In this document: positions 1-64,000 of the stretch, one piece after another
Layout: each line of letters begins with the position of its first letter
How positions within the stretch are numbered: position 1 is the stretch's first letter
Assembly (NCBI RefSeq): GCF_025056915.1
Contig: NZ_JANWVH010000001.1
Coordinates: 62,001-126,000 of the forward strand
DNA length: 64,000 bases
Source: Meiothermus sp.
GTDB lineage: Bacteria; Deinococcota; Deinococci; Deinococcales; Thermaceae
Direction: 5' to 3'
Notes under the pieces: model-generated
Seen by the model: the letters and a program-made list of their open reading frames with translations, nothing else
Database searches by the model: none
Told to the model about the DNA's origin: nothing
Position numbers and translations under genes: made by a program

Positions 1-1740
1 GGCATGAGCCCGGAGCGCATGGCCCGGCTCAAGCCACCCTACCCTTCGGATGCCCCTACTGTGCTCCAGGCCGAAGACTTCCAGCAGCCCCCGCCCCCCC
101 GGCCCGATGGGGAGTCGGCCCGCACGCTGCTGAGCCTGGCCCAGCACCTGCCCAGAGCACTTCACCTGCCCGCCGAGCCGATGGCCCGGGCCTCCAACAA
201 CTGGGTGATTGGGGGAGGCCGCACCGTGAGCGGCAAGCCCCTGCTGGCCAACGACCCCCACTTAGGCCTGGGCGCGCCCTCGGTCTGGTACCTGGTGCAC
301 ATGGAGGCCCCCGGCTACAAGGCCATCGGCAGCAGCTTTCCCGGGCTGCCTGCGGTGGTGATTGGCCGCAACGAGCGCATCGGATGGGGGGTGACCACGG
401 TGGGCGCCGATGTGCAGGATCTCTACATCATGGAAGAAGCTCCAGGCGGCTACCGCTACAAGGGCAGGGTGGAGCCCTGGCGCATCCGTACCGAGGTGAT
501 TAGGGTCAAGGGAGAACCTGACGTGACCCTGCGGGTGCGGGAGAGCCGCTATGGCCCGGTTATCAACGATGTGGTCAGCAACCCCGGGGCAAGGCCGCTC
601 TCGCTGCGCTGGACCAGCCTGGACGCCACCGACCGCACAATTGAGGCCTTCCTGGGCATCGCCCGCGCCCAGAACTGGGCACAGTTCAAGGCTGCCCTGG
701 CCCTCTACAATGCCCCCAGCCAGAACTTTGTCTATGCCGATGTGGACGGCAACATCGGCTATATGGCCCCGGCCCGCTTTCCCATTCGCAGGCCGGGCCA
801 TTCGGGCCTGATGCCCGTACCGGGCGATGGCAACTGGGACTGGCAGGGCTACCTGCCGCAAGACCAGTGGCCCCAGGTGTATAACCCCAAGGAAGGATTC
901 ATCGTCACCGCCAACAATAAGGTGACCCCGCCCAACTACCCCCACCCCATCTCCCTCGAGTGGGAGGAACCCTACCGGGCCGAGCGCATCCGGCAGCTGA
1001 TTCTTTCGAAGGAAAAGCTCTCGCCAGAGGACATGGTGGCCATGCAGCAAGACCTCACCAGCCTGCTTTTTCGGGAGTTCAAACCGGTGCTCGAGGCCCT
1101 CAACCCCCTCTCGGAGAACGCTCGAGGGTGGAAGGCCCGCCTGCTGGCCTGGGACGGGGTGATGCGGGCCGAGCAGACCGAGCCCACGGTTTTTCAGGCC
1201 TGGTACACCGAGCTTACCCGCCTGCCCAGCAAGGAGGTGGGCCAGGAGTTCTGGGAACAGCCCCGCTACCTGCTCGAGGCCATGCGCCAGGGCGACCCGG
1301 CCTGCCGCACCAGCGATACCCAGACCTGCCTGGACTTTGCGGCGCTGGCGCTGGATCGGGCCCTCGACCGCCTGGGCAACCCCCCGCGTTGGGGTGAAAT
1401 CCACCGGGCCACCTTTCCCCATGCCATTTTGACCAATGTCGCCCCCCTCAACCGCCTGGCCGACCGCGCGGTGCCCCACGGTGGCGACCGCTACACCCTG
1501 AACCGCGCCTCGTACGACCCCAGCAGCTTCAAGATGACCGTGGGCAGCAGCTACCGCCACATCCTGGATTTCGCCGACCTCGAGCGCTCCCTTTTCATTC
1601 ACCCCATGGGCCAGTCGGGGGCTTTGCTCTCCGGCGACTACGACAGCCTCCTAAAGAAGTGGGCCACAGGTCAGTACCTACCCATGCGGATGGGCGAGAC
1701 CCGCTTCAAAACCCGGCAGACCTTAGAGCCGCTGCGATAG
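1..1740 (+). CDS. Penicillin acylase family protein (N-terminal nucleophile hydrolase), 5' end outside window
   Basis: An amidohydrolase of the penicillin G acylase/quorum-quenching acylase family, normally exported and self-cleaved into alpha and beta chains. The reading frame is open to base 1, so the gene starts upstream; the signal peptide and most of the alpha chain (roughly 200 residues by family length) are missing. The motif ASNNWVIGG near visible residue 64 carries the Ser that becomes the beta-chain N-terminal nucleophile. QNFVYADVDGNIGY near residue 240 holds the conserved catalytic Asn, and the GQSG motif typical of the beta-chain C-terminus is present near the end. The natural substrate cannot be told; acyl-homoserine lactones or other amides are possible. 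No terminator is evident before the next gene about 100 bases on. Confidence 0.93.
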   Translation, partial: GMSPERMARLKPPYPSDAPTVLQAEDFQQPPPPRPDGESARTLLSLAQHLPRALHLPAEPMARASNNWVIGGGRTVSGKPLLANDPHLGLGAPSVWYLVHMEAPGYKAIGSSFPGLPAVVIGRNERIGWGVTTVGADVQDLYIMEEAPGGYRYKGRVEPWRIRTEVIRVKGEPDVTLRVRESRYGPVINDVVSNPGARPLSLRWTSLDATDRTIEAFLGIARAQNWAQFKAALALYNAPSQNFVYADVDGNIGYMAPARFPIRRPGHSGLMPVPGDGNWDWQGYLPQDQWPQVYNPKEGFIVTANNKVTPPNYPHPISLEWEEPYRAERIRQLILSKEKLSPEDMVAMQQDLTSLLFREFKPVLEALNPLSENARGWKARLLAWDGVMRAEQTEPTVFQAWYTELTRLPSKEVGQEFWEQPRYLLEAMRQGDPACRTSDTQTCLDFAALALDRALDRLGNPPRWGEIHRATFPHAILTNVAPLNRLADRAVPHGGDRYTLNRASYDPSSFKMTVGSSYRHILDFADLERSLFIHPMGQSGALLSGDYDSLLKKWATGQYLPMRMGETRFKTRQTLEPLR

Positions 1741-1841
1741 GGCTTTGCCCCGAGGTGGCGGGGGTGAACCAGGCCCCACCCCCGCGCTCACAATGCGTCT
1801 GACACTTTTGACTCAAACTTTCCTGGAGTGAGGTAGGAGCC

Positions 1842-2456
1842 ATGTGGGATGTTCTGTTCCAGACCCAACGCTTTTTTGAGGCCCTGGCCGAGCGCAAACC
1901 CGATCTGGCGGCTCCATTTTTCATTGTGATCGCCAGCACGACGGCCTCGTCGTTGGGGCAGGTTTTGCTGACACGCCTGTTGCCGAGTGGGGTGCCGGGG
2001 GGCTTGCCGGTGCAACTGGTCTTGGCGCTGGTAGGGGGAGTTATTTTTGGCATCCTTTTGTGGGGTCTTGGCGGCCTGCTGGTGCGCCTCCTGGCCGGGC
2101 CGGACAGCCGGGCCTGGGAAGTCTATGGCTGGGCCTGGGTACCGGCCTTGCTGGTGGGGCTGGTGCTGGTTCCGGTGGGAGCCCTGTTCCCTGTCACCGG
2201 AGACCTACCGCCCCTGCCGCCGACAACCGACCCGGATGCGCTGCGGGCCTGGCAGCGCGAGTACCAGCAGCTGGTGGGGGCCGCGCCCGCAACCCGGCTG
2301 CTGTACGGGCTGGGCCTGCTGGGCACCTTCTGGTCGTTCTGGATTATCTGGTCGGGGCTCAGGGTGCTCGCGCCCAGCCGGGCCCTTCAGGCCACCCTGG
2401 GGGTGGCGGGGGTTACGCTGGCCATTATGCTGTGGAGCATTCTGGCCCAGCCTTAG
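1842..2456 (+). CDS. Yip1-domain integral membrane protein
   Basis: A 204-residue protein with about five hydrophobic segments (near 25-42, 55-80, 92-115, 145-165 and 180-203), resembling the bacterial Yip1/YIF1 superfamily. The cytosolic N-terminus (FFEALAERKPDL) followed by the first helix is typical of such proteins. No enzymatic motif is seen and the function is unknown. The ATG has a good ribosome-binding site (AGGAG two bases upstream of the preceding C). It lies 51 bases upstream of a MacA-like adaptor gene on the same strand, so it may be transcribed with the export operon, though a role in export is only inference. Confidence 0.8.
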   Translation: MWDVLFQTQRFFEALAERKPDLAAPFFIVIASTTASSLGQVLLTRLLPSGVPGGLPVQLVLALVGGVIFGILLWGLGGLLVRLLAGPDSRAWEVYGWAWVPALLVGLVLVPVGALFPVTGDLPPLPPTTDPDALRAWQREYQQLVGAAPATRLLYGLGLLGTFWSFWIIWSGLRVLAPSRALQATLGVAGVTLAIMLWSILAQP

Positions 2457-2507
2457 GGGTGGCCGGGCTTGATGGGGCATCGTACGGACTCGCTGGAGGC
2501 ATGGCCG

Positions 2508-3716
2508 ATGAAACGCTGGGTGTGGATTCTTCTGGTGGCCCTCTCGCTGGGCCTGACCCTTTTTGGATTGCTGCGCCCCAGGGCCGAGCAGGGTTTGTCG
2601 GTCACGGTGGTGCGGGCCGAGCGGGGCGAGTTTGTGCGGGAGGTACGGGCAACCGGCACGGTGGAGGCGCGGGTTTATGCCCTCACCTTCCCCAGGCCGG
2701 GCCGGGTGGCCGAGGTGCGGGTGAAGGAGGGGCAGCGGGTGCAGGCTGGCCAGGTGCTGGCCGTGCTCGAGACCACGGGCGAACAGGCCCAGCTGCGCTC
2801 GGCCCAGGCCGCGCTCCAGGCCTTGCAGACCCGCGCCCAGGCTGCCGAGGCCGACTACCAGAGCAACCGCACCCGCTTGCACAACCAGCTCCTCGAGGTC
2901 AGGCGCAACCTTGACCTGGCCAGGGAACTGCTGCAAGCGGGCGGGGCGGCTCGAAGCGAGGTGGAGCGCCTGATGCGGCAGGAGGCCGACCTGCTGGCCC
3001 AGCTCGCCAGCCTGGGCCAGGCCCGGGCCAGCACCCAGCGCGACCTGGCGGCCCAGCTGCAAGCCCGCCGGGCGGAGGTGGCTGCGCTCGAGCGCACCAT
3101 CGCCCAGGCCAGCCTGCGGGCGCCCGTGGCGGGCACCGTCTCGAGCGTGGGCTATCTGGTGGGGGTCGAGAGCGCCGGGGCGGCCTCTTCGATTCGCCTG
3201 GTGGAAGCCGGGAGCCTGCGGGTCCAGGCCCGCCTGCCGGAGGCCGAGGTGTCCTGGGTGCGCCCCGGCCAGCCGGTTCGCCTCGAGCTCGACGCCGCGC
3301 CCGGCCAGCCCCTGCTGGGCAAGGTGGAACGCCTGGGGGTGCAGGCCGAGGTGGCCGGAACCGGGGGAAGTGCGGTGCTGCCGGTGTTCATTCGTTTTCT
3401 GGACGAGAAGGCCGAGGCGCTGGCCCGGCCCGGTCTGACCGTCACCGCCCGCATCACCACCCTGCGCCTCGCCAGCGCCCTCAAGGTGCCCCTCGAGGCC
3501 CTGGTGGAAGAAGGCGGCCAGGCCCAGGTCTGGCGGGTGGATGAAACCACCCGCACCGTGCGAAAGCAGCCTGTGAAGGTTCTGGCCCGCAACCTCACCC
3601 AGGCCGCGGTGGAGGGCCTGCCCGAGCCGAGCCTCCTGGTCTCGCTGCCGCCCGAGGCCCTCAGGGAAGGGGCCCGGGTCAGCTACCGCCCAGTAGCGCC
3701 GGAGGCCCGTCCATGA
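2508..3716 (+). CDS. Membrane fusion (periplasmic adaptor) protein, HlyD/MacA family
   Basis: The adaptor subunit of an ABC-type efflux pump, linking an inner-membrane transporter to the outer membrane. The protein has 402 residues from the chosen ATG, with an N-terminal membrane anchor (residues 2-22), a biotinyl-lipoyl half (GRVAEVRVKEGQRVQAGQVL), a long Ala/Arg/Gln/Glu-rich coiled coil (about 85-195), the second lipoyl half (LRAPVAGTVSSVGYLVG) and beta-barrel and membrane-proximal domains. The ORF track opens at a TTG at 2469, but ATG 2508 follows GGAGG by eight bases and puts the anchor at the N-terminus. Its last codons overlap the next gene by ATGA, so adaptor, ATPase and permease form one operon. 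Substrate unknown; MacAB relatives export macrolides, peptides or lipids. Confidence 0.93.
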   Translation: MKRWVWILLVALSLGLTLFGLLRPRAEQGLSVTVVRAERGEFVREVRATGTVEARVYALTFPRPGRVAEVRVKEGQRVQAGQVLAVLETTGEQAQLRSAQAALQALQTRAQAAEADYQSNRTRLHNQLLEVRRNLDLARELLQAGGAARSEVERLMRQEADLLAQLASLGQARASTQRDLAAQLQARRAEVAALERTIAQASLRAPVAGTVSSVGYLVGVESAGAASSIRLVEAGSLRVQARLPEAEVSWVRPGQPVRLELDAAPGQPLLGKVERLGVQAEVAGTGGSAVLPVFIRFLDEKAEALARPGLTVTARITTLRLASALKVPLEALVEEGGQAQVWRVDETTRTVRKQPVKVLARNLTQAAVEGLPEPSLLVSLPPEALREGARVSYRPVAPEARP

Positions 3717-4408
3717 CCCCGGTGGTGCAGATGGAGGGCGTGACCAAGGTCTACCGTTCGGGCTCGGGGAGCCGCACGGTGGAGGTGCACGCCCTGCGGG
3801 GCATTGACCTGAGCATCGAGGCTGGGGAGTACGTGGCGCTGATGGGGCCTTCGGGCTCGGGCAAGTCCACCCTGATGCACATCATTGGCCTGCTCGACTC
3901 GCCCACCGAGGGCCAGTACCGCCTGGGGGGCGAGCCGGTGCGGGGCCTGAGTGAGGCCGCGCTGGCCCGCATCCGCAACCGGCGGGTGGGCTTCGTGTTT
4001 CAGGCTTTTTTCCTGTTGCCGCGCCTCACCGCCTTGCACAACGTGGCCCTGCCCCTGGTCTACCGCGGGGTGCCGCCCGCCGAGCGGCTTAGGCGGGCCA
4101 AAGCAGCGCTCGAGGCGGTTGGCCTGGGCGACCGCCTCGACCACCTGCCCTCCGAGCTTTCGGGCGGGCAGAAGCAGCGGGTGGCCATCGCTCGAGCCCT
4201 GGTGCAGGAGCCCGACCTGCTCCTGGCCGACGAGCCAACCGGCAACCTAGACTCGAAATCGGCAGAGGAAATTCTGGAACTCTTCGATGTGCTGCACCGC
4301 CAGGGCAAGACCCTGGTGGTGGTCACGCACGAGCCCGAGGTGGGGGAGAGGGCCCAGCGCATCGTGCGCCTGCGCGACGGACGGCTGGCCGAGGGGGGTG
4401 GGGCATGA
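3713..4408 (+). CDS. ABC transporter ATP-binding protein, MacB/LolD type
   Basis: The ATPase of the tripartite exporter. Walker [10 protein letters not shown] is at residues 45-53, the Q-loop is in [14 protein letters not shown], the signature LSGGQKQR lies near 143-150, Walker [13 protein letters not shown] near 165, and the switch His is in VVVTHEP near 203. The 231-residue length and sequence fit the MacB/LolD/FtsE group that pairs with FtsX-type permeases. The start codon overlaps the stop of the adaptor gene (ATGA), and its own stop overlaps the permease start in the same way, indicating translational coupling. In E. coli MacB the ATPase and permease are fused; here they are separate polypeptides, as is common outside Proteobacteria. 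Confidence 0.96.
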
Positions 4409-5658
4409 ACCCGGCTCGAGACCCTCCGCGGGCCGACGCAACGGCCATGAACCCGCTGGAGAACTTCCGCATGGCCTTCGAGTCGCTGTGGGGCAACAAG
4501 CTCCGCAGTTTTCTGGCCCTGCTGGGCATTGTGATTGGGGTGTTTGCGGTAACGGCCATGATCTCGCTGGGCCAGATGGCCAGCGCCGGCATCACCCAGG
4601 ACCTGGAAGCCATCGCGGGCCGCTCCATCTTTGTCCAGCCCAACTTCAACGAGGGCCAGGACTTCAGCACCGCCCCCATCCGCGAGGAAGACCTGCAAGC
4701 CCTGGAGGCCCTGCCGGTCACGGTGATTCCCCAGCTTTTCACCAGCATCCAGTACGAGAGCAAGCCCGGCCAGCGGCGCTCCATGCAGTTGCAAGGCACC
4801 CCAGGGGATCTGCCCCGGCTCGACCCCACCAACAAACTGGCCCGGGGGCGCTACTTCAGCGAAGCGGAAGCCCGCGGCGGCCTGGCGGTGGCGGTGCTCT
4901 CCGACCGGGCTGCCAAAGACCTGTTCCCAGGCCGCGAGGCGGTGGGGCAGGTGGCCCGCCTGTACTACCCCGGCGGGGCCCGCCTCGACCTCACGGTGGT
5001 GGGGGTGTTGGAGCCGCCCAGCGGCATTTTTGGTGGGTTTGGCTCGAGCGCAACGGTTTACGCGCCCATCCAGCTCATCTGGAACACCTCGCCCACCGCA
5101 CGCCGGGGCGAGTACGCCTTTGTGGTGCTACCCCTCAAGAAAGGTGCCGATGCCCGGCAGGTCACCCGCCAGGTGCAGCGCATCTTCGAGAGCCGCTACG
5201 GCCAGGGCCGCTACCAGGTGCAATCCACCGAGAGCTTCCAGGGTACGCTGCAATCGGTCACCCTGATTCTGCAAGCCCTGCTGGGGGCCATTGCGGGCCT
5301 GTCGCTTCTGGTGGGGGGCATTGGCATCATGAACATCATGCTGGTCTCGGTGACCGAGCGCACCCGCGAAATCGGCCTGCGGAAAGCCCTGGGGGCCACC
5401 TCCGGGCAGATTCGCCAGCAGTTTCTGATCGAGGCGGTGGTGCTCACCCTGGTGGGGGGGGTGCTGGGCGTGGCGCTGGCAGCGGGCCTGCTCCTGCTGA
5501 TTACGGCCACGGTGCCTTTTTTCAAGGTTTATATCCTGAGCCCCACAACAGTACTGCTGGCCCTGGCCGTGAGTGCGCTGGTGGGCTTGTTTTTCGGGGT
5601 CTGGCCGGCGGCCCGAGCAGCGGCCCTTGACCCAATCGAGGCGCTTCGCTACGAATGA
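4405..5658 (+). CDS. ABC transporter permease, MacB type (MacB_PCD + FtsX)
   Basis: The membrane subunit of the MacAB-like exporter, 417 residues. The first transmembrane helix (about 33-55, [16 protein letters not shown]) is followed by a large periplasmic MacB_PCD domain, then three C-terminal helices forming the FtsX domain ([58 protein letters not shown]). The classic [15 protein letters not shown] coupling motif is present and the C-terminus DPIEALRYE is typical of the family. The start at 4405 is preferred over the internal ATG at 4447 because a G-rich ribosome-binding site precedes it and it overlaps the ATPase stop as ATGA. Confidence 0.95.
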
Positions 5659-5775
5659 AAAGCTGGCTGGAGTGCTGCGTCCGGCTCCGCTCAAGAACGA
5701 GAATGCGCCTGGGCCGGGGTACATCGAGTTTCCCGGCGGCGGTTCTGCGGGGCTTTCTGCAGGTCTGGTGGCCTA

Positions 5776-5970
5776 TCGCGCCCTTCACACACGTACCCGC
5801 CCACGAAAACTAAAAGGGACAAAGAGACGTGCCTCACCGAGGTGAGGCACGCTTGTCTGCGTTCTGTCTGGGCCGAGACGCATGTGTTCGAGTTTCCCGG
5901 TGGCCACTGTTCTATTCAGAACCAGGCTTTCTCGAACTCGAGTGGCTCATATTTTGGCAAGAGCGCTCTA
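5776..5970 (+). repeat. R1 element copy A (MITE-like, long variant)
   Basis: A member of a dispersed family. The left end reads CGCGCCCTTCACACACG, the conserved right half ends in TTTCTCGAACTCGAGTGGC and AAGAGCGCTCTA, and the ends are imperfect inverted repeats. It is longer than copies B-D because an extra segment containing a perfect 11-bp hairpin lies in the middle. A related block (ACGAGAATGCGCCTGGGCCGG) lies just outside at 5695, so this may be a composite of two copies. It fills the gap between convergent genes, and its last bases form the TAG stop of the following minus-strand gene. Confidence 0.7.
5828..5851. terminator. Perfect 11-bp hairpin, possible bidirectional terminator
   Basis: CGTGCCTCACC, a two-base loop, then GGTGAGGCACG. 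It lies in the gap between the convergent permease and outer-membrane protein genes, inside R1 copy A. The plus-strand tail is only moderately T-rich (CTTGTCTGCGTTCTGTCT), so intrinsic termination is possible but unproven. Confidence 0.4.
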
Positions 5971-6426
5971 GCGGAAGTAGAGGCGCGGCCCGAACTCAAT
6001 CCCGAGCACGAAATTGCTGCTCCCACCGGCAAACTGCAGGGCAGGTTGCAGCTCGAGGAAAAAGTTGAAGTCGCGGGTTACGGGAACCTCGAGTCCGACA
6101 TTGCCATTGATGCCAAAGAGGGTACCTCCCGACGAAACCAGGCCGAGGCCCCCACCGAAGTAGAAGTCGGGGCTGCCGCTCGAGCGCAGGAAGTAGATTA
6201 CGTCTGCCCCGATTCCAAAGGCGGTTCCCGTGCCGGTAAACAGGGAGAATCCGCCCCGCAGGGCCAGAGGGCCCAGGACATTTTCAGCACCCATGCGGGC
6301 CTGCACGCCCAGGCTAAACCCCGGAACCAGACTGATATTCCCCCCGGCCACCTCACCAAACAACCGGCCCTGGGCGAAGGCCCCGCTCAAGACAGCGACC
6401 AGCACCAACACAACGATTTTTCGCAT
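5968..6426 (-). CDS. Small outer-membrane beta-barrel-like exported protein
   Basis: A 152-residue protein with a cleavable signal peptide (MRKIVVLVLVAVLSGAFAQ, cleavage after AFA). The mature part is a run of alternating Gly/aromatic/hydrophobic strands (FGIGADVIYFL, FYFGGGLGLVS, LFGINGNVGLEVP) ending in Phe-Arg, a pattern seen in small barrel proteins. No family can be assigned with certainty. A strong ribosome-binding site (GGAGGTG) precedes the ATG. The stop codon TAG is formed by the end of R1 copy A. It is transcribed alone and converges with the exporter operon. Confidence 0.8.
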   Translation of the reverse strand: MRKIVVLVLVAVLSGAFAQGRLFGEVAGGNISLVPGFSLGVQARMGAENVLGPLALRGGFSLFTGTGTAFGIGADVIYFLRSSGSPDFYFGGGLGLVSSGGTLFGINGNVGLEVPVTRDFNFFLELQPALQFAGGSSNFVLGIEFGPRLYFR

Positions 6427-6444
6427 GCTTCACCTCCTCGAGGC

Positions 6445-6450
6445 AGTATA
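6445..6450 (-). promoter_or_regulatory. -10 box of the small barrel-protein gene
   Basis: TATACT on the minus strand, 18 bases upstream of the ATG and just before the GGAGG ribosome-binding site. No convincing -35 at the usual distance. Confidence 0.45.
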
Positions 6451-6703
6451 TCAGAGCCTTTTTGAAGGAGCCCTTTAATTTGGGTGAGTGTGGGCGCTTT
6501 TCTCGTGCCGCCGAACCCGGCTGACAGGCACTTACGCCCGGGCTTTTCCCACAACCGTTGAAACTCACCTTTTTTGAACCGGCACCTTTTACGACCGTCC
6601 TTTCAGGAGCGGCTGCTCAATGACAGGGAGTCAGAGAATCGAGCAGAAACAATGCTTGGGGGACAATCGCTTGGGGTAAACTTTGGGCATCAAAGGAGGC
6701 CAC

Positions 6704-7735
6704 ATGCAGCGTTGGTGGATTAGTTTTCTTTTCCTCTTGGGTTTTGTGCTGGGGCAGAATGCGACCCAGGCTCCCGCAGGCTGGCAGGAGATTCGTCCGG
6801 GAGGGGCTACGACCTGCTCCGATGGTTCCCCATGGCGTTTCTATGTTTCGAAGGGGGCTTCCGACAAGGTAATCGTCAACTTTCAGGGGGGCGGGGCCTG
6901 CTGGGATGCGGCAACCTGCAACCCCCAGGCACGTCTCTATGTCCCCCGTTTGCAGATTCAGGACTTGCAAGCCGGGCAGGGGGTGTTCAACCGCAACAAC
7001 CCCGAGAACCCCTTCCGCGACTGGACCCATGTGTTCGTGCCCTACTGCACCGCCGACCTGCACTGGGGCAACAACACCGTCCGCTATGGCGATCTGACCA
7101 TACAGCACAAAGGGGCAGTCAATGCCCGGCAGGCAGTGCTCTGGGTGTTCAACAACATTCCAAACCCACAAAACGTAATGGTCACGGGCTGTAGTGCGGG
7201 AGGGTATGGTTCCATTATGTGGGCGCCCTACTTTATGCGCCGCTATCCCAACGCCAGGGTGGTGCAGCTCGGGGACGCCGGTCTTGGCGTAGCCCCCGCG
7301 TCGTTTTTCCCGATTGCCTCGGCAGCCTGGGGCATCCAGGGGGCGCTGCCGGGCTGGATTGGGGGCCTCGAGCCCACCAAGCTGGGTTCCAACGACCTGT
7401 ACCAGGCCTTCGCCAAAGCCTACCCCAACCGCAGCTTTGCCCAGTACAGCACCGTGCTGGATGAGGTGCAGGTGTTCTTCTACAGCCTGATAGTGGGCCA
7501 GCCGCGCCCCACCCCCGAAATTGCCCAGCAGTGGGCACAGGGGGCTCTGGCCAACCTTGCGGCCATCAAGCAGGCCGCCCCCAACTTCTATAGCTACCTG
7601 GCCCCCGGCACCCAGCACTGCATCATCGGGCGGCCCGAGTTTTACAGCACCAAGGTAGGGGACGTAACCTTTGCCGATTGGGTGCGCAAGCTGGTCTTGG
7701 ACGGAAAACCTGGCGATGTGGCCCCACCCCGCTAG
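6704..7735 (+). CDS. Secreted pectinacetylesterase/Notum-family hydrolase
   Basis: A serine carboxyl-esterase-like alpha/beta hydrolase of the pectinacetylesterase (PAE/Notum) family. After a signal peptide (MQRWWISFLFLLGFVLGQ), the oxyanion-side motif NFQGGGACWD, the nucleophile motif GCSAGGYGS and a C-terminal GTQHCI segment carrying the likely catalytic His are all present; the acid is probably the Asp of LGDAGLG. From ATG 6704 the protein has 343 residues. This start is preferred over the upstream one in the ORF track because AAAGGAGG lies five bases before it and it begins at the signal peptide. Several Cys (ACWDAATC, CTADL) may form disulfides outside the cytoplasm. Family members deacetylate pectin or other O-acylated carbohydrates or lipidated proteins; the substrate here is unknown. 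Confidence 0.9.
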   Translation: MQRWWISFLFLLGFVLGQNATQAPAGWQEIRPGGATTCSDGSPWRFYVSKGASDKVIVNFQGGGACWDAATCNPQARLYVPRLQIQDLQAGQGVFNRNNPENPFRDWTHVFVPYCTADLHWGNNTVRYGDLTIQHKGAVNARQAVLWVFNNIPNPQNVMVTGCSAGGYGSIMWAPYFMRRYPNARVVQLGDAGLGVAPASFFPIASAAWGIQGALPGWIGGLEPTKLGSNDLYQAFAKAYPNRSFAQYSTVLDEVQVFFYSLIVGQPRPTPEIAQQWAQGALANLAAIKQAAPNFYSYLAPGTQHCIIGRPEFYSTKVGDVTFADWVRKLVLDGKPGDVAPPR

Positions 7736-7790
7736 ACCCTGGGCCTGAAGCAACAGAATCCAGGTTTTTTGGAGGAAGGGCCGTTGCTTG

Positions 7791-7894
7791 TCGCGCCCTT
7801 AACACACGTGCCCGTCTGGATCGGGGGCCACAGCTCTGGCCAGGACGAAGCTTTCTCGAAGTTGAATGGCGCATAACCTACGAAGAGCGCTCTA
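7791..7894 (+). repeat. R1 element copy B (MITE-like)
   Basis: Left end CGCGCCCTTAACACACGTG, right end GAAGAGCGCTCTA, about 104 bp. It is directly followed by copy C, the two sharing a CTCTATTG junction. It lies between convergent genes. Confidence 0.65.
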
Positions 7895-7995
7895 TTGTGC
7901 TGTTCACAGATGTGGCCGCCCAACCCCGCGGCCCCGGTTTTGTTCAGAACCAGGCTTTCTCGAACTCAGATGGCTAAGATGTGAAGAGCGCTCTA
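7895..7995 (+). repeat. R1 element copy C (MITE-like)
   Basis: Left end TTGTGCTGTTCACAGATGTGG, middle GTTTTGTTCAGAACCAGGC, right end GATGTGAAGAGCGCTCTAG. It is tandem to copy B. Its terminal CTA is the reverse complement of the TAG stop codon of the neighbouring minus-strand gene. Confidence 0.7.
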
Positions 7996-8937
7996 GGGTG
8001 ACTTCTCGCCCAATTCTTCCCAGCTCAGCCCGTCCCCAAGCGCTTCGGGGGCGGGCTTTTTTCTTGGGGCGAAGCTGGCAAACCAGTCGCGCAGGTTGGG
8101 CTCCAAACCGACCAGAAGTTTGTGCACGGTTTTTCTGGAAAGGGGCGCTGCGTGCAGCAGACCCTTGAGCAGTGCATCTCCGCTTTTCTCCACCTGCCGG
8201 GCGGCCTCGAGGGTGAACTGTCCCTGAAACCAGAGCTGGTCGGAAAGCCCCTTGGGCTTGCTTTCGTAACTGCCCAGGCTGGGCTCGCTGGGGGTCAGGT
8301 GGGCGAGTAGAACGCCCCACTGCCGGGTCTTTGGATACAGCTCGGGCAGGGCTTCGTAAAGCGCCAGCAGGTAGAGGTAGTTGGCCAGAAACTCGTCAAC
8401 CCAGCGAACGCGGGTGCGCAGTTTCCAGGCTACCGCCACCGCGTGGGCGTACTCGTGCCCCAGATTCAGGTCCAGAAAATCGCTGGGCTGGCCGGGGGGC
8501 TTTCCGGCTTTCTTGATGGCCGGAACCAGGGCCTCGCGCAGCCGCCAGATAAAGCGCTCGGGGTAGCGGGCCGGCAAAAACAAATAAAGCCCCTCCTTCA
8601 GGCTGGTGCGCTGAAAGGGAAAGCCGTAGGGGTGTTGGACACGGGCCTTCCAGTCGGCCTCGTTCAGCACCATTAGCTGCACGGGCGGCACCTCGGCATG
8701 GCGTGTGAGGGCCTGCCGCAAGGCCAGCAAGTAGGTCTGCATGGCCCTGGCCCGAAGCACCGAGCCCTCGGAGGCTTGCAGCGGGATGTGGGGATGGGGG
8801 AGGGCCTGCACAAACTGATTGTATGCAGCTCGACGAAAAGAAAGGTTCAGGTCGCACCTTGTGGGTTGCCGGTTGTTCGAGGGCCAGTGGCACAGGCCCC
8901 GAAGCGGTTGAACCGATGGCAAGGCAAACCGGGGCAC
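7993..8937 (-). CDS. HEYAH-motif protein, putative gluzincin-like metallopeptidase
   Basis: I do not recognise a named family. The central motif GHEYAH (residues 161-165 of the ORF as given) matches the zincin HExxH signature, and Glu182 in WVDEFLANYL, 17 residues after the second His, is placed as the third zinc ligand of gluzincins. No signal peptide or membrane helix is seen, so it may be a cytoplasmic peptidase or a minigluzincin-like protein. The C-terminal third is charged and Pro-rich. The start is uncertain: the GTG at 8937 lacks a ribosome-binding site and the first 30 or so residues look non-conserved, so the true start may be downstream. It lies 47 bases after the GNAT/acyl-CoA synthetase gene on the same strand and probably shares its transcript. 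The TAG stop comes from R1 copy C. Confidence 0.75.
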   Translation of the reverse strand: MPRFALPSVQPLRGLCHWPSNNRQPTRCDLNLSFRRAAYNQFVQALPHPHIPLQASEGSVLRARAMQTYLLALRQALTRHAEVPPVQLMVLNEADWKARVQHPYGFPFQRTSLKEGLYLFLPARYPERFIWRLREALVPAIKKAGKPPGQPSDFLDLNLGHEYAHAVAVAWKLRTRVRWVDEFLANYLYLLALYEALPELYPKTRQWGVLLAHLTPSEPSLGSYESKPKGLSDQLWFQGQFTLEAARQVEKSGDALLKGLLHAAPLSRKTVHKLLVGLEPNLRDWFASFAPRKKPAPEALGDGLSWEELGEKSP

Positions 8938-8983
8938 AGCGCCAGGGCCAGATGACCCAGGACATCAGGAGGCCCGATCACCC

Positions 8984-9007
8984 CTCAGGTTCGAGCCCGA
9001 ACCTGAG
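8984..9007. terminator. 10-bp perfect hairpin over the stop codon of the GNAT fusion gene
   Basis: CTCAGGTTCG-AGCC-CGAACCTGAG. It overlaps the TGA of the minus-strand gene. There is no U-run after it on either strand, so it may be an mRNA 3' structure rather than a terminator. Confidence 0.3.
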
Positions 9008-11282
9008 CCTGGCAGATGGCGGTGCCTTGGGGTGTGGCCCTCAGATCCAGCTCCAGGCCCTCCACCTCGGGTAACTCCTCGAGCAGCCTCGAGACCCGCA
9101 GCAGAATGTCTTGCAAACTTTCCAGATGGGCCTTGCCTGCCAGGGGCGCCAGCATTTCCAGGGCTTCGCCGTCGGTGAGCGGGGTGATGCGGATGCCGAG
9201 CTGTTGCTCCCCGAGTGGCAGGCCCGTCAGGGCCAGGGTCAGCACCGGGCCAAAGAGGGGGTCGCTCCTGACCCGCAAGGCCAGGGCAATGCCATCGCCG
9301 GACCCCGAGGTCTTGAGGCCGAAGTATCCGAGCAGTTGCTGGGTCTGCTTTGCGCTCAAGAGACCTTTGGCACCGGCCACAAGCGCCCGCGCCTCGTCTT
9401 CTTGCACCCCGTGGTCGGGAATCTCTCCCGGCGGCTTCCTGCGCCACTGGGCGTAGGCGTAGGCCGCAGCCAGGGCCTTGCCCGCCGATTCGGGGAAGCG
9501 ATACGAGGGCAAAAGCTCCTCGCCCAGCCGCACCCGGGGTCGCCCGGCGGTCATGAAACAGGTCAGAACGGGAATGTTCACCCCCTGTTGCCGGGCCTCG
9601 TGGAGCGCGGTTCGCAGCGCTTCGGCCACCTCGTCTAAGGCGGCGTAGCCCAGCGGAACGAACAGGACGATGACCGCGTTGAAGCCACCAAGAAGCAGCT
9701 CTCGGGCAGCTTTGAGGTAGTCCTGGGCGGCGGCCCTCGAGCCCAGGTCGCGCACCTCGGCGCTCAGCCCCTCGGCCTCGAGGGCATCCTTGGCCAGGTA
9801 AGCCGGGCCTGAAGCGTTGCTCAGCAGGGCCACCCGCGGGCCCTCCGGCAGGGGCTGGTAGGCCAGCATGGCGGCAATGTCGAACATTTCCTCGAGGTTC
9901 TCGGCCCGCACCACCCCGGTCTGTTTGAAGAGGGCTTCCACCACCGGGTCGCGCCCAGGCCGCACCGCCAGAATGGGCTTTTTTCGCCCCACCCGGCGGG
10001 CCAGGCGGGCAAAGCGCCGGGGGTTGCCAAACGACTCCACATACAGAAGAATCAGCCCGGTGTCGGGGTCTTCCTCCCAGTACTGAATCAGGTCGTTGGA
10101 GGAGATGTCCACCTTGGCCCCCAGCGAGACGAAGTTCGAAAACCCCAGCCCCATCTCGCGCGCATACTCCAGCACCGCCAGGCCCACCGCCCCGCTCTGG
10201 CTCGACATGGCGATGCGCCCCCGGGGGGGCAGCCGGGGGGCCAGACCGGCGCAGAGCTGAACGTCCGGGCTGGTGCTCATCAGGGCCAAGGAGCCCGGCC
10301 CCAGCAGGCGCATCCCGTAGTGACGGCAGGTCTGCACCAGGGCTTTGACCTGGGGAGGCTCCATGTCGGTGGTCACCACCATCAAGGCCCGCACCCCCCG
10401 CTGCCCGCAGGCCTCGGCGGCCTCGAGCACCTTGTCCCGGGGGGTGGTCAGCACGGCCAGGTCAATCGGCCCAGGCACCGCTTTTATGGAGGTGTAGGCC
10501 AGCATCGAGCCCACCACCGGCACATCGCCTGCCGCCGGGGTGGCGGCGGTGTTCACCGGATAGACCGGGCCTTGAAAGCGGTTCAGCACCAGGTGCTCCA
10601 GCACCTGGTAGCCCACGCTCCCGGGGTCGCGGGAGGCCCCCACCACTGCCACCCCCTTGGGGCGCAAGACCGGCAGGAGCGAGGCCACCGTGGCCACCCG
10701 CTCGCGCAGCTCGAAGCGGGCCAGCATCTCCGGGTTGGGTTCGATGTCAAAACTGACCTCAACCTCGCCCGATTCGTTGTGGGCCTCGACCTTGAAGCCG
10801 CTGGCCTTGAACACGTCCAGCATTTGCTTGTTCTCGGCCAGGGTGAAGGCATGAAACCGCCGGATGCCCCGCTGCACCCCGATCAGGGCCAGCCGCTCGA
10901 GCAGCAGCGAACCCAGGCCCCGCCCCTGAAACCAGTCGTCCACCAGAAAGGCCACCTCCGCCGAGGTGGAGCCCGGCCCTTCCTGCACGTACTCGCCGGT
11001 GGCAATGATGCGCTCGGGGTCGCCCGAGAGCACCACCAGGGTCACTTTGTCCTCGTCTGGGGGCTTGCGAAGGAGCAGGTCGGCAGCGGCCTCGGGCCGC
11101 ACTTCGGAGAAGAACCGGAAGGTGCGGGCCTGGGGCGAAAGACGCTCCAGAAATTCCACAAATAGGGGCCGGTCTTCGGGCCGGGCCGGTCTCAGGGTGG
11201 CGGTGCGGCCATCCTTGAGCAGGATGGGGCCGGACTCGAGGGCGTACTGAGGGGTTGGGGGGGGAATGTAGCGCTGGGGCAT
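8985..11282 (-). CDS. GNAT acetyltransferase fused to ADP-forming acyl-CoA synthetase-like domains (Pat-like)
   Basis: A 765-residue fusion of the kind that acetylates protein lysines (Pat/YfiQ relatives), here with the GNAT domain at the N-terminus. Residues 20-185 form the GNAT domain, with the acetyl-CoA loop QGRGLGS near 119. A CoA-binding Rossmann domain begins at VAVVGASRDPGSVG (211-224). Succinyl-CoA-ligase-like domains follow (MSSQSGAVGLAVLEYA, LLSNASGPA). The C-terminal ATP-grasp region (about 640-765) is short and lacks the usual lysine and metal-binding segments, so acyl-CoA synthetase activity is doubtful and the CoA-ligase part may be a sensor. ATG 11282 is chosen over the ORF-track start because homology begins right after it; the extra 33 residues are implausible. 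Confidence 0.88.
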   Translation of the reverse strand: MPQRYIPPPTPQYALESGPILLKDGRTATLRPARPEDRPLFVEFLERLSPQARTFRFFSEVRPEAAADLLLRKPPDEDKVTLVVLSGDPERIIATGEYVQEGPGSTSAEVAFLVDDWFQGRGLGSLLLERLALIGVQRGIRRFHAFTLAENKQMLDVFKASGFKVEAHNESGEVEVSFDIEPNPEMLARFELRERVATVASLLPVLRPKGVAVVGASRDPGSVGYQVLEHLVLNRFQGPVYPVNTAATPAAGDVPVVGSMLAYTSIKAVPGPIDLAVLTTPRDKVLEAAEACGQRGVRALMVVTTDMEPPQVKALVQTCRHYGMRLLGPGSLALMSTSPDVQLCAGLAPRLPPRGRIAMSSQSGAVGLAVLEYAREMGLGFSNFVSLGAKVDISSNDLIQYWEEDPDTGLILLYVESFGNPRRFARLARRVGRKKPILAVRPGRDPVVEALFKQTGVVRAENLEEMFDIAAMLAYQPLPEGPRVALLSNASGPAYLAKDALEAEGLSAEVRDLGSRAAAQDYLKAARELLLGGFNAVIVLFVPLGYAALDEVAEALRTALHEARQQGVNIPVLTCFMTAGRPRVRLGEELLPSYRFPESAGKALAAAYAYAQWRRKPPGEIPDHGVQEDEARALVAGAKGLLSAKQTQQLLGYFGLKTSGSGDGIALALRVRSDPLFGPVLTLALTGLPLGEQQLGIRITPLTDGEALEMLAPLAGKAHLESLQDILLRVSRLLEELPEVEGLELDLRATPQGTAICQAQVRART

Positions 11283-11851
11283 AAAACCGTCCTGTATATC
11301 AGAATAGCCGCATTTGTTCGGGAAGACTGTCCTGCGGCCCAAATGGACGGTTCGCCTGGCGCAGGGCCCACAAAAACCCAAAGACGCTTCGTGGCTGGGC
11401 CTGTCATCGGCTTCCAGCCAGCGGCTGACCGACCCGCACAGACGCCGGTTGAGTCAAAGCGGCGTCCCTGGGAAACGGCCCTCCGACCAGGAATCGAGGG
11501 CGAGGATGACCTTGCTGCTTGGCGTTGACGAGTGAGCCATAAGGGCTTCTTCGCTGCCGGAACCCTACCTGGATTGAATCTCCGGACTCTGGCTTTGCCC
11601 AGCAGGGCCGAACAGTGATACCCAGGTCAGGCGTTTGAGCAACTTTCAAAGGGTACACGGCAAGGTGGCAGGGGGTGGGCAGTGGCTCTCCACCTCCATC
11701 CTCACCCCTGCTTCGCGCCGCACCGCTCCTCCATCTGCAAAGCCACCAGGCAAAGATGGTACGAACCAGGAACCCCTGTAAAGCAAAAGCACCGTGCGCC
11801 CCGCGGAAAGCTCCTTTGATGGGCCATGAAGCGAGGCTGTACCCTGGATAT
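11283..11851. other. Intergenic region, no gene seen; one R3-like motif
   Basis: This 569-base gap lies between two divergent genes. None of its ORFs has a recognisable product. Around 11634-11700 there is a stretch (GAGCAACTTTCAAAGG then GGGGGTGGGC) resembling short sequences found elsewhere in the window, called R3 here. At its right edge TTGATG, an 18-base spacer and TACCCT precede the ATG of the ModE-like gene by eight bases. Confidence 0.4.
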
Positions 11852-12238
11852 ATGCGACTGAAGGTGAAGTTTTGGCTCGAGTCCGACGCGGGCAACTTTT
11901 TGTTGGGGCCGGGCACCTTGCATTTACTGGTGGCGGTGGCCAGGCAGGGTAGCCTCAAAGCAGGGGCCAGGGCCGCGGGGCTGAGCTACCGAGGGGCCTG
12001 GAACAGGCTCAAAAAAGCCGAGGAAGGGCTGGGCTTCCCACTGCTCCAACGCTTCTCTGGGGGTGAAGGGGGAGGGGGCAGCACCCTCACCGCCGAAGCC
12101 GAGGAACTCGTGGAGCGATACCAGCGCTTTGTGCAGGGAGCCGAAGAGGTTCTCGAGGCCCGCTTTGCCGAGGCTTTCGCCGGCTGGCCGAGCGCACGCT
12201 TGAATAAGCAAGATGTTAGTAAAAAAAGAGACATCTAG
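11852..12238 (+). CDS. ModE-type winged helix DNA-binding protein
   Basis: A 128-residue protein matching the N-terminal helix-turn-helix of ModE/LysR regulators: a beta-strand LLGPGTLHLLVAVARQGSL, then KAGARAAGLSYRGAWNRLKKAEEGLGFPLLQR and the Gly-rich wing GGEGGGGSTLTAEAEELVERY. The molybdate-binding (TOBE/MOP) domains of full-length ModE are absent, as in many short ModE-N proteins. A link to molybdate is plausible but nothing nearby confirms it; moaC is 28 kb away. ATG 11852 is chosen because the upstream ORF sequence is non-homologous and a promoter-like TTGATG/TACCCT pair places transcription near the ATG (leaderless). Confidence 0.85.
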   Translation: MRLKVKFWLESDAGNFLLGPGTLHLLVAVARQGSLKAGARAAGLSYRGAWNRLKKAEEGLGFPLLQRFSGGEGGGGSTLTAEAEELVERYQRFVQGAEEVLEARFAEAFAGWPSARLNKQDVSKKRDI

Positions 12239-12288
12239 CCATATTTGTTGGAACAGTCTGCACGTAAAGCGGCATTTTGTGAAAAGCG

Positions 12289-12324
12289 TTGACAAAAAAT
12301 ACGCCATATGTTACCTTACATATG
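12289..12324 (+). promoter_or_regulatory. Strong promoter with a palindrome around the -10 box
   Basis: TTGACA (12289-12294), a 17-base spacer and TACCTT (12312-12317). The -10 is flanked exactly by a perfect 7-bp inverted repeat, CATATGT/ACATATG (12305-12324), which looks like an operator. No gene follows on this strand; the downstream sequence is a hairpin and then R1 copy D. Confidence 0.6.
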
Positions 12325-12345
12325 CCAGACGCTTCATGTACCGCT

Positions 12346-12365
12346 CCCCGGTTGCCCGACCGGGG
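12346..12365 (+). terminator. Hairpin followed by a pyrimidine-rich tract, possible terminator of a very short RNA
   Basis: CCCCGGT-TGCCCG-ACCGGGG, then GGCCCTCCTCTTTATT. It lies about 22 bases after the predicted start of the promoter at 12289. Confidence 0.4.
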
Positions 12366-12380
12366 GGCCCTCCTCTTTAT

Positions 12381-12484
12381 TGCGCTCTTCACAGACGTGG
12401 CCGCCCGGATGGGCGGCCACTGTTCTGTTCAGAACCCGACCTTCTCGAACTCGAATGGCTCATCATATGTGAAGAGCGCTCTAG
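12381..12484 (+). repeat. R1 element copy D (MITE-like, best preserved)
   Basis: The ends GCGCTCTTCACA and TGTGAAGAGCGC form a perfect 12-bp inverted repeat about 99 bp apart, and both are flanked by TA. The interior contains GGCCGCCCGGATGGGCGGCC (a hairpin) and the GTTCTGTTCAGAAC palindrome. It lies between the convergent modE-like gene and ftsH. Confidence 0.8.
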
Positions 12485-12546
12485 GGCGTACAAATACCAA
12501 TCCCAGGCCGGGGCGCCTGGGATGAAAAAAAAACAGCCTCGAGGGT

Positions 12547-14412
12547 TCAGACTTCCGGATTGAAAGCGGTTGGGGCTACGGCTTCGGGTTGCTTGGCCTG
12601 GGCGATGATTTCCCGCACCCGTTCGCCCTGTACAATCTCCGACTCCAGCAGCTCCTCGGCCAGGCGGTGCATGGCCTCGGCGTTGCTTGACAACACCTGC
12701 TTGGCCTTTTCGTAGGCCCGATCCAGGATGGCCTGGATATCGGCATCAATCAGGCGGCTGGTCTCCTCGGAGTGGTCTTGCTTTTTGGCGATTTCCTCGC
12801 CCAGGAAGATGGGGCCCTGGTTGGAGCCCCAGGCCACGTTTCTGAAGTGGTCGCCCATGCCCCAGTCGAGCACCATCTGCTTGGCCAGGCTGGTGGCCTG
12901 CTTGAAGTCGTTGGCGGCCCCGGTGGTCACGGTGCCCACGAATAGCTCCTCGGCGGCCCGGCCTGCCAGGGTCATGGCCAGGGTGTCCTCGAGGTGCTCC
13001 TTGCTCATCAGGATGCGCTCCTCGGGCTTGCTCCAGCGCACCCCCAGGGCCATCCCCCGGGGCACAATCGAGACCTTCTCGGTCTTGTCGGCATACGGCA
13101 GCACCTCGCCGGCAATGGCGTGGCCGGCCTCGTGGTAGGCCACGGCCCGCTTTTCCTGCTCGCTCAACTTCAAGGTGCCCCGCTCCAGCCCCAGCATGAT
13201 TTTGTCGAGCGCGGTCTGGAAGTGGGCGTTGGTAATCTCGCTGGCGTTCTCGCGGGCGGCCTGCAAGGCGGCCTCGTTGACCAGGTTCTTGAGGTCGGCG
13301 CCGCTAAACTGCGGGGTCAGCCGGGCCAGGTTGTTCACGTCCACATCGGGGGCAAACTTCTTGCCCCGCATGTGCACCTGCAAGATTTCCTTGCGCTCTT
13401 CCAGGGTGGGCAGGCCGATCACCACCTGGCGGTCGAAGCGCCCCGGGCGCAACAGGGCCGGGTCCAGAATGTCCGGGCGGTTGGTAGCAGCCAGCACGAT
13501 TACGCTGGTGTCTTTCTCGAAGCCGTCCATCTCGGAGAGAATCTGGTTCAAAGTCTGCTCCCGCTCGTCGTGGCCGCCGCCGATGCCGGCCCCGCGTTTG
13601 CGCCCGATGGAGTCCAGTTCGTCAATGAAGATGATGGCCGGGGCGTTGCGGCGGGCCTCCTCGAAAAGGGTGCGCACCCGGCTGGCCCCCACCCCCACGA
13701 ACATCTCCATAAACTCCGAAGCCGAGACCGAGAAGAAGGGCACCCCGGCCTCGCCCGCCACCGCGCGGGTCAGGAGGGTTTTGCCGGTGCCCGGCGGCCC
13801 CACCAGCAGCACGCCTTTGGGTATCTCGGCCCCGATGGCGATGTACTTCTGCGGGTTTTTGAGGAAGTCCACCACCTCCATCAGCTCGCGCTTGGCCTCG
13901 GTGTGGCCGGCCACGTCCTTGAAGGTGGTGTTGACCCGCTTCTCCTTGCCATACAGCCGGGCCCGGCTCTGCCCGAACTGCATGACCTGACCGGCCCCGC
14001 CCTGTGAGCGCATGAAGAAGAACCACCAGAAGCCAATCAGGAGCAGAATGGGCAGGAGCGTGTACAGCAACTGAGGCCAGATGCTCGGGGGGCGGTTGGT
14101 AATTTCGACCCCATTCTGACGCAGCAGGTTGGTGAACTGGGGGTCGCTGAAGCCCGCAGGGAGGGCGATGACCGTAAAACGGTCGGTGGTTTCGGTTGCA
14201 TTGCCCACCTCTATGCGCTCCGGGGCCTTGAAGAAGCCGTTGATGCGGCCTTCTTGCAAAATCACCCGTGCTACCTTGCCCTGCTCCACATAAGCGATGA
14301 AATCGCTGTAGGACACAGTGGCGCGGGTGTTGCTGCTGCCAAATAAGGTAAAGAGCCAGTAGGCCAGAATGACGACGATGACCAAGCTCCAGGGGTTGAT
14401 ACGAGTAGGCAA
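12547..14412 (-). CDS. ftsH: ATP-dependent zinc metalloprotease FtsH
   Basis: The membrane-anchored AAA+ protease that degrades misfolded membrane proteins and regulatory substrates. It has two N-terminal transmembrane helices (about 8-24 and 116-134), Walker A GPPGTGKT at 205-212, pore motif MFVGVG at 238, Walker B IIFIDE near 260-265, second-region-of-homology arginines in RPGRFDRQ, the zinc site HEAGH at 427-431 and the third ligand Asp in AANDF near 502. Length 621 residues, normal for the family. The start is a TTG at 14412, six bases after GGAGG; the ATG inside that spacer is out of frame and the ORF-track extension lacks homology. A single-gene unit, divergent from the TPR gene. Confidence 0.97.
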
Positions 14413-14859
14413 ACCATGACCTCCGTTGGGTGCCCGTCGGGCGGGCGATGCTCGCTTCACCGACTCCGCGGCGAACTGACGCACCGTACCTGAGTATATG
14501 GTACTCAATCCTGGACTGAGGAATGGGTTCTGGGGTGTAAAACCGCTTGGGGCGAGGTTTATGCGCTGCCTGATTCCGAACAACAACCTGGGTGCCCACC
14601 AGTCAAATCACGTGGTTATCTGCTTAATCCGTCTTCGCTGGAACGCTTCGCAAACTTCAGAAACGCAGCCGGGGTTGGGGGTAGGTGGGGGAGGTCTCTT
14701 TGCGGGAGAGGTGACCACGACGGTTGGTAGGCTATTCACCTAATCCAATCCGGTCTGGTGCAAGGAGGGATAGGGCTGGATTGGCCACAAACAACCAAAG
14801 CCCGCTGTTCATCCCTGGACATTCATTGCTTTCAGCTTTCCGCCTTAGAATAGGTTGGA
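14413..14859. other. Divergent intergenic region between ftsH and the TPR gene
   Basis: It contains the ftsH leader, a palindromic promoter candidate at 14491-14507, a G-rich R3-like stretch at about 14648-14705 (GCAAACTTCAGAAACG, then GGGGGTAGGTGGGGGAGG), and a -10 box TAGAAT at 14846-14851, eight bases before the ATG of the TPR gene. No coding sequence is supported. Confidence 0.45.
14491..14507 (-). promoter_or_regulatory. Candidate ftsH promoter with inverted repeat
   Basis: TGAGTA-TATGG-TACTCA is a perfect 6-bp inverted repeat. On the minus strand it contains TATACT, a good -10 box, about 80 bases upstream of the ftsH start. A regulator is possible but unknown. Confidence 0.4.
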
Positions 14860-16224
14860 ATGCAGGCGGTTCTCGAGGCCCTCCACCAAGGTGACTACGA
14901 CACGGCGTTTGAGGCGCTGGTGCGCACGCTGGCGCTGGCCCAGGGGCAGGATGCTGCCGAGGCGGCCTTGCTGTTGGCCGAAGCTTACTCGTTGTACGGG
15001 GAAGGGGGTATCGAGGGGGCCAACCGAGCCCTGGAGGAGGGTGTGGGCAGCGTGCCTGCCCTCGAGGCCCACCCCCGTTACCGGGCCATCCTGGGGGAGA
15101 TGCGGGCTTTGGAGGGCGCCTCGGAGGAGGATGTGCGGCAAATCCTGCCCCAGACCGACGACCCCCGCGCCCTTTATCACCGGGCCCAGGCCCTGATGTA
15201 CCTGGGCCTGCCCGAAGAGGCCCTGGAAATTCTGAACCGGCCCCTCGAGCTGCCCGCTTTTTTGGCCTGGCGGGCCCACACCCTGCGCGGCAAGGCCCTG
15301 GAACGCCTGGGAGAAGCCGCCGAAGCCGCAACCGCCTACAAGGAGGCCGCGCGGTTGGCGGTGGGGCTGGAACGCTACTGGAACCTGATTGATGCAGCGG
15401 CGATGTTCGTGGAGGCCGGAATGGGCCACGAAGCCCTACAGACCCTTCAGGAGGCCGCGCCCGATACCCCCGAGCTCGAGGACCCCGAGGACGCGGCCAC
15501 CCGGTATTACCTCGAGGCCCGCAGCCAGCTTTTGCTGGGCAACCCCAGCCTGGCCCTGGATGCCATCCAGCGGGCTTTGGCAAGGGAGCGGGAGGGGGCC
15601 GAGCCGGCCCACGGCACCCCCCTGGTTCAAGGACAGGCCCTCATGCAACTGGGGCACCCCCGCGAGGCCATCGAGGCTTTCCGTGAGGCTGTGCGACGGG
15701 CCGAAGACCCCGACAAAAGCTACGCCCTGCACGAGCTGGCGGTGGCCTACCTGGAAGCGGGCGAGCTGGCCGAGGCCGAGGCTACCTTGCGCGAGGTCAT
15801 GCGCGACCCCGAGTATGGCTATCAGGGGGAAGCCTATGGCGACCTGGCCGAGATTTTCTACCGCCTGGGCCGCTACGAAGAAGCCTCTCGGGCCGCCCGC
15901 CAGGCCATCCGGCTGGGCAGCCTGAGCGCTGGTTATCTGATTCTGGGCAACCTGGCCTACGACCTGCTGCACCTGGAGGAGGCCCTCGAGCACTACACCA
16001 AAGCCAGCGAAGAAGCCCCCGAAGGGAGCCGCGACTGGGTTACGGCGCAGCAGATGGTGGTGGATACCCTGGCCCAGCTGGGTTTTCGTCGCCCGGACGA
16101 GATTGTTTCGCGGAGCGAGGCCGTGTTGCCCTACCTGCACCCGGCGGACGAATGGCACCAGACCCTTAGCAGTTACCTCGAGCGGGCCCGCACGCTGATG
16201 GGTGGGAGTCGAACCCTAAACTGA
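14860..16224 (+). CDS. Tetratricopeptide repeat protein
   Basis: A 454-residue, Ala/Glu/Leu-rich all-helical protein without signal peptide. TPR-like units recur along its whole length, for example the AEAATAYKEAARLAV, ALDAIQRALARERE, REAIEAFREAVRRAED and EEALEHYTKASEEAPE helices. Such proteins are scaffolds for protein-protein contact; no catalytic domain is seen and the partner is unknown. TAGAAT lies eight bases before the ATG, consistent with a nearly leaderless transcript. It converges with the ThuA operon, only a few bases separating its stop from the remnant oxidoreductase. Confidence 0.88.
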   Translation: MQAVLEALHQGDYDTAFEALVRTLALAQGQDAAEAALLLAEAYSLYGEGGIEGANRALEEGVGSVPALEAHPRYRAILGEMRALEGASEEDVRQILPQTDDPRALYHRAQALMYLGLPEEALEILNRPLELPAFLAWRAHTLRGKALERLGEAAEAATAYKEAARLAVGLERYWNLIDAAAMFVEAGMGHEALQTLQEAAPDTPELEDPEDAATRYYLEARSQLLLGNPSLALDAIQRALAREREGAEPAHGTPLVQGQALMQLGHPREAIEAFREAVRRAEDPDKSYALHELAVAYLEAGELAEAEATLREVMRDPEYGYQGEAYGDLAEIFYRLGRYEEASRAARQAIRLGSLSAGYLILGNLAYDLLHLEEALEHYTKASEEAPEGSRDWVTAQQMVVDTLAQLGFRRPDEIVSRSEAVLPYLHPADEWHQTLSSYLERARTLMGGSRTLN

Positions 16225-16227
16225 AGC

Positions 16228-16416
16228 GACCCGCTCGGTATTCTGCCAGTAGGTCGCGCTAATCGGCAAACACCTGAGGAACCTTCCACGCGCGCTGGCG
16301 GGCCTCGAAGGCCAAGGGGTGGATGTCGGCCAGCGCCACGACCTCGGCGCCATTGGCCACATAGCCCTTGTAGTGCACTGCGCAATGCCGCCCGCCCCGA
16401 TAATACCGACCTTCAT
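16228..16416 (-). pseudogene. Truncated, frameshifted Gfo/Idh/MocA oxidoreductase remnant
   Basis: The first frame gives [13 protein letters not shown], a typical NAD(P)-binding start of the Gfo/Idh/MocA family. Homology then continues in the next frame (HYKGYVANGAEVVALADI, then ARQRAWKVPQVFAD), is broken by an in-frame TAG and ends after about 60 codons, where a full protein would have 330 or more. The start overlaps the ThuA stop as TTATGA, which preserves the ancestral operon order. The rest of the gene has been lost up to the end of the TPR gene. Confidence 0.75.
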
Positions 16417-17132
16417 AAGGGCTCCAGGGGGGCCTGATGGGGGGCCTGGGTTACGTCCAGGCTAACCCGCTGCCGGGCCCAGATGCAGGCGTTGGCCAGG
16501 ATGCGCAGGATCTGGGGGTGGTGGTAGGTGGGAAAGGTTTCGTGGCCGGGGCGGAAGTAGAAGATGCGTCCGTGGCCCCGCGTCCAGGTACAGGCACTGC
16601 GGAAGACCTCGCCCCCTTGAAACCAGGAGATCATCAGCAGCTCATCGGGCTCGGGGATGTCGAAGCGCTCACCGTACATCTCTTCCTGGGCAAGCTCCAC
16701 ATACTCCGGCAGGCCTTGCAGGATGGGATGGTCGGGGCGCAGGTTCCAAAGCCGTTCGCGCTCTCCGGCCTCGCGCCACTTGAGGCTGCAAAAAGTGCCC
16801 ATCAGGCGCTTGAATATCTTGGCGTAGTGGCCCGAGTGCAGCACGATCAGGCCCATGCCCGACAGCACCCGCAACTGCACCCGCTCGACCACGGCCTCGC
16901 TCACCTGTTCGTGGGCCAGATGCCCCCACCACATCAGCACCTCGGTATCCTCGAGAACCGCTTCGCTCAGCCCATGTTCGGGCTCCTCGAGGGTGGCCGT
17001 GCGCACCTTGAAGTCGCCCAGGCCCTGCAATCCCTGCGCCAGGGCGACGTGAATGCCCTCTGGGTAGATGCGGCGAACGGCTTCGTTGCGGCGCTCGTGC
17101 AGGTACTCGTTCCAGATGGTGACTTTGGTCAT
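16413..17132 (-). CDS. ThuA-like domain protein (trehalose utilization family)
   Basis: A 239-residue class I glutamine-amidotransferase-like fold protein of the ThuA family, linked in other bacteria to sugar metabolism. Typical segments are [44 protein letters not shown] and [21 protein letters not shown]. ThuA genes are often paired with Gfo/Idh/MocA oxidoreductases; that partner is here only as a broken remnant directly downstream, so the pathway is probably non-functional or served by another oxidoreductase. The ATG at 17132 has no strong ribosome-binding site. Divergent from mgsA. Confidence 0.9.
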
Positions 17133-17198
17133 AGGGCTTTGGGTTCCCGACTACTTCCAGGGTCACTATATCGCAATGGTTCTGGAAGGGTAGGGCCA

Positions 17199-17204
17199 TA
17201 CAAT
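17199..17204 (+). promoter_or_regulatory. -10 box of mgsA (leaderless)
   Basis: TACAAT, seven bases before ATG 17212. No ribosome-binding site is present, so the mRNA probably starts at or next to the start codon. Confidence 0.55.
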
Positions 17205-17211
17205 AATGCCC

Positions 17212-17625
17212 ATGAAGGTACTGGCCCTCATCGCCCACGATGGCAAGAAAACCGACATGGTGTCTTTCGCCAAAGACCACAAAGACCTGCTCTCGAGCTT
17301 TCCCCTGGTCGCTACCGGTACAACCGGACGACTGTTGCAAGAAAAAGCCGGTCTGAGTGTGACCCGGATGCTTTCGGGGCCGCTGGGTGGCGACCAGCAG
17401 ATTGGGGCCATGATTGCGGAGGACAAGGTGCTGGCGGTCATTTTTTTGCGCGACCCCCTTCAAGCCCAGCCCCACGAACCCGATGTGCAGGCCCTGATGC
17501 GGGTCTGTGATGTTCACAACGTTCCCCTTGCAACCAACCTGGCCGCCGCCGAGGCCGTGCTGGCCTGGTTGCAAAGCGAGCTATCGGCCAACGAGCGGCA
17601 CACAGAGCCACAAGACTTGCGATAG
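17212..17625 (+). CDS. mgsA: Methylglyoxal synthase
   Basis: Converts dihydroxyacetone phosphate to methylglyoxal and phosphate, a bypass of lower glycolysis under phosphate limitation or sugar overload. The protein has 137 residues. Visible active-site motifs are IAHDGKK (His and phosphate site), [18 protein letters not shown] with the catalytic Asp, and [16 protein letters not shown] with the second Asp and His. The ORF track begins at the ATG two codons earlier, 17206; 17212 is preferred because it sits seven bases after the -10 box. Confidence 0.95.
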
Positions 17626-17676
17626 TGGCAAAAACCCGAATGTTAGAAAAGTTGAGTGCTATATTAGCAAGTAGGT

Positions 17677-17901
17677 ATGACACCGGTTGAGTGGATTCAA
17701 AAAATGGTGGAGGCCAACCGCGAAGCCTTGCAGCAGATGCCCTTTCCACCGGGTCTGGCAGAGTATGTGGACGAGCTGGTCAAGTCGGGTCAGACGGAGC
17801 AGATCATCGCCCTGATGAAGATGGGCTTCCTGATCGGCATCCAGCAAGGTGCACGAAGCGAGGAGATTCCGGCTCCGCCTGTCCACCGCATCCAGGCCTA
17901 A
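17677..17901 (+). CDS. Small hypothetical protein
   Basis: A 74-residue, mostly helical, slightly acidic protein (MTPVEWIQKMVEANREALQQ, then PGLAEYVDELVKSGQTEQIIALMKMG). No known domain is recognised. The start is supported by AAGTAGGT just upstream and by TATATT 12 bases before the ATG. It is 51 bases downstream of mgsA in the same direction but has its own promoter-like sequence. Confidence 0.65.
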   Translation: MTPVEWIQKMVEANREALQQMPFPPGLAEYVDELVKSGQTEQIIALMKMGFLIGIQQGARSEEIPAPPVHRIQA

Positions 17902-18364
17902 CAGAACAACGGACAAAGCGGCGGGCTGTGCGAGTAGCCATCCAGGACAGTTGTAAAAAACTGCCTGACGTCCGGTCGTGCAAGGTTTCGTGGCAAAAGA
18001 CCACCATGACCGGGCCGGATGCCCAAACTCGAGCGACTTACTCCAATCGGCGAAGCGAACGGCCCGTTCGCGGTTGAGTCGTCCCTCAACCTCCCGTATT
18101 CCCTGCTCCTTGGCCAACTGGAAAGCCGGCCTTGCTGGCTCCACAGACCAGGCGAGACAGGCTCGACCTCTACGAAAAGCAGTGGGGTATAGTTGAATAC
18201 ACCGGCTTGTTGGGGTTGTTTGGCTATCGGGTCTGGCGCTTGTGTGGCCAGAAGGTTGCGCACCAAACAGGCATGGGGTTCTGCGCCTGGCCGGTTGGAC
18301 ACCACCCTGCACTGAGATGCTGGTGAGACGCAGGGGGCCAATACTCAGGCCCAGGAGGCCAGCA
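17902..18364. other. Intergenic region without a supportable gene
   Basis: This 463-base region is open in several frames on both strands, but no product is recognisable. The minus-strand frame around 17990-18130 has a more protein-like composition (KEQGIREVEGRLNRERAVRF) and could be a decayed gene fragment; this is weak. AGGAGG at 18353-18358 belongs to the following gene. Confidence 0.35.
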
Positions 18365-19282
18365 ATGAAGCATTTCAAACAGGCGTTGTGGGCTGCGTGG
18401 GTGGTTTGTGGAATGGCGGCGGGGCAGGTCGAGCTGAGGCCCAATCAGCAATATCAAGGCGGTGCCCAGGTTATCTCCTCTACGCTCGGAATTCGTTTTA
18501 CCCTGCCCAAAGGCTGGTTAGGTGCCTTCAGAGAAGAGGGTGGGCAGGCTGTGCTGGTGCTGGGTTCCAACAGTGTGGAGGGCGTTGGCCTGGTGATTTT
18601 TATAAAAGACCAGACCCCCGCCCAGGTGGTGGCCGCCCTGAACGAAGCGCAAGACCTGGGGGCCGGAGTGGTGCTGGAACTGGTGGGCTCGGTCAGGACG
18701 CAAGGCTCGAGGGTGACGGCCCGCTACCTCAACAGCCAGTATGTGGGGCGGGCGCTGGCTTTGCTGGGCTCGAGAAACCACGTGGTCTATTTCTACGCCG
18801 GCCCCCAAAAGAACGAGGCCCTCTACGGGCAACTGTTGGAGGGGCTTGCAGGCTCCACCAAGTTTCAGGCTCCCGTGGCGGCACGGCCCCAGCCCGCACC
18901 TCCGGCCCCTACCGGAGTGACGCGACAGTGGACGCAGCTCTTGGCCGGCAAGATGCTCAAGTATTTCTCCAGCTACAACTCGGGCGGTGGGGGCGGGGGT
19001 ATTTCCGAACAGCGCACCCTGCACCTGTGCTCCGACGGTAGCTTCGCCTACCTCGACGAAAGCCTCACCACCATCAACGTACCCGGCGCGTCGGCCTCGA
19101 GCGGGGGCAATGGTCGGGTTCTGGGACGCTGGCGCATCGAGTCGGCCACCCCAAACAGCGCGGTATTGCTGCTCAATGTGGACGGGGGTGGGGTCGAGCG
19201 ATTGCGGGTCGAATACGAGGGCGATAAGACTTTTCTCAACGGACAGCGCTGGTTTCGTGTCGAGAGCGATGTCTGCCGCTGA
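18365..19282 (+). CDS. Exported protein of unknown function
   Basis: A 305-residue protein with a signal peptide (MKHFKQALWAAWVVCGMAAGQ). The mature N-terminal half resembles a surface-exposed alpha/beta domain (TLGIRFTLPKGWLGAF onward). A Pro/Ala linker (QPAPPAPTG) and a poly-Gly stretch (SGGGGGG) separate it from a C-terminal beta-rich domain with two Cys (LHLCSDGSFAYL and the C-terminal DVCR), which could form a disulfide. The C-terminal part looks like the lipocalin-like or WD-type stress-domain proteins seen next to peptidases, but I cannot name the family. ATG 18365 follows AGGAGG by six bases, which overrules the longer ORF. Confidence 0.8.
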   Translation: MKHFKQALWAAWVVCGMAAGQVELRPNQQYQGGAQVISSTLGIRFTLPKGWLGAFREEGGQAVLVLGSNSVEGVGLVIFIKDQTPAQVVAALNEAQDLGAGVVLELVGSVRTQGSRVTARYLNSQYVGRALALLGSRNHVVYFYAGPQKNEALYGQLLEGLAGSTKFQAPVAARPQPAPPAPTGVTRQWTQLLAGKMLKYFSSYNSGGGGGGISEQRTLHLCSDGSFAYLDESLTTINVPGASASSGGNGRVLGRWRIESATPNSAVLLLNVDGGGVERLRVEYEGDKTFLNGQRWFRVESDVCR

Positions 19283-19458
19283 AAGGCTCTGCTTTTCGCA
19301 CATACCCCACCCAGAGGTGGAAAATCTGGCTTCAGAGCTGCTGGGTGGCTTGCCGTCGGCCAGGGTGGGGCCTGCTCGTTATCTCCGGACGTTATGCCAT
19401 CGTTTCGCAGCCGAGTGGGTTCAGGAGGAGTGGTAACGATTTGAAGGATTAATTCCCG

Positions 19459-21399
19459 ATGGTTGCGGCTCCTTCCTCTTCACGCCGCGGTTATGAGCGC
19501 TTGCATAAAGTGTTACAAAAGCGATGTGACCGCCGCATGAGACCCCCCAAGACCGCCCCTGCCGAAATCCTGGATCGCTTCACGCAGGAAGTGCTGTATG
19601 GCGATGTGATTGGCAGCGCCAGTGACTGTGGAGCGGTGCGCCTGGGGATAGATGTAGAGGCCAAAATCTCGGTGGAGGACGGGGTTTTGCGCTTTGCCCC
19701 CCTGGACACGCCCGGTTGGGGCCGCCAAGGAATCGCCTATGGCCCCTTTGCCCGCAGGGCCGGACTGGCCTTTGGGGTTCTGATGCTGAATGGGCACAAC
19801 AACTCCCAAACCGTACCCCCCGGCGCCCTGCCGCCACCCCTGGTCGGCGGCCAGGCGGGTGAAACCCTCCGGATTCCCTTCAAGGCGCATTTTTTCCCCC
19901 AGACCCTGCGGGAAAATCTGGCGGTGGGCTGGTTTGACCAGCCGGTGCCAACCAACCCCCTCGAGTCCGGGCAGGCCCTGGTGATGCAGGGGCACCCCTG
20001 CCAGAATGGCCGGCTGTGTGCAGCGAAGGTGCGGGGTTTGCAGCACCTGCTCCTGGGCGTGCAAAACAACCCGATTTACCTGCTTTCGGTGCTGCGCGAG
20101 AAGGGGGTGGCTTTTTATGCGGGCTCGCTCGAGGGCAGCCGCCACCTGCCCGCCCTGCCCAGACTGCGGCCCCTGACCATAGACCCTTACAGCCTGACGG
20201 CAGGGGATTTGTACGCAGGGGTTCACCAGTCCATCCTGGGGGAGCGGGGGCACCGGGTTGACACCCGCGTCTATGGGGTGCGGGTCTTGCACATTCCGGC
20301 CTGGCACGCGCACGGCACGGCCTTGCTGGCCGACCCCCAGCCCCAACTGGGGCGCAAAGCGGCTCATGGCGGGGTATGGCAGTTGCACGGCCCCGGCCTG
20401 ATGTTGCGTCCACAAGAAGCCGGTGGGCTGTTTCATGTGCGCCTGACCGCGCCCGCCAGCCTGATCTGGCGTTACCGCGACCCAGGGCATTTCCTGGCTC
20501 TGGAACTGAAAAATCAGGAAGTCCGCCTGCGCTTGCAGTATGGCCTTCAGCAGTATGTGCTGGCCGCAGAACCCTACCGCGGGGAGGCCCAGCAACCCCA
20601 CTGGGTGCAGGTTCTGGACGATGGAAAAGCCCTCATCGTTACCCTGGATGGACGGCCCCTCTTTTCCGAACACCCCATCTATGAGCATCGCCTGGCCGAC
20701 GAAGTCGGCGTAGGGCTGGTCGGGCAGGCTGCCGACCTCGAGGTGCATCCGCGTGAAGTGGTGTTGCCGCCCGAGCTGGACCTGGGTCAGCCCTGGCAGG
20801 CCAGGGGTCAGACAACGGTGTTTGCCCCCTACCTGAACCGTGCTGCGGAAGATCTGCTGATTTCCTGGGAACCCACCCTGGGACGTGGAAATCTAATGCC
20901 GGCGGAGGGGGGGGTTTGCATCGAAGCCGCTGGGGGAGAGCACTCCCTGTATACCATGCCCTGGGACAGCCCCAATCTGGCCGACCTGGAGGTCGAAATT
21001 CTTCCTCCTGGCCAGGCCAGAGGGCAAAACCAGCAAAGCCGGGCCGGGGTCTGTTTCTGGCAGGATGCCCGGCATCATCTGCTGGTAACCCTGTGCCTCG
21101 ACGATAACGAAAGCTCGGTGACCGCTGTCCTGCGCTTTGCCGGCTACGAAGACCCCTTCGACCGGGTCTTTAGTCGAGTTCCCGATCTGCTTTACCACGG
21201 CGTACCGGTGCGTTTGCGGGTGGTTTGCGATGGAAGCCGGTTTCAAGCCTACCTCGACGACGAACCCGTCCTGTACCGGGCTCTAAACGACATCTACCCC
21301 GGTGCCGACCGCCTGCACATCCGGCGGGTGGGGCTTGCCCTGAGCGGTTACGGGAAAGATACCGGGAGCATTTTTCGCGCCTGGATTGCCCGAAAATAG
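19459..21399 (+). CDS. Large beta-rich protein of unknown function
   Basis: A 646-residue protein without signal peptide or membrane helix. I do not recognise the N-terminal half, which is rich in hydrophobic strands. Two later regions look like concanavalin-type jelly-roll (LamG/DUF1080-like) folds: about 325-425 (GVWQLHGPGLMLRP, then IWRYRDPGHFLALELKNQEVRLRLQY and VTLDGRPLFSEH) and about 490-640 (SPNLADLEVEILPPG, then VRLRVVCDGSRFQAYLDDEPV). This suggests carbohydrate or surface binding, but the absence of an export signal is odd. ATG 19459 has GAAGGA ten bases upstream; ATG 19537 is an alternative. The stop TAG is formed by the end of R1 copy E. Confidence 0.75.
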   Translation: MVAAPSSSRRGYERLHKVLQKRCDRRMRPPKTAPAEILDRFTQEVLYGDVIGSASDCGAVRLGIDVEAKISVEDGVLRFAPLDTPGWGRQGIAYGPFARRAGLAFGVLMLNGHNNSQTVPPGALPPPLVGGQAGETLRIPFKAHFFPQTLRENLAVGWFDQPVPTNPLESGQALVMQGHPCQNGRLCAAKVRGLQHLLLGVQNNPIYLLSVLREKGVAFYAGSLEGSRHLPALPRLRPLTIDPYSLTAGDLYAGVHQSILGERGHRVDTRVYGVRVLHIPAWHAHGTALLADPQPQLGRKAAHGGVWQLHGPGLMLRPQEAGGLFHVRLTAPASLIWRYRDPGHFLALELKNQEVRLRLQYGLQQYVLAAEPYRGEAQQPHWVQVLDDGKALIVTLDGRPLFSEHPIYEHRLADEVGVGLVGQAADLEVHPREVVLPPELDLGQPWQARGQTTVFAPYLNRAAEDLLISWEPTLGRGNLMPAEGGVCIEAAGGEHSLYTMPWDSPNLADLEVEILPPGQARGQNQQSRAGVCFWQDARHHLLVTLCLDDNESSVTAVLRFAGYEDPFDRVFSRVPDLLYHGVPVRLRVVCDGSRFQAYLDDEPVLYRALNDIYPGADRLHIRRVGLALSGYGKDTGSIFRAWIARK

Positions 21400-21557
21400 A
21401 GCGCTCTTTCCATATCAGGCGCCAATTGAGCTCGAGGAAGCTTTGTCCTGAACAAAACCTTGTTGGCCTGGAAACTCGAAACCCAAGCACCCGTGGGCCA
21501 GGCCCGGCCCTGGCGCATTCTCGCTTTCGTAGGCGGCTGCATCTGTGCCGAGCGCGA
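21397..21557 (-). repeat. R1 element copy E (MITE-like, inverted, long variant)
   Basis: Read on the minus strand it starts CGCGCTCGGCACAGATGC, contains AAAGCGAGAATGCGCCAGGG (also seen beside copies A and F) and GGTTTTGTTCAGGA, and ends GGAAAGAGCGCTCTA. Its outer end is at the stop codon of the 646-residue gene. It lies between convergent genes. Confidence 0.65.
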
Positions 21558-21696
21558 TGGCTTGGCCTGCCCTCGAGTTTCGCCGGGGTATGGCCTGCCC
21601 GCAGGGCCCCTCGATTGAACAACCTGTTCCTGGGCTTTCCACCCAAACGGACGGTTTTTCTGGACCAGGCGCCACCGACGGGGAACCCTCCATCAA

Positions 21697-22359
21697 TCAG
21701 AACCTGAACGAGAGCGAGAAGCTAAACGGCGTGGCCAGGCGGGGGACGGCCACATACTCGTCGGGGGGCAGCAGGAAGAGCGAAATCTCCGGTGCGAACA
21801 CAAACCGCCCTACCGGGATGCTGACCCCAATGCCAAAGCCAGGGTTCAGCCGCAAACCGCTGCACCGCAGGGGGGCGTTGCCCTGGCTCTGGCACTGCAC
21901 ATAGCTGTACACGCGGGGCCCCAGATAGCCCCGACCGGTTTCCAGGGGGATGGGCCAGAAATACCCTGCATCGAGGCCCACCCCGCCGCCACTCACGACT
22001 TCGGTGGTGTAGTTCATGCCGTCGTAGCGATAGGAGGTATAGGTTTCCCAGGCCACGCTAAAGGCGGCAGCCAGGCCCTCCTGAAGGTAGGAAGCCCGCG
22101 CAAAAGCCGAAGCACTCCCTCGAGGCGCCACAATCAGGTCGGCGCCCCAGGGCCCCTGGGTGTACTGGAACCCAAAACCCTCGGGGCCGCTGCGCAGGCC
22201 CAGGGCCGCTGCGCCCTCGGCGGCCTGAACCCGCGCGGCCAGAGGGGTGGATACAAACGGCACGAAACCGCTGCCGTAGCCAATCGCCCCCGGCGGGGCT
22301 ACGTTGGAGGGGGCGCAGGCACAAAGCAGGAGGAGTGCCGCGGGAATGAGGTTTTTCAT
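21697..22359 (-). CDS. Outer-membrane beta-barrel-like lipoprotein
   Basis: A 220-residue protein with a lipoprotein-type signal (MKNLIPAALLLLCACAPS, lipid on a Cys of CAC). The mature region is built of amphipathic Gly/aromatic strands (GAIGYGSGFVPFV, GVGLDAGYFWPIPL, PGFGIGVSIPVGRF) and ends SFSLSFRF, an aromatic C-terminus usual for outer-membrane barrels. There is a possible disulfide in QCQSQGNAPLRC. Function unknown. The start at 22359 is set by the signal peptide; the ORF track extends 59 residues upstream without support. It converges with the 646-residue gene across R1 copy E. Confidence 0.8.
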   Translation of the reverse strand: MKNLIPAALLLLCACAPSNVAPPGAIGYGSGFVPFVSTPLAARVQAAEGAAALGLRSGPEGFGFQYTQGPWGADLIVAPRGSASAFARASYLQEGLAAAFSVAWETYTSYRYDGMNYTTEVVSGGGVGLDAGYFWPIPLETGRGYLGPRVYSYVQCQSQGNAPLRCSGLRLNPGFGIGVSIPVGRFVFAPEISLFLLPPDEYVAVPRLATPFSFSLSFRF

Positions 22360-22545
22360 ACCCTTCCATCCTACCTGACCCGTGCGGTGCCAAATGCTCA
22401 AGTGGTCAGATCGCGCCTCCCGACCAGCCTTTCGCGTTGGGGCGTGATGTACCCTACCAACATGGGCGGCTGTACCGGATCTGCGTGGAAGGGCACTGGA
22501 TGCCCACAGGCGCTTGTCTGATGCCGCCAAATCCAAGAAGCATCC

Positions 22546-23415
22546 TCAAGGATGTTGTCCCAGACGCTGTTGATACGCCAAATCCTGCTGGTTCAGGTAG
22601 GCGTCCAGGTGCTTCTGGAATGCCTCCATCAGCGCTTTGGCATAGGGCCCCACCCGACCGCTGCCCACCGGCCTGTCCTCGATTTGGGTGATGGGCATGA
22701 CCTGCCGGGTGGCCCCGGTCAGGAGCACCTCGTCGGCGGAAAAAAGCTCCTCTAGGCTCAGGTTTCGTTCCTCAATGGGCAGCAGGGGCCTGGCGACCTG
22801 CAGCAGGTGCTTGCGGGTGATGCCCGGCAGGACGCCCTCCCGGGCGGTGAGGAGCACCCCGTTTTTGATGATGCAGAGGCTGCTGCGGCCCCCTTCCGAG
22901 ACCTGCTGCCCGTCGTGGTAGACCACCTCGGTGGCCCCCTCGGCCCGAACCCGCTTGGCGAGGCGCACCGCTACCAGGTAGTCGGTGGTTTTGGCCTCGG
23001 GCAGCTCGCGTTGGTTCTGGTGCAGGATGACCTTGCCTCCGCGCTCGTACAGGTGGGCGGGGGGCGGCGTGACCGCGATGGGGGTGATGACCAGGTTGGG
23101 CTTGCCGGGGGTAAAGGCATCCTCCGAGTAGCCGCCGGTCAGGAGCATCTGGATGCCGCCCTGCTCGAGGTCGTTCACCCAGATTAGCTCGTGGATAAAC
23201 TCGACCAGGGCCTTGCGGCCATAAGGAACCTCGAGTTCCAGAAGCCGGGCAGAGCGCTCAAAGCGCTCGAGGTGGTCTTCCAGAAAAACCGGAATTCCCC
23301 GCAAAATTCGGAAAAACTCAAACACCCCGTAGCCCCGCCGCAGGCCCAGGTCGGAAATGTGCAGGCTGGCGTGGTCGTGTTCGAGAATGGTTCCGTTGAT
23401 GAGGGCGTACTTCAT
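22546..23415 (-). CDS. Class IV aminotransferase (branched-chain / D-amino acid transaminase-like)
   Basis: A PLP-dependent fold-type IV enzyme of 289 residues, related to branched-chain aminotransferase, D-alanine aminotransferase and aminodeoxychorismate lyase. Lys142 in PEAKTTDYL is the expected Schiff-base lysine. Other signatures are SDLGLRRGYGVFEFFRI near the N-terminus, EVVYHDGQQVSEGGRSSLCIIKNGVLLT and LLTGATRQVMPITQIEDRPVG, which place it nearer to D-alanine/branched-chain transaminases than to the lyase. The amino-acid substrate cannot be settled from sequence. ATG 23415 begins the conserved MKYALINGTI. Divergent from the degenerate toxin locus. Confidence 0.9.
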   Translation of the reverse strand: MKYALINGTILEHDHASLHISDLGLRRGYGVFEFFRILRGIPVFLEDHLERFERSARLLELEVPYGRKALVEFIHELIWVNDLEQGGIQMLLTGGYSEDAFTPGKPNLVITPIAVTPPPAHLYERGGKVILHQNQRELPEAKTTDYLVAVRLAKRVRAEGATEVVYHDGQQVSEGGRSSLCIIKNGVLLTAREGVLPGITRKHLLQVARPLLPIEERNLSLEELFSADEVLLTGATRQVMPITQIEDRPVGSGRVGPYAKALMEAFQKHLDAYLNQQDLAYQQRLGQHP

Positions 23416-23467
23416 TTACTGCCATCCTACAAAAAAGTTTGATTTATTGTTCAGTAATAGGAGCTAT

Positions 23468-23644
23468 ATGCCGACTCTCGCCGCCAAAACAAAACGAGCT
23501 TCCAAGGTCACGAGCAGGGTAAAGAGAGATTCTACGTCGCTCTTTGGCAAGTTGCCGACCATGTCACCTACCGAAGCTCAACTCTCTGCACGAGCAACCG
23601 TAAAGAAGTACTCGAAGATTATTCATGCCCTTGCCAAGCTCTAA
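23468..23644 (+). CDS. Small basic protein, possible antitoxin of the Doc-like locus
   Basis: A 58-residue Lys/Arg/Ser/Thr-rich protein (MPTLAAKTKRASKVTSRVKR) whose 3' end overlaps a Doc-like toxin gene by 20 bases, the usual layout of antitoxin and toxin. It has no clear Phd/YefM domain, so the assignment rests on position. TAGGAG lies five bases before ATG 23468. The surrounding DNA is clearly more AT-rich than the rest of the window, which suggests acquisition by transfer. Confidence 0.5.
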   Translation: MPTLAAKTKRASKVTSRVKRDSTSLFGKLPTMSPTEAQLSARATVKKYSKIIHALAKL

Positions 23645-23990
23645 CAAAACCTATTGGTACCGGCATTGCGGTTATAGTTATCCCACCGTCGCATACGCAA
23701 GGATGTTGCACCAACAGGTGTTGGAGGAAGCGGGCGGCGTTCACGGCATCAAGGATGCGGGCCTGCTGGAAAGTGCCCTTCGCACACGATGCGTTCTGTT
23801 GGAAAGTGCGACTTGCACCCATTTTTTAGCGGCGGCGCTCGAGTTCTTCGTAAAAAACCAGACCTTTACCGAGGGGAACAAGCGATGGTTTGCGGTCAAG
23901 GCAGATACCAAAGGAAGGGCCACTACTTGCAATATAGTAGAAGTCGGTAGCGGTGATGATAATGCCCATGCTGGAGGCAGGGTATATTGA
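23625..23990 (+). pseudogene. Degenerate Doc/Fic-family toxin
   Basis: The first 87 residues match death-on-curing proteins: QQVLEEAGGVHGIKDAGLLESAL and ALEFFVKNQTFTEGNKR. The Fic signature is normally HxFxxGNKR; here the catalytic His is replaced by Gln (NQTFTEGNKR). After GNKR the conserved helix that should follow (TALAAALTFL-like) is gone and an unrelated tail takes over, so the 3' end is probably lost or frameshifted. Phosphotransfer by Doc (on EF-Tu) needs that His, so it is most likely inactive. It overlaps the small upstream gene and lies just before the AddA-like gene. Confidence 0.7.
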
Positions 23991-24057
23991 AGTGCCTGGC
24001 TTATATGTAGGCCATGGTTCATGGTTTTCAAATACGGTTGACGAAGGCCCATAACCC

Positions 24058-26829
24058 ATGAAAGTTCGCGTCGCCTCCGCCGGAACCGGCAAGACCGCCA
24101 GCCTGGTCTTGCGCTACCTGGAGCTGATTGCCTCTGGTACGCCGCTGCGCCGCATTGCGGGGGTGACCTTTACCCGCAAGGCCGCCGACGAACTGCGGGT
24201 GCGGGTGGGGCAGGCCCTCGAGGCGGTGTTGAGCCAGGGGCAGTACCTGGACTTTGTGCCCCCCGCGGGAAGCCAGGCGGCTTTCCGGGAGGCGGCCCTC
24301 GAGGTTGCCGGTGCGACCCTCAGCACCATTCACGGCTTCATGGCCCAGTGCCTGCGGCTGGCCGCCTCGGCCCTGCACCTCGACCCCGACTTCGCCATGC
24401 TGGGCGACTGGGAGGCTTTGGCCTGGTTCGAGGAGGAGTGGAACACCCTGCGCTACCTGGCCGCCGACCCCGCGCACCTTTTGCATGGGCGGGTCTCGGA
24501 CGGCCTGACCGAGCCCCTGCTTCACCTGTTTGCCCGGCGCTCCCTGGCCGAGGCCTTCGAGCCGGGTGAGGGAGAGGCCAACCAGGCTTTTCTAACGGTC
24601 TATCAGGCCGTCTACGCAGCCTACGAGGCCCGGCTGGGGGCCCGGCTGCTCTCGCCCTCGGAGCTGGAGCGCAAGGCCTTAGAACTCACCCGCCGCCCTG
24701 AGGCCCTGGGGCGGGTGCTGGAGCGGGTAGAGGTGCTATTAGTGGACGAGTTCCAGGACGTGAACCCGCTGCAAGGGGCCTTTTTCGAGGCCCTCGAGCA
24801 GGCCGGACTGGCCCTGGAGATTGTGGGCGACCCCAAGCAGTCCATCTACGCCTTCCGCGATGCCGAAATTGAGGTTTTTCGTCGGGCTTTGCGGGCGGGG
24901 GAGCGGTTGCCCCCGCTTGACCGCACCTACCGGCACAGCCAGACCCTGGTGCGCTTCCTGAACCGCCTGACCGAACACCTGGCCGCGCAGGGGCAGGGCT
25001 TCGGCCCGGAGGAGGCCCCGCCGGTGGAGGCAACCCGGCCCGAGCGGGGGCGGCTGGAGATTCACTGGCTCGAGGGCCAGCCGAACCTCGACGAGCTGCG
25101 CCGGCAGGAAGCCTGGGTACTGGCCCGGCGGCTACAGGATTTGTCGGCCCAGACCCGCTATGCCGATATGGCGGTGCTGGTGCGCTCCTATCAGAGCGTG
25201 CGCTTTCTGGAAGAGGCCTTTGCGGCGGCCCGGATTCCCTATGTGCTCCTGCAAGGGCGCGGCTACTACGAGCGGCAGGAGGTGCGCGACCTCTACCACG
25301 CCCTGCGGGCCGCCCTCGACCCGCGGGGGCTTTCGCTGGCGGTTTTTTTGCGCAGCCCCTTCGGCCAGCACACCGAAAGGGGGGTGCTGGAGCCCTTGAC
25401 GCTCGCGGAGATTGAGGAGGTGCTGCGCTCCAGCGAGCCCCTGCAAGCCCTGGAACGCCGCTGGCCCAGCCTGCACGAGCGCCTCCGCCTGATTCAGGCC
25501 GGGCTGCGCACCAAAGCCCCCCTCGAGGCCCTTAAGTACCTGATTCGCGAACCCTTGATGGCGGGCCGGGCCTACCACGACTTTCTGGAGCCCAGGGCCC
25601 GGGAGAACGTGGACGCTTTGCTCTTCTACTTTGCCCCGCGCCCGCCGCAGAGCCTCGAGGGCCTGCTGGAGCGGCTGGAGCTTCTCTCCCGCCAGGCCGA
25701 CGCCGGCGACGTGCCGCAGTCGGGCGAGGGGGTGCAAATCCTGACCGTCCACCGGGCCAAGGGGCTGGAGTGGCCCCTGGTGGCGGTGTTCGACTTAGGG
25801 CGCCGGAACACCCACCAGGAAAGGCCGCTCTACCTGGGCTTGCGCTCGGACGATGGCCCCCGCCTGACCCAGCAGGTGGCCCTGCCGGGCACCCCGCTCT
25901 TTGAGGCCTTCAAAGAGCGGGCGAAGGCCCTCGAGGAGGAGGAGAGCTACCGTCTTCTGTACGTGGCGGCCTCGAGGGCCCGCGATACCCTGCTCCTGAC
26001 CGGCAGCGTGAGCAAGGGCAGGCCCGAGGGCTGGGCCCGGGTGCTGGAGGCGCTTGGGCTGGGGCCTCACAGCAAGCCCTACGACCGGCCCGATTTCCTG
26101 CTCAAAACCTGGGGCCCCTTCCCCACGCCGCCCGCCCCCGCGCATAGCCCCTCTGAGCAGCCCCTCTCCTCGCCCTGGGTGAGTGCCCGGTTCGACCTCG
26201 AGCCCTTTCCACCGCTTTTCTCGCCCTCGGCCTACAAGCGCCTCGAGGCCGAACCCCTCCCGCTCCCCGACCCCGAGGAGGGCGAGGCCCTGCCGGGTCG
26301 GGCCCGGGCCATCGGGACGCTGGTCCACTACGCCATCGGGCAGAACTGGCAGCCCGACAACCCCGCGCACCTGGCCAACCTCGAGGCCCAGGAGGTAATG
26401 TTCCCCTACGGCCCCGACGAGCGGGCTGGCATCATGGAGGAGGTCAGGGCACTCCTGAATAGCTACCAGGGGCTTCTAGGCCCGGCACTCCCCTGGCCCC
26501 GCGACGAAGACTACCCCGAGTTTGCCGTGGCCCTGCCCATCGGCTCTACCGTCTGGCAGGGGGTGATAGACCGGCTCTACCGGGTGGGCGGGCAGTGGTA
26601 CCTGGAAGACTACAAGACCGACCAGGAGATGCAGCCCGAGCAGTATTACTTTCAGCTGGGGGTCTATCTGGCCACCCTTCGCCGGGCCTGGCAGGTCGAA
26701 CCCGAGGTGCGGCTGGTGTATCTGCGCCATGGCCAGGTAGTTCGGCTGGAGAAAGCGCTCCTGGAGGCCGCGCTCAGCGAAATCACACCTTCTGAACAGC
26801 CAATGATGTCCGCCAGGCCCGAGGTTTGA
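24058..26829 (+). CDS. UvrD/RecB-type helicase-nuclease (AddA-like)
   Basis: A 923-residue superfamily 1 helicase with a C-terminal PD-(D/E)XK nuclease, resembling AddA/RecB subunits that process DNA double-strand ends. Motif I SAGTGKTAS is at residues 7-15, Ia TFTRKAADELRVRV at 38-51, motif II VDEFQDVNP near 230, motif III VGDPKQSIYAFRDAE near 258, motif V VHRAKGLEWP near 563 and motif VI LLYVAASRARD near 636. The nuclease motif GVIDRLY with LEDYKTD is near 835-858. An AddB partner is not adjacent in this window. The start is the first ATG, giving the canonical N-terminal Walker A. Confidence 0.9.
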   Translation: MKVRVASAGTGKTASLVLRYLELIASGTPLRRIAGVTFTRKAADELRVRVGQALEAVLSQGQYLDFVPPAGSQAAFREAALEVAGATLSTIHGFMAQCLRLAASALHLDPDFAMLGDWEALAWFEEEWNTLRYLAADPAHLLHGRVSDGLTEPLLHLFARRSLAEAFEPGEGEANQAFLTVYQAVYAAYEARLGARLLSPSELERKALELTRRPEALGRVLERVEVLLVDEFQDVNPLQGAFFEALEQAGLALEIVGDPKQSIYAFRDAEIEVFRRALRAGERLPPLDRTYRHSQTLVRFLNRLTEHLAAQGQGFGPEEAPPVEATRPERGRLEIHWLEGQPNLDELRRQEAWVLARRLQDLSAQTRYADMAVLVRSYQSVRFLEEAFAAARIPYVLLQGRGYYERQEVRDLYHALRAALDPRGLSLAVFLRSPFGQHTERGVLEPLTLAEIEEVLRSSEPLQALERRWPSLHERLRLIQAGLRTKAPLEALKYLIREPLMAGRAYHDFLEPRARENVDALLFYFAPRPPQSLEGLLERLELLSRQADAGDVPQSGEGVQILTVHRAKGLEWPLVAVFDLGRRNTHQERPLYLGLRSDDGPRLTQQVALPGTPLFEAFKERAKALEEEESYRLLYVAASRARDTLLLTGSVSKGRPEGWARVLEALGLGPHSKPYDRPDFLLKTWGPFPTPPAPAHSPSEQPLSSPWVSARFDLEPFPPLFSPSAYKRLEAEPLPLPDPEEGEALPGRARAIGTLVHYAIGQNWQPDNPAHLANLEAQEVMFPYGPDERAGIMEEVRALLNSYQGLLGPALPWPRDEDYPEFAVALPIGSTVWQGVIDRLYRVGGQWYLEDYKTDQEMQPEQYYFQLGVYLATLRRAWQVEPEVRLVYLRHGQVVRLEKALLEAALSEITPSEQPMMSARPEV

Positions 26830-27066
26830 CCTGGCGCATCGGGTGCACTTCCGGCGGACGCCTTCGGCAAGCCCGTGGCAGTTTGTGGGCGCAAAGTCTT
26901 AGACCGTCGTTGCCCGAACACTTTGCAAACGTCAGCCGCCATGAGGCAAGGAAGCGGAGGTTAGGGAGGCGGGGCGGGTGCTAGCGCCGACTACCCATTC
27001 ACCCTGTGCCTCCTTGAAAGGGGCTCGTACGCCAGAGGCTTTGCTCAGTCCAACGGACGGCGGGTC

Positions 27067-27840
27067 CTACCAGTTGCAAACCGGCCTGGGCGGCAGGCTC
27101 CGGCTGTAGCTGACCGTCACCCGGCAGGCCAGGTCGGTGTAGATGGCCCGGATGGCCTCGCCTTCCAGGTCCAGAAGCCAGCGCCGGATGGCCTGAGGGG
27201 TGTTGGCCAGCAGCCACTTTCTGGCCTCGTCGGCCTGACCGGTTATGAGCCCGCGCCCGTAGTAGCCCAGCGCCGCGCTGCGGGCGTTGACCTCGTCCTT
27301 TTGCAGGAGGGCATCCCGGAGGGCGGCTCGGTAATACGACAGGGTGCGGAAGCCCAGGGTGGGGAAGCGGGCGGTGGCATCCACATAGCGCACCCCGTCC
27401 CAGGTCAGAATATAGGTCAGGCGCGGATACACTTCCCGGGGCAACCCGCCAAAGTCGGCAAATACATCGGTGCCCACAATAATTTCGGGCCGCCGGTCGC
27501 CATCGGCGTCGCGCACCTCCAGCACCCCGGCGGTGCGGCCCCGGTAGATGAGCAGGTTGCGAAAGCCCTGCTCCTGAGTGAAGAAATATGCGGTGGTGTT
27601 TGGCCCCGAGACCTCGTTGATCCAGAGTTCGGCTGGCGGTTTTCCGGTCAGCTCGAGCTGTCTGACCTCGAAACGCCCCCCCCGGATTTCAACCTGCGTT
27701 CGATCCGAGCGAATAATTCGCAGCAGCCCCGGCTCCTGCCGGAGGGTGTACACGCCCCAGGGGATGGGTGTATGAGAAGCAGTTTGGGCCAGAGCCAGAC
27801 CGGACAAAACCAGTACAGAAGCTAAAATCGGCCTTCTCAT
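27067..27840 (-). CDS. Exported protein of unknown function
   Basis: A 257-residue protein with a signal peptide (MRRPILASVLVLSGLALAQT). A segment DADGDRRPEIIVGTDVF resembles an FG-GAP/VCBS-like calcium-binding strand-loop, followed by YPRLTYILTWDGVRYVDAT. The C-terminal helical region and the final Cys (PVCNW) are unassigned. Homologues seem restricted to Thermaceae as far as I can judge from memory; no function can be given. It converges with the AddA-like gene across 237 bases that hold nothing recognisable. Confidence 0.78.
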   Translation of the reverse strand: MRRPILASVLVLSGLALAQTASHTPIPWGVYTLRQEPGLLRIIRSDRTQVEIRGGRFEVRQLELTGKPPAELWINEVSGPNTTAYFFTQEQGFRNLLIYRGRTAGVLEVRDADGDRRPEIIVGTDVFADFGGLPREVYPRLTYILTWDGVRYVDATARFPTLGFRTLSYYRAALRDALLQKDEVNARSAALGYYGRGLITGQADEARKWLLANTPQAIRRWLLDLEGEAIRAIYTDLACRVTVSYSRSLPPRPVCNW

Positions 27841-27897
27841 GAAGCAACCCTACCAGAGCCTTGCATGAGAGTGCCTGGGGGTTTGCTCTAGGAAAAT

Positions 27898-28335
27898 TTA
27901 CTGTTGCTGCTGAAGTTGCTGTTCGCCCGACCAGGGTTCGACCACCACCCGGGTTTCGATGTGGGCGTTCAGGGTGGCCGAGACCGAGCAGTACTTGGTG
28001 TGGGAAAGCTCCACGGCGCGCTCGAGGGCCTCACGGGTCACATTGGGCCCGGCCCCGTAGTGCGTGACCACGATGTGGGTGTAGCGCTTGGGGTGCTCCT
28101 CGGCTCGTTCGCCCACAGCCTCCACGCGGTAACTTGCCAGAGGCTGACGCTTTTTCTCCATGATGTCCACCACGTCATAGGCCGTGCAGCCTGCCAGGGC
28201 TGCCAGCAAGAGCTCCATCGGGCGCATGCCGGTGGAGGGTTGGTCGCCATCCACCATCACCCGGTCGCCTTGCTCGTTGATGCCCACAAACCGGTGTCCG
28301 CTCAAACGGTGCAGTACCACTTTCTTCGTCGCCAT
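27898..28335 (-). CDS. OsmC family peroxiredoxin-like protein
   Basis: A 145-residue OsmC/Ohr-superfamily protein. The two conserved redox Cys are Cys50 in LAALAGCTAYDV and Cys116 in SHTKYCSVSATL; the latter motif points to the YhfA/OsmC-like branch rather than Ohr. Such proteins reduce organic hydroperoxides or serve thiol stress responses in the cytoplasm. The C-terminus is a Gln-rich tail (QQLQQQQ), unusual but probably neutral. ATG 28335 follows GGGAGGTTT, which excludes the upstream extension in the ORF track. Confidence 0.92.
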   Translation of the reverse strand: MATKKVVLHRLSGHRFVGINEQGDRVMVDGDQPSTGMRPMELLLAALAGCTAYDVVDIMEKKRQPLASYRVEAVGERAEEHPKRYTHIVVTHYGAGPNVTREALERAVELSHTKYCSVSATLNAHIETRVVVEPWSGEQQLQQQQ

Positions 28336-28463
28336 AAACCTCCCGAAACACCTTTTTCCCGGCCAGGGGCTTTTGCCTCGAACCGACCCTCCCCAGGATA
28401 ATGCATGACCCAGGGCAAAATGACCCCATACGCTCACCTTTTCTGCGGTACCATCGGCCCAGA

Positions 28464-28970
28464 ATGAGCCGGAGCTTGCGCCTGTTTTCCATCGGCCCCC
28501 GCATTCAAAAACAGGGGGCGCGCCTGGTGGTGACCACCGCGCTCCGGCTGCGCATCCTGAGCCTGGGTGCCTTCTGCCGGCAGGTGGTGGTCGAGCCCCG
28601 CAAGGGCTGGCTGATGATCCACGACCGGCAGTTCTGGTTTGTGGAGCGCACCCGTCTGATTCCTTTCGAGCAGGTGGAGGTGGTGATCTACGGCTTTGAA
28701 GATTGGACCTTTGGGGGCTGGTTTTTCCGGGCCAGAAATACCCAGGAGCTATTCCGGGTGGGCCTTCGGCTGCGCTCGGGCCGCGAACTCGACCTGTTCA
28801 GGTTTTACGGCGAGGGCCCTTTTGTGAACGAGAGCTATCTGCCCGACTGGTGGTTTTGGGATGAGTTTGCCACCGATGCAACTGGCACCCAGGAACAAGA
28901 ATCGCGCCTGCTGGTCGAGCTTCTGAGCAAGATGATTGGGGTTCGGGTGGATCGTCCGCGCTGGGGATGA
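28464..28970 (+). CDS. Conserved hypothetical protein (PH-like)
   Basis: A 168-residue protein rich in Arg, Trp and Phe, with alternating strands (KGWLMIHDRQFWFVERTRLIPFEQVEVVIYGF) that suggest a pleckstrin-like or bacterial PH fold, then GGWFFRARNTQELFRVGLRLRSGRELDLFRFYG. No signal peptide and no catalytic motif. ATG 28464 is chosen because TACCAT, a possible -10 box, ends nine bases before it; the ORF track extends 21 residues further upstream without a ribosome-binding site. Divergent from osmC. Confidence 0.7.
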   Translation: MSRSLRLFSIGPRIQKQGARLVVTTALRLRILSLGAFCRQVVVEPRKGWLMIHDRQFWFVERTRLIPFEQVEVVIYGFEDWTFGGWFFRARNTQELFRVGLRLRSGRELDLFRFYGEGPFVNESYLPDWWFWDEFATDATGTQEQESRLLVELLSKMIGVRVDRPRWG

Positions 28971-29024
28971 CGGCTCAGATATTGAATGTGAGCGCACAGA
29001 CAGGCACGGTGGCGCCTCAAGGGC

Positions 29025-29030
29025 CATAAT
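29025..29030 (+). promoter_or_regulatory. -10 box of the SDR gene (leaderless)
   Basis: CATAAT, six bases before the ATG. No ribosome-binding site is present. Confidence 0.45.
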
Positions 29031-29036
29031 CGGGCC

Positions 29037-29738
29037 ATGCAAGCACTTCAGGACAAGGTTTATATCCTCACCGGTGGGGGGGGTGCCATTGCCGGTGCCA
29101 TTGCGCAGTCCTTCACCAAAGCGGGTGCCCGGCTGGCCCTGGCCGATGCCTACGAAACCACCATTGCCCAGCGAGCCCAGGAACTGGGGGGGCGGGCCTT
29201 TGTGGCCAACCTGACCCACTACCCCGATGCCGAGATGCTGGTGCGGCAGGTCAAGGCCCAGATGGGGCGGGTGGACGGTCTGATTCACACGGTGGGGGGC
29301 TTTGCTTATGCCCCCGTCAAGGACACCGACCCCAGTCTGTATGACCGGATGTTCGACCTCAACATGCGCACCCTGTTCTACATGACTCGAGCCATACTTC
29401 CGGAGCTTTTGGGTCAGAAAGACGGCTTTATCGCAGGCATTTCGGCGGCGGCTGCCTGGAATGGGGCTGGGCCTGGCGTAGCCCTCTACGCGGCCGCCAA
29501 GGCTGCGGTGGCCACCTACCTGCGCTCGCTGGATGCCGAGCTGGCCGGTACGGCAGTGCGGGTGGCGATTGTGTATCCGATGGGCGCAGTCGATACCCCC
29601 GCCAACCGCAAGGAGATGCCCGAGGCCGACCCCATGGCCTGGGTAGACCCCGTCGAGATTGGCGAAAGCCTGGTTTATGCGGCCAGCCGCAGCCCCAGGG
29701 GTCGGGTGCTGGAGCTGCAAATTTTCCCGCCCCGCTAG
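29037..29738 (+). CDS. Short-chain dehydrogenase/reductase
   Basis: A 233-residue NAD(P)-dependent oxidoreductase of the classical SDR family. The cofactor motif TGGGGAIAG is at residues 12-20, Ser136 is in GISAAAAW, and Tyr151/Lys155 are in LYAAAKAAV, so the catalytic triad is intact. The substrate is not predictable; the short C-terminus (RVLELQIFPPR) lacks extra domains. It starts at an ATG without ribosome-binding site directly after a -10 box. Confidence 0.92.
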   Translation: MQALQDKVYILTGGGGAIAGAIAQSFTKAGARLALADAYETTIAQRAQELGGRAFVANLTHYPDAEMLVRQVKAQMGRVDGLIHTVGGFAYAPVKDTDPSLYDRMFDLNMRTLFYMTRAILPELLGQKDGFIAGISAAAAWNGAGPGVALYAAAKAAVATYLRSLDAELAGTAVRVAIVYPMGAVDTPANRKEMPEADPMAWVDPVEIGESLVYAASRSPRGRVLELQIFPPR

Positions 29739-30064
29739 GGGTTCTTGCAGCATTGCCCTCTCTGCACCCCTTCCAGCCATGCGGCCACGGGGTATACCAA
29801 CTTGGGTCTTACAAGCAACTTTCAACAGAATGGGCGTGGGGGGTGGGTCTCCAATGCCTGCTTCCCGCTTCGACGCACCGCTTCAATGGTTTGTTCGGGC
29901 CAGGCCGGTACAACACCCGGCATGGCGGGCCCTCGAGCCCATGCGGCTTGCACTGTACCTGACCCTTCTGGGCCAGAGCCTGAAGCCATCGGTTCCGGTG
30001 GGCCTTGAGAAGGGGTTGCGCCGCCGTTAGCTGGGCGTAACCCAGGGTTAAAGGTCGGAATAGC
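29739..30064. other. Intergenic region with an R3-like sequence
   Basis: No gene is supported. Around 29813-29880 the sequence CAAGCAACTTTCAACAGA followed by GGGGGGTGGGTCTCC resembles stretches near 11.6, 46.15, 57.99 (inverted) and 63.76 kb. The ORFs here have no recognisable product. Confidence 0.4.
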
Positions 30065-30101
30065 TTGCCGGAGGGGTGTCCTTTGGATTAGGGTGGGGTT
30101 T
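30065..30101 (+). promoter_or_regulatory. Promoter of the DedA-family gene (leaderless)
   Basis: TTGCCG (30065-30070), 18-base spacer, TAGGGT (30089-30094), then seven bases to the ATG. Confidence 0.5.
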
Positions 30102-30701
30102 ATGGATGTTGCGGCCTACGTGCAGGCAGTGGGGTATCTGGGCATTTTCGCCACGGTATTTGTGGAGACGGGGCTCCTGGTAGGGTTTTTCCTGCCGGGG
30201 GACTCGCTTTTGATTGCGGTGGGTTTGCTGGCGGCGGCCAACAAAATGCAGTTGTCCATTGCCCTGCTGGCGCTCTTTTTGGGCTCGGTGCTGGGCAACA
30301 ACCTGGGCTACTGGCTGGGGCGCAAGGTCGGGCCGGCCTTGCTGACCCGGGCCAGGGTCAAGCCTGAAGATTTGGAACGCACCCGACGCTTTATGGCCCG
30401 GTTTGGCCCGCTCTCGATTCTGATTGGCCCTTATGTGCCGGTGTTCAGGGCGGTGGTGCCCTTTACCTGTGGAACGGTGAAGATGCCCTGGTGGCGTTTT
30501 TTTGTGCTGAGCTTGCTGGGAAGCCTGCTCTGGACGCAGGGGCTGACCCTGCTGGCCTACTATGTGGGCTCCAAAATTCCGCACCTCGAGCGCTACATAT
30601 ACCTGATTTTGCTGGCCGGGGTGGGTTTTGCGGTGGCGCTGGCGGCCTGGCGGGCCTACCGCTCGGGGAACCTGCGCTGGCCCAGCCGCAAAGCCGGGTA
30701 G
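30102..30701 (+). CDS. DedA/VTT-domain membrane protein
   Basis: A 199-residue inner-membrane protein of the DedA family (VTT/SNARE-associated domain), implicated in lipid carrier or phospholipid flipping and in membrane potential maintenance. The family motif ETGLLVGFFLPGDSLL lies near residue 20, FGPLSILIGPYVPVFRAVVPF near 95-115 and GTVKMPWWRFF after it; the conserved Arg and the acidic residue are present. There are about four transmembrane or re-entrant segments. It is encoded as a single gene whose stop is one base from the convergent epimerase gene. Confidence 0.9.
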   Translation: MDVAAYVQAVGYLGIFATVFVETGLLVGFFLPGDSLLIAVGLLAAANKMQLSIALLALFLGSVLGNNLGYWLGRKVGPALLTRARVKPEDLERTRRFMARFGPLSILIGPYVPVFRAVVPFTCGTVKMPWWRFFVLSLLGSLLWTQGLTLLAYYVGSKIPHLERYIYLILLAGVGFAVALAAWRAYRSGNLRWPSRKAG

Positions 30702-30702
30702 G

Positions 30703-31098
30703 CTACTCGTGGGCTTCCACCAGTTCGACCAGTACCCCCCCTGACCACTTGGGGTGAATGAAGGCCACCCGGTGCCCCCCAAAACCGGGGCGAGGGGCGG
30801 CATCAATGAGGGGCGTGCCCTGGGCCGCCAATTGTTGTAACTCGGCGGTGAGGTTGGGGGTGGCCAGGGCGATGTGGTGCAGGCCTGGCCCGCGTTTTTC
30901 GATGAAGCGGGCGATGGCCGAGTCGGGGCGGGTGGCCTTGAGGAGTTCGAGCCGGCTGGGCCCGCTCCTGAGCATCCAGACCTCGACCCCCTGGCTTTCT
31001 ACGGTGCCCTGGGCCTCGAGGGCATAACCCAGCACCCGATAGGGCCGGGCGGCTTGCTCCAGGTCTTCAACGGCGATGCCGATATGGTGGATGTTCAT
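30703..31098 (-). CDS. mce: Methylmalonyl-CoA epimerase
   Basis: A 131-residue vicinal-oxygen-chelate protein that interconverts (R)- and (S)-methylmalonyl-CoA in propionyl-CoA metabolism. The metal ligands can be matched by eye: His in IHHIGIAV, the acidic or amide ligand in RLELLK, His in GLHHIALAT and Glu in VLVELVE. Length and the GGHRVAFIHPKWSGGVLVEL ending are typical. Methylmalonyl-CoA mutase genes are not in the window. The start is the first ATG (MNIHHIGIA). Confidence 0.92.
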   Translation of the reverse strand: MNIHHIGIAVEDLEQAARPYRVLGYALEAQGTVESQGVEVWMLRSGPSRLELLKATRPDSAIARFIEKRGPGLHHIALATPNLTAELQQLAAQGTPLIDAAPRPGFGGHRVAFIHPKWSGGVLVELVEAHE

Positions 31099-31153
31099 AT
31101 CCCCAAACTACCCCAATCCGTATTGGCAGGACAGGGATATTCGTAAGGCTCGA

Positions 31154-32368
31154 CTACTCCACCGGGATAAAAGCCAGCCCGGCGATGCGCTCCTGGAAGC
31201 TGCCCAGCGAGGAAGTGCGAACCCCCGCGCTGGTCAGGGCGCTGGCGATGTTGACGGTCAAATCAATCACCGAGAGGGTGGGAGTGTCCTGGTCGGCGAT
31301 GTACAAGAACTGGTCAATGCCGACCGTGGCCGTGCTGTAGCGGCGGCTGCGGGAAAGCCCGCTCTCGTTTTCGCGGGGCAATTGAAAGCCCCCTTCAAAA
31401 CGGGCCAGCCCGGTACCCAGCACGAAGACCGGCGGGGCGCCCCTGGCAAACTGCCGCGCTGCGAGGTTGGCGTCGCGCACGAGCCCCACCTCGCTGGTGG
31501 CGCCCAGGTTCCAGGCAACCAGGGTGGTGTCGGTGGTGGTGGGGTCGTTGTCGTCGAAGAGGCCCAGGGCCTGGCCGTTCACAAAAATCAGGTCGGTGGG
31601 GCTTGACCCACTCAGGCTCAGGGGCCGCTCGATAAAGGGGTTGACAAAATCGTACTGCCCGAACTGGCCGGGTGTGAGGTAGAGCAGCTGGTCGTTTGGG
31701 CCCAGGGTCAGCCGAACGGGTGCGGTCAGGCGCACCAGGTTGGGGTTGCTGAAGTCCAGCGGGTCGGGCAGGGCGGTGGCGGTGAAGGGAATAAGCCAGG
31801 CCCGGTAGGCCTCGATGGGGGGTGTGGGTACGGCGGGGGCGGGGGGGCAGACCAAGAGCAGGTTGCTCTGTCCCTGGCGCAGGTAGCCCCTCGAGCAGTC
31901 CACCGGCAGGGCCTGGTCCAAGCCGTCGAGCTGGGGGGTTCCCACGTCATCCACGCTGAGGTTGCTGGCGTTGAAGCGGCGCAGGCGGCTGGGGGTCAGC
32001 ACCCAGAGCTGGTCGTTGGCCCCCTGCTGCAGGCTGCGGCGGTAGAGCAGGCCCACGATGGGCCCGTCCAGGTCCCAGCTACCTACCCGGCGGGCTAGGT
32101 CGAAGTTGCCGGGCTGGAGGGTGCTGCTCTGGAAGAAGCGAATCTGGTAGGTGTTGTTGCTGGGGTTGTTGACCCCGGCGGCCAGCAGGGCGCGGGTGGG
32201 TTCCTCGCTGCTGCCGGTGCAGCTTGCGAGCAAGGGCAAACCCAGGAGCAGCACGGTCAGGTACACCCTGTGTAGCCTGCTTGAGTAGGCCTGGGGCGCA
32301 GAAGCCTTCCTCCGGCGGAGCGCAGCGGGCGCTTTTTGAACCGAGAGCCACAGAAACGGGTTGCCCAT
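31154..32368 (-). CDS. Putative beta-propeller lipoprotein
   Basis: A 404-residue exported protein with a lipobox LLASC after a hydrophobic run ([14 protein letters not shown]), preceded by about 30 extra basic residues, so translation may really start at a later GTG. The mature part has repeated strand patterns with Gln-Leu/Tyr-Leu (DQLWVLTPS, DQLLYLTPG, QFLYIADQD), like blades of a propeller. No enzymatic residues are recognised. It begins four bases after the stop of the LptD-like gene with GGAGGA upstream, so it belongs to the same operon and may act in the same envelope process. Confidence 0.75.
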   Translation of the reverse strand: MGNPFLWLSVQKAPAALRRRKASAPQAYSSRLHRVYLTVLLLGLPLLASCTGSSEEPTRALLAAGVNNPSNNTYQIRFFQSSTLQPGNFDLARRVGSWDLDGPIVGLLYRRSLQQGANDQLWVLTPSRLRRFNASNLSVDDVGTPQLDGLDQALPVDCSRGYLRQGQSNLLLVCPPAPAVPTPPIEAYRAWLIPFTATALPDPLDFSNPNLVRLTAPVRLTLGPNDQLLYLTPGQFGQYDFVNPFIERPLSLSGSSPTDLIFVNGQALGLFDDNDPTTTDTTLVAWNLGATSEVGLVRDANLAARQFARGAPPVFVLGTGLARFEGGFQLPRENESGLSRSRRYSTATVGIDQFLYIADQDTPTLSVIDLTVNIASALTSAGVRTSSLGSFQERIAGLAFIPVE

Positions 32369-32372
32369 ATTT

Positions 32373-35321
32373 TTACCTTCCTCCAGGGCTGGGCAGCCGG
32401 ATGCCGCCCGGCAGGACGATGTTGTTCTGGTTGAAGAGGAACTCGGCGGCATCGCCCCCCAGGGCAAAGGAAAACTTGAACTCCTGTTTGAGGGTATCCA
32501 GGCTGGCCCGGAAAGCCCAGCAGCAACGATCCACGACAAGGTCGAGGCGCGGGCGCAGGATGGTGCCCTCGAGGTTGGGCAGAAAAAATTCCCTGGGGTT
32601 GACCCCGCCGCTTTCAGGGGCGTTCCACACCATGCGTAAAAACAGGCGGGTTTTCTCGAGGCCCATGAAGCTAAAGGTGGGGCCAAACTCGCGCAGGGTC
32701 ACGCGGAAGCGTCCGCTGTTGTCCGAAAGGCGCTCGAGGGCCACAAATCCCTGGAGCGAAAGGCCCGGGGGGTCTTCGGCCCGCAGGGGGGCGGGGACAA
32801 TTTCCAGCTCGCCGCTGAAGCGTACGAAGCGCAGGAAAGCCTGGGTGTCGTCCTCGAGGGTGAGGGGGTTTTCGCTTTCGGGGAAGTGAAACTCCGCCGA
32901 GACCTCGTTGATGAACACCTCGGGTTCGCGCACCGCGGCCCGCACCGCCAGGCGGGGGTTTCGCAAGAGGCCCTCGCGGTAGCTCCACAACAGGTCGGCC
33001 TGGAAGAGGTCGGCGCTGTACTGGTAGCCCAGCCGGAAGCGGCTCTCGCTGCCGGGGCTGAAGCCGACGGCGTTGGTGAACACAAAGGTATGCAGGCCCA
33101 GGGTGAGCTGGGCCAGGCCGTCCAGAAAGGCCGGGGTGGCCGTGGGCGTGGGGTTGAGGGTGGAGGGCAGCGGTGTGTACAGGTGGGTGAAGCTCTGGCG
33201 CAGGCGGAAGCTGTTGGGGGCCTCCTGCAAGACCAGGTTGAGTTCGGTGCGGATGGCCTGCCCGTTGTTCAGGTCACGGCTGTGGCTGAGCGAGGTGGTG
33301 TTGCCGGGGGGGTTGTAGCTCGCGGCAAGCTCCAGAGGGTCGTAGCGGGCAATGAGGGGAATCTGGTCGGGGGGCCGGGTCTCTTTTTCCTGCACGTCCC
33401 AGTAGCGGTAGCCGGTGCGCAGGGAAAAGTTGAAGGGGGTGGGGTTGAAGGCCGCGCTCAGGGTGAGGAGCCGGTCCAGGCCCAGCTCGAGCTGCCGCTC
33501 GTAGGACAGGTTCAGGCTGAAGGGGGCGGGGGAGAGGCCCAGGCTGGAACGCAAGAGGCCCCAGCGGCCCTGCTCGAGGTCGCGGCTCAGGCTGGTAGTG
33601 AAGTTGACCCAGGGGAAGGGGCGCGAGGCCAGGGTTAGCTCGGCGGGGGGGTCGAAGATGCGGCGCTCGAGGTCGCGGCTGGCCCGTGCGGTGAGGGAGA
33701 AAAGGGGGTCGGGGTTGAAGCTGAACGAACCCTCCAGCCGGCTGGTGCGCTGGGGGCGCTCATAGTCGAACTGGAAGGGGGTCTCGCCTTCCACCACATT
33801 GCGGCTCACGCTCAGGTTCACGCCGAAAGGCCCCAGGGTCTGGCCCACGCTGGCCCGGGTATCCCAGCGAATCAGGCGTTCGAACTCGGTGGGGTTGCCC
33901 TGGGGGTCGAAGTTCTGGGTGCTGTAGTAGCGCCCGATAAAGGTGTTCTCGACGCTAAAACTAAAGCCTGGCCAGGGTGGCGTGGCAGGACGGTAGCTGC
34001 TGCGGTGCTCCACCCAGAGCCGCCCTGCGCCAATGTAAGGCCCGAGCCGCCGGGCGCTGCGGTTGAGGGGGTTGCTGGGGGCCTCGTAGTAGCCCAACAA
34101 CACCCGCCCGTTGAGCCGCAGCTCGCCCTCGAGGCCCCTGGGAAAGCTAATCTCGGCCTCGGGCAGGCGTTTGGGGGTGGTGCGTTCGTTGGGCAGGGCC
34201 AGGGGGTTGTGATCGAGGTAGCCGTCCAGGGTGATGCGGTAGAGGGGCTCGCCCTGCCGGGTGGCCCCCTCGATCAGAAAGGTGGTGTAGTCGGGCTGGC
34301 CCCCCGCCCCCTGCAAAAAGCGCGGCTCGACCTGTGCGCTATCGTCCCGCACGACCTGCCCCTCCAGGCGAAACGCGGGCTCTTCCAGCTTGTAGCTGAA
34401 ACGGTACTTGAAAATGCCGTCCTTGCGCGGGTCGCTGTCGGGCAGCACCAGCCCGGCAGGGGGGGGCAGGTACAAAAACTGATAGCGCTCCTGCGCCGCC
34501 CCGATGCCGTAGTGGTCGAAACCAAAGCCAAAGCCCCGCCGCTCGAAGTAGCGCAGCAGGGTAAAGCCCAGGCCAAAATCGGAAACGTAGGGCAGGTCGG
34601 CGCTTACAAACACCCCGTCGCTCTCGCTCTGGCCGAACTCGAGCTTAGGCCGCCGCTCGTTCAGGAACAACAGCAGCACCGGCAGGTAGAGGATGCGCTC
34701 GCCCCGCCGCAGCACCCACACCCCCCGGGCGATGATCCGGTCGCCCGGATAGAGCAGCACTTCCTGGGCCTGGAAGGCATAATCGGCCACCTCCTGCTCA
34801 CAGCGCTGGCAGGGGGTCAGGTAGCCTTCTTGCAGCAGGATCTGCCCGGCGGCCCGCTGGCAGATAGGCCCCTCCAGATAAAACTCGCCCGACTCGATTC
34901 TGACCTGAATGGCCTCGAAGCTTTCGTCGTCGGTGAAGAGCTCGAGTTCCTGGGCCTCGATGAGCTGGCCCTGCTTGTCCCGGTAGCGCACCCCGCCCAG
35001 GAGCAAAAGGCGCTTTCGGGTGCGGTTGAACACCACCCGGGGGGCTTCGATGCTCTCGCCGTCCCGATCCATCTTGACCGGGTTGCCCACCAGAATGACC
35101 AGCTCCTCGCCGGCCTCGTTGCGGAGTTCCAGGCGCTCGGCCTCGAGGATTTTCAGGCGTTTGCCTGCGGAGGGGGCCTCGCCCTCCTGGGCCTGTGCGT
35201 AAGGGCCCAGCCAGATAATCAGCAGGGCCAGCAACAGCCAGAGGCGGGACTGGTAGGGCCAAGGACTTCGGCCCTGTGGCAGCGAAACCCTAAGTCCCTG
35301 TTTCAGAGCATCCGGGCTCAT
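32373..35321 (-). CDS. lptD: LptD/OstA-like outer-membrane barrel protein
   Basis: A 982-residue homologue of the outer-membrane translocon that inserts lipopolysaccharide. After a hydrophobic signal (LWLLLALLIIWLGPYAQA) comes an OstA/LptA-like beta-jelly-roll (about 55-150: ILEAERLELRNEAGEELVILVGNP, then VRYRDKQGQLIEAQELEL), then a long barrel region. Cys residues occur near the jelly-roll end (CQRAAG, TPCQRCEQ) and as a CC pair near the C-terminus (DRCCWAFRAS), matching the disulfide design of LptD. Thermaceae are not known for classical LPS, so the cargo may be another glycolipid. ATG 35321 overlaps the permease stop (ATGA). It is third in an operon with two LptF/G permeases. Confidence 0.87.
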   Translation of the reverse strand: MSPDALKQGLRVSLPQGRSPWPYQSRLWLLLALLIIWLGPYAQAQEGEAPSAGKRLKILEAERLELRNEAGEELVILVGNPVKMDRDGESIEAPRVVFNRTRKRLLLLGGVRYRDKQGQLIEAQELELFTDDESFEAIQVRIESGEFYLEGPICQRAAGQILLQEGYLTPCQRCEQEVADYAFQAQEVLLYPGDRIIARGVWVLRRGERILYLPVLLLFLNERRPKLEFGQSESDGVFVSADLPYVSDFGLGFTLLRYFERRGFGFGFDHYGIGAAQERYQFLYLPPPAGLVLPDSDPRKDGIFKYRFSYKLEEPAFRLEGQVVRDDSAQVEPRFLQGAGGQPDYTTFLIEGATRQGEPLYRITLDGYLDHNPLALPNERTTPKRLPEAEISFPRGLEGELRLNGRVLLGYYEAPSNPLNRSARRLGPYIGAGRLWVEHRSSYRPATPPWPGFSFSVENTFIGRYYSTQNFDPQGNPTEFERLIRWDTRASVGQTLGPFGVNLSVSRNVVEGETPFQFDYERPQRTSRLEGSFSFNPDPLFSLTARASRDLERRIFDPPAELTLASRPFPWVNFTTSLSRDLEQGRWGLLRSSLGLSPAPFSLNLSYERQLELGLDRLLTLSAAFNPTPFNFSLRTGYRYWDVQEKETRPPDQIPLIARYDPLELAASYNPPGNTTSLSHSRDLNNGQAIRTELNLVLQEAPNSFRLRQSFTHLYTPLPSTLNPTPTATPAFLDGLAQLTLGLHTFVFTNAVGFSPGSESRFRLGYQYSADLFQADLLWSYREGLLRNPRLAVRAAVREPEVFINEVSAEFHFPESENPLTLEDDTQAFLRFVRFSGELEIVPAPLRAEDPPGLSLQGFVALERLSDNSGRFRVTLREFGPTFSFMGLEKTRLFLRMVWNAPESGGVNPREFFLPNLEGTILRPRLDLVVDRCCWAFRASLDTLKQEFKFSFALGGDAAEFLFNQNNIVLPGGIRLPSPGGR

Positions 35322-36358
35322 CGTTTCCCCAGTCGCAAAAGCGCCAGACCGGCCAGCGCATAGAGCAGGTTGGGCCCCCAGGCCGCCAGGAGGGGGTGCA
35401 GCACCCCCTGTTCGCCCATGATGCGGCCCACGCTCCAGGTGGCGTAGTAGATGAAGGTGAGCACCACCACCCCCAGCATGCCCAGGCTGCGGCTGCCGCC
35501 CAGCAGGAAGAAAGCCAGTCCCACCGCAAACAGGGCGAACGAGAACACCGCGGCGGGTTCGGCCCATTTGCGCTGCAGGGCGGTGAGTTCGGCGTGGTAG
35601 GGGAGCCCCTGGGCCTGGTACTGGGCAATGCGCTGGCGCAGTTCGGCCACCGTCAGGCTGAAGAGGCCGCCGGGGGGCTCGAGGGAAAGCTCCACCAGCG
35701 GCACCGTGGCCCGTTCGAAGCGCGCGACCGTGCGGGGCCGAGCGCCCCCATAAGTCACCCGCAGCCCCTCCGAGAGAATCAGTGCCCCCTGCTCAAAACG
35801 CCCCTTTTCAGCCAGCAAAATTTCCTCGGCTGTAATCACCCGCACCTGGCCGATGCCGCTATCGCTCACCTCGCCCACGTAGACAATGCGGCCATAGGCA
35901 TCCACCAGCCGGGTGCCGGGCTGGAGCAAAGCCCTGGGTTTTTGCAGCACCGCCTGCCGCAAAACATTCTGCCCCTGCTGCAAGCTGCGCGGCACCAGGC
36001 TGTCGGCGGCCAGCAAACACACCGCAAACAGGAAACTGCCCAGCAGCAGGAGCGGAAACAGCACCCGCAGCTTGGAGACCCCCCCGGCCAGCATGGCCTT
36101 GAGCTCGGACTCCTCGCCCATGCGCGAGAGCACCAGCAAAAGCGCAAACAAGAAGGCCAGCGGCATCCCCCGGACCAGCGCCTCGGGCACCCGGTAGGCC
36201 AGGTACTGGCTGACCACCCAGGGGTCGGCCCCCCGGGCCAGAAGCGGCGCCAGCACCTCGTACAAGGCCCCCCCCAGCAAGGCCAGTACCACCACCGCCA
36301 GCGACCCCAGCACATAAGCGCCAACCTCCTGGGTCAGGTAGCGGTCAAGGGTGTTCAC
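35318..36358 (-). CDS. LptF/LptG family permease
   Basis: A 346-residue YjgP/YjgQ-family inner-membrane protein, one of the two permeases that with the LptB ATPase extract glycolipid from the inner membrane. It has six predicted helices: three N-terminal (about 15-35, 60-80, 100-125), a central periplasmic jelly-roll (LLQPGTRLVDAYGRIVYVGEV to LSLEPPGGLFSLTVAEL), and three C-terminal (PAAVFSFALFAVGLAFFLLGG, LGMLGVVVLTFIYYATWSV, LLYALAGLALL). GTG 36358 after GGAGGCAGCC is chosen because the conserved start NTLDRYLTQEV follows. It is coupled to the LptD-like gene by a 4-base overlap. Which of LptF or LptG it represents is not clear. Confidence 0.9.
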   Translation of the reverse strand: MNTLDRYLTQEVGAYVLGSLAVVVLALLGGALYEVLAPLLARGADPWVVSQYLAYRVPEALVRGMPLAFLFALLLVLSRMGEESELKAMLAGGVSKLRVLFPLLLLGSFLFAVCLLAADSLVPRSLQQGQNVLRQAVLQKPRALLQPGTRLVDAYGRIVYVGEVSDSGIGQVRVITAEEILLAEKGRFEQGALILSEGLRVTYGGARPRTVARFERATVPLVELSLEPPGGLFSLTVAELRQRIAQYQAQGLPYHAELTALQRKWAEPAAVFSFALFAVGLAFFLLGGSRSLGMLGVVVLTFIYYATWSVGRIMGEQGVLHPLLAAWGPNLLYALAGLALLRLGKR

Positions 36359-36424
36359 GGCTGCCTCCAGCTTGGGGCAGGGGCCAGGCGGGGCTTTTGG
36401 CCCCCAGCCATACCGCACGATTCC

Positions 36425-37441
36425 TCATCGGGCCAGCCTCCAGGTGCCGAGAAGGGCCAGCCCCCCATAAACCAGGTTGGGCAGCCAGGCCCCATACGCG
36501 CCCAAGAGGTCGAAACGGGCGAACTGGGCCGAGAGGGTAAAAAGCGTCCAGTAGCCAAAAATAAGCCCCACCACCGCAATAAAGGCCCAGGCTGCCTCGC
36601 GCAACGAAAGGCCAATCACAACCGCCAGCCAGGCCAGCACCACCGTGCCGGCGGCGTTGGCATAGCGCCGGGCCAAGGGGAATTGGGCCGAGGGGTCGGC
36701 TTGGGCAGCGGCGTGCAGGTCGGGCATCGGCATGGCCTCATAGGAGAGGGCCTTGGGCTGTACCCCCACGGGGAAGGGGAGGGGGTGTTCGGCCTCTTGG
36801 AAGATTTTGCCGTTGGGGTCGACCCGGTAGGCGTTTTGCAGCCGCCAGGCGCCGCTGACCCAGACCCCTCGCTCGGCGCTCCAGATTGAACCCCCTGGCT
36901 CCACCACCCGGACGCCCTCCAGCCTCGAGCCCACCCCCCCTTCCGGCGGCGGATAGATGCGCTGGGCATAGTACACGCCCAGCCCCTGGGGGGTGTAGGT
37001 GCGCTCGGTCAGGACGCCCGAGGGCTCGGAACCGTAGTAAATTTTGTACTGCAAGGCCTCAAAGCGTTCCTGGGCAATGGGCTTGAGCCAGCCTTCGTTG
37101 TAGAGCACCACCGCCCCCACCAGCAGCGAAAGCCCCACTACCGGCGCAATGAAGCTGCGGGGCGGCACCCCCGCCGCAAAGGCGGCCTTGAGTTCGGACT
37201 GGCGAATCCAGCGGGCCAGGGCCACCAAGAGCGCAAACACCAGCCCCAGCGGCAGCGCGATGCCCAGGGTGTAGGGCACCCGGTAGGCCACCATTTGGGC
37301 TATTTCGGCCACGGGGGTTTTGGCCCGCAGGAAGGCCCCCGAAAGCGAGGAGAGCAGATCGAAGGTGATCAGCCCCACGAATAGCAGCACGCCCAGCAGA
37401 TACAGAGACAACGTTTCGCGTAATAAATAACGCTGCAACAT
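36425..37441 (-). CDS. LptF/LptG family permease (first gene of the operon)
   Basis: A 338-residue paralogue of the next permease, with the same architecture: MLQRYLLRETLSLYLLGVLLFVGL helix, paired coupling segment RQSELKAAFAAGVPP (the site that contacts the ATPase in Lpt systems), periplasmic domain, and C-terminal helices VVLAWLAVVIGLSLREAAWAFIAVVGLIFGY and WLPNLVYGGLALL. The pair flanks no ATPase gene, so LptB must be elsewhere. ATG 37441 lacks a ribosome-binding site; TATACT lies ten bases upstream, so the mRNA is probably short-leadered. Confidence 0.9.
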   Translation of the reverse strand: MLQRYLLRETLSLYLLGVLLFVGLITFDLLSSLSGAFLRAKTPVAEIAQMVAYRVPYTLGIALPLGLVFALLVALARWIRQSELKAAFAAGVPPRSFIAPVVGLSLLVGAVVLYNEGWLKPIAQERFEALQYKIYYGSEPSGVLTERTYTPQGLGVYYAQRIYPPPEGGVGSRLEGVRVVEPGGSIWSAERGVWVSGAWRLQNAYRVDPNGKIFQEAEHPLPFPVGVQPKALSYEAMPMPDLHAAAQADPSAQFPLARRYANAAGTVVLAWLAVVIGLSLREAAWAFIAVVGLIFGYWTLFTLSAQFARFDLLGAYGAWLPNLVYGGLALLGTWRLAR

Positions 37442-37602
37442 CCCAGAGCGAAGTATAAGGGGCGGCCAGGTGAGAAGCGGCCAATTTGACCCTCTATAGC
37501 GATAATCTCGAGAGGTTCAAGGGGTTTGGGATTTGTTTTTGCCCGGCAGTGGTTGATCGAGAACCCGCGCGTGAGGCTTTTTTCACGCTTCGTTCATGCA
37601 CA

Positions 37603-37717
37603 AAAAAAGCGCCCCCGGCTCCCTGACGGCACCCGCTCCGTGGCGCTTAGGGCTGCTGCCTTCCGGCCCTGACCCGGTTCACGCTGGTGCGCCGCGTCAG
37701 ACCGAGGACGCGACCTC
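37603..37717 (-). ncRNA. ffs: Signal recognition particle RNA (4.5S-type)
   Basis: The minus strand carries the conserved SRP apical domain GGTCAGGGCCGGAAGGCAGC, followed by AGCCCTAAGCG. Flanking arms pair as a long hairpin: CGGTCTGACGCGGCGCACC with GGGTGCCGTCAGGGAGCCGG. The 3' end is a run of seven T after GCCGGGGGCGC, an intrinsic terminator. TATGTT at 37724-37729 is a likely -10 box. The size (about 115 nt) is right for the small bacterial form without an Alu domain. The RNA pairs with Ffh to target membrane proteins. Confidence 0.93.
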
Positions 37718-37729
37718 GAGGATAACATA

Positions 37730-38017
37730 CGAACGCCCAAAGGCAAGGTGGGGTGGACAAGCTCTCGATGGGGCGCTCTGGTTCGCACCGTCGAAAATAC
37801 CTGTCGCGTGCGGCAAGTTCCAGAAGAGCTCATACGTCGAGTCCAGCCTCGCTGATTTGGTACTCTGGCCGTCGGCACTGTAGATGATTGACCATAGACC
37901 TGGCTATCCGCTATGAGCCCACTTCTTGGCCAACCCAACCACGCAGCCATCCCTTCCACCTCGTTACGCCGTTCACGCATCTGCCGCACGTGAACCAGGC
38001 CCGGCGCGTTACCTGCG
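37730..38017. other. Divergent intergenic region between ffs and the ABC transporter
   Basis: About 290 bases. No gene or repeat is recognised. The ABC-gene ORF is open through much of it but shows no homology before ATG 38031. Confidence 0.4.
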
Positions 38018-38030
38018 TATAATCACACCC
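38018..38030 (+). promoter_or_regulatory. Consensus -10 box of the ABC exporter operon (leaderless)
   Basis: TATAAT (38018-38023) and seven bases (CACACCC) to ATG 38031. No ribosome-binding site. Confidence 0.65.
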
Positions 38031-38948
38031 ATGAGTGAAGCGGTGGCAACCAGCGCCCCCGGTGCGGCCCTCGAGGCCCAGCAACTGGGCAAGAAGTACG
38101 GGCGCAAACCCGTGCTGGAGAACATCACCTTTGCCGTGCAGCCGGGCGAGGTCTATGCCCTGGCCGGGCCCAATGGCTCCGGCAAGACCACCCTGATTCG
38201 CCTGCTGACGGGTCTGGCTTTCCCCACCTCAGGGGTGGTGCGGATGCTAGGGCAGGACATCTACAACGGCGGCTACCTGGCCCGGCGGGCCCTGGGGGCG
38301 GTGGTGGAGGCCCCGGCGGCTTTCTACCCCCACCTGACCGGGCGGCAGAACCTCGAGATGATCGCTTTTCTGACGGGTATGTCCAATGTGGATGCCCGCA
38401 TCCGCGAGGTACTGGCCAGGCTCGAGCTGCTCTCGGTGGCCGACCAGCCGGTGCGAACCTACTCGCTCGGCCAGCGTCAGCGCCTGGGGCTGGCCTCGGC
38501 CATCCTGCACGAGCCGCAAATCCTCATCCTGGACGAGCCCACCAGCGGTCTCGACCCCCAAGGCATCAGCAAGGTTCACGAAATTCTGGCTGAGCTGGCC
38601 TGGAAAGGGGTGGCGGTGCTCCTGTCCACCCACCACCTGCGCGAGGTCTCGGCCTATTCCGACAAGGTGGGCATCCTGGGCGGGGGGCGGCTTTTGGAAG
38701 AGGTCAAGCTGGGGGCCAAGGGCGAAACCTACCGCCTGCGGGTGGACGATCCGCCTCGAGCCGCGGCCTTCCTCAAGACCGTGCCGGGGGTGCAGAACGT
38801 GAGCCTGCGCGATGTAAACGTAATTTTTGAGGGCTCGCCCAATGTGGCCCTGGCCGCGCTGGTGCGCGAGAACTTCCAGGTGCAGTTCCTCGAGCCCGAC
38901 TACTTCGACCTCTACGACTACTACCGCGAAAGGGTGAAACATGCGTAG
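38031..38948 (+). CDS. ABC transporter ATP-binding protein
   Basis: A 305-residue ATPase of the multidrug/bacitracin-type (CcmA) family. Walker A GPNGSGKTT is near residue 45, the signature YSLGQRQRLGLASA near 144, Walker B ILILDEPTSGLDPQG near 168 and the switch His in STHHLREV near 202. A C-terminal DUF4162-like domain (YRLRVDDPPRAAAFLKTVPG to DYFDLYDYYRERVKH) is present, as in many drug exporters. ATG 38031 is chosen because a consensus -10 box lies seven bases upstream; the ORF track adds 35 non-homologous residues. The permease follows after 114 bases. Confidence 0.95.
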   Translation: MSEAVATSAPGAALEAQQLGKKYGRKPVLENITFAVQPGEVYALAGPNGSGKTTLIRLLTGLAFPTSGVVRMLGQDIYNGGYLARRALGAVVEAPAAFYPHLTGRQNLEMIAFLTGMSNVDARIREVLARLELLSVADQPVRTYSLGQRQRLGLASAILHEPQILILDEPTSGLDPQGISKVHEILAELAWKGVAVLLSTHHLREVSAYSDKVGILGGGRLLEEVKLGAKGETYRLRVDDPPRAAAFLKTVPGVQNVSLRDVNVIFEGSPNVALAALVRENFQVQFLEPDYFDLYDYYRERVKHA

Positions 38949-39062
38949 CCAGAAAGCAGGGGTCTGGGCGCAGGGTGCAGGGCTCGGGGAGGAACCGAAG
39001 GGCTTGCTCTTTACTGCCGAGGTATTTCCCCGAAACCAACACCTCGATGAAAGGAGTGCACC

Positions 39063-39833
39063 ATGCTGCGGGTACTGATCTGGGAATTTGGCAAGCTGGT
39101 GCGGCTGCGCTCGGTGCAGATTGGGCTGCTGGCGGCTTTGGTGCTCCCTGTTTTGTGGGCCTTTGCGCCAGGGCTCAGGGCGCAGTATGGCCTCGAGCTG
39201 GTCTCGGGCTGGCAGGTGCCGGCGCTGTCGCTCCTGACCGGGATGGACTTCCTGTTTCCCTTCCTGACCGCCATGGCGGCGGCGGAGGTGCTGGGCTCGG
39301 AAGTCTCGATGGGCACCCTCAAGTCGGTGCTTTTGCGCCCCAGTCCGCGCAGTCGCTTGCTGGGGGCCAAAATCATCGTGGTGCTGGCCTACCCCTTCAT
39401 CTTGCTGCTGGTGAGCCTGGTGGGTTCGTTGCTGGCTGGCCTGCCTTTTGGCCTGGGCAGCTTCTTCGGGGGCACCGGCCTGGGTGAGGGTAGCTTTGCG
39501 GGTGTGGGCCAGCTCACGCCCTCCGGTGCCCTGGCCGAGCTGGTGCGGGCCCATGCCCTGGCTGCGGTGGTGCTCTGGCCCCTCTCGGCCCTGGCCATGC
39601 TCTACGCGGTGGTCTTCCTCAGCACCACCTCGGCGGCGCTGGCGGCGGTCTCGACCCTGCTCCTGATGCGCCTTCTGATCGCCTTCCCGGCCATCCAGCC
39701 CTTCCTGCTGACCAGCTACCTGGACCTGTACATCCGCCCCGCCGCGGTGGCTCTGGGCCTGCCTTTGCTCATCATCTACACGGTGGGCTTCGCCTTTCTG
39801 GCCCTGCTCATCTTCGAGCGCAAGGACATCTGA
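39063..39833 (+). CDS. ABC transporter permease (ABC-2 type)
   Basis: A 256-residue membrane subunit with about six hydrophobic helices (VQIGLLAALVLPVLWAFA, FLFPFLTAMAAAEVL, IIVVLAYPFILLLVSLVGSLL, LAAVVLWPLSALAMLYAVVFL, AAVALGLPLLIIYTVGFAFLALLIF), matching ABC-2 type permeases of drug or lipid exporters. The motif EVLGSEVSMGTLKSVLLRPSPR is typical. AAAGGAG precedes the ATG. The 114-base gap to the ATPase is longer than usual and has no recognised feature. Substrate unknown. Confidence 0.9.
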   Translation: MLRVLIWEFGKLVRLRSVQIGLLAALVLPVLWAFAPGLRAQYGLELVSGWQVPALSLLTGMDFLFPFLTAMAAAEVLGSEVSMGTLKSVLLRPSPRSRLLGAKIIVVLAYPFILLLVSLVGSLLAGLPFGLGSFFGGTGLGEGSFAGVGQLTPSGALAELVRAHALAAVVLWPLSALAMLYAVVFLSTTSAALAAVSTLLLMRLLIAFPAIQPFLLTSYLDLYIRPAAVALGLPLLIIYTVGFAFLALLIFERKDI

Positions 39834-39875
39834 GGCAGGCTTTCCGCTTTCGCCTTTGGGCCTTAGGCTTTAGCT

Positions 39876-40352
39876 ATGAGCAAACTCACCCATTTCCAGG
39901 AGGGCAGGCCGCGCATGGTGGATGTAAGCGAGAAAAGCCCCACCCTGCGGACCGCAACCGCCGAGGCCACCGTGCGGTTGCAACCGGAGGCGGTGGAGGC
40001 GCTTCGGGAAGGCGGGGTGGGGAAGGGCGACCCCCTGAGCGTGGCCCAGCTTGCGGGCATTCTGGCGGCCAAAAAAACCGGGGAGCTGATTCCCCTGTGC
40101 CATCTGCTGCCCATCACCAGCGCCGAGGTCGAGCTTCGTTTTGTGCCGGAAGAAGCCCGGGTGCACATCACCGCCACGGTCAAGACCAAAGCCGAGACCG
40201 GGGTGGAGATGGAAGCCCTCACGGCCTGCGCGGTCGCGGCCCTGACCGTTTACGACATGCTCAAGGCGGCCAGCAAGGGCCTGGAAATTACCGACCTGCG
40301 CCTCTTGCACAAGGCCGGGGGCAAGTCGGGTGAGTGGAAGCGGAGCCGCTAG
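39876..40352 (+). CDS. moaC: Cyclic pyranopterin monophosphate synthase MoaC
   Basis: Catalyses the second half of the first step of molybdenum cofactor synthesis, after MoaA. The 158-residue protein shows the family blocks [37 protein letters not shown] with the active-site His, [24 protein letters not shown], and [16 protein letters not shown]. Its partner moaA is not in the window. The ATG lies six bases after TAGGCT, a possible -10 box, with no ribosome-binding site. It is followed within 8 bases by the glycosylase gene. Confidence 0.96.
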
Positions 40353-40360
40353 ACTCAAAT

Positions 40361-40942
40361 ATGCCCGCGCCTCCCAAGCTCCAGGTCAGGTTTGCCGATG
40401 AAGCCATGCAGAAGCTGGCGGCGAAGCACGGCCCCGCGCCCTTTGCGCCGCATCCTTTTCCACGGCGTGCGCCGTATGTGGTGCTGCTCAGCTCCATTGT
40501 GAGCCAGCAGCTTTCCGGCAAGGCTGCCGACACCATCTGGCAGCGCCTCTCGAGCCGCTTTGCGCTCGAGCCCGAGGTGCTCTGGCAGGCCCGCACCGAG
40601 GATTTGCGGGCAGTGGGGTTGTCGAATGCCAAGGCCCGCTACGTGCAGGATTTGTCGCGCTTTGCCCTGGAAGGGGGCCTCCTGGGCATTGAACACCAGC
40701 CCGACCCGGAAGTCATCCGTCGCCTGACCCAGGTCAGGGGCATTGGGGTCTGGACGGTGCAGATGTTTTTGATGTTTGGCCTGGGCCGCCCCGATGTCTG
40801 GCCGGTGCTTGATCTGGGCATTCGCAAAGGGGCCCTACAACTGTACGGCATTAGCGAGCGAGAGGCTCTCGAAGAACTCGGGGAGCGTTTCCGGCCCTAC
40901 CGCTCGCACGCGGCCTGGTATTTGTGGCGGGTACTGGAGTGA
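40361..40942 (+). CDS. DNA-3-methyladenine glycosylase (AlkA-type, HhH-GPD)
   Basis: A 193-residue base-excision repair enzyme removing alkylated purines. The HhH-GPD core is visible: ETIV-like segment SSIVSQQLSGKAADTIWQRL, the hairpin LTQVRGIGVWTVQMFL near 135-150 and the catalytic Asp in VWPVLDLGIRKG near 160. There is no iron-sulfur cluster motif, as expected for AlkA/MPG-II types. ATG 40361 is preferred over GTG 40334, which would overlap moaC; TAGACT just upstream may be a -10 box. It converges with spoVS across R1 copy F. Confidence 0.92.
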   Translation: MPAPPKLQVRFADEAMQKLAAKHGPAPFAPHPFPRRAPYVVLLSSIVSQQLSGKAADTIWQRLSSRFALEPEVLWQARTEDLRAVGLSNAKARYVQDLSRFALEGGLLGIEHQPDPEVIRRLTQVRGIGVWTVQMFLMFGLGRPDVWPVLDLGIRKGALQLYGISEREALEELGERFRPYRSHAAWYLWRVLE

Positions 40943-40952
40943 AACCAACTTA

Positions 40953-41050
40953 ATCGCGCTCTTCACAGACGTGGCCGCCCACGAAAACGAGAATGCGTCA
41001 AAAAAGACGCAACCTCCGGCCTCCGGCATAAACGGCCACTAGCAATCTGG
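40953..41050 (+). repeat. R1 element copy F (left part only)
   Basis: Left end CGCGCTCTTCACAGACGTGGC is intact and is followed by CACGAAAACGAGAATGCG as in copies A and E, then a small hairpin TGCGTC-AAAAAA-GACGCA. The right inverted repeat is not recognisable. It lies between convergent genes. Confidence 0.6.
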
Positions 41051-41079
41051 CCAGACCGCTCTTGGTTGGAGCAAACTGC

Positions 41080-41352
41080 TCAGGGTTGCAGGGGTTGGCT
41101 GCGCACCGTGAAACGCAGGGCAGTGCGTTCCTCGCTCTCGAGCTCGAGCTTTACAAAAGCGGGTTTCACAATCAGGTCGAGGTTATCGGGGGCAATATAA
41201 CCCCTGGCAATTGCAATCGCCTTGACCGCTTGATTGACTGCCTCGGGGCCAATGGCCTGTACCTCGACCTCGCTCTGGGAGCGCAGCAAAGCTGCAATAG
41301 CACCCGCAACGGAGTTGGGACGTGACTTGCCGGATACACGCAGCGTTTCCAC
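41080..41352 (-). CDS. spoVS: Stage V sporulation protein S homologue (SpoVS)
   Basis: A 90-residue Alba-like protein (VETLRVSGKSRPNSVAGAIA through YIAPDNLDLIVKPAFVKLELE). It is required for late sporulation in Bacillus, but orthologues are conserved in non-sporulating Thermaceae, where the role is unknown and may be nucleic-acid binding. GTG 41352 is used: GGGAGGT lies three bases upstream, and the family normally begins METLRVSG. The longer ORF adds 24 residues that overlap the promoter. Confidence 0.93.
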   Translation of the reverse strand: METLRVSGKSRPNSVAGAIAALLRSQSEVEVQAIGPEAVNQAVKAIAIARGYIAPDNLDLIVKPAFVKLELESEERTALRFTVRSQPLQP

Positions 41353-41379
41353 AGTACCTCCCCAGGCCCAACGCTCCCT

Positions 41380-41424
41380 CAATGCATTAATTGCATTGTA
41401 GGTGCAATAGGGATGCAATGTCAA
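41380..41424 (-). promoter_or_regulatory. spoVS promoter with palindromic operator-like sequence
   Basis: On the minus strand TTGACA (41424-41419), an 18-base spacer and TACAAT (41400-41395). The -10 overlaps a palindrome CAATGCA-TTAAT-TGCATTG (41380-41398), and two more TGCAAT copies lie in the spacer and at -35. Confidence 0.65.
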
Positions 41425-41537
41425 GAAAATGCGTTCATGGTGGGTTTTTTACCGGCTTTCGCCGTGGTTGGGCAGCCGAGGCTGGGTAAATCGTCCCAAA
41501 CCATCAAATGCAGGATTTCTACACCGCCTGCTTCGTA

Positions 41538-41566
41538 TTGACGCAAGGCAGGGGGATTCGTATACT
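41538..41566 (+). promoter_or_regulatory. gltB promoter
   Basis: TTGACG (41538-41543), 17-base spacer, TATACT (41561-41566). The predicted leader is about 70 bases. Confidence 0.6.
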
Positions 41567-41641
41567 GCTTCAAATCTTCGCAAACTTATGCGGAGGTTCT
41601 TCCCCCACATCCTGTTTGCCTAGCTCTGGAGGTCTGGTCAG

Positions 41642-44600
41642 ATGAAATTTAGTGAGGCTTATCCTGGTATACCAAATGGACGCGATGCTTGTGGGATTAT
41701 TGCCATCGCCGAAAAAAGCGCACGCCCCAGCCATGCCAACGTGCAGCGTACCATCGAAAGCCTCTATAAGATGGCCCACCGTGCCGGTTTGATTCGGGGG
41801 GAAGGGGATGGCACAGGCATCCAGACCGACCTCCCGCGCGAGCTATGGGCCGGTTACCTCTATGAAGCGGGGCTGGATAGCAACCTGGCCCAGAACCCCC
41901 GCTTTTTTGTGGGACACCTGTTTGTTCCCAAGAGCGAAGCCACGCGGGTGCAAGAGCTTTTCGATTTGTTCCGGGTAGAGGGCTCCAGGCGGGGCATCAA
42001 GCTGTTGCTGGAGCGCAAGGGAGAGACCAACAGCAGCGTGCTGGGGCCGGTGGGCAAGCGCACCGAGCCGCTTTTTTACCAGGTGGCCGGGCTCTCTACC
42101 GATGGCGATGGCCCCTTGTGGGAGCTGGGGCTGCTGCTGGAAGAGCGCTTCCCGGTGCATGTGGTCTCGCTTTCCACGGCCACCGTGGTGTACAAGGTGC
42201 GCGGCTCCGCCGAGATTCTCAAGCGCTACTTCCCGGAGCTCTCGCGGGCGGAGTACAAATCCACCCTCACCCTGGGCCACAACCGCTACTCCACCAACAC
42301 CATGTCCACCTTCGAGGCGGTGCAGCCCTTTGGCCTGCTGGGCCACAACGGCGAGATTAACACCATCGAGCGGCTGCGGCGCGAAGGGCGTTTTTTGAAT
42401 ATCCCTCTCACCGGTGGTTCCGATTCGCAAGACCTCAACCGCATCCTCGAGGGCCTGCTTTACCGCTTTGGCCTCTCCTTGCCGGAGGCCATGGATGTGG
42501 TCTTTCCCCCCATTTTGGGTGAGATTAAGAACTACTCCCCGGCCTTGCAAGACCTGTACATGAGCCTGCGCCAGCGCTTTGGCCCGCTGGCCCAGGGGCC
42601 CGCTGCGCTGGTCACACGCCACCGTGAGGAGGCGGTTTTTGGCACCGATGCCATGGGGCTGCGGCCCTTGTGGTTCGTTGAGACCGAATCGGAGTACGTT
42701 TTCAGCTCGGAGCGGGGGGTTTTTACGGTGGAGGAGTTCGTTTCCGAGCCCCGCCCCTTTGCCCCGGGGGAAAAGATGTACCTGCGCCTGACCTCCGATG
42801 GGGCGCGGCTTTTTCCCTTCGACCGCCACCAGCGTCAGGTGCTGGAGCGCATCCTGACCAAAACCCACAGCCTCGAGGGCTACCGCACCCATCTGGCCGG
42901 GCCGCGCTACGGCTCGGTTCCCCCGCTGGCCGGGGGCAGCGAGGCCCAGGTGGAAGACAAGCCCGCGCCGCCCTCGCTGAACCTCGAGCGGGCCTACGGC
43001 TGGGACCGCTGGGACGCCGGTTACATTGAGGCCCTGGCCGAAAACGGCAACGAGCCCATCGGCTCGCTCGGCTACGACGGCCCCATCGCGGCGCTGAACC
43101 CCGAGAAGCCCAACCTCTCGGAGTTCTTCAAGGAAACGGTGGCGGTAGTGACCAACCCGGCCATTGACCGCGAGCGCGAGATTGAACACTTCTCCACCCG
43201 CAGCATCCTGGGGCGTCGGCCCCTGCCCGACGGACGGGGGGCGGGCCACGTAGAAGAAATGGTCGTACCGGTGCTTCTGGAAGAGACCGCGCCCACCGTT
43301 GGGGCCATTGCACAAGGCCAGGGCACCCTGACCTATGAAGAGGCCCTGCGCCGGTTTGAGCACGTGGTGCTGCCCTTGCAGTTTTCGGTGGAGGAGGGGA
43401 TTGCTGCCGGGCTCAGGCGACTCCAGGAAAGCGCGGTGGAGGCCGTCCAGAGCGGGGCTGAACTCCTGGTGCTTTCCGACCGGGGGGCTTTTGAGGGCGG
43501 GGTCTGGCTGGATGTGTACCTGGCCCTGGCGGCGATTGGCCGTTCGCTCGAGGAGGCCCGCGATGGGGAGGGCATCTCCCTGCGCCGTCGCACCTCAATC
43601 CTGGTGCACTCGGGCGGGGTGCGCAACCTGCACGATGTGGCGGTCTGCCTCGGCCTGGGGGCCGATGCGGTCGCCCCCTGGCTCATGCAACAGAAGGCCC
43701 AGGCCGCCAAGGGTGTGCTGGGTTTGCAAAACCTGCTCGAGGGCCTCAAGAAGGGCCTGGAAAAGGTCATCTCCACCATGGGCATCCACGAGGTGCGCGG
43801 CTACGGGCGCATCTTCAGCGCCATCGGCCTCAAGCCCGATCTGGCCCAGGAGTTCGGCATCCGCAACTTCCTGGGCTCCGATAAGGCCGGCTACGGCCTG
43901 CTGGAGCTCGAGCGCACCCTCTTGGAGCGGCTCAACCTGCTCAATGCCGAAAAGGTTCTGCCGGCCAAGGACTTCCGCTTCAATCCCCGCATCTTCAAGG
44001 CGGCCATGGAGGTTTCCTCGGGCCAGTCGCCCTACGAGCACTTCCAGGAGAAAGTGCGGGGGCTCGAGCAAGAATCGCCGGTTGCAGCCCGACAACTGTT
44101 GGGCATCAAGTCGGTAAACAAGTCCCCGGTCAGCCCGGAGGAAGTGGACCTGAGCGTGGGGGGACACTCCCTGCCTTTTGTGATTACCGCCATGAGCTTT
44201 GGCTCCCAGGGCGAGGCCAGCTTTAGGGCCTATATCGAGGCGGCCAAAAAGCTCAACATGGTCTGCATCAACGGGGAAGGCGGCGAAATCCCCGATATGC
44301 TGGGCAAATACACCCACTGGCGCGGGCAGCAAGTGGCCTCGGGCCGCTTTGGGGCCCATGCCTACATGCTCAACTCGGCGGGCTTTATCGAGATTAAAAT
44401 CGGCCAGGGGGCCAAGCCCGGCGAGGGGGGTCACCTGCCGGGCAAAAAGGTCACGGCCAAGGTGGCCGCAGCCCGCAACGCGGTGCCCGGTGTGGATCTG
44501 ATTTCACCCTCCAACAACCACGACCTCTACTCCATCGAAGACCTGGCCCAATTGATTGAAGAGCTCAAAACCATCAACCCCAAGGCCAAGGTCTCGGTCA

Positions 44601-46138
44601 AGGTGCCGGTCATTCCGGGCATCGGCACCATCGCCGTGGGTATCGCCAAGGCCGGGGCCGACGTGATCGCCCTCTCGGGCTTCGAAGGTGGCACCGGGGC
44701 CGCCCGCTGGCACGCCCTCAAATACGCCGGGCTGCCGGTGGAAATCGGGGTACGCCGCGCACATCGGGCGTTGGTGCGGGCGGGGCTGCGCGACAAGGTC
44801 GAACTCTGGGCCGACGGCGGTCTCAAAACCGCCTACGACACCTTGCGGATGGTGCTTTTGGGGGCCGACCGGGTAGGTATGGCCACCATGGCCATGGTGG
44901 CGATTGGCTGCACCATCTGCCGCCAGTGCCAGATGGACACCTGCCATGTGGGCATCGCCACCCAGATTGAAACCGTGGAGCAGGCCCAGGCCCATGGTCT
45001 GAAGCGGTTTGTGCCCCAGGAGCAAGACCGGGCCGTTGAGCAGCTGGTTCATTTCTTCGGCGCTAAGGGCGACGAACTGCGGCGCATGGTCGCAGCCCTC
45101 GGCGCAGCAAGCCTGCGGGAACTGGTGGGCCGCAGCGACCTGTTGACGCAGGAAAGCCACCACGAGGAACTCGACCTTAGCTACTTCTTCGAGCCGGTGA
45201 CGGCCCCTGAGTGGCTGGGTGAGCGCTCGGCCCACGTGCTGCGCAAGCCCCTGAACCAGCTGACCCGCTCGATTACCGAGGTGGTCACCGGCGCTTACGC
45301 CGAGGGCGGTCGGGCGCTTCTGTTCCAGGAAGGGCCGGTCGGCTCAACCGACCGCGCCCTGGGCACCCACCTGGCCGGCGAGATTGCCCGGCGTCGCCTG
45401 TATGGCAAGGGCTGGGATGCCAAAGTGGAGCTTCGCTTCGATGCAGGGAGCGTGGCAGGCAACGGCATTGCGGCCTTCAACGTAGAGGGGCTGGACATTG
45501 TGGTTGAAGGGGGCGCTCAGGACGGCATTGCCAAGAATGCCTACGGGGGCAAGGTGGCCATCCTCAAGGGCCGTAACCCCTTTGGCCAGTACGTGGACGG
45601 CTCGGTAGGGAAGTCTTTCGCCTATGGCGCCATCGGCGGCTTGCTGATTGTGGAAGGGCAGGCCGACAGCCGTTTCTGCATCCGCCTTTCGGGGGCCGAT
45701 GTGGTGCTGGCCGGCGAGCCAGACCGGCCCGTGCAGGACGAACTCGGCAACATTGCGGCCCGCGCTCAAGCCAAGGGTTTTGCCTTCGAATACATGACCC
45801 GCGGACGGGCAGTGGTGCTCGGCGACCCGGGCCCGTGGATCTGCTCCGGGATGACCGGGGGGCGGGTTTACCTGCGCTTCTGGCCGGAAATGGGCCTCAA
45901 CGAGGAAGCCATGCACCGGCGGCTGGCTAAAGGGGCCAAGGTCACCATCCAGAAACTAGACGAGCGCGGGATTGCCGACGTGCGCGAACTGATGAGCGCC
46001 TATCTCGACGCTTTGCGCGACGCCGAGCGCGAAGACAAGGCCGAGCGTTTGATGAAGCTGCTGGCCGACCCTGCGACCCATTTCCGCATGGTGTTGCCCA
46101 CCAACCAGCAAGTGGTGCAGGAGGTCAGCACCGAGTAG
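41642..46138 (+). CDS. gltB: Glutamate synthase large subunit
   Basis: Makes glutamate from glutamine and 2-oxoglutarate, the central ammonia-assimilation step. The 1498-residue protein has a 16-residue propeptide, then Cys17 (ACGIIAIAEK) as the class II amidotransferase nucleophile; an FMN-binding synthase barrel in the middle (KVSVKVPVIPGIGTIAVGIAKAGADVI); the 3Fe-4S motif CTICRQCQMDTC near 1090-1101; and the C-terminal beta-helix (GxxxGNGIAAFNVEGLDIVVEGG). An NADPH-type GltD small subunit is not adjacent, so it may be elsewhere, or ferredoxin may be the donor. GGAGGT precedes the ATG. Its promoter faces away from spoVS. Confidence 0.97.
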   Translation: MKFSEAYPGIPNGRDACGIIAIAEKSARPSHANVQRTIESLYKMAHRAGLIRGEGDGTGIQTDLPRELWAGYLYEAGLDSNLAQNPRFFVGHLFVPKSEATRVQELFDLFRVEGSRRGIKLLLERKGETNSSVLGPVGKRTEPLFYQVAGLSTDGDGPLWELGLLLEERFPVHVVSLSTATVVYKVRGSAEILKRYFPELSRAEYKSTLTLGHNRYSTNTMSTFEAVQPFGLLGHNGEINTIERLRREGRFLNIPLTGGSDSQDLNRILEGLLYRFGLSLPEAMDVVFPPILGEIKNYSPALQDLYMSLRQRFGPLAQGPAALVTRHREEAVFGTDAMGLRPLWFVETESEYVFSSERGVFTVEEFVSEPRPFAPGEKMYLRLTSDGARLFPFDRHQRQVLERILTKTHSLEGYRTHLAGPRYGSVPPLAGGSEAQVEDKPAPPSLNLERAYGWDRWDAGYIEALAENGNEPIGSLGYDGPIAALNPEKPNLSEFFKETVAVVTNPAIDREREIEHFSTRSILGRRPLPDGRGAGHVEEMVVPVLLEETAPTVGAIAQGQGTLTYEEALRRFEHVVLPLQFSVEEGIAAGLRRLQESAVEAVQSGAELLVLSDRGAFEGGVWLDVYLALAAIGRSLEEARDGEGISLRRRTSILVHSGGVRNLHDVAVCLGLGADAVAPWLMQQKAQAAKGVLGLQNLLEGLKKGLEKVISTMGIHEVRGYGRIFSAIGLKPDLAQEFGIRNFLGSDKAGYGLLELERTLLERLNLLNAEKVLPAKDFRFNPRIFKAAMEVSSGQSPYEHFQEKVRGLEQESPVAARQLLGIKSVNKSPVSPEEVDLSVGGHSLPFVITAMSFGSQGEASFRAYIEAAKKLNMVCINGEGGEIPDMLGKYTHWRGQQVASGRFGAHAYMLNSAGFIEIKIGQGAKPGEGGHLPGKKVTAKVAAARNAVPGVDLISPSNNHDLYSIEDLAQLIEELKTINPKAKVSVKVPVIPGIGTIAVGIAKAGADVIALSGFEGGTGAARWHALKYAGLPVEIGVRRAHRALVRAGLRDKVELWADGGLKTAYDTLRMVLLGADRVGMATMAMVAIGCTICRQCQMDTCHVGIATQIETVEQAQAHGLKRFVPQEQDRAVEQLVHFFGAKGDELRRMVAALGAASLRELVGRSDLLTQESHHEELDLSYFFEPVTAPEWLGERSAHVLRKPLNQLTRSITEVVTGAYAEGGRALLFQEGPVGSTDRALGTHLAGEIARRRLYGKGWDAKVELRFDAGSVAGNGIAAFNVEGLDIVVEGGAQDGIAKNAYGGKVAILKGRNPFGQYVDGSVGKSFAYGAIGGLLIVEGQADSRFCIRLSGADVVLAGEPDRPVQDELGNIAARAQAKGFAFEYMTRGRAVVLGDPGPWICSGMTGGRVYLRFWPEMGLNEEAMHRRLAKGAKVTIQKLDERGIADVRELMSAYLDALRDAEREDKAERLMKLLADPATHFRMVLPTNQQVVQEVSTE

Positions 46139-46242
46139 TACCGAGTATTAGGGGTACAAGGTTCTCGAAGGTGGGGGGTGGGTCTCTACCACCCGTCCCC
46201 CTACGCCCTAACCTTTGCTTTGACGAACCGCTCTCTTCCGCG

Positions 46243-46425
46243 TGGTTGGGGAGGGTATCGGACAAGACCCCCAATCGGCTCGTTGCGTGAAGGGCCAGCC
46301 CAGCCACCCCACCGGGCCCCCCTACCCCTCCGAGGTAGGGGAGGGACAGAGCGAGTCCGGGCTAGGGTAGACTCATTTCGCTCACCGTGCGGGTGTGGTT
46401 GTACGGGCTTTTATGCGGCGCAGCA
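46243..46425 (+). repeat. R2 structured repeat, copy 1
   Basis: Core GTTGGGGAGGGTATCGGACA, then GTTGCGTG and AGGGCCAG, a stem CCCCTACC-CCTCCGA-GGTAGGGG, CACCGTGCGGGTGTG and the tail TACGGGCTTTTATGCG. It lies between gltB and the first protoglobin gene. The 103-residue ORF across it has no counterpart and is not real. An R3-like G-rich stretch precedes it at 46150-46200. Confidence 0.6.
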
Positions 46426-46571
46426 GTCATTGGCATTCAAAGTGTTCAAGCAAGGTTGGTATGACCTGGTGCAACCGAAACCAAGCTGACTTGTTGGAGT
46501 GTGTCCAAAAACGCATTCTGTATTGGGATTCAATCTTTGTTCGGTAGCTTTCCGACGATTTTATGTCAAGG

Positions 46572-46585
46572 TACAATTGTCCCAA
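46572..46585 (+). promoter_or_regulatory. -10 box of protoglobin gene 1 (leaderless)
   Basis: TACAAT followed by eight bases and the ATG; TTTCCG 17 bases upstream is a weak -35. Confidence 0.5.
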
Positions 46586-47143
46586 ATGGAAGCCGGGGCT
46601 CTACTGACCAAGCTGATGGAGCGTACCGGACTGCAAGAGCGGCATATCCAGATGCTTCGGAGGCTGGAGCCCCTCATGGCCCCAATGGCTACAGAAATTG
46701 CCCTGGCCTTCTACGATTACCTGGGCCGGGATGACGAGATGCGGGCCATCCTCTGGGACTCTCCTGGCAGGGTCGAGCGGCTCTATCAAAGCTTTGCCGA
46801 CTGGTACCGGGGGCTTTTTTGTGGTTTATACGACGACGAGTATGCCGAGAAGCGGGCTCGCATTGGCCTGGTGCACGCCGCCATCGGGGTCAAGCCCAGT
46901 TTCATCGTGCCCGCATTTGGCATCGTGCAGGAGTTATCCCTCGAGCACCTGCGCAACACCCTGCGTTCCCCCGAAATCTTCAGTGCGGTGGAAGCCTTCG
47001 AGAAGATCATGGCCATCGAGGCGGCCATAATGCAGGATAGCTATATGCAGGCCATGGAGTACGGGTATCGCCTGGGGGTGGCTGCCGACCAGGAGAAAGC
47101 CCTGGTGGCGGGGGCCAGGGCTATGCTGGGAAAAGCCAACTGA
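46586..47143 (+). CDS. Protoglobin / single-domain globin sensor protein 1
   Basis: A 185-residue haem-binding globin of the protoglobin/globin-coupled-sensor type. The proximal His is His97 in RIGLVHAAIGVKPSFIVPA; the preceding pattern YQSFADWYRGLFCGLYDDEYAEKRARIG is the family hallmark. No kinase, cyclase or chemotaxis output domain follows, so it may carry or sense O2, CO or NO by itself. More than half of its residues match the next gene (REVALAFYDYLGRD-type segment, QELxLEHLRN, AFEKIMAIE), so the pair is a tandem duplication. The ORF-track start (46499) is rejected because a -10 box lies between. Confidence 0.87.
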   Translation: MEAGALLTKLMERTGLQERHIQMLRRLEPLMAPMATEIALAFYDYLGRDDEMRAILWDSPGRVERLYQSFADWYRGLFCGLYDDEYAEKRARIGLVHAAIGVKPSFIVPAFGIVQELSLEHLRNTLRSPEIFSAVEAFEKIMAIEAAIMQDSYMQAMEYGYRLGVAADQEKALVAGARAMLGKAN

Positions 47144-47239
47144 ACGGGTGGGTCAGGGATTCAGGGTCGCGGGCAAGATAAGCCATGCAGTGGCTTTCTA
47201 CAACGGGCCATCGGCTATGAGACACTGGTATCCCTGAAG

Positions 47240-47252
47240 TACAATCCCTGGG
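47240..47252 (+). promoter_or_regulatory. -10 box of protoglobin gene 2 (leaderless)
   Basis: TACAAT followed by CCCTGGG and ATG 47253; the same arrangement as the first protoglobin gene. Confidence 0.55.
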
Positions 47253-47804
47253 ATGAAGGCTGAAGAGCTGCTGCAAACCCTGGTGCGTCGCACGGGGTTG
47301 ACGTCGCAGCACATCCACACCCTGAAAAGCCTCGAGCCTATTGCCGGCCCCCTGGCCCCCGAGGTAGCCCTGGCCTTTTACGATTACCTGGGCCGCGACC
47401 CCGAGATGCACGAGATACTGTGGAGCGTGCCGGGTCGGGTCGAGCGGCTGTATCGTTCCTTTGCGGTCTGGTATCGGGAGCTTTTTTCCGGTCTGTACGA
47501 TGAGGCCTATGCCCGACGCCGAATTCAGATTGGGCTGGTGCATGCGCGGGTTGGTGTTCGACCTGGACACTTCATTCCAGCGGTGGGCATCGTGCAGGAG
47601 CTGACCCTCGAGCACCTTCGCAACGCGCTGCGCGGCGCGGATATTCTGGCGGCCATTACAGCCTTTGAAAAAATCATGGCCATCGAGATTGCCCTCATGC
47701 AAGAGAGCTATTTCAGTGCGCTGTGGGAAGGGCTCAAGCTGACCGAAAACGAGCAGCTAGCCCTGATGGAAGGGGCGCGGGTGCTGCTGGAGAAAGCCCG
47801 TTGA
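47253..47804 (+). CDS. Protoglobin / single-domain globin sensor protein 2
   Basis: A 183-residue paralogue of the gene upstream, colinear over its full length. His97 in IGLVHARVGVRPGHFIPA is the expected proximal haem ligand, and the distal-side block LYRSFAVWYRELFSGLYDEAYARRR is preserved. The main differences are in the E/F region and the C-terminal helix, which suggests different ligand affinities rather than loss of function. It has its own -10 box, so the two genes can be controlled separately. No output domain is present. Confidence 0.87.
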   Translation: MKAEELLQTLVRRTGLTSQHIHTLKSLEPIAGPLAPEVALAFYDYLGRDPEMHEILWSVPGRVERLYRSFAVWYRELFSGLYDEAYARRRIQIGLVHARVGVRPGHFIPAVGIVQELTLEHLRNALRGADILAAITAFEKIMAIEIALMQESYFSALWEGLKLTENEQLALMEGARVLLEKAR

Positions 47805-47857
47805 GCTTGAAAAGGACCCTTGCTCGGCAAGGAGTGGCGGCCTTGTAAGATTAGGGC

Positions 47858-48637
47858 GTGATTCAGGCCGTTTTGTTCGACCTCGACGAGACCCTCATCC
47901 TCGATCATCCCGTCTCCTTGCACGCCCTGCAAAGCTGCGCCTTTTATGCGGCCTCCTGGTACAGCCTGGATATTTCACGCCTGATTCAGAGGGCCGAGGC
48001 CACGGCGGTGCGCCTGTGGAAGTCGTCTCCGGTTTACGACTACACCCAGCGCATCGGCCACAGCGCAGGGGAGGGGCTCTGGGCTCGCTACGAGGTACAG
48101 ACCCATCCTGCGCTGAAAACCCTGCACGACTGGGCCCCGGACTTTCGCATAGCGGTCTGGCGCGAGTCTTTGGAAGAACAGGGAATCCACGACGATGCGC
48201 TATGCGAAGCGCTGGCCCACCGCTATCTGGGCGAGCGGCGGTTGTACCCGCGCTATCCCGAGATTGATTCCCTCCTCAAGGCGCTCTCGAGGTACAAACT
48301 CGGCATTGTGACCAATGGCGTGCCCGACTTGCAGCGGGAGAAGCTCGAGGGCTTTGGCCTGCAAGATCGCTTTCAAGCCATCGTGGTCTCGGGCGAACTC
48401 GACATCGGCAAACCCCAGCGCGGCATCTTCGAGCACATCTGCAAGGAACTCGATGTGGAGCCTTCGGATTGTGTAATGGTGGGCGACAACCCCGAGCGGG
48501 ATGTGGCCGGGGCGGCGGGCGTGGGGATGAAATCGGTCTGGGTCGAGCGCGGCTTCAAGCCCAAAGACCCCCGCTACAAAGCCGACCTCGAGGTCGCCAA
48601 CCTGCTGGAGATGCTGCCCTGGCTGGCGACGTTGTGA
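47858..48637 (+). CDS. HAD-superfamily hydrolase
   Basis: A 259-residue phosphatase of the haloacid-dehalogenase superfamily, subfamily IA (YjjG/YfnB-like). Motif I FDLDETL carries both Asp (8 and 10), motif II is the Thr of IVTNGVPDLQREKLE, motif III Lys is in DIGKPQRGIFEHICKEL, and motif IV is MVGDNPERDVAGAAGVGMKSVWV. Substrate unknown; nucleotide or small phosphate esters are likely. The start is a GTG six bases after TAAGAT, probably leaderless. Its stop overlaps the following frameshifted gene by GTGA. Confidence 0.92.
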   Translation: MIQAVLFDLDETLILDHPVSLHALQSCAFYAASWYSLDISRLIQRAEATAVRLWKSSPVYDYTQRIGHSAGEGLWARYEVQTHPALKTLHDWAPDFRIAVWRESLEEQGIHDDALCEALAHRYLGERRLYPRYPEIDSLLKALSRYKLGIVTNGVPDLQREKLEGFGLQDRFQAIVVSGELDIGKPQRGIFEHICKELDVEPSDCVMVGDNPERDVAGAAGVGMKSVWVERGFKPKDPRYKADLEVANLLEMLPWLATL

Positions 48638-48868
48638 CCTGCGTTGAAGCCCATCGGCATTCTATCTGCCACCGCACGGAAATTCTGCAAAGTGAACCGT
48701 GTGGCTGTTTTTGCCGGCTGTGTATTTCTCAGCGAAATCGAAGCGTGGGTGGACGATGAACAAACTGCACTCTGCCCATCCTGTGGTGCGGGGGCCACGC
48801 TGGGTCCTGCTTCGGGGATTGAATGGAGCAGGGACTTCCTGAGCCAGATGCGGGAGCGCTATTTCTAA
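48634..48868 (+). pseudogene. Small CxxC zinc-ribbon-like cytoplasmic protein gene with a frameshift
   Basis: From GTG 48634 one frame reads EAHRHSICHRTEILQSEPCGCFCRLC, which matches the N-terminal part of a family of about 80-90 residue proteins (HRxEIxxSxxCGCFxC). After base ~48725 the homology continues in the next frame: SEIEAWVDDEQTALCPSCGAGATLG, then FLSQMRERYF, the family's usual C-terminus. One base too many (or two missing) in TGTATTTCTCAGCG explains the break. So the gene is either a recent pseudogene or contains a sequencing error. The 74-residue ORF in the track is the second half only. Confidence 0.6.
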
Positions 48869-49446
48869 CGCAGCGCCTTCAGGGCCAGTTTGATGAGTTC
48901 CTGGGTGCTGGCCTCGGGGTTTTTCTGGGCAATCTCGGTCACCACGCTCCTGACCTGGCTTTCGCGGAAACCCAGCGTGACCAGGGCCAGTTCGGCCTCC
49001 TGGGTGTGGGTGGTGCGGACGAGGGCCCCCCCTTCGCCCATCAGGTGGGCCGGCACCTTGCCCCGTAGCTCCAGGGCAATCCGCTCGGCCAGCTTCTTGC
49101 CGACCCCCTGGGCCGCGGTGAGCAAGCGCAAATCGCCCTCGGCCAGGGCGCGGGCTAGCAGGGCCGGGGTTTGCGAGGAAAGCAGATTGAGCGCCACCTT
49201 GGGCCCGACCCCCGAAACCGAGAGCAATAGCTCAAATAGTTCCAGACTGCGTTCGTCGGCAAAGCCAAAAAGCGAAAGGTCATCCTCACGAACGATGAGC
49301 TTGGTATGCAGGGTGGCCTCCTGCCCTTCGCTGAGCTGGGCCAGCGTAGAGGCTGGGCAACCGGCCTCCAGACCCACCCCCCCTACCAGCAAAACTGCGC
49401 TGCTCTGGCTTTTTTTGAGTACCGTTCCCTTCAGGTAGCGAACCAC
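48865..49446 (-). CDS. ruvA: Holliday junction branch migration protein RuvA
   Basis: The DNA-binding subunit of the RuvABC resolvasome. The 193-residue protein shows domain I (MVRYLKGTVLKKSQSSAVLLVGGVG, with the LxxREDxxxLFGF strand), the tandem helix-hairpin-helix motifs LLSVSGVGPKVALNLLS and LLTAAQGVGKKLAERIALEL, and a C-terminal domain III (QEAELALVTLGFRESQVRSVV) that binds RuvB. It is the last gene of a run transcribed with two enoyl-CoA hydratase genes, only nine bases after paaG. ruvB and ruvC are not in the window. Confidence 0.96.
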   Translation of the reverse strand: MVRYLKGTVLKKSQSSAVLLVGGVGLEAGCPASTLAQLSEGQEATLHTKLIVREDDLSLFGFADERSLELFELLLSVSGVGPKVALNLLSSQTPALLARALAEGDLRLLTAAQGVGKKLAERIALELRGKVPAHLMGEGGALVRTTHTQEAELALVTLGFRESQVRSVVTEIAQKNPEASTQELIKLALKALR

Positions 49447-49455
49447 GCCGATAGT

Positions 49456-50226
49456 CTACTTTCCCTGGAAACGGGCGGGACGTTTTTCGTAGAAGGCCTG
49501 CACGCCTTCCCGGTGATCCTCGGTGCGGCCCGCCACCTCTTGCAGCAAAGCCTCGTACTCGAGCATCTCTTCCAGGGTGGCGCTGGCGCTCTTCCGCAGG
49601 GCCCGCTTGATCAGGCCGTAGGTCTTGGTGGGCCCCTGGGCCAGCTCCTGGGCCAGCTTGGAGACCTCCTCCGAGAAGGTCTCGCTGGCCACCACCCGGT
49701 TCACCAGGCCCAGGGCCAGGGCTTCCTCGGCCTTCAGGCGGGGTGAGAGCAGCGAAAGCTCGAGGGCTTTGGCGTAACCCAGCAGGCGGGGCAGGTGGTA
49801 GTTCATGCCTGCATCGGGGATCAGCCCAATCTTGCTGAAGCCGGTGGTCAGAACGGCATCGGCGGCGGCCACCCGCAGGTCGCAGGCCAGCGCCAGCGAA
49901 AGCCCGGCCCCCGCGGCGGCCCCGTGGATGGCCGCCAGCACAGGTTTTTCCAGATTGGCCAGGCCCTCCACCACCGAGCGGTAGTTGCGCAGATGGGCCT
50001 TGTAGGAAATTTGCTGGCCCTCGAACTCGCGCAAGTCCTGGCCGGAGCAAAAGCCACGGCCCGCGCCCCGCAGCACCACCACGCGCACCTCGGGCAGGGG
50101 GGCTTCCTTGGCCAGCACCCTGCTTAGCTCCTTGAGCATCTCGGTGGTCAGGGCGTTGATGGCCTCGGGTCGGTTCAGGGTGAGGGTCAGAATGCCTTCT
50201 TGAAGTTCCGTAAGCAAGACGCTCAT
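49456..50226 (-). CDS. paaG: Enoyl-CoA hydratase/isomerase, PaaG-like
   Basis: A 256-residue crotonase-fold enzyme. The sequence FCSGQDLREF, FSKIGLIPDAGMNYHLPRLLG and EVAGRTEDHREGVQAFYEKRPARFQGK follow PaaG of the phenylacetate pathway, which isomerises 1,2-epoxyphenylacetyl-CoA to the oxepin. The oxyanion-hole glycines are in HGAAAGAGLSLAL. A general enoyl-CoA hydratase or isomerase role cannot be excluded. ATG 50226 after ACGGAGGCA is chosen. It lies 16 bases downstream of the PaaF-like gene. Confidence 0.88.
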   Translation of the reverse strand: MSVLLTELQEGILTLTLNRPEAINALTTEMLKELSRVLAKEAPLPEVRVVVLRGAGRGFCSGQDLREFEGQQISYKAHLRNYRSVVEGLANLEKPVLAAIHGAAAGAGLSLALACDLRVAAADAVLTTGFSKIGLIPDAGMNYHLPRLLGYAKALELSLLSPRLKAEEALALGLVNRVVASETFSEEVSKLAQELAQGPTKTYGLIKRALRKSASATLEEMLEYEALLQEVAGRTEDHREGVQAFYEKRPARFQGK

Positions 50227-50242
50227 ACTGCCTCCGTGCGGG

Positions 50243-51013
50243 TTATCTGCCTTTCCACAGGGGTTTTCGCTTCTCCACAAAGGCCGTGGTGCCCTCGTGC
50301 TTGTCCTCGCTGCCAAAGGCAATCAGGAAGTTGCTGCGCTCGAGGCCCAGTCCGTGCTCCAGGCTCATATCCTGGGCCCGGCTGATGGCATCCTTGGCCA
50401 GTCGGGCGGCCAGGGGGGCGCGGCTGGCGATGTTCTGGGCGAGCTCGAGGGCCTCCTCGAGGTAAAGCTCCACCGGCACCACCCGGTTCACCAGCCCATG
50501 CTGCAAGGCTTCCCAGGCCGAGAGCACCCGTCCGGCCAGAATCACCTCCATGGCCAGGTATTTGCCCACCTGCCGGGTGAGGCGCTGGGTGCCCCCGCCG
50601 CCGGGGATGATGCCCAGGTTAATCTCGGGCTGGGCGAAGCGGGCGGTATCGGAGGCCACAATCAGGTCGCAGAGCATGGCCAGCTCGCACCCCCCACCGT
50701 AGGCGAACCCCGAAACGGCGGCAACCAGGGGCTTGCGAACTTTTCGCAGGACCTCGTACTGGTCGGCCCGCAGCCCCCGCAGCAGGTCGCTCAGGCTGGT
50801 CTGCTGAAACTCGACAATGTCGGCCCCGGCGGCAAAGGCCCGCTCGTTGCCGGTGATGACCATAGCGCCGATGGCCTCGTCCTGCTCGAAGGCCCCCACG
50901 GCCTGGGCCAGCTCGCGCAGGGTTGCGGTGTTGAGGGCGTTGAGTTGTTTGGGCCGGTTGAGCTTCACCAACCCCACCCGCCCGTGGGTTTCGACCAGAA
51001 TGTTCTCGTACAT
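50243..51013 (-). CDS. paaF: Enoyl-CoA hydratase, PaaF-like
   Basis: A 256-residue crotonase with both catalytic Glu recognisable: AYGGGCELAMLCDL and FAQPEINLGIIPGGGGTQRL. The C-terminal part (SEDKHEGTTAFVEKRKPLWKGR) agrees with PaaF-type 2,3-dehydroadipyl-CoA hydratase, and pairing with a PaaG-like gene supports a role late in phenylacetate degradation. Other paa genes (ring epoxidase, ligase) are not in the window. A short leader (about 8 bases) follows a TTGGCT/TATAAA promoter that overlaps an inverted repeat. Confidence 0.88.
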   Translation of the reverse strand: MYENILVETHGRVGLVKLNRPKQLNALNTATLRELAQAVGAFEQDEAIGAMVITGNERAFAAGADIVEFQQTSLSDLLRGLRADQYEVLRKVRKPLVAAVSGFAYGGGCELAMLCDLIVASDTARFAQPEINLGIIPGGGGTQRLTRQVGKYLAMEVILAGRVLSAWEALQHGLVNRVVPVELYLEEALELAQNIASRAPLAARLAKDAISRAQDMSLEHGLGLERSNFLIAFGSEDKHEGTTAFVEKRKPLWKGR

Positions 51014-51027
51014 AAGGCTCTTCGGGT

Positions 51028-51098
51028 TTTATACCAAATTTAGGCGTATAGCCAACTTTCCACGACTTTGAAGTGGAAGCAAGAGGTGGAAAGTTGGC
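51028..51098 (-). promoter_or_regulatory. paaF promoter with 13-bp inverted repeat (operator candidate)
   Basis: -10 TATAAA (51033-51028), 16-base spacer, -35 TTGGCT (51055-51050). GCCAACTTTCCAC (51051-51063) and GTGGAAAGTTGGC (51086-51098) form a perfect 13-bp inverted repeat with a 22-base interval; the inner arm overlaps the -35. There is no U-run, so a terminator is unlikely. Confidence 0.6.
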
Positions 51099-51158
51099 CT
51101 CTAACCCCTGCTCCTTATCTCACTGCCAAACAGCATGTAAAGTCAGGCAAAAATGGCA

Positions 51159-51491
51159 TTACTTGAGCCGCTCTGCCGGAAACCGCTCGTTCTCCCAAAC
51201 GTCAATGAAGGCGGTGCCCGCCGCCAGTCGGGCGCTGTGGGGCACCCCGGCGGGGATGTGGTAGTAATCGCCTTTGCGGAAGACCTTTTTCTCCCCCCCG
51301 ATGATGAACTCGACCTCACCCTCCAGTACCACGCCCCACTGTCCCTCGTGGGCATGCTCGGGCACAAAGGTTTCCTCCTGCACCTGGGCAAACCCGGCCT
51401 GCCCCTTGTGCCCCGAGAGCACCGCCATATCCATACCGGGCCAGATTTCCACCTGCTTGAAGGCCTTGAACCACTCGGGAAAGACGCTCAT
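51159..51491 (-). CDS. Cupin-domain protein
   Basis: A 110-residue single-domain cupin. Metal ligands are visible in PEHAHEGQWGVVLEGEVEF (His, His, Glu-like positions) and the second motif GDYYHIPAGVPHSARL. Small cupins may be dioxygenases, isomerases or mere binding proteins; none can be preferred. The ATG is preceded by GAGGT. It is upstream of the paaF promoter, in the same orientation, and divergent from lysC. Confidence 0.88.
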   Translation of the reverse strand: MSVFPEWFKAFKQVEIWPGMDMAVLSGHKGQAGFAQVQEETFVPEHAHEGQWGVVLEGEVEFIIGGEKKVFRKGDYYHIPAGVPHSARLAAGTAFIDVWENERFPAERLK

Positions 51492-51615
51492 GTTTTTGAC
51501 CTCGGTCTAAAGCTTATCGCCTGGGCCAGCCTCCCTACAACGGGTGGGTTTTGCATTGGGCATGGGCTCTGGTATTGGCGATTGGGTGCGGGCATGTTAG
51601 CATTCTGTGCGAGTT

Positions 51616-52842
51616 ATGGCGCTGATTGTCCAGAAATACGGTGGAACCAGCGTGGGCGACCTCGAGCGCATCCACAAAGTGGCCCAGCGCATCCACCACT
51701 ACCTCGAGAAAGGGCACCGCATCGCGGTGGTGGTCTCGGCCATGGGGCGCATGACCGACGAGCTAATTGCCCTGGCCAAGCGGGTGAACAAACGCCCCCC
51801 CCAACGCGAGCTCGACATGCTGACCACCATCGGCGAGCAGCAGTCGGTGGCGCTGCTCTCCATGCAACTCAACGCCATGGGCATCCCGGCGCGGGGCTTT
51901 ACCCAGCACCAGATTGGCATCACCACCGATGGGCGCTACGGCGATGCCCGCATTTTGCGCGTGGAGCCCACCCTCATCCAGCAATCGCTGGAACGGGGTG
52001 AGGTGGCGGTGGTGGCGGGCTTCATGGGCACCACCCCCGAAGGCGAACTCACCACGCTGGGGCGGGGCGGCTCCGACACCACGGCGGTGGCCCTGGCGGC
52101 GGCCCTGGGGGCCCAGGAGTGCGAGATTTTCACCGACACCGAAGGGGTTTACACCACCGACCCCCACGCCATCCCCGAGGCCCAGAAGCTGAACCGCATC
52201 GGCTACGACCAGATGCTCGAGATGGCCGCCCTGGGGGCGCGGGTGCTGCACCCGCGTTCGGTTTACTACGGCAAGCGCTACGGGGTAAAAATCCACGTGC
52301 GAAGCAGCTTTTCCTACAACCCTGGCACCATTGTGACGGAGGACGGCATGGAACTCGATCGCCCTGTGACGGGGGTAGCCCTCGACGATGAAATTGCCCA
52401 GATTGGCCTGGTCGGCATTCCCGACCGGCCCGGCATTGCAGCCCAGGTCTTTGAGGCCCTGGCCCGCAAAGGGGTGGCGGTGGACATGATTATTCAAGGG
52501 GTGCCCGGCCACGAAGCCAGCCGCACCCAGATGGCCTTTACGGTCAACCAGGACTTCGCCGAGGAGGCCCTGGAGGCCCTCGAGCCCGTGCTGGCTGAAA
52601 TCGGGGGCGAGGCCCAGCTCCGCCGCGACATCTGCAAAATTTCCATCGTGGGGGTGGCCCTGGCCTCGACCCCGGGCATCCCAGCCCGCATGTTCCAGGC
52701 GCTCTCGAGCGTGGGCGCCAACATAGACATGATTGCTACCAGCGAGGTGCGCATCTCGGCCATCATTCCCTTGCAGACCGCCGAAGCCGCCTTGCGGGCC
52801 GTCCACAGCGCTTTTGAGCTGGACAAGCCCGTTGCCGGCTAG
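51616..52842 (+). CDS. lysC: Aspartate kinase (LysC type, ACT-domain)
   Basis: Phosphorylates aspartate, first step to lysine, threonine and methionine. The 408-residue chain starts MALIVQKYGGTSVGD with the KYGGTS nucleotide motif; other kinase blocks are GFMGTTPEGELTTLGRGGSDT and TDTEGVYTTDPHAIPEAQKL. Two C-terminal ACT domains (about 265-405) give feedback control. Thermus enzymes are made as an alpha chain plus a beta chain from an in-frame internal start; here ATG 52348 (MELDRPVTGVALDD) follows GGAGGA and could give a 164-residue beta chain. ATG 51616 matches the family start; the ORF track begins at GTG 51607. Confidence 0.96.
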   Translation: MALIVQKYGGTSVGDLERIHKVAQRIHHYLEKGHRIAVVVSAMGRMTDELIALAKRVNKRPPQRELDMLTTIGEQQSVALLSMQLNAMGIPARGFTQHQIGITTDGRYGDARILRVEPTLIQQSLERGEVAVVAGFMGTTPEGELTTLGRGGSDTTAVALAAALGAQECEIFTDTEGVYTTDPHAIPEAQKLNRIGYDQMLEMAALGARVLHPRSVYYGKRYGVKIHVRSSFSYNPGTIVTEDGMELDRPVTGVALDDEIAQIGLVGIPDRPGIAAQVFEALARKGVAVDMIIQGVPGHEASRTQMAFTVNQDFAEEALEALEPVLAEIGGEAQLRRDICKISIVGVALASTPGIPARMFQALSSVGANIDMIATSEVRISAIIPLQTAEAALRAVHSAFELDKPVAG

Positions 52843-52904
52843 CTCGAGCCCGACTTGACGCCCGACTCCTTGTACCCCATGCTGGACGCAGCGCAAGGAG
52901 CCTT

Positions 52905-53420
52905 ATGAGCGAACCGCAGACATATTCGGGCAAGCAGTATCTGACCTGGCACGACATCACCAACCTGGTCTCGAGGCTGCTCGGCCAGGTCAACCCCAAC
53001 GATTTCGACTGCATTCTGGCCGTCACTAGGGGCGGTATGATTCCGGCCTGTTTGGTCTCGGAGGCCACCGACCAGCGCAACATTCTGACCGCAGCGGTGA
53101 TGTTTTACACCGATGTGGGCGAGACCATCAAAGACCCGGTTTTTTTGCAGTTCCCCTCCGACCACCTGCTCTACGGCAAGCGCGTCCTGATTGTGGACGA
53201 TGTCTGGGACTCAGGCAAAACCGCGGTGGCCGTGCGGGAGCGTATCAAGATGGCCGGTGGCCACCCGCAGGTGGCGGTTTTGCACTACAAACCCAGCAAA
53301 AGCCAGTTCCCAGGCGATGCCCCCGACTACTACGCCGCCGAGACCGACGCCTGGATTGTGTATCCCTGGGATCCGGCGCAGGGGTGGACCGCGCCGGGGC
53401 AGGGAACAGGCCGGGCCTGA
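52905..53420 (+). CDS. Phosphoribosyltransferase (type I fold)
   Basis: A 171-residue PRTase. The PRPP-binding motif VLIVDDVWDSGKT is near residue 92-104 and the flexible-loop and N-terminal pattern (YLTWHDITNLVSRLLGQV, DCILAVTRGGMIPACLVSE) fit a hypoxanthine/xanthine-guanine-type purine salvage enzyme or a PyrR-like relative. The acceptor base cannot be defined. GCAAGGAG lies five bases before the ATG. It is 62 bases after lysC. Confidence 0.9.
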   Translation: MSEPQTYSGKQYLTWHDITNLVSRLLGQVNPNDFDCILAVTRGGMIPACLVSEATDQRNILTAAVMFYTDVGETIKDPVFLQFPSDHLLYGKRVLIVDDVWDSGKTAVAVRERIKMAGGHPQVAVLHYKPSKSQFPGDAPDYYAAETDAWIVYPWDPAQGWTAPGQGTGRA

Positions 53421-53590
53421 GGATGGCCCAGGTTCAGATTTGATGCACGCTGCTCAAGGTTCAGGGCGCACCGCCGGGCGCCCTCACCGGTTTATGCCAG
53501 CTTTGCTTGAACACTTTGCATACCCTACTACCCACTCCCATCTTGTGGTTCCTTCAAAGTTGCTTGTGCGCCCGGATGCATCGTCTTATA

Positions 53591-53832
53591 GATACCCAAT
53601 ACCCTCGCACAGATTCCAAAGAGTTGTAGACCTTAAGTCCCTCCTGACCGCTTCGGGCTGGTTGGGGAGGGTATCGGACAAGCCCCCCAAGCTGCTGGTT
53701 GCGTGGAGGGCCAGGTCAGCAACCCCACCTGGCCTCCCCTACGTGGTAGGGGAGGAACCGTGCGAGTTCAGGCCAGGATTATTCGCACACCGTGCAGGTG
53801 TGACTGTACGGGCTTTTATGCGACTCAGTAGC
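53591..53832 (+). repeat. R2 structured repeat, copy 2 (longest)
   Basis: Begins GATACCCAATACCCTCGCAC and ACAGATTCCAAAGAG, then the core GGTTGGGGAGGGTATCGGAC. Stems: GGCCAGGT/ACCTGGCC and CCCCTAC/GTAGGGG, then CACACC-GTGCA-GGTGTG and the tail GTACGGGCTTTTATGCGAC. It fills the convergent gap between the phosphoribosyltransferase gene and mdh. An inverted R3-like stretch lies before it (53525-53570). Confidence 0.65.
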
Positions 53833-53860
53833 AAAGCTGGTATTGCTTGGGTCATTAGCC

Positions 53861-54850
<990 letters not shown>

Positions 54851-55017
54851 CCTCGAGACTCCTTTCGTTGGGCTTCAGCCCTTTTCTACCGTTCACGATG
54901 ATAACGTGCCGGAAGCCGAATGTCGAAGGACAAAGGTCGGGGGTAGTTACACCAGGGCATGGGCCAGGGCCGCGCCACCCTAGACCCCCGGCGCTTGACT
55001 GACGTAGCATGACGCAT

Positions 55018-56751
55018 ATGACGGTCAGCCGCTATTACGATGTCAAGCGAGATGAGCGAGGCAAGCGCTATCTGGAGCCATTCGTCCAGGGTTCATTGCT
55101 GTTGGGGCTCCCTCTTTTGAACAAGGGAACCGCATTTACCCACGAGGAGCGCAAAGCCCTGAAGCTCGAGGGCCTCCTCCCCCCGCATGTGACCACCCTC
55201 GAGGAGCAAAAGCAACGCAACTACCGGCGCTACCGCCTGATTGAGAACGATCTGGAAAAGCACATCTTTCTGCGCAACCTGCAAGACCGCAACGAGGTGC
55301 TCTTTTTTGCCCTCTTTGTCGATCACATGAGCGAGATGCTGCCCATCCTCTACACCCCCACGGTGGGGGAGGCGGTCAAGCAGTTCTCCCACATCTACCG
55401 TTTTCCCAGGGGTTTTACGGCCTCTACGGACAACATCCACGAAATTGACGAAGCCCTGGCCAACGTGCCCCTCAACGACGTGCGCCTGGCCGTGGCCACC
55501 GACTCCTCGGCCATCCTGGGCATCGGCGACCAGGGCTTTGGCGGTATGGCCATCTCCATCGGCAAGCTGGCTATTTACACCGCCGCCGGTGGGCTGGGCC
55601 CGGACAAAGCCCTGCCCGTCGAGCTGGACGTGGGCACCAACCGGGCCGACCTGATCAACGACCCCCTCTATCTGGGGGTGCGCCATCGGCGGCTTTCCGG
55701 GGAAGAATACTACGCCTTTATGGACCGTTTTGTGGAAGCCTTCCGCAAGCGCTACCCCAACGCGGTCATACAGTGGGAGGACTTCGGCAAGGATACCGCT
55801 TTTACGGTGCTCGAGCGCTACCGCAAGGTGCTCCCTTCCTTCAACGACGACATCCAGGGCACCGGCGCGGTGACCCTGGCCGGGGTCTTGTCGGCTTGCC
55901 GGATTAAGGGCCAGAACCTCTCCGACCAACGCATCGTGGTCTATGGGGCCGGGGCGGGGGGGGTAGGGGTTGCCCAGGCCATTCTGGATGGCTTGATGCG
56001 GGAGGGCCTCGGTGAGCAGGAGGCCCTGGAGCGTCTTTTTGTACTCGACTCCAAGGGTCTGCTGCTCAGCAACCGCAGCATGGAAGACTACAAGAAAAAA
56101 TTTGCCAAGGACCCGGCCCTGGTTCAGGATTGGCAGTTTACCGGTGAGGCCCCCAACCTGTACGAAACCATCGTAAATGTGGGGGCCACCGTTTTGTTGG
56201 GCCTGTCGGGGCAGCCGGGTTCGTTTACCGCTCCCATCGTGCAGGCGGTGCAGGCCCACACCGAGCGGCCCATCATCTTTCCGCTGTCCAACCCCACCAG
56301 TTCGTCGGAAGCCATTCCGGAAGACATCCTGCGCTGGACCCAGGGCAGGGCCCTGGTGGCGGCAGGCAGCCCTTTCGCGCCGGTGGAGTTGAATGGCCAG
56401 ACCTATCCCATCGGGCAGGGCAACAATGCCTTTGTATTTCCGGGCCTGGGTTTTGGCACGGTGCTCTCCAAGGCGCGGGTAGTCTCGGATGCGATGGTGC
56501 TGGAAGCGGCCTATGCCCTCTACGACTACACCAGCAAACACCACCCCGACCGGGTATATCCGCCGACCTCGGAGTTGCGCGAGGTGAGCCAGTACGTGGC
56601 CTCGAGGGTGATTCGCCAGGCCATTCGAGAAGGCCTGGCCCGCGAGGAGCGACTGGCGGGGTTGAACATGGAGGCCATTCAGGCCTATGTGGCCGAGCGG
56701 TTCTGGCAGCCCAGGTATCTGCCGTACAAGCTGGCCAGGAACGACGAATAG
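55018..56751 (+). CDS. maeA: NAD-dependent malic enzyme
   Basis: Decarboxylates malate to pyruvate. The 577-residue protein is of the large MaeA (SfcA) type: [18 protein letters not shown] with the catalytic Tyr, [48 protein letters not shown], and the NAD motif [16 protein letters not shown]. It forms a divergent pair with mdh, so both enzymes act on the same metabolite and may share control. ATG 55018 is chosen because TAGCAT (55005-55010) lies seven bases upstream; the ATG at 55009 overlaps that box. Confidence 0.95.
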
Positions 56752-56989
56752 CCCATTGCGGAACTGCCTTTCCTCCCTTCACCACCCCGGCTCTTCTTGT
56801 TGCCCAACCCAGGTCAGAGCCCCGGCAACACTCCGACCGGGCGCCCTCTTTCGCGGAAGATGAATAGGGCCTGTCCCCCCATGGAGGGTTTTCCTGTTCG
56901 TGCTGTACAGCAATCGTTTGAACGCCGGCGGTCATCCGCATAGATTTTCGTATACTGTGAATGTCAAGGGCATTTAGCCCATTTTGTAT

Positions 56990-57712
56990 ATGGATAAAAA
57001 AGACCGCCCTGTGTACATCATTTCGGTTGCGGCCGAACTGGTGGATATGCACCCCCAGACCCTGCGCCTGTACGAACGCAAAGGCCTCATCCGGCCCAAG
57101 CGCTCGGGGGGCAAGACCCGCTTGTATTCCGAACGGGATGTCGAGAAACTGCGGGAAATTCGCCGACTGACCCAGGAACTCGGGGTCAACCTGGCCGGGG
57201 TGGAGGAGATCATGAAGCTGCGCGACGAGCTTTGGTCGCTCGAGCAGCGCTTTCGGGAGGAAGCCGAACGCCTCAAGGCAGAGCTGGGCGAAAAACTCGA
57301 GGCCCTCAAAACACCCCCTGCCCTGCCCGCCCCCGGCGAGAGCAAAAAGACCATCAGCGAGAAGGAGCGCCCGGTCTACATAATCTCGGTGGCTGCCGAG
57401 CTGGTCGGTATGCACCCCCAGACCCTGCGCCTGTACGAGCGGGAGGGCCTGGTCGCCCCCAGCCGCACCTCCGGCAAGACCCGCCTTTACTCCGAGCGCG
57501 ACGTGGAAAAGCTGAGGGAGATTCGCCGCCTGACCCAGGAGTTGGGCGTGAACCTGGCCGGAGTCGAGGAGATTATCCGCCTGCGCGACGAACTCGACAT
57601 CCAGCAAAACCGGCTCGAGTCCGAAATTGCCCGCCTGCGCCTGGCCCTTTTGCGCGAACTGACGCCAGAAAAAAGCGAGCCGCAAAAGAAAGCGAAAACC
57701 ACAGCAGGGTAG
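56990..57712 (+). CDS. hspR: HspR-type MerR-family repressor, two fused copies
   Basis: A heat-shock repressor of the HspR branch of MerR proteins, 240 residues. Two nearly identical DNA-binding units are joined in one chain: residues about 7-78 ([20 protein letters not shown]) and 128-199 (same with VGMHPQTLR), each with the winged helix RLYERxGL...[19 protein letters not shown]. The linker (80-127) is a coiled coil plus LPAPGE. HspR normally acts as a dimer, so this is a covalent dimer; it would repress chaperone operons by binding inverted repeats. A Lys-rich tail ends the protein. TATACT lies about 34 bases before the ATG. No dnaK genes are nearby. Confidence 0.93.
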
Positions 57713-57800
57713 CCGACAGCGCAGAGCCGAAGGCCGAAAGCTACACCCACTTTGCTCAAGCATTTCGTACGTACGGGGGCTGGCAACGTAACTGCAAGGT

Positions 57801-57936
57801 CGTAAAGATACCCACCCACGCTCACAGATTCCAAAGTGTGATAGCCCTCGAGCCTACGACGAGTTGGGGAGGGTATCAGGCAAAGTGCTCAATCTGCTGG
57901 TTGCGTGGAGGGCCAGGCCAGCCAACCCACCTGGCC
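57801..57936 (+). repeat. R2 structured repeat, copy 3 (3' truncated)
   Basis: CGTAAAGATACCCACCCACG, ACAGATTCCAAAGTGTGATA, GAGTTGGGGAGGGTATCAGG, GTTGCGTGGAGGGCCAGG and GCCACACC-like stem CCTGGCC, after which the conserved 3' part is missing. An inverted R3-like stretch follows (57985-58046, GGAGACCCACCCCAACCCCC). It lies between convergent hspR and murJ. Confidence 0.55.
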
Positions 57937-58073
57937 GAAAATCAGTGTGGTTTAGGCTTGCACCAACAAACATCGCGGTAGGGCGGGTGCTGGAGACCCA
58001 CCCCAACCCCCGACCACCCACTGTCAACTTGTCCTGAACGTTGCTTGCGCGCCCAAAGCGGGCATGACCGGGC

Positions 58074-59576
58074 CTAGCGCAGCTTCAGGGGTAGCCTGAG
58101 CGCATAGGCCAGGGCCACAAATACGGCCAGACCTGCCAGACCGCCCAGCGTGAGGGGCCACAGGTTCTGCCAGAAAAGGGCCGGAATGCCAAACTGCACG
58201 GCCACTGCGTAGGCCACCCCACCGGCGGGTGCGGCGGCCAGCAAAGCCTTTCCCACCATCCATCCGACCTCGGCGAGGGTGGCCATCTGAAAGGCTTGCA
58301 AGCGCCGGGCATACACCGTCAGGCCCAGCCAGCCTGCAATGGCTGTGGCCAGGTTCAGCACAAACAGCCCCTGTTCGCGCAGCAGCCAGTAGCCAAAGGT
58401 GTTCAGCAGCGCCACCATCACCGTTACGCTGACCGCCTGGCCCACCTGCCCCACTGCGTAGAAGCCCCGCAGCATCAGCTGATTCAAACCCCAGGGTAGC
58501 AGGGCCAGGCCCAGGGCCATCACGGTCTGGGTGGTGAAGGCCCGGTTGGCCTCGGAGAAGTTGGCCGTAAAGGCGTAGAGGGCCCCCACCATCCAGGGGG
58601 CCAGCGCCACCATCAGGGCGGCCACAAAGGCCAGGGGCACCGCCAGCCGGGCCATCATGCGACGAAGCAGCTCGCGGGCGGCCTCGAGGTTGCCGTTGCC
58701 GGCCAGCGCAGAGAGCCGGGGAAAGGCGGCCATGGCCGGTGAAACCGCCAGCAGGCCCAGCGCGGTGGTAAAGATGAGTTCGCCGTTCTGAAAGCCGGTG
58801 ACCGCCGCCGGGGGGTAGGCGGCCAGAATGCTCAAAAGAACCAGGTTCAAAAACTGTCGCACCGAGGTGGTGAAGGCAAAGGGCCCGATGCGCGCGAGGG
58901 CTCTGCGAAAGGCCGGGTGCCACCTGAACTCGAGGCCATACCCCTTTAGCGCGGGCAGCTGCACCAGGGCTTGCAAAGCGCCCCCCAGCGTGACCGAGAG
59001 GCCCAGGGCCACCACACTGTCGGGAAAGAGCAGCATCAGCCCAATGGAACCCAGATTGAAGGCGGTGGGGCTGAAACTGGTCAGGCCAAAGCGCTCGCCC
59101 GACTGGAGCATGGAGGAAAAGAGCGAGGCCATCGAGATGGAGAGCAAAAAAGGCATGACCAGGCGAATCAAGAGCACCAGTTGCTCGAAGACCGCCGGGT
59201 CGCGCAGGGGGCTGGCTTTGGTCAGCGAAAGTTCGGAGAGCCAGAGCAGGGCGCTGGCAATCTGGGGCGCAAACACCAGGCCCAGGCCCAGGATGACCAG
59301 ATTGACTCCCAGCAAAAAGGCCCCGAAGCGGCGGGCGAAGCGCTGGGCTTCCTCGGCGGGCAGGCTGGTGAGCACCGGGATCAGCGCGTTTTGGATGGCC
59401 CCCTCGGCCAGCAGCTCGCGCAGCAGGTTGGGAATGCGGTAGGCCACCCAGAAGGCGTCCTTGAGCGTATCGGGCAGGGGAAGGTTGGTCAGAATGGTCT
59501 GGCGTACCTGGCCCAGCAGGCGGCTGGACAGGGTGCCGGCCATGACCAGGAATGTGTTGCGGACGATGCGGGACAT
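58074..59576 (-). CDS. murJ: Lipid II flippase MurJ (MviN)
   Basis: Flips lipid-linked peptidoglycan precursor across the inner membrane. The 500-residue protein has about 14 transmembrane helices. The N-terminal signature SRIVRNTFLVMAGTLSSRLLGQVRQ and AYRIPNLLRELLAEGAIQNALIPVL are diagnostic for MurJ; the conserved Arg residues of the central cavity fall in RLLGQVRQ and RIPNLLREL. It is downstream of sbcC (120 bases) in the same direction but probably has its own promoter. The start is the first ATG. Confidence 0.96.
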   Translation of the reverse strand: MSRIVRNTFLVMAGTLSSRLLGQVRQTILTNLPLPDTLKDAFWVAYRIPNLLRELLAEGAIQNALIPVLTSLPAEEAQRFARRFGAFLLGVNLVILGLGLVFAPQIASALLWLSELSLTKASPLRDPAVFEQLVLLIRLVMPFLLSISMASLFSSMLQSGERFGLTSFSPTAFNLGSIGLMLLFPDSVVALGLSVTLGGALQALVQLPALKGYGLEFRWHPAFRRALARIGPFAFTTSVRQFLNLVLLSILAAYPPAAVTGFQNGELIFTTALGLLAVSPAMAAFPRLSALAGNGNLEAARELLRRMMARLAVPLAFVAALMVALAPWMVGALYAFTANFSEANRAFTTQTVMALGLALLPWGLNQLMLRGFYAVGQVGQAVSVTVMVALLNTFGYWLLREQGLFVLNLATAIAGWLGLTVYARRLQAFQMATLAEVGWMVGKALLAAAPAGGVAYAVAVQFGIPALFWQNLWPLTLGGLAGLAVFVALAYALRLPLKLR

Positions 59577-59696
59577 GATGAGGGTGGGGTTCAGCCAACC
59601 GAATGCTCAAAGCGAACTGCTGTGAAGCCTAAGGCCGAAAGCCGGCCAGAAAAAGGATACCCCGTCACCTAAGCCTTGCAACTAAGCGATTGCCTT

Positions 59697-62414
59697 TCAA
59701 TCCTTCCAGCGCACCCGGCTGCCCGCCGGCGACTTTTCCACCAACAAGCGTGCGGGCAGGCGTTCGGCCAGGGCCTCGACGTGGGTCACCACGCCCACCA
59801 AGCGGCCCTGGGTGGGCAGGGCCTCCAGCACCCCGGCCACCTGCTCGAGGGTCTCGGCATCCAGAGTTCCGAAGCCTTCATCCAGGAAAAGCGCCCCAAT
59901 GCGGCCCCGCGAGAGATGCTCGGAGAGCGAGAGGGCCAGCGAGAGGCTGGCCATAAAGCTCTCGCCGCCCGAGAGGGTTCGCACCGGGCGCAGGGCCTCA
60001 GTCCAGCGGTCGAGCACCCGGTACTCGCCCTCCTCGAGGCGCAGGCTGTAGCGGTTTTGCGAGAGCGACTGAATCAGCTCCGAGGCCCGGCGGAGCAGAC
60101 CGGACTGGTAGCGCTCGAGCAAGAAGTCCTGGAAGCGGTCGCCTTTGAGGTCCTGGGCTAGTTGTTCCCAGAGGTCGGTTTGTTTATCCAGCTCGGCTTT
60201 TGCCTTCTGAGCCTGGCGTTTTCGGGCCAGCTGGTCTTGTAGCCGCTCCAGATCGGACTTCTTGCCGCCCAGCCGCTCTCTGGTCTCGGCCAGCGAGGCT
60301 TTGAGTCCGGCCACGTGGTTTTTATGTTCCGATACCTGGGCAGGCGTAACCGGCGCCTGACCACTCAGGGCTTGCTCGAGTGCGCGCAAGGCCCTGTCAA
60401 TTTCAACCCCTTCGTGCTCGTGATCCTTGAGCTTTTTTCGCAGCGCCTCCATTTCAGGGGGGCTCAGACGGGCCTTTTGCACCGCCTCCGGCCCCGCGAA
60501 TCCTGCCTCTTCCAGCAGAGCCTGCACGCTCCGTTCCTGCCCGTTTAGGTTGGCCTGCAAAACCTGCACAATTTCCGCTTGACTCGAGACCTTACCCTTT
60601 AGGTCGCTTTGCTGGCTTTCCATTTCGGCCACCTTCTGGGCAAGGCCGCGAGCGGACTCGAGTGCTTGCCGAAGTGCCTCCACATAAACCGCAACCTCGC
60701 GATTATCCGTGATGGCACGAATTTCTTCGGCTAGCTTTGCCAGGCGCTGCGTGCGCTCCTCTTTGACCTGCTCGAGCGTACCCAGACCGGCTGCCTGGGC
60801 CTGCAAGTCGGCAAGTTCGGTGTCGGCTTCTTGTGATTCATTTTGGAGCGATTGTAGCTGTTCTTGCAGTCTGGGCAGGCGTTGCTGCAGATCCTCAAGG
60901 CGCCTTTGCTTGGCCTTGAACTCGGCCCGCAGTTCGGTCAGTGTGGCCTCCAGCCGCTCGACCTGGGCTTGAAGAGCCTGCAGGTTGGCCTGCGCTTTGG
61001 GAGGGGGTAGGGTCTTTACCGGGTGCCCGCAAAGCGGGCAGGGCTCGCCCACCTGGAGATGGGCATGGTACTGAGCAACCCCCTGGTGCAGCTTTTCACG
61101 CTCGAGGGTCTGTTTGGCTTCCTCCAGCCTGGCTTTGTCCTTCTGGCCGGTTTCCTTAAGGGTCTGGATTTCCGCCTGCAATGCCTCGATGGAAGCCTGT
61201 TCCTTTTGCAGCTCCTGGATGCCATTTTGCAGGCGCTCCCTGGCTCGCGCTGCTTTGGTACGGGCTTTCTCCAGCTCGCCAAATAAGCGTTCGGCATCGC
61301 GCAGGGCCTCCAGGCGTTCTTCCTCAAAGGGGAGTGGGCGTTCGTGGTAGAGACGTAAGCTGCCGCCATAACGCTTCAGGCTGGCTTCCTTGGCCTTGAG
61401 CAGCGGAATCTGGTGTTGCTTTTGCTCGAGCGTCGCCAACTCTTCGGGGCGGTGCTCGGCGCGAAAGCGCTGGAGCTCGGCCTCGAGCGCCTCCAGGGCC
61501 GACTGGTCGCGCCTTAGGGCGTTCTCCTTTTGTCGAAGTTGGTTCTGGGCGGCCTGGAGAGCTTCTAACTGCGGCCAGATGCGCTCGGCCTTTTCGGCCC
61601 GCAGGAGTTTGTTGGCAATTTCGGTCATACGCGCCTGGTCGCTTTGCCAGGTGGTGTGACGGCGGCGCAGGGCCTCGAGTTCGGCAAACAGCTTCTGGCG
61701 TTCCTCCAGGGTACGCAGGGTTTGTTCGGCACTCTGAAGCTGGCTACCCAGGTCGCGCTCGCTGCGCTCGAGGCCCTCGATTTCCTGCCGGATGGCCGAA
61801 ACCCGCTCCTCCTCGGCCTCTGCCAGCGCATCGAGTTCGCCTTGCAGGCGGGCCCGTTCCTCGCCCAGGGTTTTGAGCCGGGCCGCTACCCGCTCCCGCA
61901 TGGCCTTGAGCGATTCCAGGCCGTATAGCTTGATCAGGGTCTCGCGGCGCTCCCTGGGCGAGCCGCGCAAAAACAGGTCGAACTGGCCCTGCGGCAGCAG
62001 GATGGCCCGGGTAAAGGTCTCGTAGTCCATGCCCAGGATTTCGGCCAGCTTGGCGTCGAGCTCCCGAACCTTTTCGGAGGCGGGGTGGGTTTTCCAGCCG
62101 CTCTGTGTGCAAGCCTCGAGGCGGTTCTGGTTCTCCTTGCCCACCACCCGCACCACCCGCCAGGTCTGCTCCCCCACCCGAAAGGTAAGCTCCACCCTGG
62201 CTGAGTCGGCCTGGGGGTGCTTCAAATCCCCCAGGCCGGTGGAACCGATGCGCGGAGTGGCTTTGTAGAGGGCGTAGGTCATGGCGTCGAGCAGGGTGCT
62301 CTTGCCCGAACCTGTCTGGCCGGTGATGGCGAAGAGCTCCACATCGTCGAAGCTGATTTCTTGTGGCTCGGCGTAGGCGCCAAAGCCTTCGAGGCGCAGT
62401 TTGAGGGGTCTCAT
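59697..62414 (-). CDS. sbcC: Exonuclease subunit SbcC (Rad50-like ATPase)
   Basis: The SMC-like ATPase of the SbcCD (MR) complex that cleaves hairpins and processes protein-blocked ends. The 905-residue protein has Walker A GQTGSGKST at 33-41, the Q-loop ILLPQGQFDLFL near 140, two long coiled-coil arms joined by the zinc hook CPLCGHPVK near 456, signature TLSGGESFMASLSLALSL near 815 and Walker B IGALFLDEGFGTLD near 838. The nuclease partner sbcD lies 33 bases upstream in the same operon. Confidence 0.97.
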   Translation of the reverse strand: MRPLKLRLEGFGAYAEPQEISFDDVELFAITGQTGSGKSTLLDAMTYALYKATPRIGSTGLGDLKHPQADSARVELTFRVGEQTWRVVRVVGKENQNRLEACTQSGWKTHPASEKVRELDAKLAEILGMDYETFTRAILLPQGQFDLFLRGSPRERRETLIKLYGLESLKAMRERVAARLKTLGEERARLQGELDALAEAEEERVSAIRQEIEGLERSERDLGSQLQSAEQTLRTLEERQKLFAELEALRRRHTTWQSDQARMTEIANKLLRAEKAERIWPQLEALQAAQNQLRQKENALRRDQSALEALEAELQRFRAEHRPEELATLEQKQHQIPLLKAKEASLKRYGGSLRLYHERPLPFEEERLEALRDAERLFGELEKARTKAARARERLQNGIQELQKEQASIEALQAEIQTLKETGQKDKARLEEAKQTLEREKLHQGVAQYHAHLQVGEPCPLCGHPVKTLPPPKAQANLQALQAQVERLEATLTELRAEFKAKQRRLEDLQQRLPRLQEQLQSLQNESQEADTELADLQAQAAGLGTLEQVKEERTQRLAKLAEEIRAITDNREVAVYVEALRQALESARGLAQKVAEMESQQSDLKGKVSSQAEIVQVLQANLNGQERSVQALLEEAGFAGPEAVQKARLSPPEMEALRKKLKDHEHEGVEIDRALRALEQALSGQAPVTPAQVSEHKNHVAGLKASLAETRERLGGKKSDLERLQDQLARKRQAQKAKAELDKQTDLWEQLAQDLKGDRFQDFLLERYQSGLLRRASELIQSLSQNRYSLRLEEGEYRVLDRWTEALRPVRTLSGGESFMASLSLALSLSEHLSRGRIGALFLDEGFGTLDAETLEQVAGVLEALPTQGRLVGVVTHVEALAERLPARLLVEKSPAGSRVRWKD

Positions 62415-62447
62415 AGGAAGGTCGGGTAGAAAGGAGGCTTTTGAGGA

Positions 62448-63584
62448 TTAGTGGTCGCCGGTTGCGTGAACCTCTTCGTAGACCTGCCGGAAAGCCGCCA
62501 GCAGCTCGGGGCTGGCCTCCTGGCGGTACTGGGCGTAGGCCTCGAGCCAGTCCAGGTTTTCCACCGCTACGCTGGCCTGGCTGGCCTCTTCGGCTTCGCT
62601 GTGAAACTCGACCTCGAGCAAATCCGGTAGCTCCTTGAACAGGCGTTCGCGCAGGGCCGGGTTGCCCTGGCCTTCAATCACCACCTTGCTGTAGCCTGCG
62701 AAGTCCCGGATTTCGTTCCAGCGCCGGTCGAGCGAGTCCCGGCTGACCCGGAAGGTCTTGAGGGGTTTGCCCCAGCGCTCGTCTACCTTGTGTACCCTGG
62801 GGGGTTGCCCCGGCTCGACCTCCACAATGAGCGAACCCCGGTCGGCATTCTCGTTTTCGCCGAAGTCGAGCTGGATGAGCGAGCCCGCATACCAGGCCTG
62901 GGGGGCCTCGCTCACCTGCTGCTGGCGGTGCAGGTGCCCCAGGGCCACGTAGCTCAGGTGGAGGGGAAAGTGCGCCTTGGGCACCGCATAGCTGTTGGTG
63001 GTGTAGAAGGTGAACTCGCCCCCGCCCAGCCGGGCGCCTTCTACGGTCAGGTGGCCCATGAACAGGTTAATTTCGGCATCGCAGCCCTGCGCCAGATGGG
63101 CAATCACCTGGCGCATGCCCTCGGCATAGATGCCTTTCCACTCTGCGGTGTTGCCGCTCAAAAGATGATGCGCCTTGATCAGGCGGCGTTCCGAGAGGAA
63201 AGGAAGCAGGGCCACCCTGGCCCCGCGATAGGAGGCCACCCCACCCTCCTCCACAAACCGCAGGTGGCCGCGCACCGTGGCCCCGGTCAGGGAGAGCAAA
63301 GGAGCCAGGGCCTCGAGGCGCTCGCGGCTGTCGTGGTTGCCCGCGATGACCAGAGCCGGAACGTTGCGCTCCCGCAAACCCACAAAAAACTCGAAGGCCG
63401 CGGCCTCGGCCTCGGTGGAGACCACACTTCGGTCAAAAAGGTCACCTGCGACCAGAACCAAATCTATCCGCTCCGAGCGGACTAAACCCAGCAAGGCCTG
63501 CAGGGCCTCTTGTATCTCCGGGGTTCGGTCGCGCCCTTTAAGCACCTTGCCCAGGTGCCAGTCTGCTGTATGCAGAATGCGCAT
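62448..63584 (-). CDS. sbcD: Exonuclease subunit SbcD (Mre11-like nuclease)
   Basis: The manganese-dependent phosphoesterase subunit of SbcCD, 378 residues. Calcineurin-type metal motifs are intact: LHTADWHLGK, VLVAGDLFDRS, VIAGNHDSRERL, FMGHLTVEGARL and VALGHLHRQQ. The C-terminal capping domain (KTFRVSRDSLDRRWNEIRDF onward) ends with an acidic tail that contacts SbcC. The ATG lies six bases after a consensus TATAAT, without ribosome-binding site. First gene of the sbcDC operon. Confidence 0.97.
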   Translation of the reverse strand: MRILHTADWHLGKVLKGRDRTPEIQEALQALLGLVRSERIDLVLVAGDLFDRSVVSTEAEAAAFEFFVGLRERNVPALVIAGNHDSRERLEALAPLLSLTGATVRGHLRFVEEGGVASYRGARVALLPFLSERRLIKAHHLLSGNTAEWKGIYAEGMRQVIAHLAQGCDAEINLFMGHLTVEGARLGGGEFTFYTTNSYAVPKAHFPLHLSYVALGHLHRQQQVSEAPQAWYAGSLIQLDFGENENADRGSLIVEVEPGQPPRVHKVDERWGKPLKTFRVSRDSLDRRWNEIRDFAGYSKVVIEGQGNPALRERLFKELPDLLEVEFHSEAEEASQASVAVENLDWLEAYAQYRQEASPELLAAFRQVYEEVHATGDH

Positions 63585-63596
63585 GGGCCGATTATA
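63585..63596 (-). promoter_or_regulatory. -10 box of sbcD (leaderless)
   Basis: TATAAT on the minus strand (63596-63591), six bases before the ATG. Confidence 0.6.
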
Positions 63597-63824
63597 CTTT
63601 TCCCCGCCTGTTTTGGGTATTTCTTGCCGGGCCGGTTGGAGGCTTGGCGGACACTCCGCTCACCAGGGCGCTCCCTGGGTCCGCATGAGCTGCTGTGAAC
63701 GACTCCGGCAACGGCGCAAGGGGCAAAAAGTCAGGTCACTCTGCGCTAAAAAATCATGCCAACTTTCAAGGACACACGTGGTTAGCCGTAGGTAGTGGGT
63801 CTTTGGCACCACCTACTACTGTGT

Positions 63825-63968
63825 CGCATAAAAGCCCATACGACCACACTGCACGGTGAGCAAATCAAGCCCGTCAACGCCTGGACTCGCTCTGTCCCTC
63901 CCCAACTCTCCGCAGGCTTGAGGGCTATCACTCTTTGGAGTCTGTGCGCGTGTATGCGTATCTTTACG
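63825..63968 (-). repeat. R2 structured repeat, copy 4 (inverted, internally deleted)
   Basis: On the minus strand it reads CGTAAAGATACGCATACACG, GACTCCAAAGAGTGATAGCC, GAGTTGGGGAGGGACAGAGC, GAGTCCAGGC, CTCACCGTGCAGTGTGG and GGGCTTTTATGCGACAC. Compared with copy 1 the part between the two GGGGAGGG motifs is missing. The region from 63600 to the window end otherwise contains no gene; an R3-like stretch lies at 63760-63815. Confidence 0.6.
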
Positions 63969-64000
63969 GCTGTGTAATGGCAACTCTCAGACCCCATTGT

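Follow-up and report, generated by a model that had tools for sequence, protein, structure and literature searches.

Two colinear genes encoding small globins, here named pgbA (46,586 to 47,143, 185 aa) and pgbB (47,253 to 47,804, 183 aa), lie side by side on the forward strand of the window, i.e., the whole stretch of 64,000 nucleotides of DNA analysed here from a thermophilic Meiothermus, and are separated by a spacer of 109 nt. Both proteins matched the Pfam family Protoglobin (PF11563) above its cut-off of 25 bits (PgbA, 88.9 bits, E-value 4.7e-25; PgbB, 95.8 bits, E-value 3.5e-27), and in the same search no second domain exceeded its cut-off and no output domain was found. They are the only two PF11563 matches in the whole genome and, as paralogues, share 59% identity over 185 columns. 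Tyr43 and His97, present in both and invariant in an alignment of 31 relatives, align with Tyr70 and His123 of HemAT, which we take to be the B10 position and the proximal histidine (F8), respectively; PgbA in addition carries Cys79, and PgbB Arg99. An earlier note, made from the sequence by eye, had proposed two colinear protoglobin-type globins, each with His97 and no output domain and more than half identical to each other, and this description was borne out. The upstream neighbour is gltB (41,642 to 46,138, forward strand; Pfam Glu_synthase, Glu_syn_central, GATase_2 and GXGXG), encoding the large subunit of glutamate synthase; since its product scores 683 bits against the corresponding NCBIfam model, below the equivalog cut-off of 1047, it is a divergent form. 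Downstream, a HAD-superfamily hydrolase (47,858 to 48,637, forward strand; Pfam E-value 3.8e-26) has its own TAAGAT 6 nt before a GTG start.

AlphaFold2 models, built from alignments of the collected globin loci, were all-helical and confident for both PgbA (pLDDT 93.7, pTM 0.89) and PgbB (pLDDT 95.6, pTM 0.90), with the same predicted helices, the first starting at residue 3 and the last a short terminal helix (approximately residues 167 to 184) with nothing beyond it. The best Foldseek matches of the PgbA model were globins throughout, so that the globin fold, the check that the earlier note had called for, was recovered. The top match was Tlr1989 of Thermosynechococcus elongatus (PDB 8h17; TMt 0.91, rmsd 1.5, 35% identity in the structural alignment), which also led the profile search (2.4e-41), followed by the globin domains of the globin-coupled sensors (GCS) HemAT-Bs (1or4), GsGCS (2w31) and AfGcHK (5ohe), with TMt values of 0.80 to 0.91 and the proximal histidine and B10 tyrosine aligned with those of PgbA and PgbB. 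Unlike these sensors, which carry a methyl-accepting, kinase or cyclase output domain, PgbA and PgbB end in the short final helix. The archaeal protoglobins (MaPgb, 3zh0/3zjn; ApPgb, 7ute) have the globin fold in common with PgbA, but match it weakly (TMt approximately 0.6 to 0.68); the first Methanosarcina acetivorans protoglobin appeared at Foldseek rank 17 (TMt 0.68), and the profile search at E<=0.001 returned 8h17 and the GCS domains and no archaeal protoglobin. The archaeal type also has a long N-terminal extension, which PgbA and PgbB lack, given that their first predicted helix already begins at residue 3. An assignment as protoglobins in the strict sense of MaPgb was thus rejected, and the term fits only in the wide Pfam sense, MaPgb being, as we understand it, a member of the same broad family (PF11563). 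PgbA and PgbB are single-domain sensor-type globins, i.e., a GCS-like globin domain without an output domain, and are predicted to bind haem as well as O2, NO or CO. As proteins, they add members to an already known kind of globin; a literature search on Tlr1989 and on Meiothermus single-domain globins returned nothing.

The earlier note had also held protoglobins to be mainly archaeal, with few bacterial cases. This view is outdated, as 48 of 61 related genomes matched PF11563 above the cut-off, and a 2006 survey already lists Pgbs of Thermus thermophilus, Thermosynechococcus and Rubrobacter (PMC1457004). For the comparisons below, the genomes were grouped into Meiothermus (18 genomes) and Thermus-like (17 genomes). 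The tandem pair is found on a single contig in nine Meiothermus genomes, including the present one; in one further genome (G003) A and B are split between the ends of two contigs, and in another (G010, L047:7213-7884) the A copy, situated close to a contig end, is missing its first ~29 codons and looks interrupted. The slot is conserved, with gltB directly upstream of the globin gene(s) in most Thermaceae loci examined and the HAD hydrolase usually the next gene on the 3' side in Meiothermus. In a maximum-likelihood tree the A copies form one clade (support 100/99) and the B copies another (98/91), and the single-copy globins fall outside or as sister to B. A single duplication of an old Thermaceae globin gene behind gltB has occurred within Meiothermus, each copy having one origin, and copies were likely lost in some species. 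Purifying selection acts on both PgbA and PgbB (dN/dS of 0.03 to 0.14 against G000). A chimeric origin of one single globin (G013), with an A-like promoter and a body of the single-copy type, was considered and dropped, its support being modest. A distant second PF11563 type also occurs in Thermaceae (L055, L061 and L068), away from gltB and with 24 to 29% identity to PgbA.

The hexamer TACAAT, presumed to be the -10 box, stands 8 nt before the ATG of pgbA (46,572 to 46,577, forward strand), where it would give a leaderless or near-leaderless start, and 7 nt before that of pgbB (47,240 to 47,245, forward strand), distances that agree with those read by eye. Although this fits the separate leaderless-type promoters proposed in the earlier note, such a start is by itself ordinary for this genome, because a TANNNT motif 5 to 9 nt before a possible start was found for 14 of the 47 ORFs of the window versus 1.4% of start-like codons, the former being an upper figure since several candidate starts were allowed per ORF. 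What sets pgbA apart emerged from the comparison of upstream regions: its TACAAT is embedded in a near-palindromic candidate operator, GGTACAATTGTCCC (46,570 to 46,583, forward strand), which overlaps the -10 box and ends 2 nt before the ATG. The consensus is GGKACA-WW-TGTMCC (the centre may also be written NN). GGTACAATTGTCCC is exact in eight of nine intact Meiothermus pgbA promoters, and GGTACATTTGTCCC, which abuts the GTG start directly, is present in all six Thermus-like globin promoters tabulated. Altogether, 28 promoters of pgbA or single-copy globins were tabulated, 14 of them with an exact palindrome and 8 more with one mismatch. Two genomes (G018 and G022) are without the TACAAT and still have the core GGACA-GA-TGTCC, and the operator is degraded in three others, with 4 mismatches in each of G001 and G014 and 8 in G043, a more distant genome. 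In contrast, all 11 pgbB promoters have 5 to 8 mismatches to the palindrome (7 in the present genome), and most of them retain TANAAT. The pgbA operator is thus conserved from Meiothermus to Thermus-like genomes and lost at pgbB. Since A keeps the palindrome and B does not, the pair, judged from its upstream sequences, differs most clearly in regulation.

A screen for the same palindrome elsewhere gave only two exact sites in the whole genome, at pgbA and at a gene for an HpaR-type MarR regulator, and none for the reversed pattern used as control. Across the 17 Thermus-like genomes, 42 exact sites were found versus none for the control. When one mismatch was allowed, the 18 Meiothermus genomes yielded 134 sites versus 45 for the control, so that about one third of these sites would be expected from the control. 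The genes that follow were named by Pfam and NCBIfam. The exact Thermus-like sites precede the globin gene, a QrcA/ACIII-like multihaem cytochrome gene, heme A synthase (ctaA) and subunit II of a ba3-type oxidase (cbaB), and the Meiothermus targets include heme A synthase (observed in nine genomes), NDH-2, COX2, SCO1, DUF420, a c-type cytochrome and the QrcA-like cytochrome. An NDH-2-like gene of a genome outside Thermaceae (G039) carries the palindrome too. There are also non-respiratory targets, namely PPDK, HpaR and a DUF454-like gene. The palindromes before ctaA, cbaB and the QrcA-like cytochrome gene lie outside the apparent -10 box, here assigned by eye, and contain no TACAAT. At the cytochrome gene palindrome and box are 13 nt apart in 11 of the 12 loci (by pattern), and the distance is approximately 22 to 25 nt at ctaA (15 loci) and 23 nt at cbaB (3 loci), so the cytochrome spacing differs from the others by about one helical turn; the intervening sequence varies and the spacing is nearly constant per target. 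A literature search for the letters of the palindrome returned unrelated matches and no report in a respiratory or globin context. The palindrome would mark a respiratory regulon that is apparently undescribed, and the novelty lies in the wiring, pgbA having, and pgbB having lost, an element common to genes of the aerobic respiratory chain.

The earlier note had based a division of labour between the two globins on different haem-pocket surroundings, and we consider a split in ligand affinity or chemistry between A and B rather unlikely, though more probable than the other alternatives. Twelve positions are strictly fixed but different between the A and B copies, including A99R, K103R and F106H (A to B), which follow the proximal histidine, and Cys79 is confined to the A copies. 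Yet all of the fixed differences lie outside the core pocket positions, and every core residue compared (F42, Y43 at B10, L66, S69, F70, W73 and H97) is identical in both, as are the predicted helices. The claim of different pocket surroundings is therefore weak, and the division of labour is better supported at the promoter, with the palindrome before A and not before B. Both kinds of split are compatible and could hold together.

The conserved neighbourhood suggests another role, in which the globin is tied functionally to gltB (GOGAT), for instance as a shield of this Fe-S flavoenzyme against O2 or NO or as a gas sensor in ammonium assimilation, with the respiratory palindrome being secondary. 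The adjacency of gltB and globin extends from Meiothermus to the Thermus-like genomes, and in three genomes (G006, G011 and G014) no more than ~20 to 25 nt separate the end of gltB from the globin start. However, the globin is served by a conserved promoter of its own, the other conserved targets of the palindrome are genes of oxidases and of the respiratory chain and not of nitrogen metabolism, and a single weak site lies near an ammonium-transporter-like gene, in G000 only (L132), so that we regard the nitrogen role as unlikely. That the pair is an ordinary duplication of sensor-type globins and the palindrome a conserved strong promoter core (-10 box and discriminator) that other genes happen to share appears more improbable still: the site does overlap the -10 box and end 0 to 2 nt before the start codon, in a genome in which leaderless-type promoters are common, but the sites of ctaA, cbaB and the QrcA-like cytochrome stand away from the -10 box at near-constant spacing, the Thermus-like genomes gave 42 exact sites against none for the control, and the right arm TGTCCC, which a -10 box does not need, persists in most globin promoters but not at pgbB, where the -10 box stays.

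Several families were considered as the regulator. CopY/BlaI (PF03965), examined for the ACANNTGT core, is absent from G000 and from 48 of the 61 genomes. HpaR (TIGR02337, MarR family), with an exact site at its own gene, is restricted to 16 of the 18 Meiothermus genomes, with none in the Thermus-like group. A GAF-BTAD protein similar to Thermus DnrS, with a one-mismatch site in some genomes, is patchy and absent from G000. All three were rejected as regulators for the whole family. In Meiothermus, the exact palindrome at the HpaR gene (L127:4050; also L089, L091 and L097) is preceded by a conserved, AT-rich sequence, TAATATATTAAGTAAAAC, within which a second palindrome lies, and in some genomes of the genus the one-mismatch site of the GAF-BTAD gene immediately precedes the start of that gene (L208:600 and L203:2030). 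The Rrf2 family is present in 41 of 41 genomes, and the 30 Rrf2 loci checked had no palindrome at up to one mismatch. The operator of NsrR(Th) in Thermus, CTTGACCNNGGTCATGG, controls nitrite and NO reductases (PMC5748679); like the element at pgbA, it is a palindrome with a 2-bp centre at respiratory genes of the same bacterial family, but its half-site is TGACC versus GGGACA in the pgbA-type palindrome. A second protoglobin type, with stronger Pfam matches, was observed in a denitrification-like cluster (L069:2416-10998 in G031; G026:C6:54452-58710), together with a DnrS-like GAF-BTAD gene, a CRP-family gene, a 4Fe-4S protein, cytochrome P460 and a cytochrome d1 gene.

We consider it probable that the locus holds duplicated haem-binding globins of the sensor family, of which PgbA stands under an operator of respiratory genes and PgbB has been released from that control. 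PgbA would have retained the ancestral promoter, with its -10 box within the palindromic operator GGKACA-WW-TGTMCC, which Thermaceae would also use to control genes that encode or assemble the aerobic respiratory chain (ctaA, cbaB, the QrcA/ACIII-type cytochrome, ndh-2, SCO1 and DUF420). A putative dimeric regulator may bind the palindrome, and since the site at pgbA overlies the -10 box, it would there keep RNA polymerase out. The sites of ctaA, cbaB and the cytochrome gene precede the apparent -10 box and are placed where an activator could act, so that pgbA may be regulated in the opposite direction. The simplest reading would be one dimeric regulator that both activates oxidase-type promoters and shuts off pgbA; alternatively, it may act as a repressor at all palindrome sites. 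PgbB has kept the presumed -10 box and lost the operator, and would so be free of that control. PgbA may buffer or scavenge O2 or NO for the terminal oxidases while the respiratory chain is being retuned, and PgbB may supply a basal, differently controlled level of globin. A bolder version, which we put forward as speculative and consider unlikely, is a Thermaceae regulon defined by the palindrome. In it, a putative factor would switch on oxidase and ACIII-type genes and hold down a cytosolic globin, and the Meiothermus duplicates would have divided this control, in that PgbA retained the switch and PgbB was released from it; PgbA may itself signal the O2 or NO state back to the regulator.

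Because the switch sequence of pgbA also precedes genes of oxygen respiration, a role of the first globin in respiration is suggested. The element common to pgbA, heme A synthase, the ba3 oxidase, NDH-2 and the oxidase-assembly genes provides a concrete and testable link to aerobic respiration, which bears on the physiological role of stand-alone sensor-family globins. The A/B pair represents a natural experiment, with the same fold and the element either present or absent. In addition, the element points to a putative regulator of respiration common to Thermus and Meiothermus, two genera whose oxidases serve as models in structural work.
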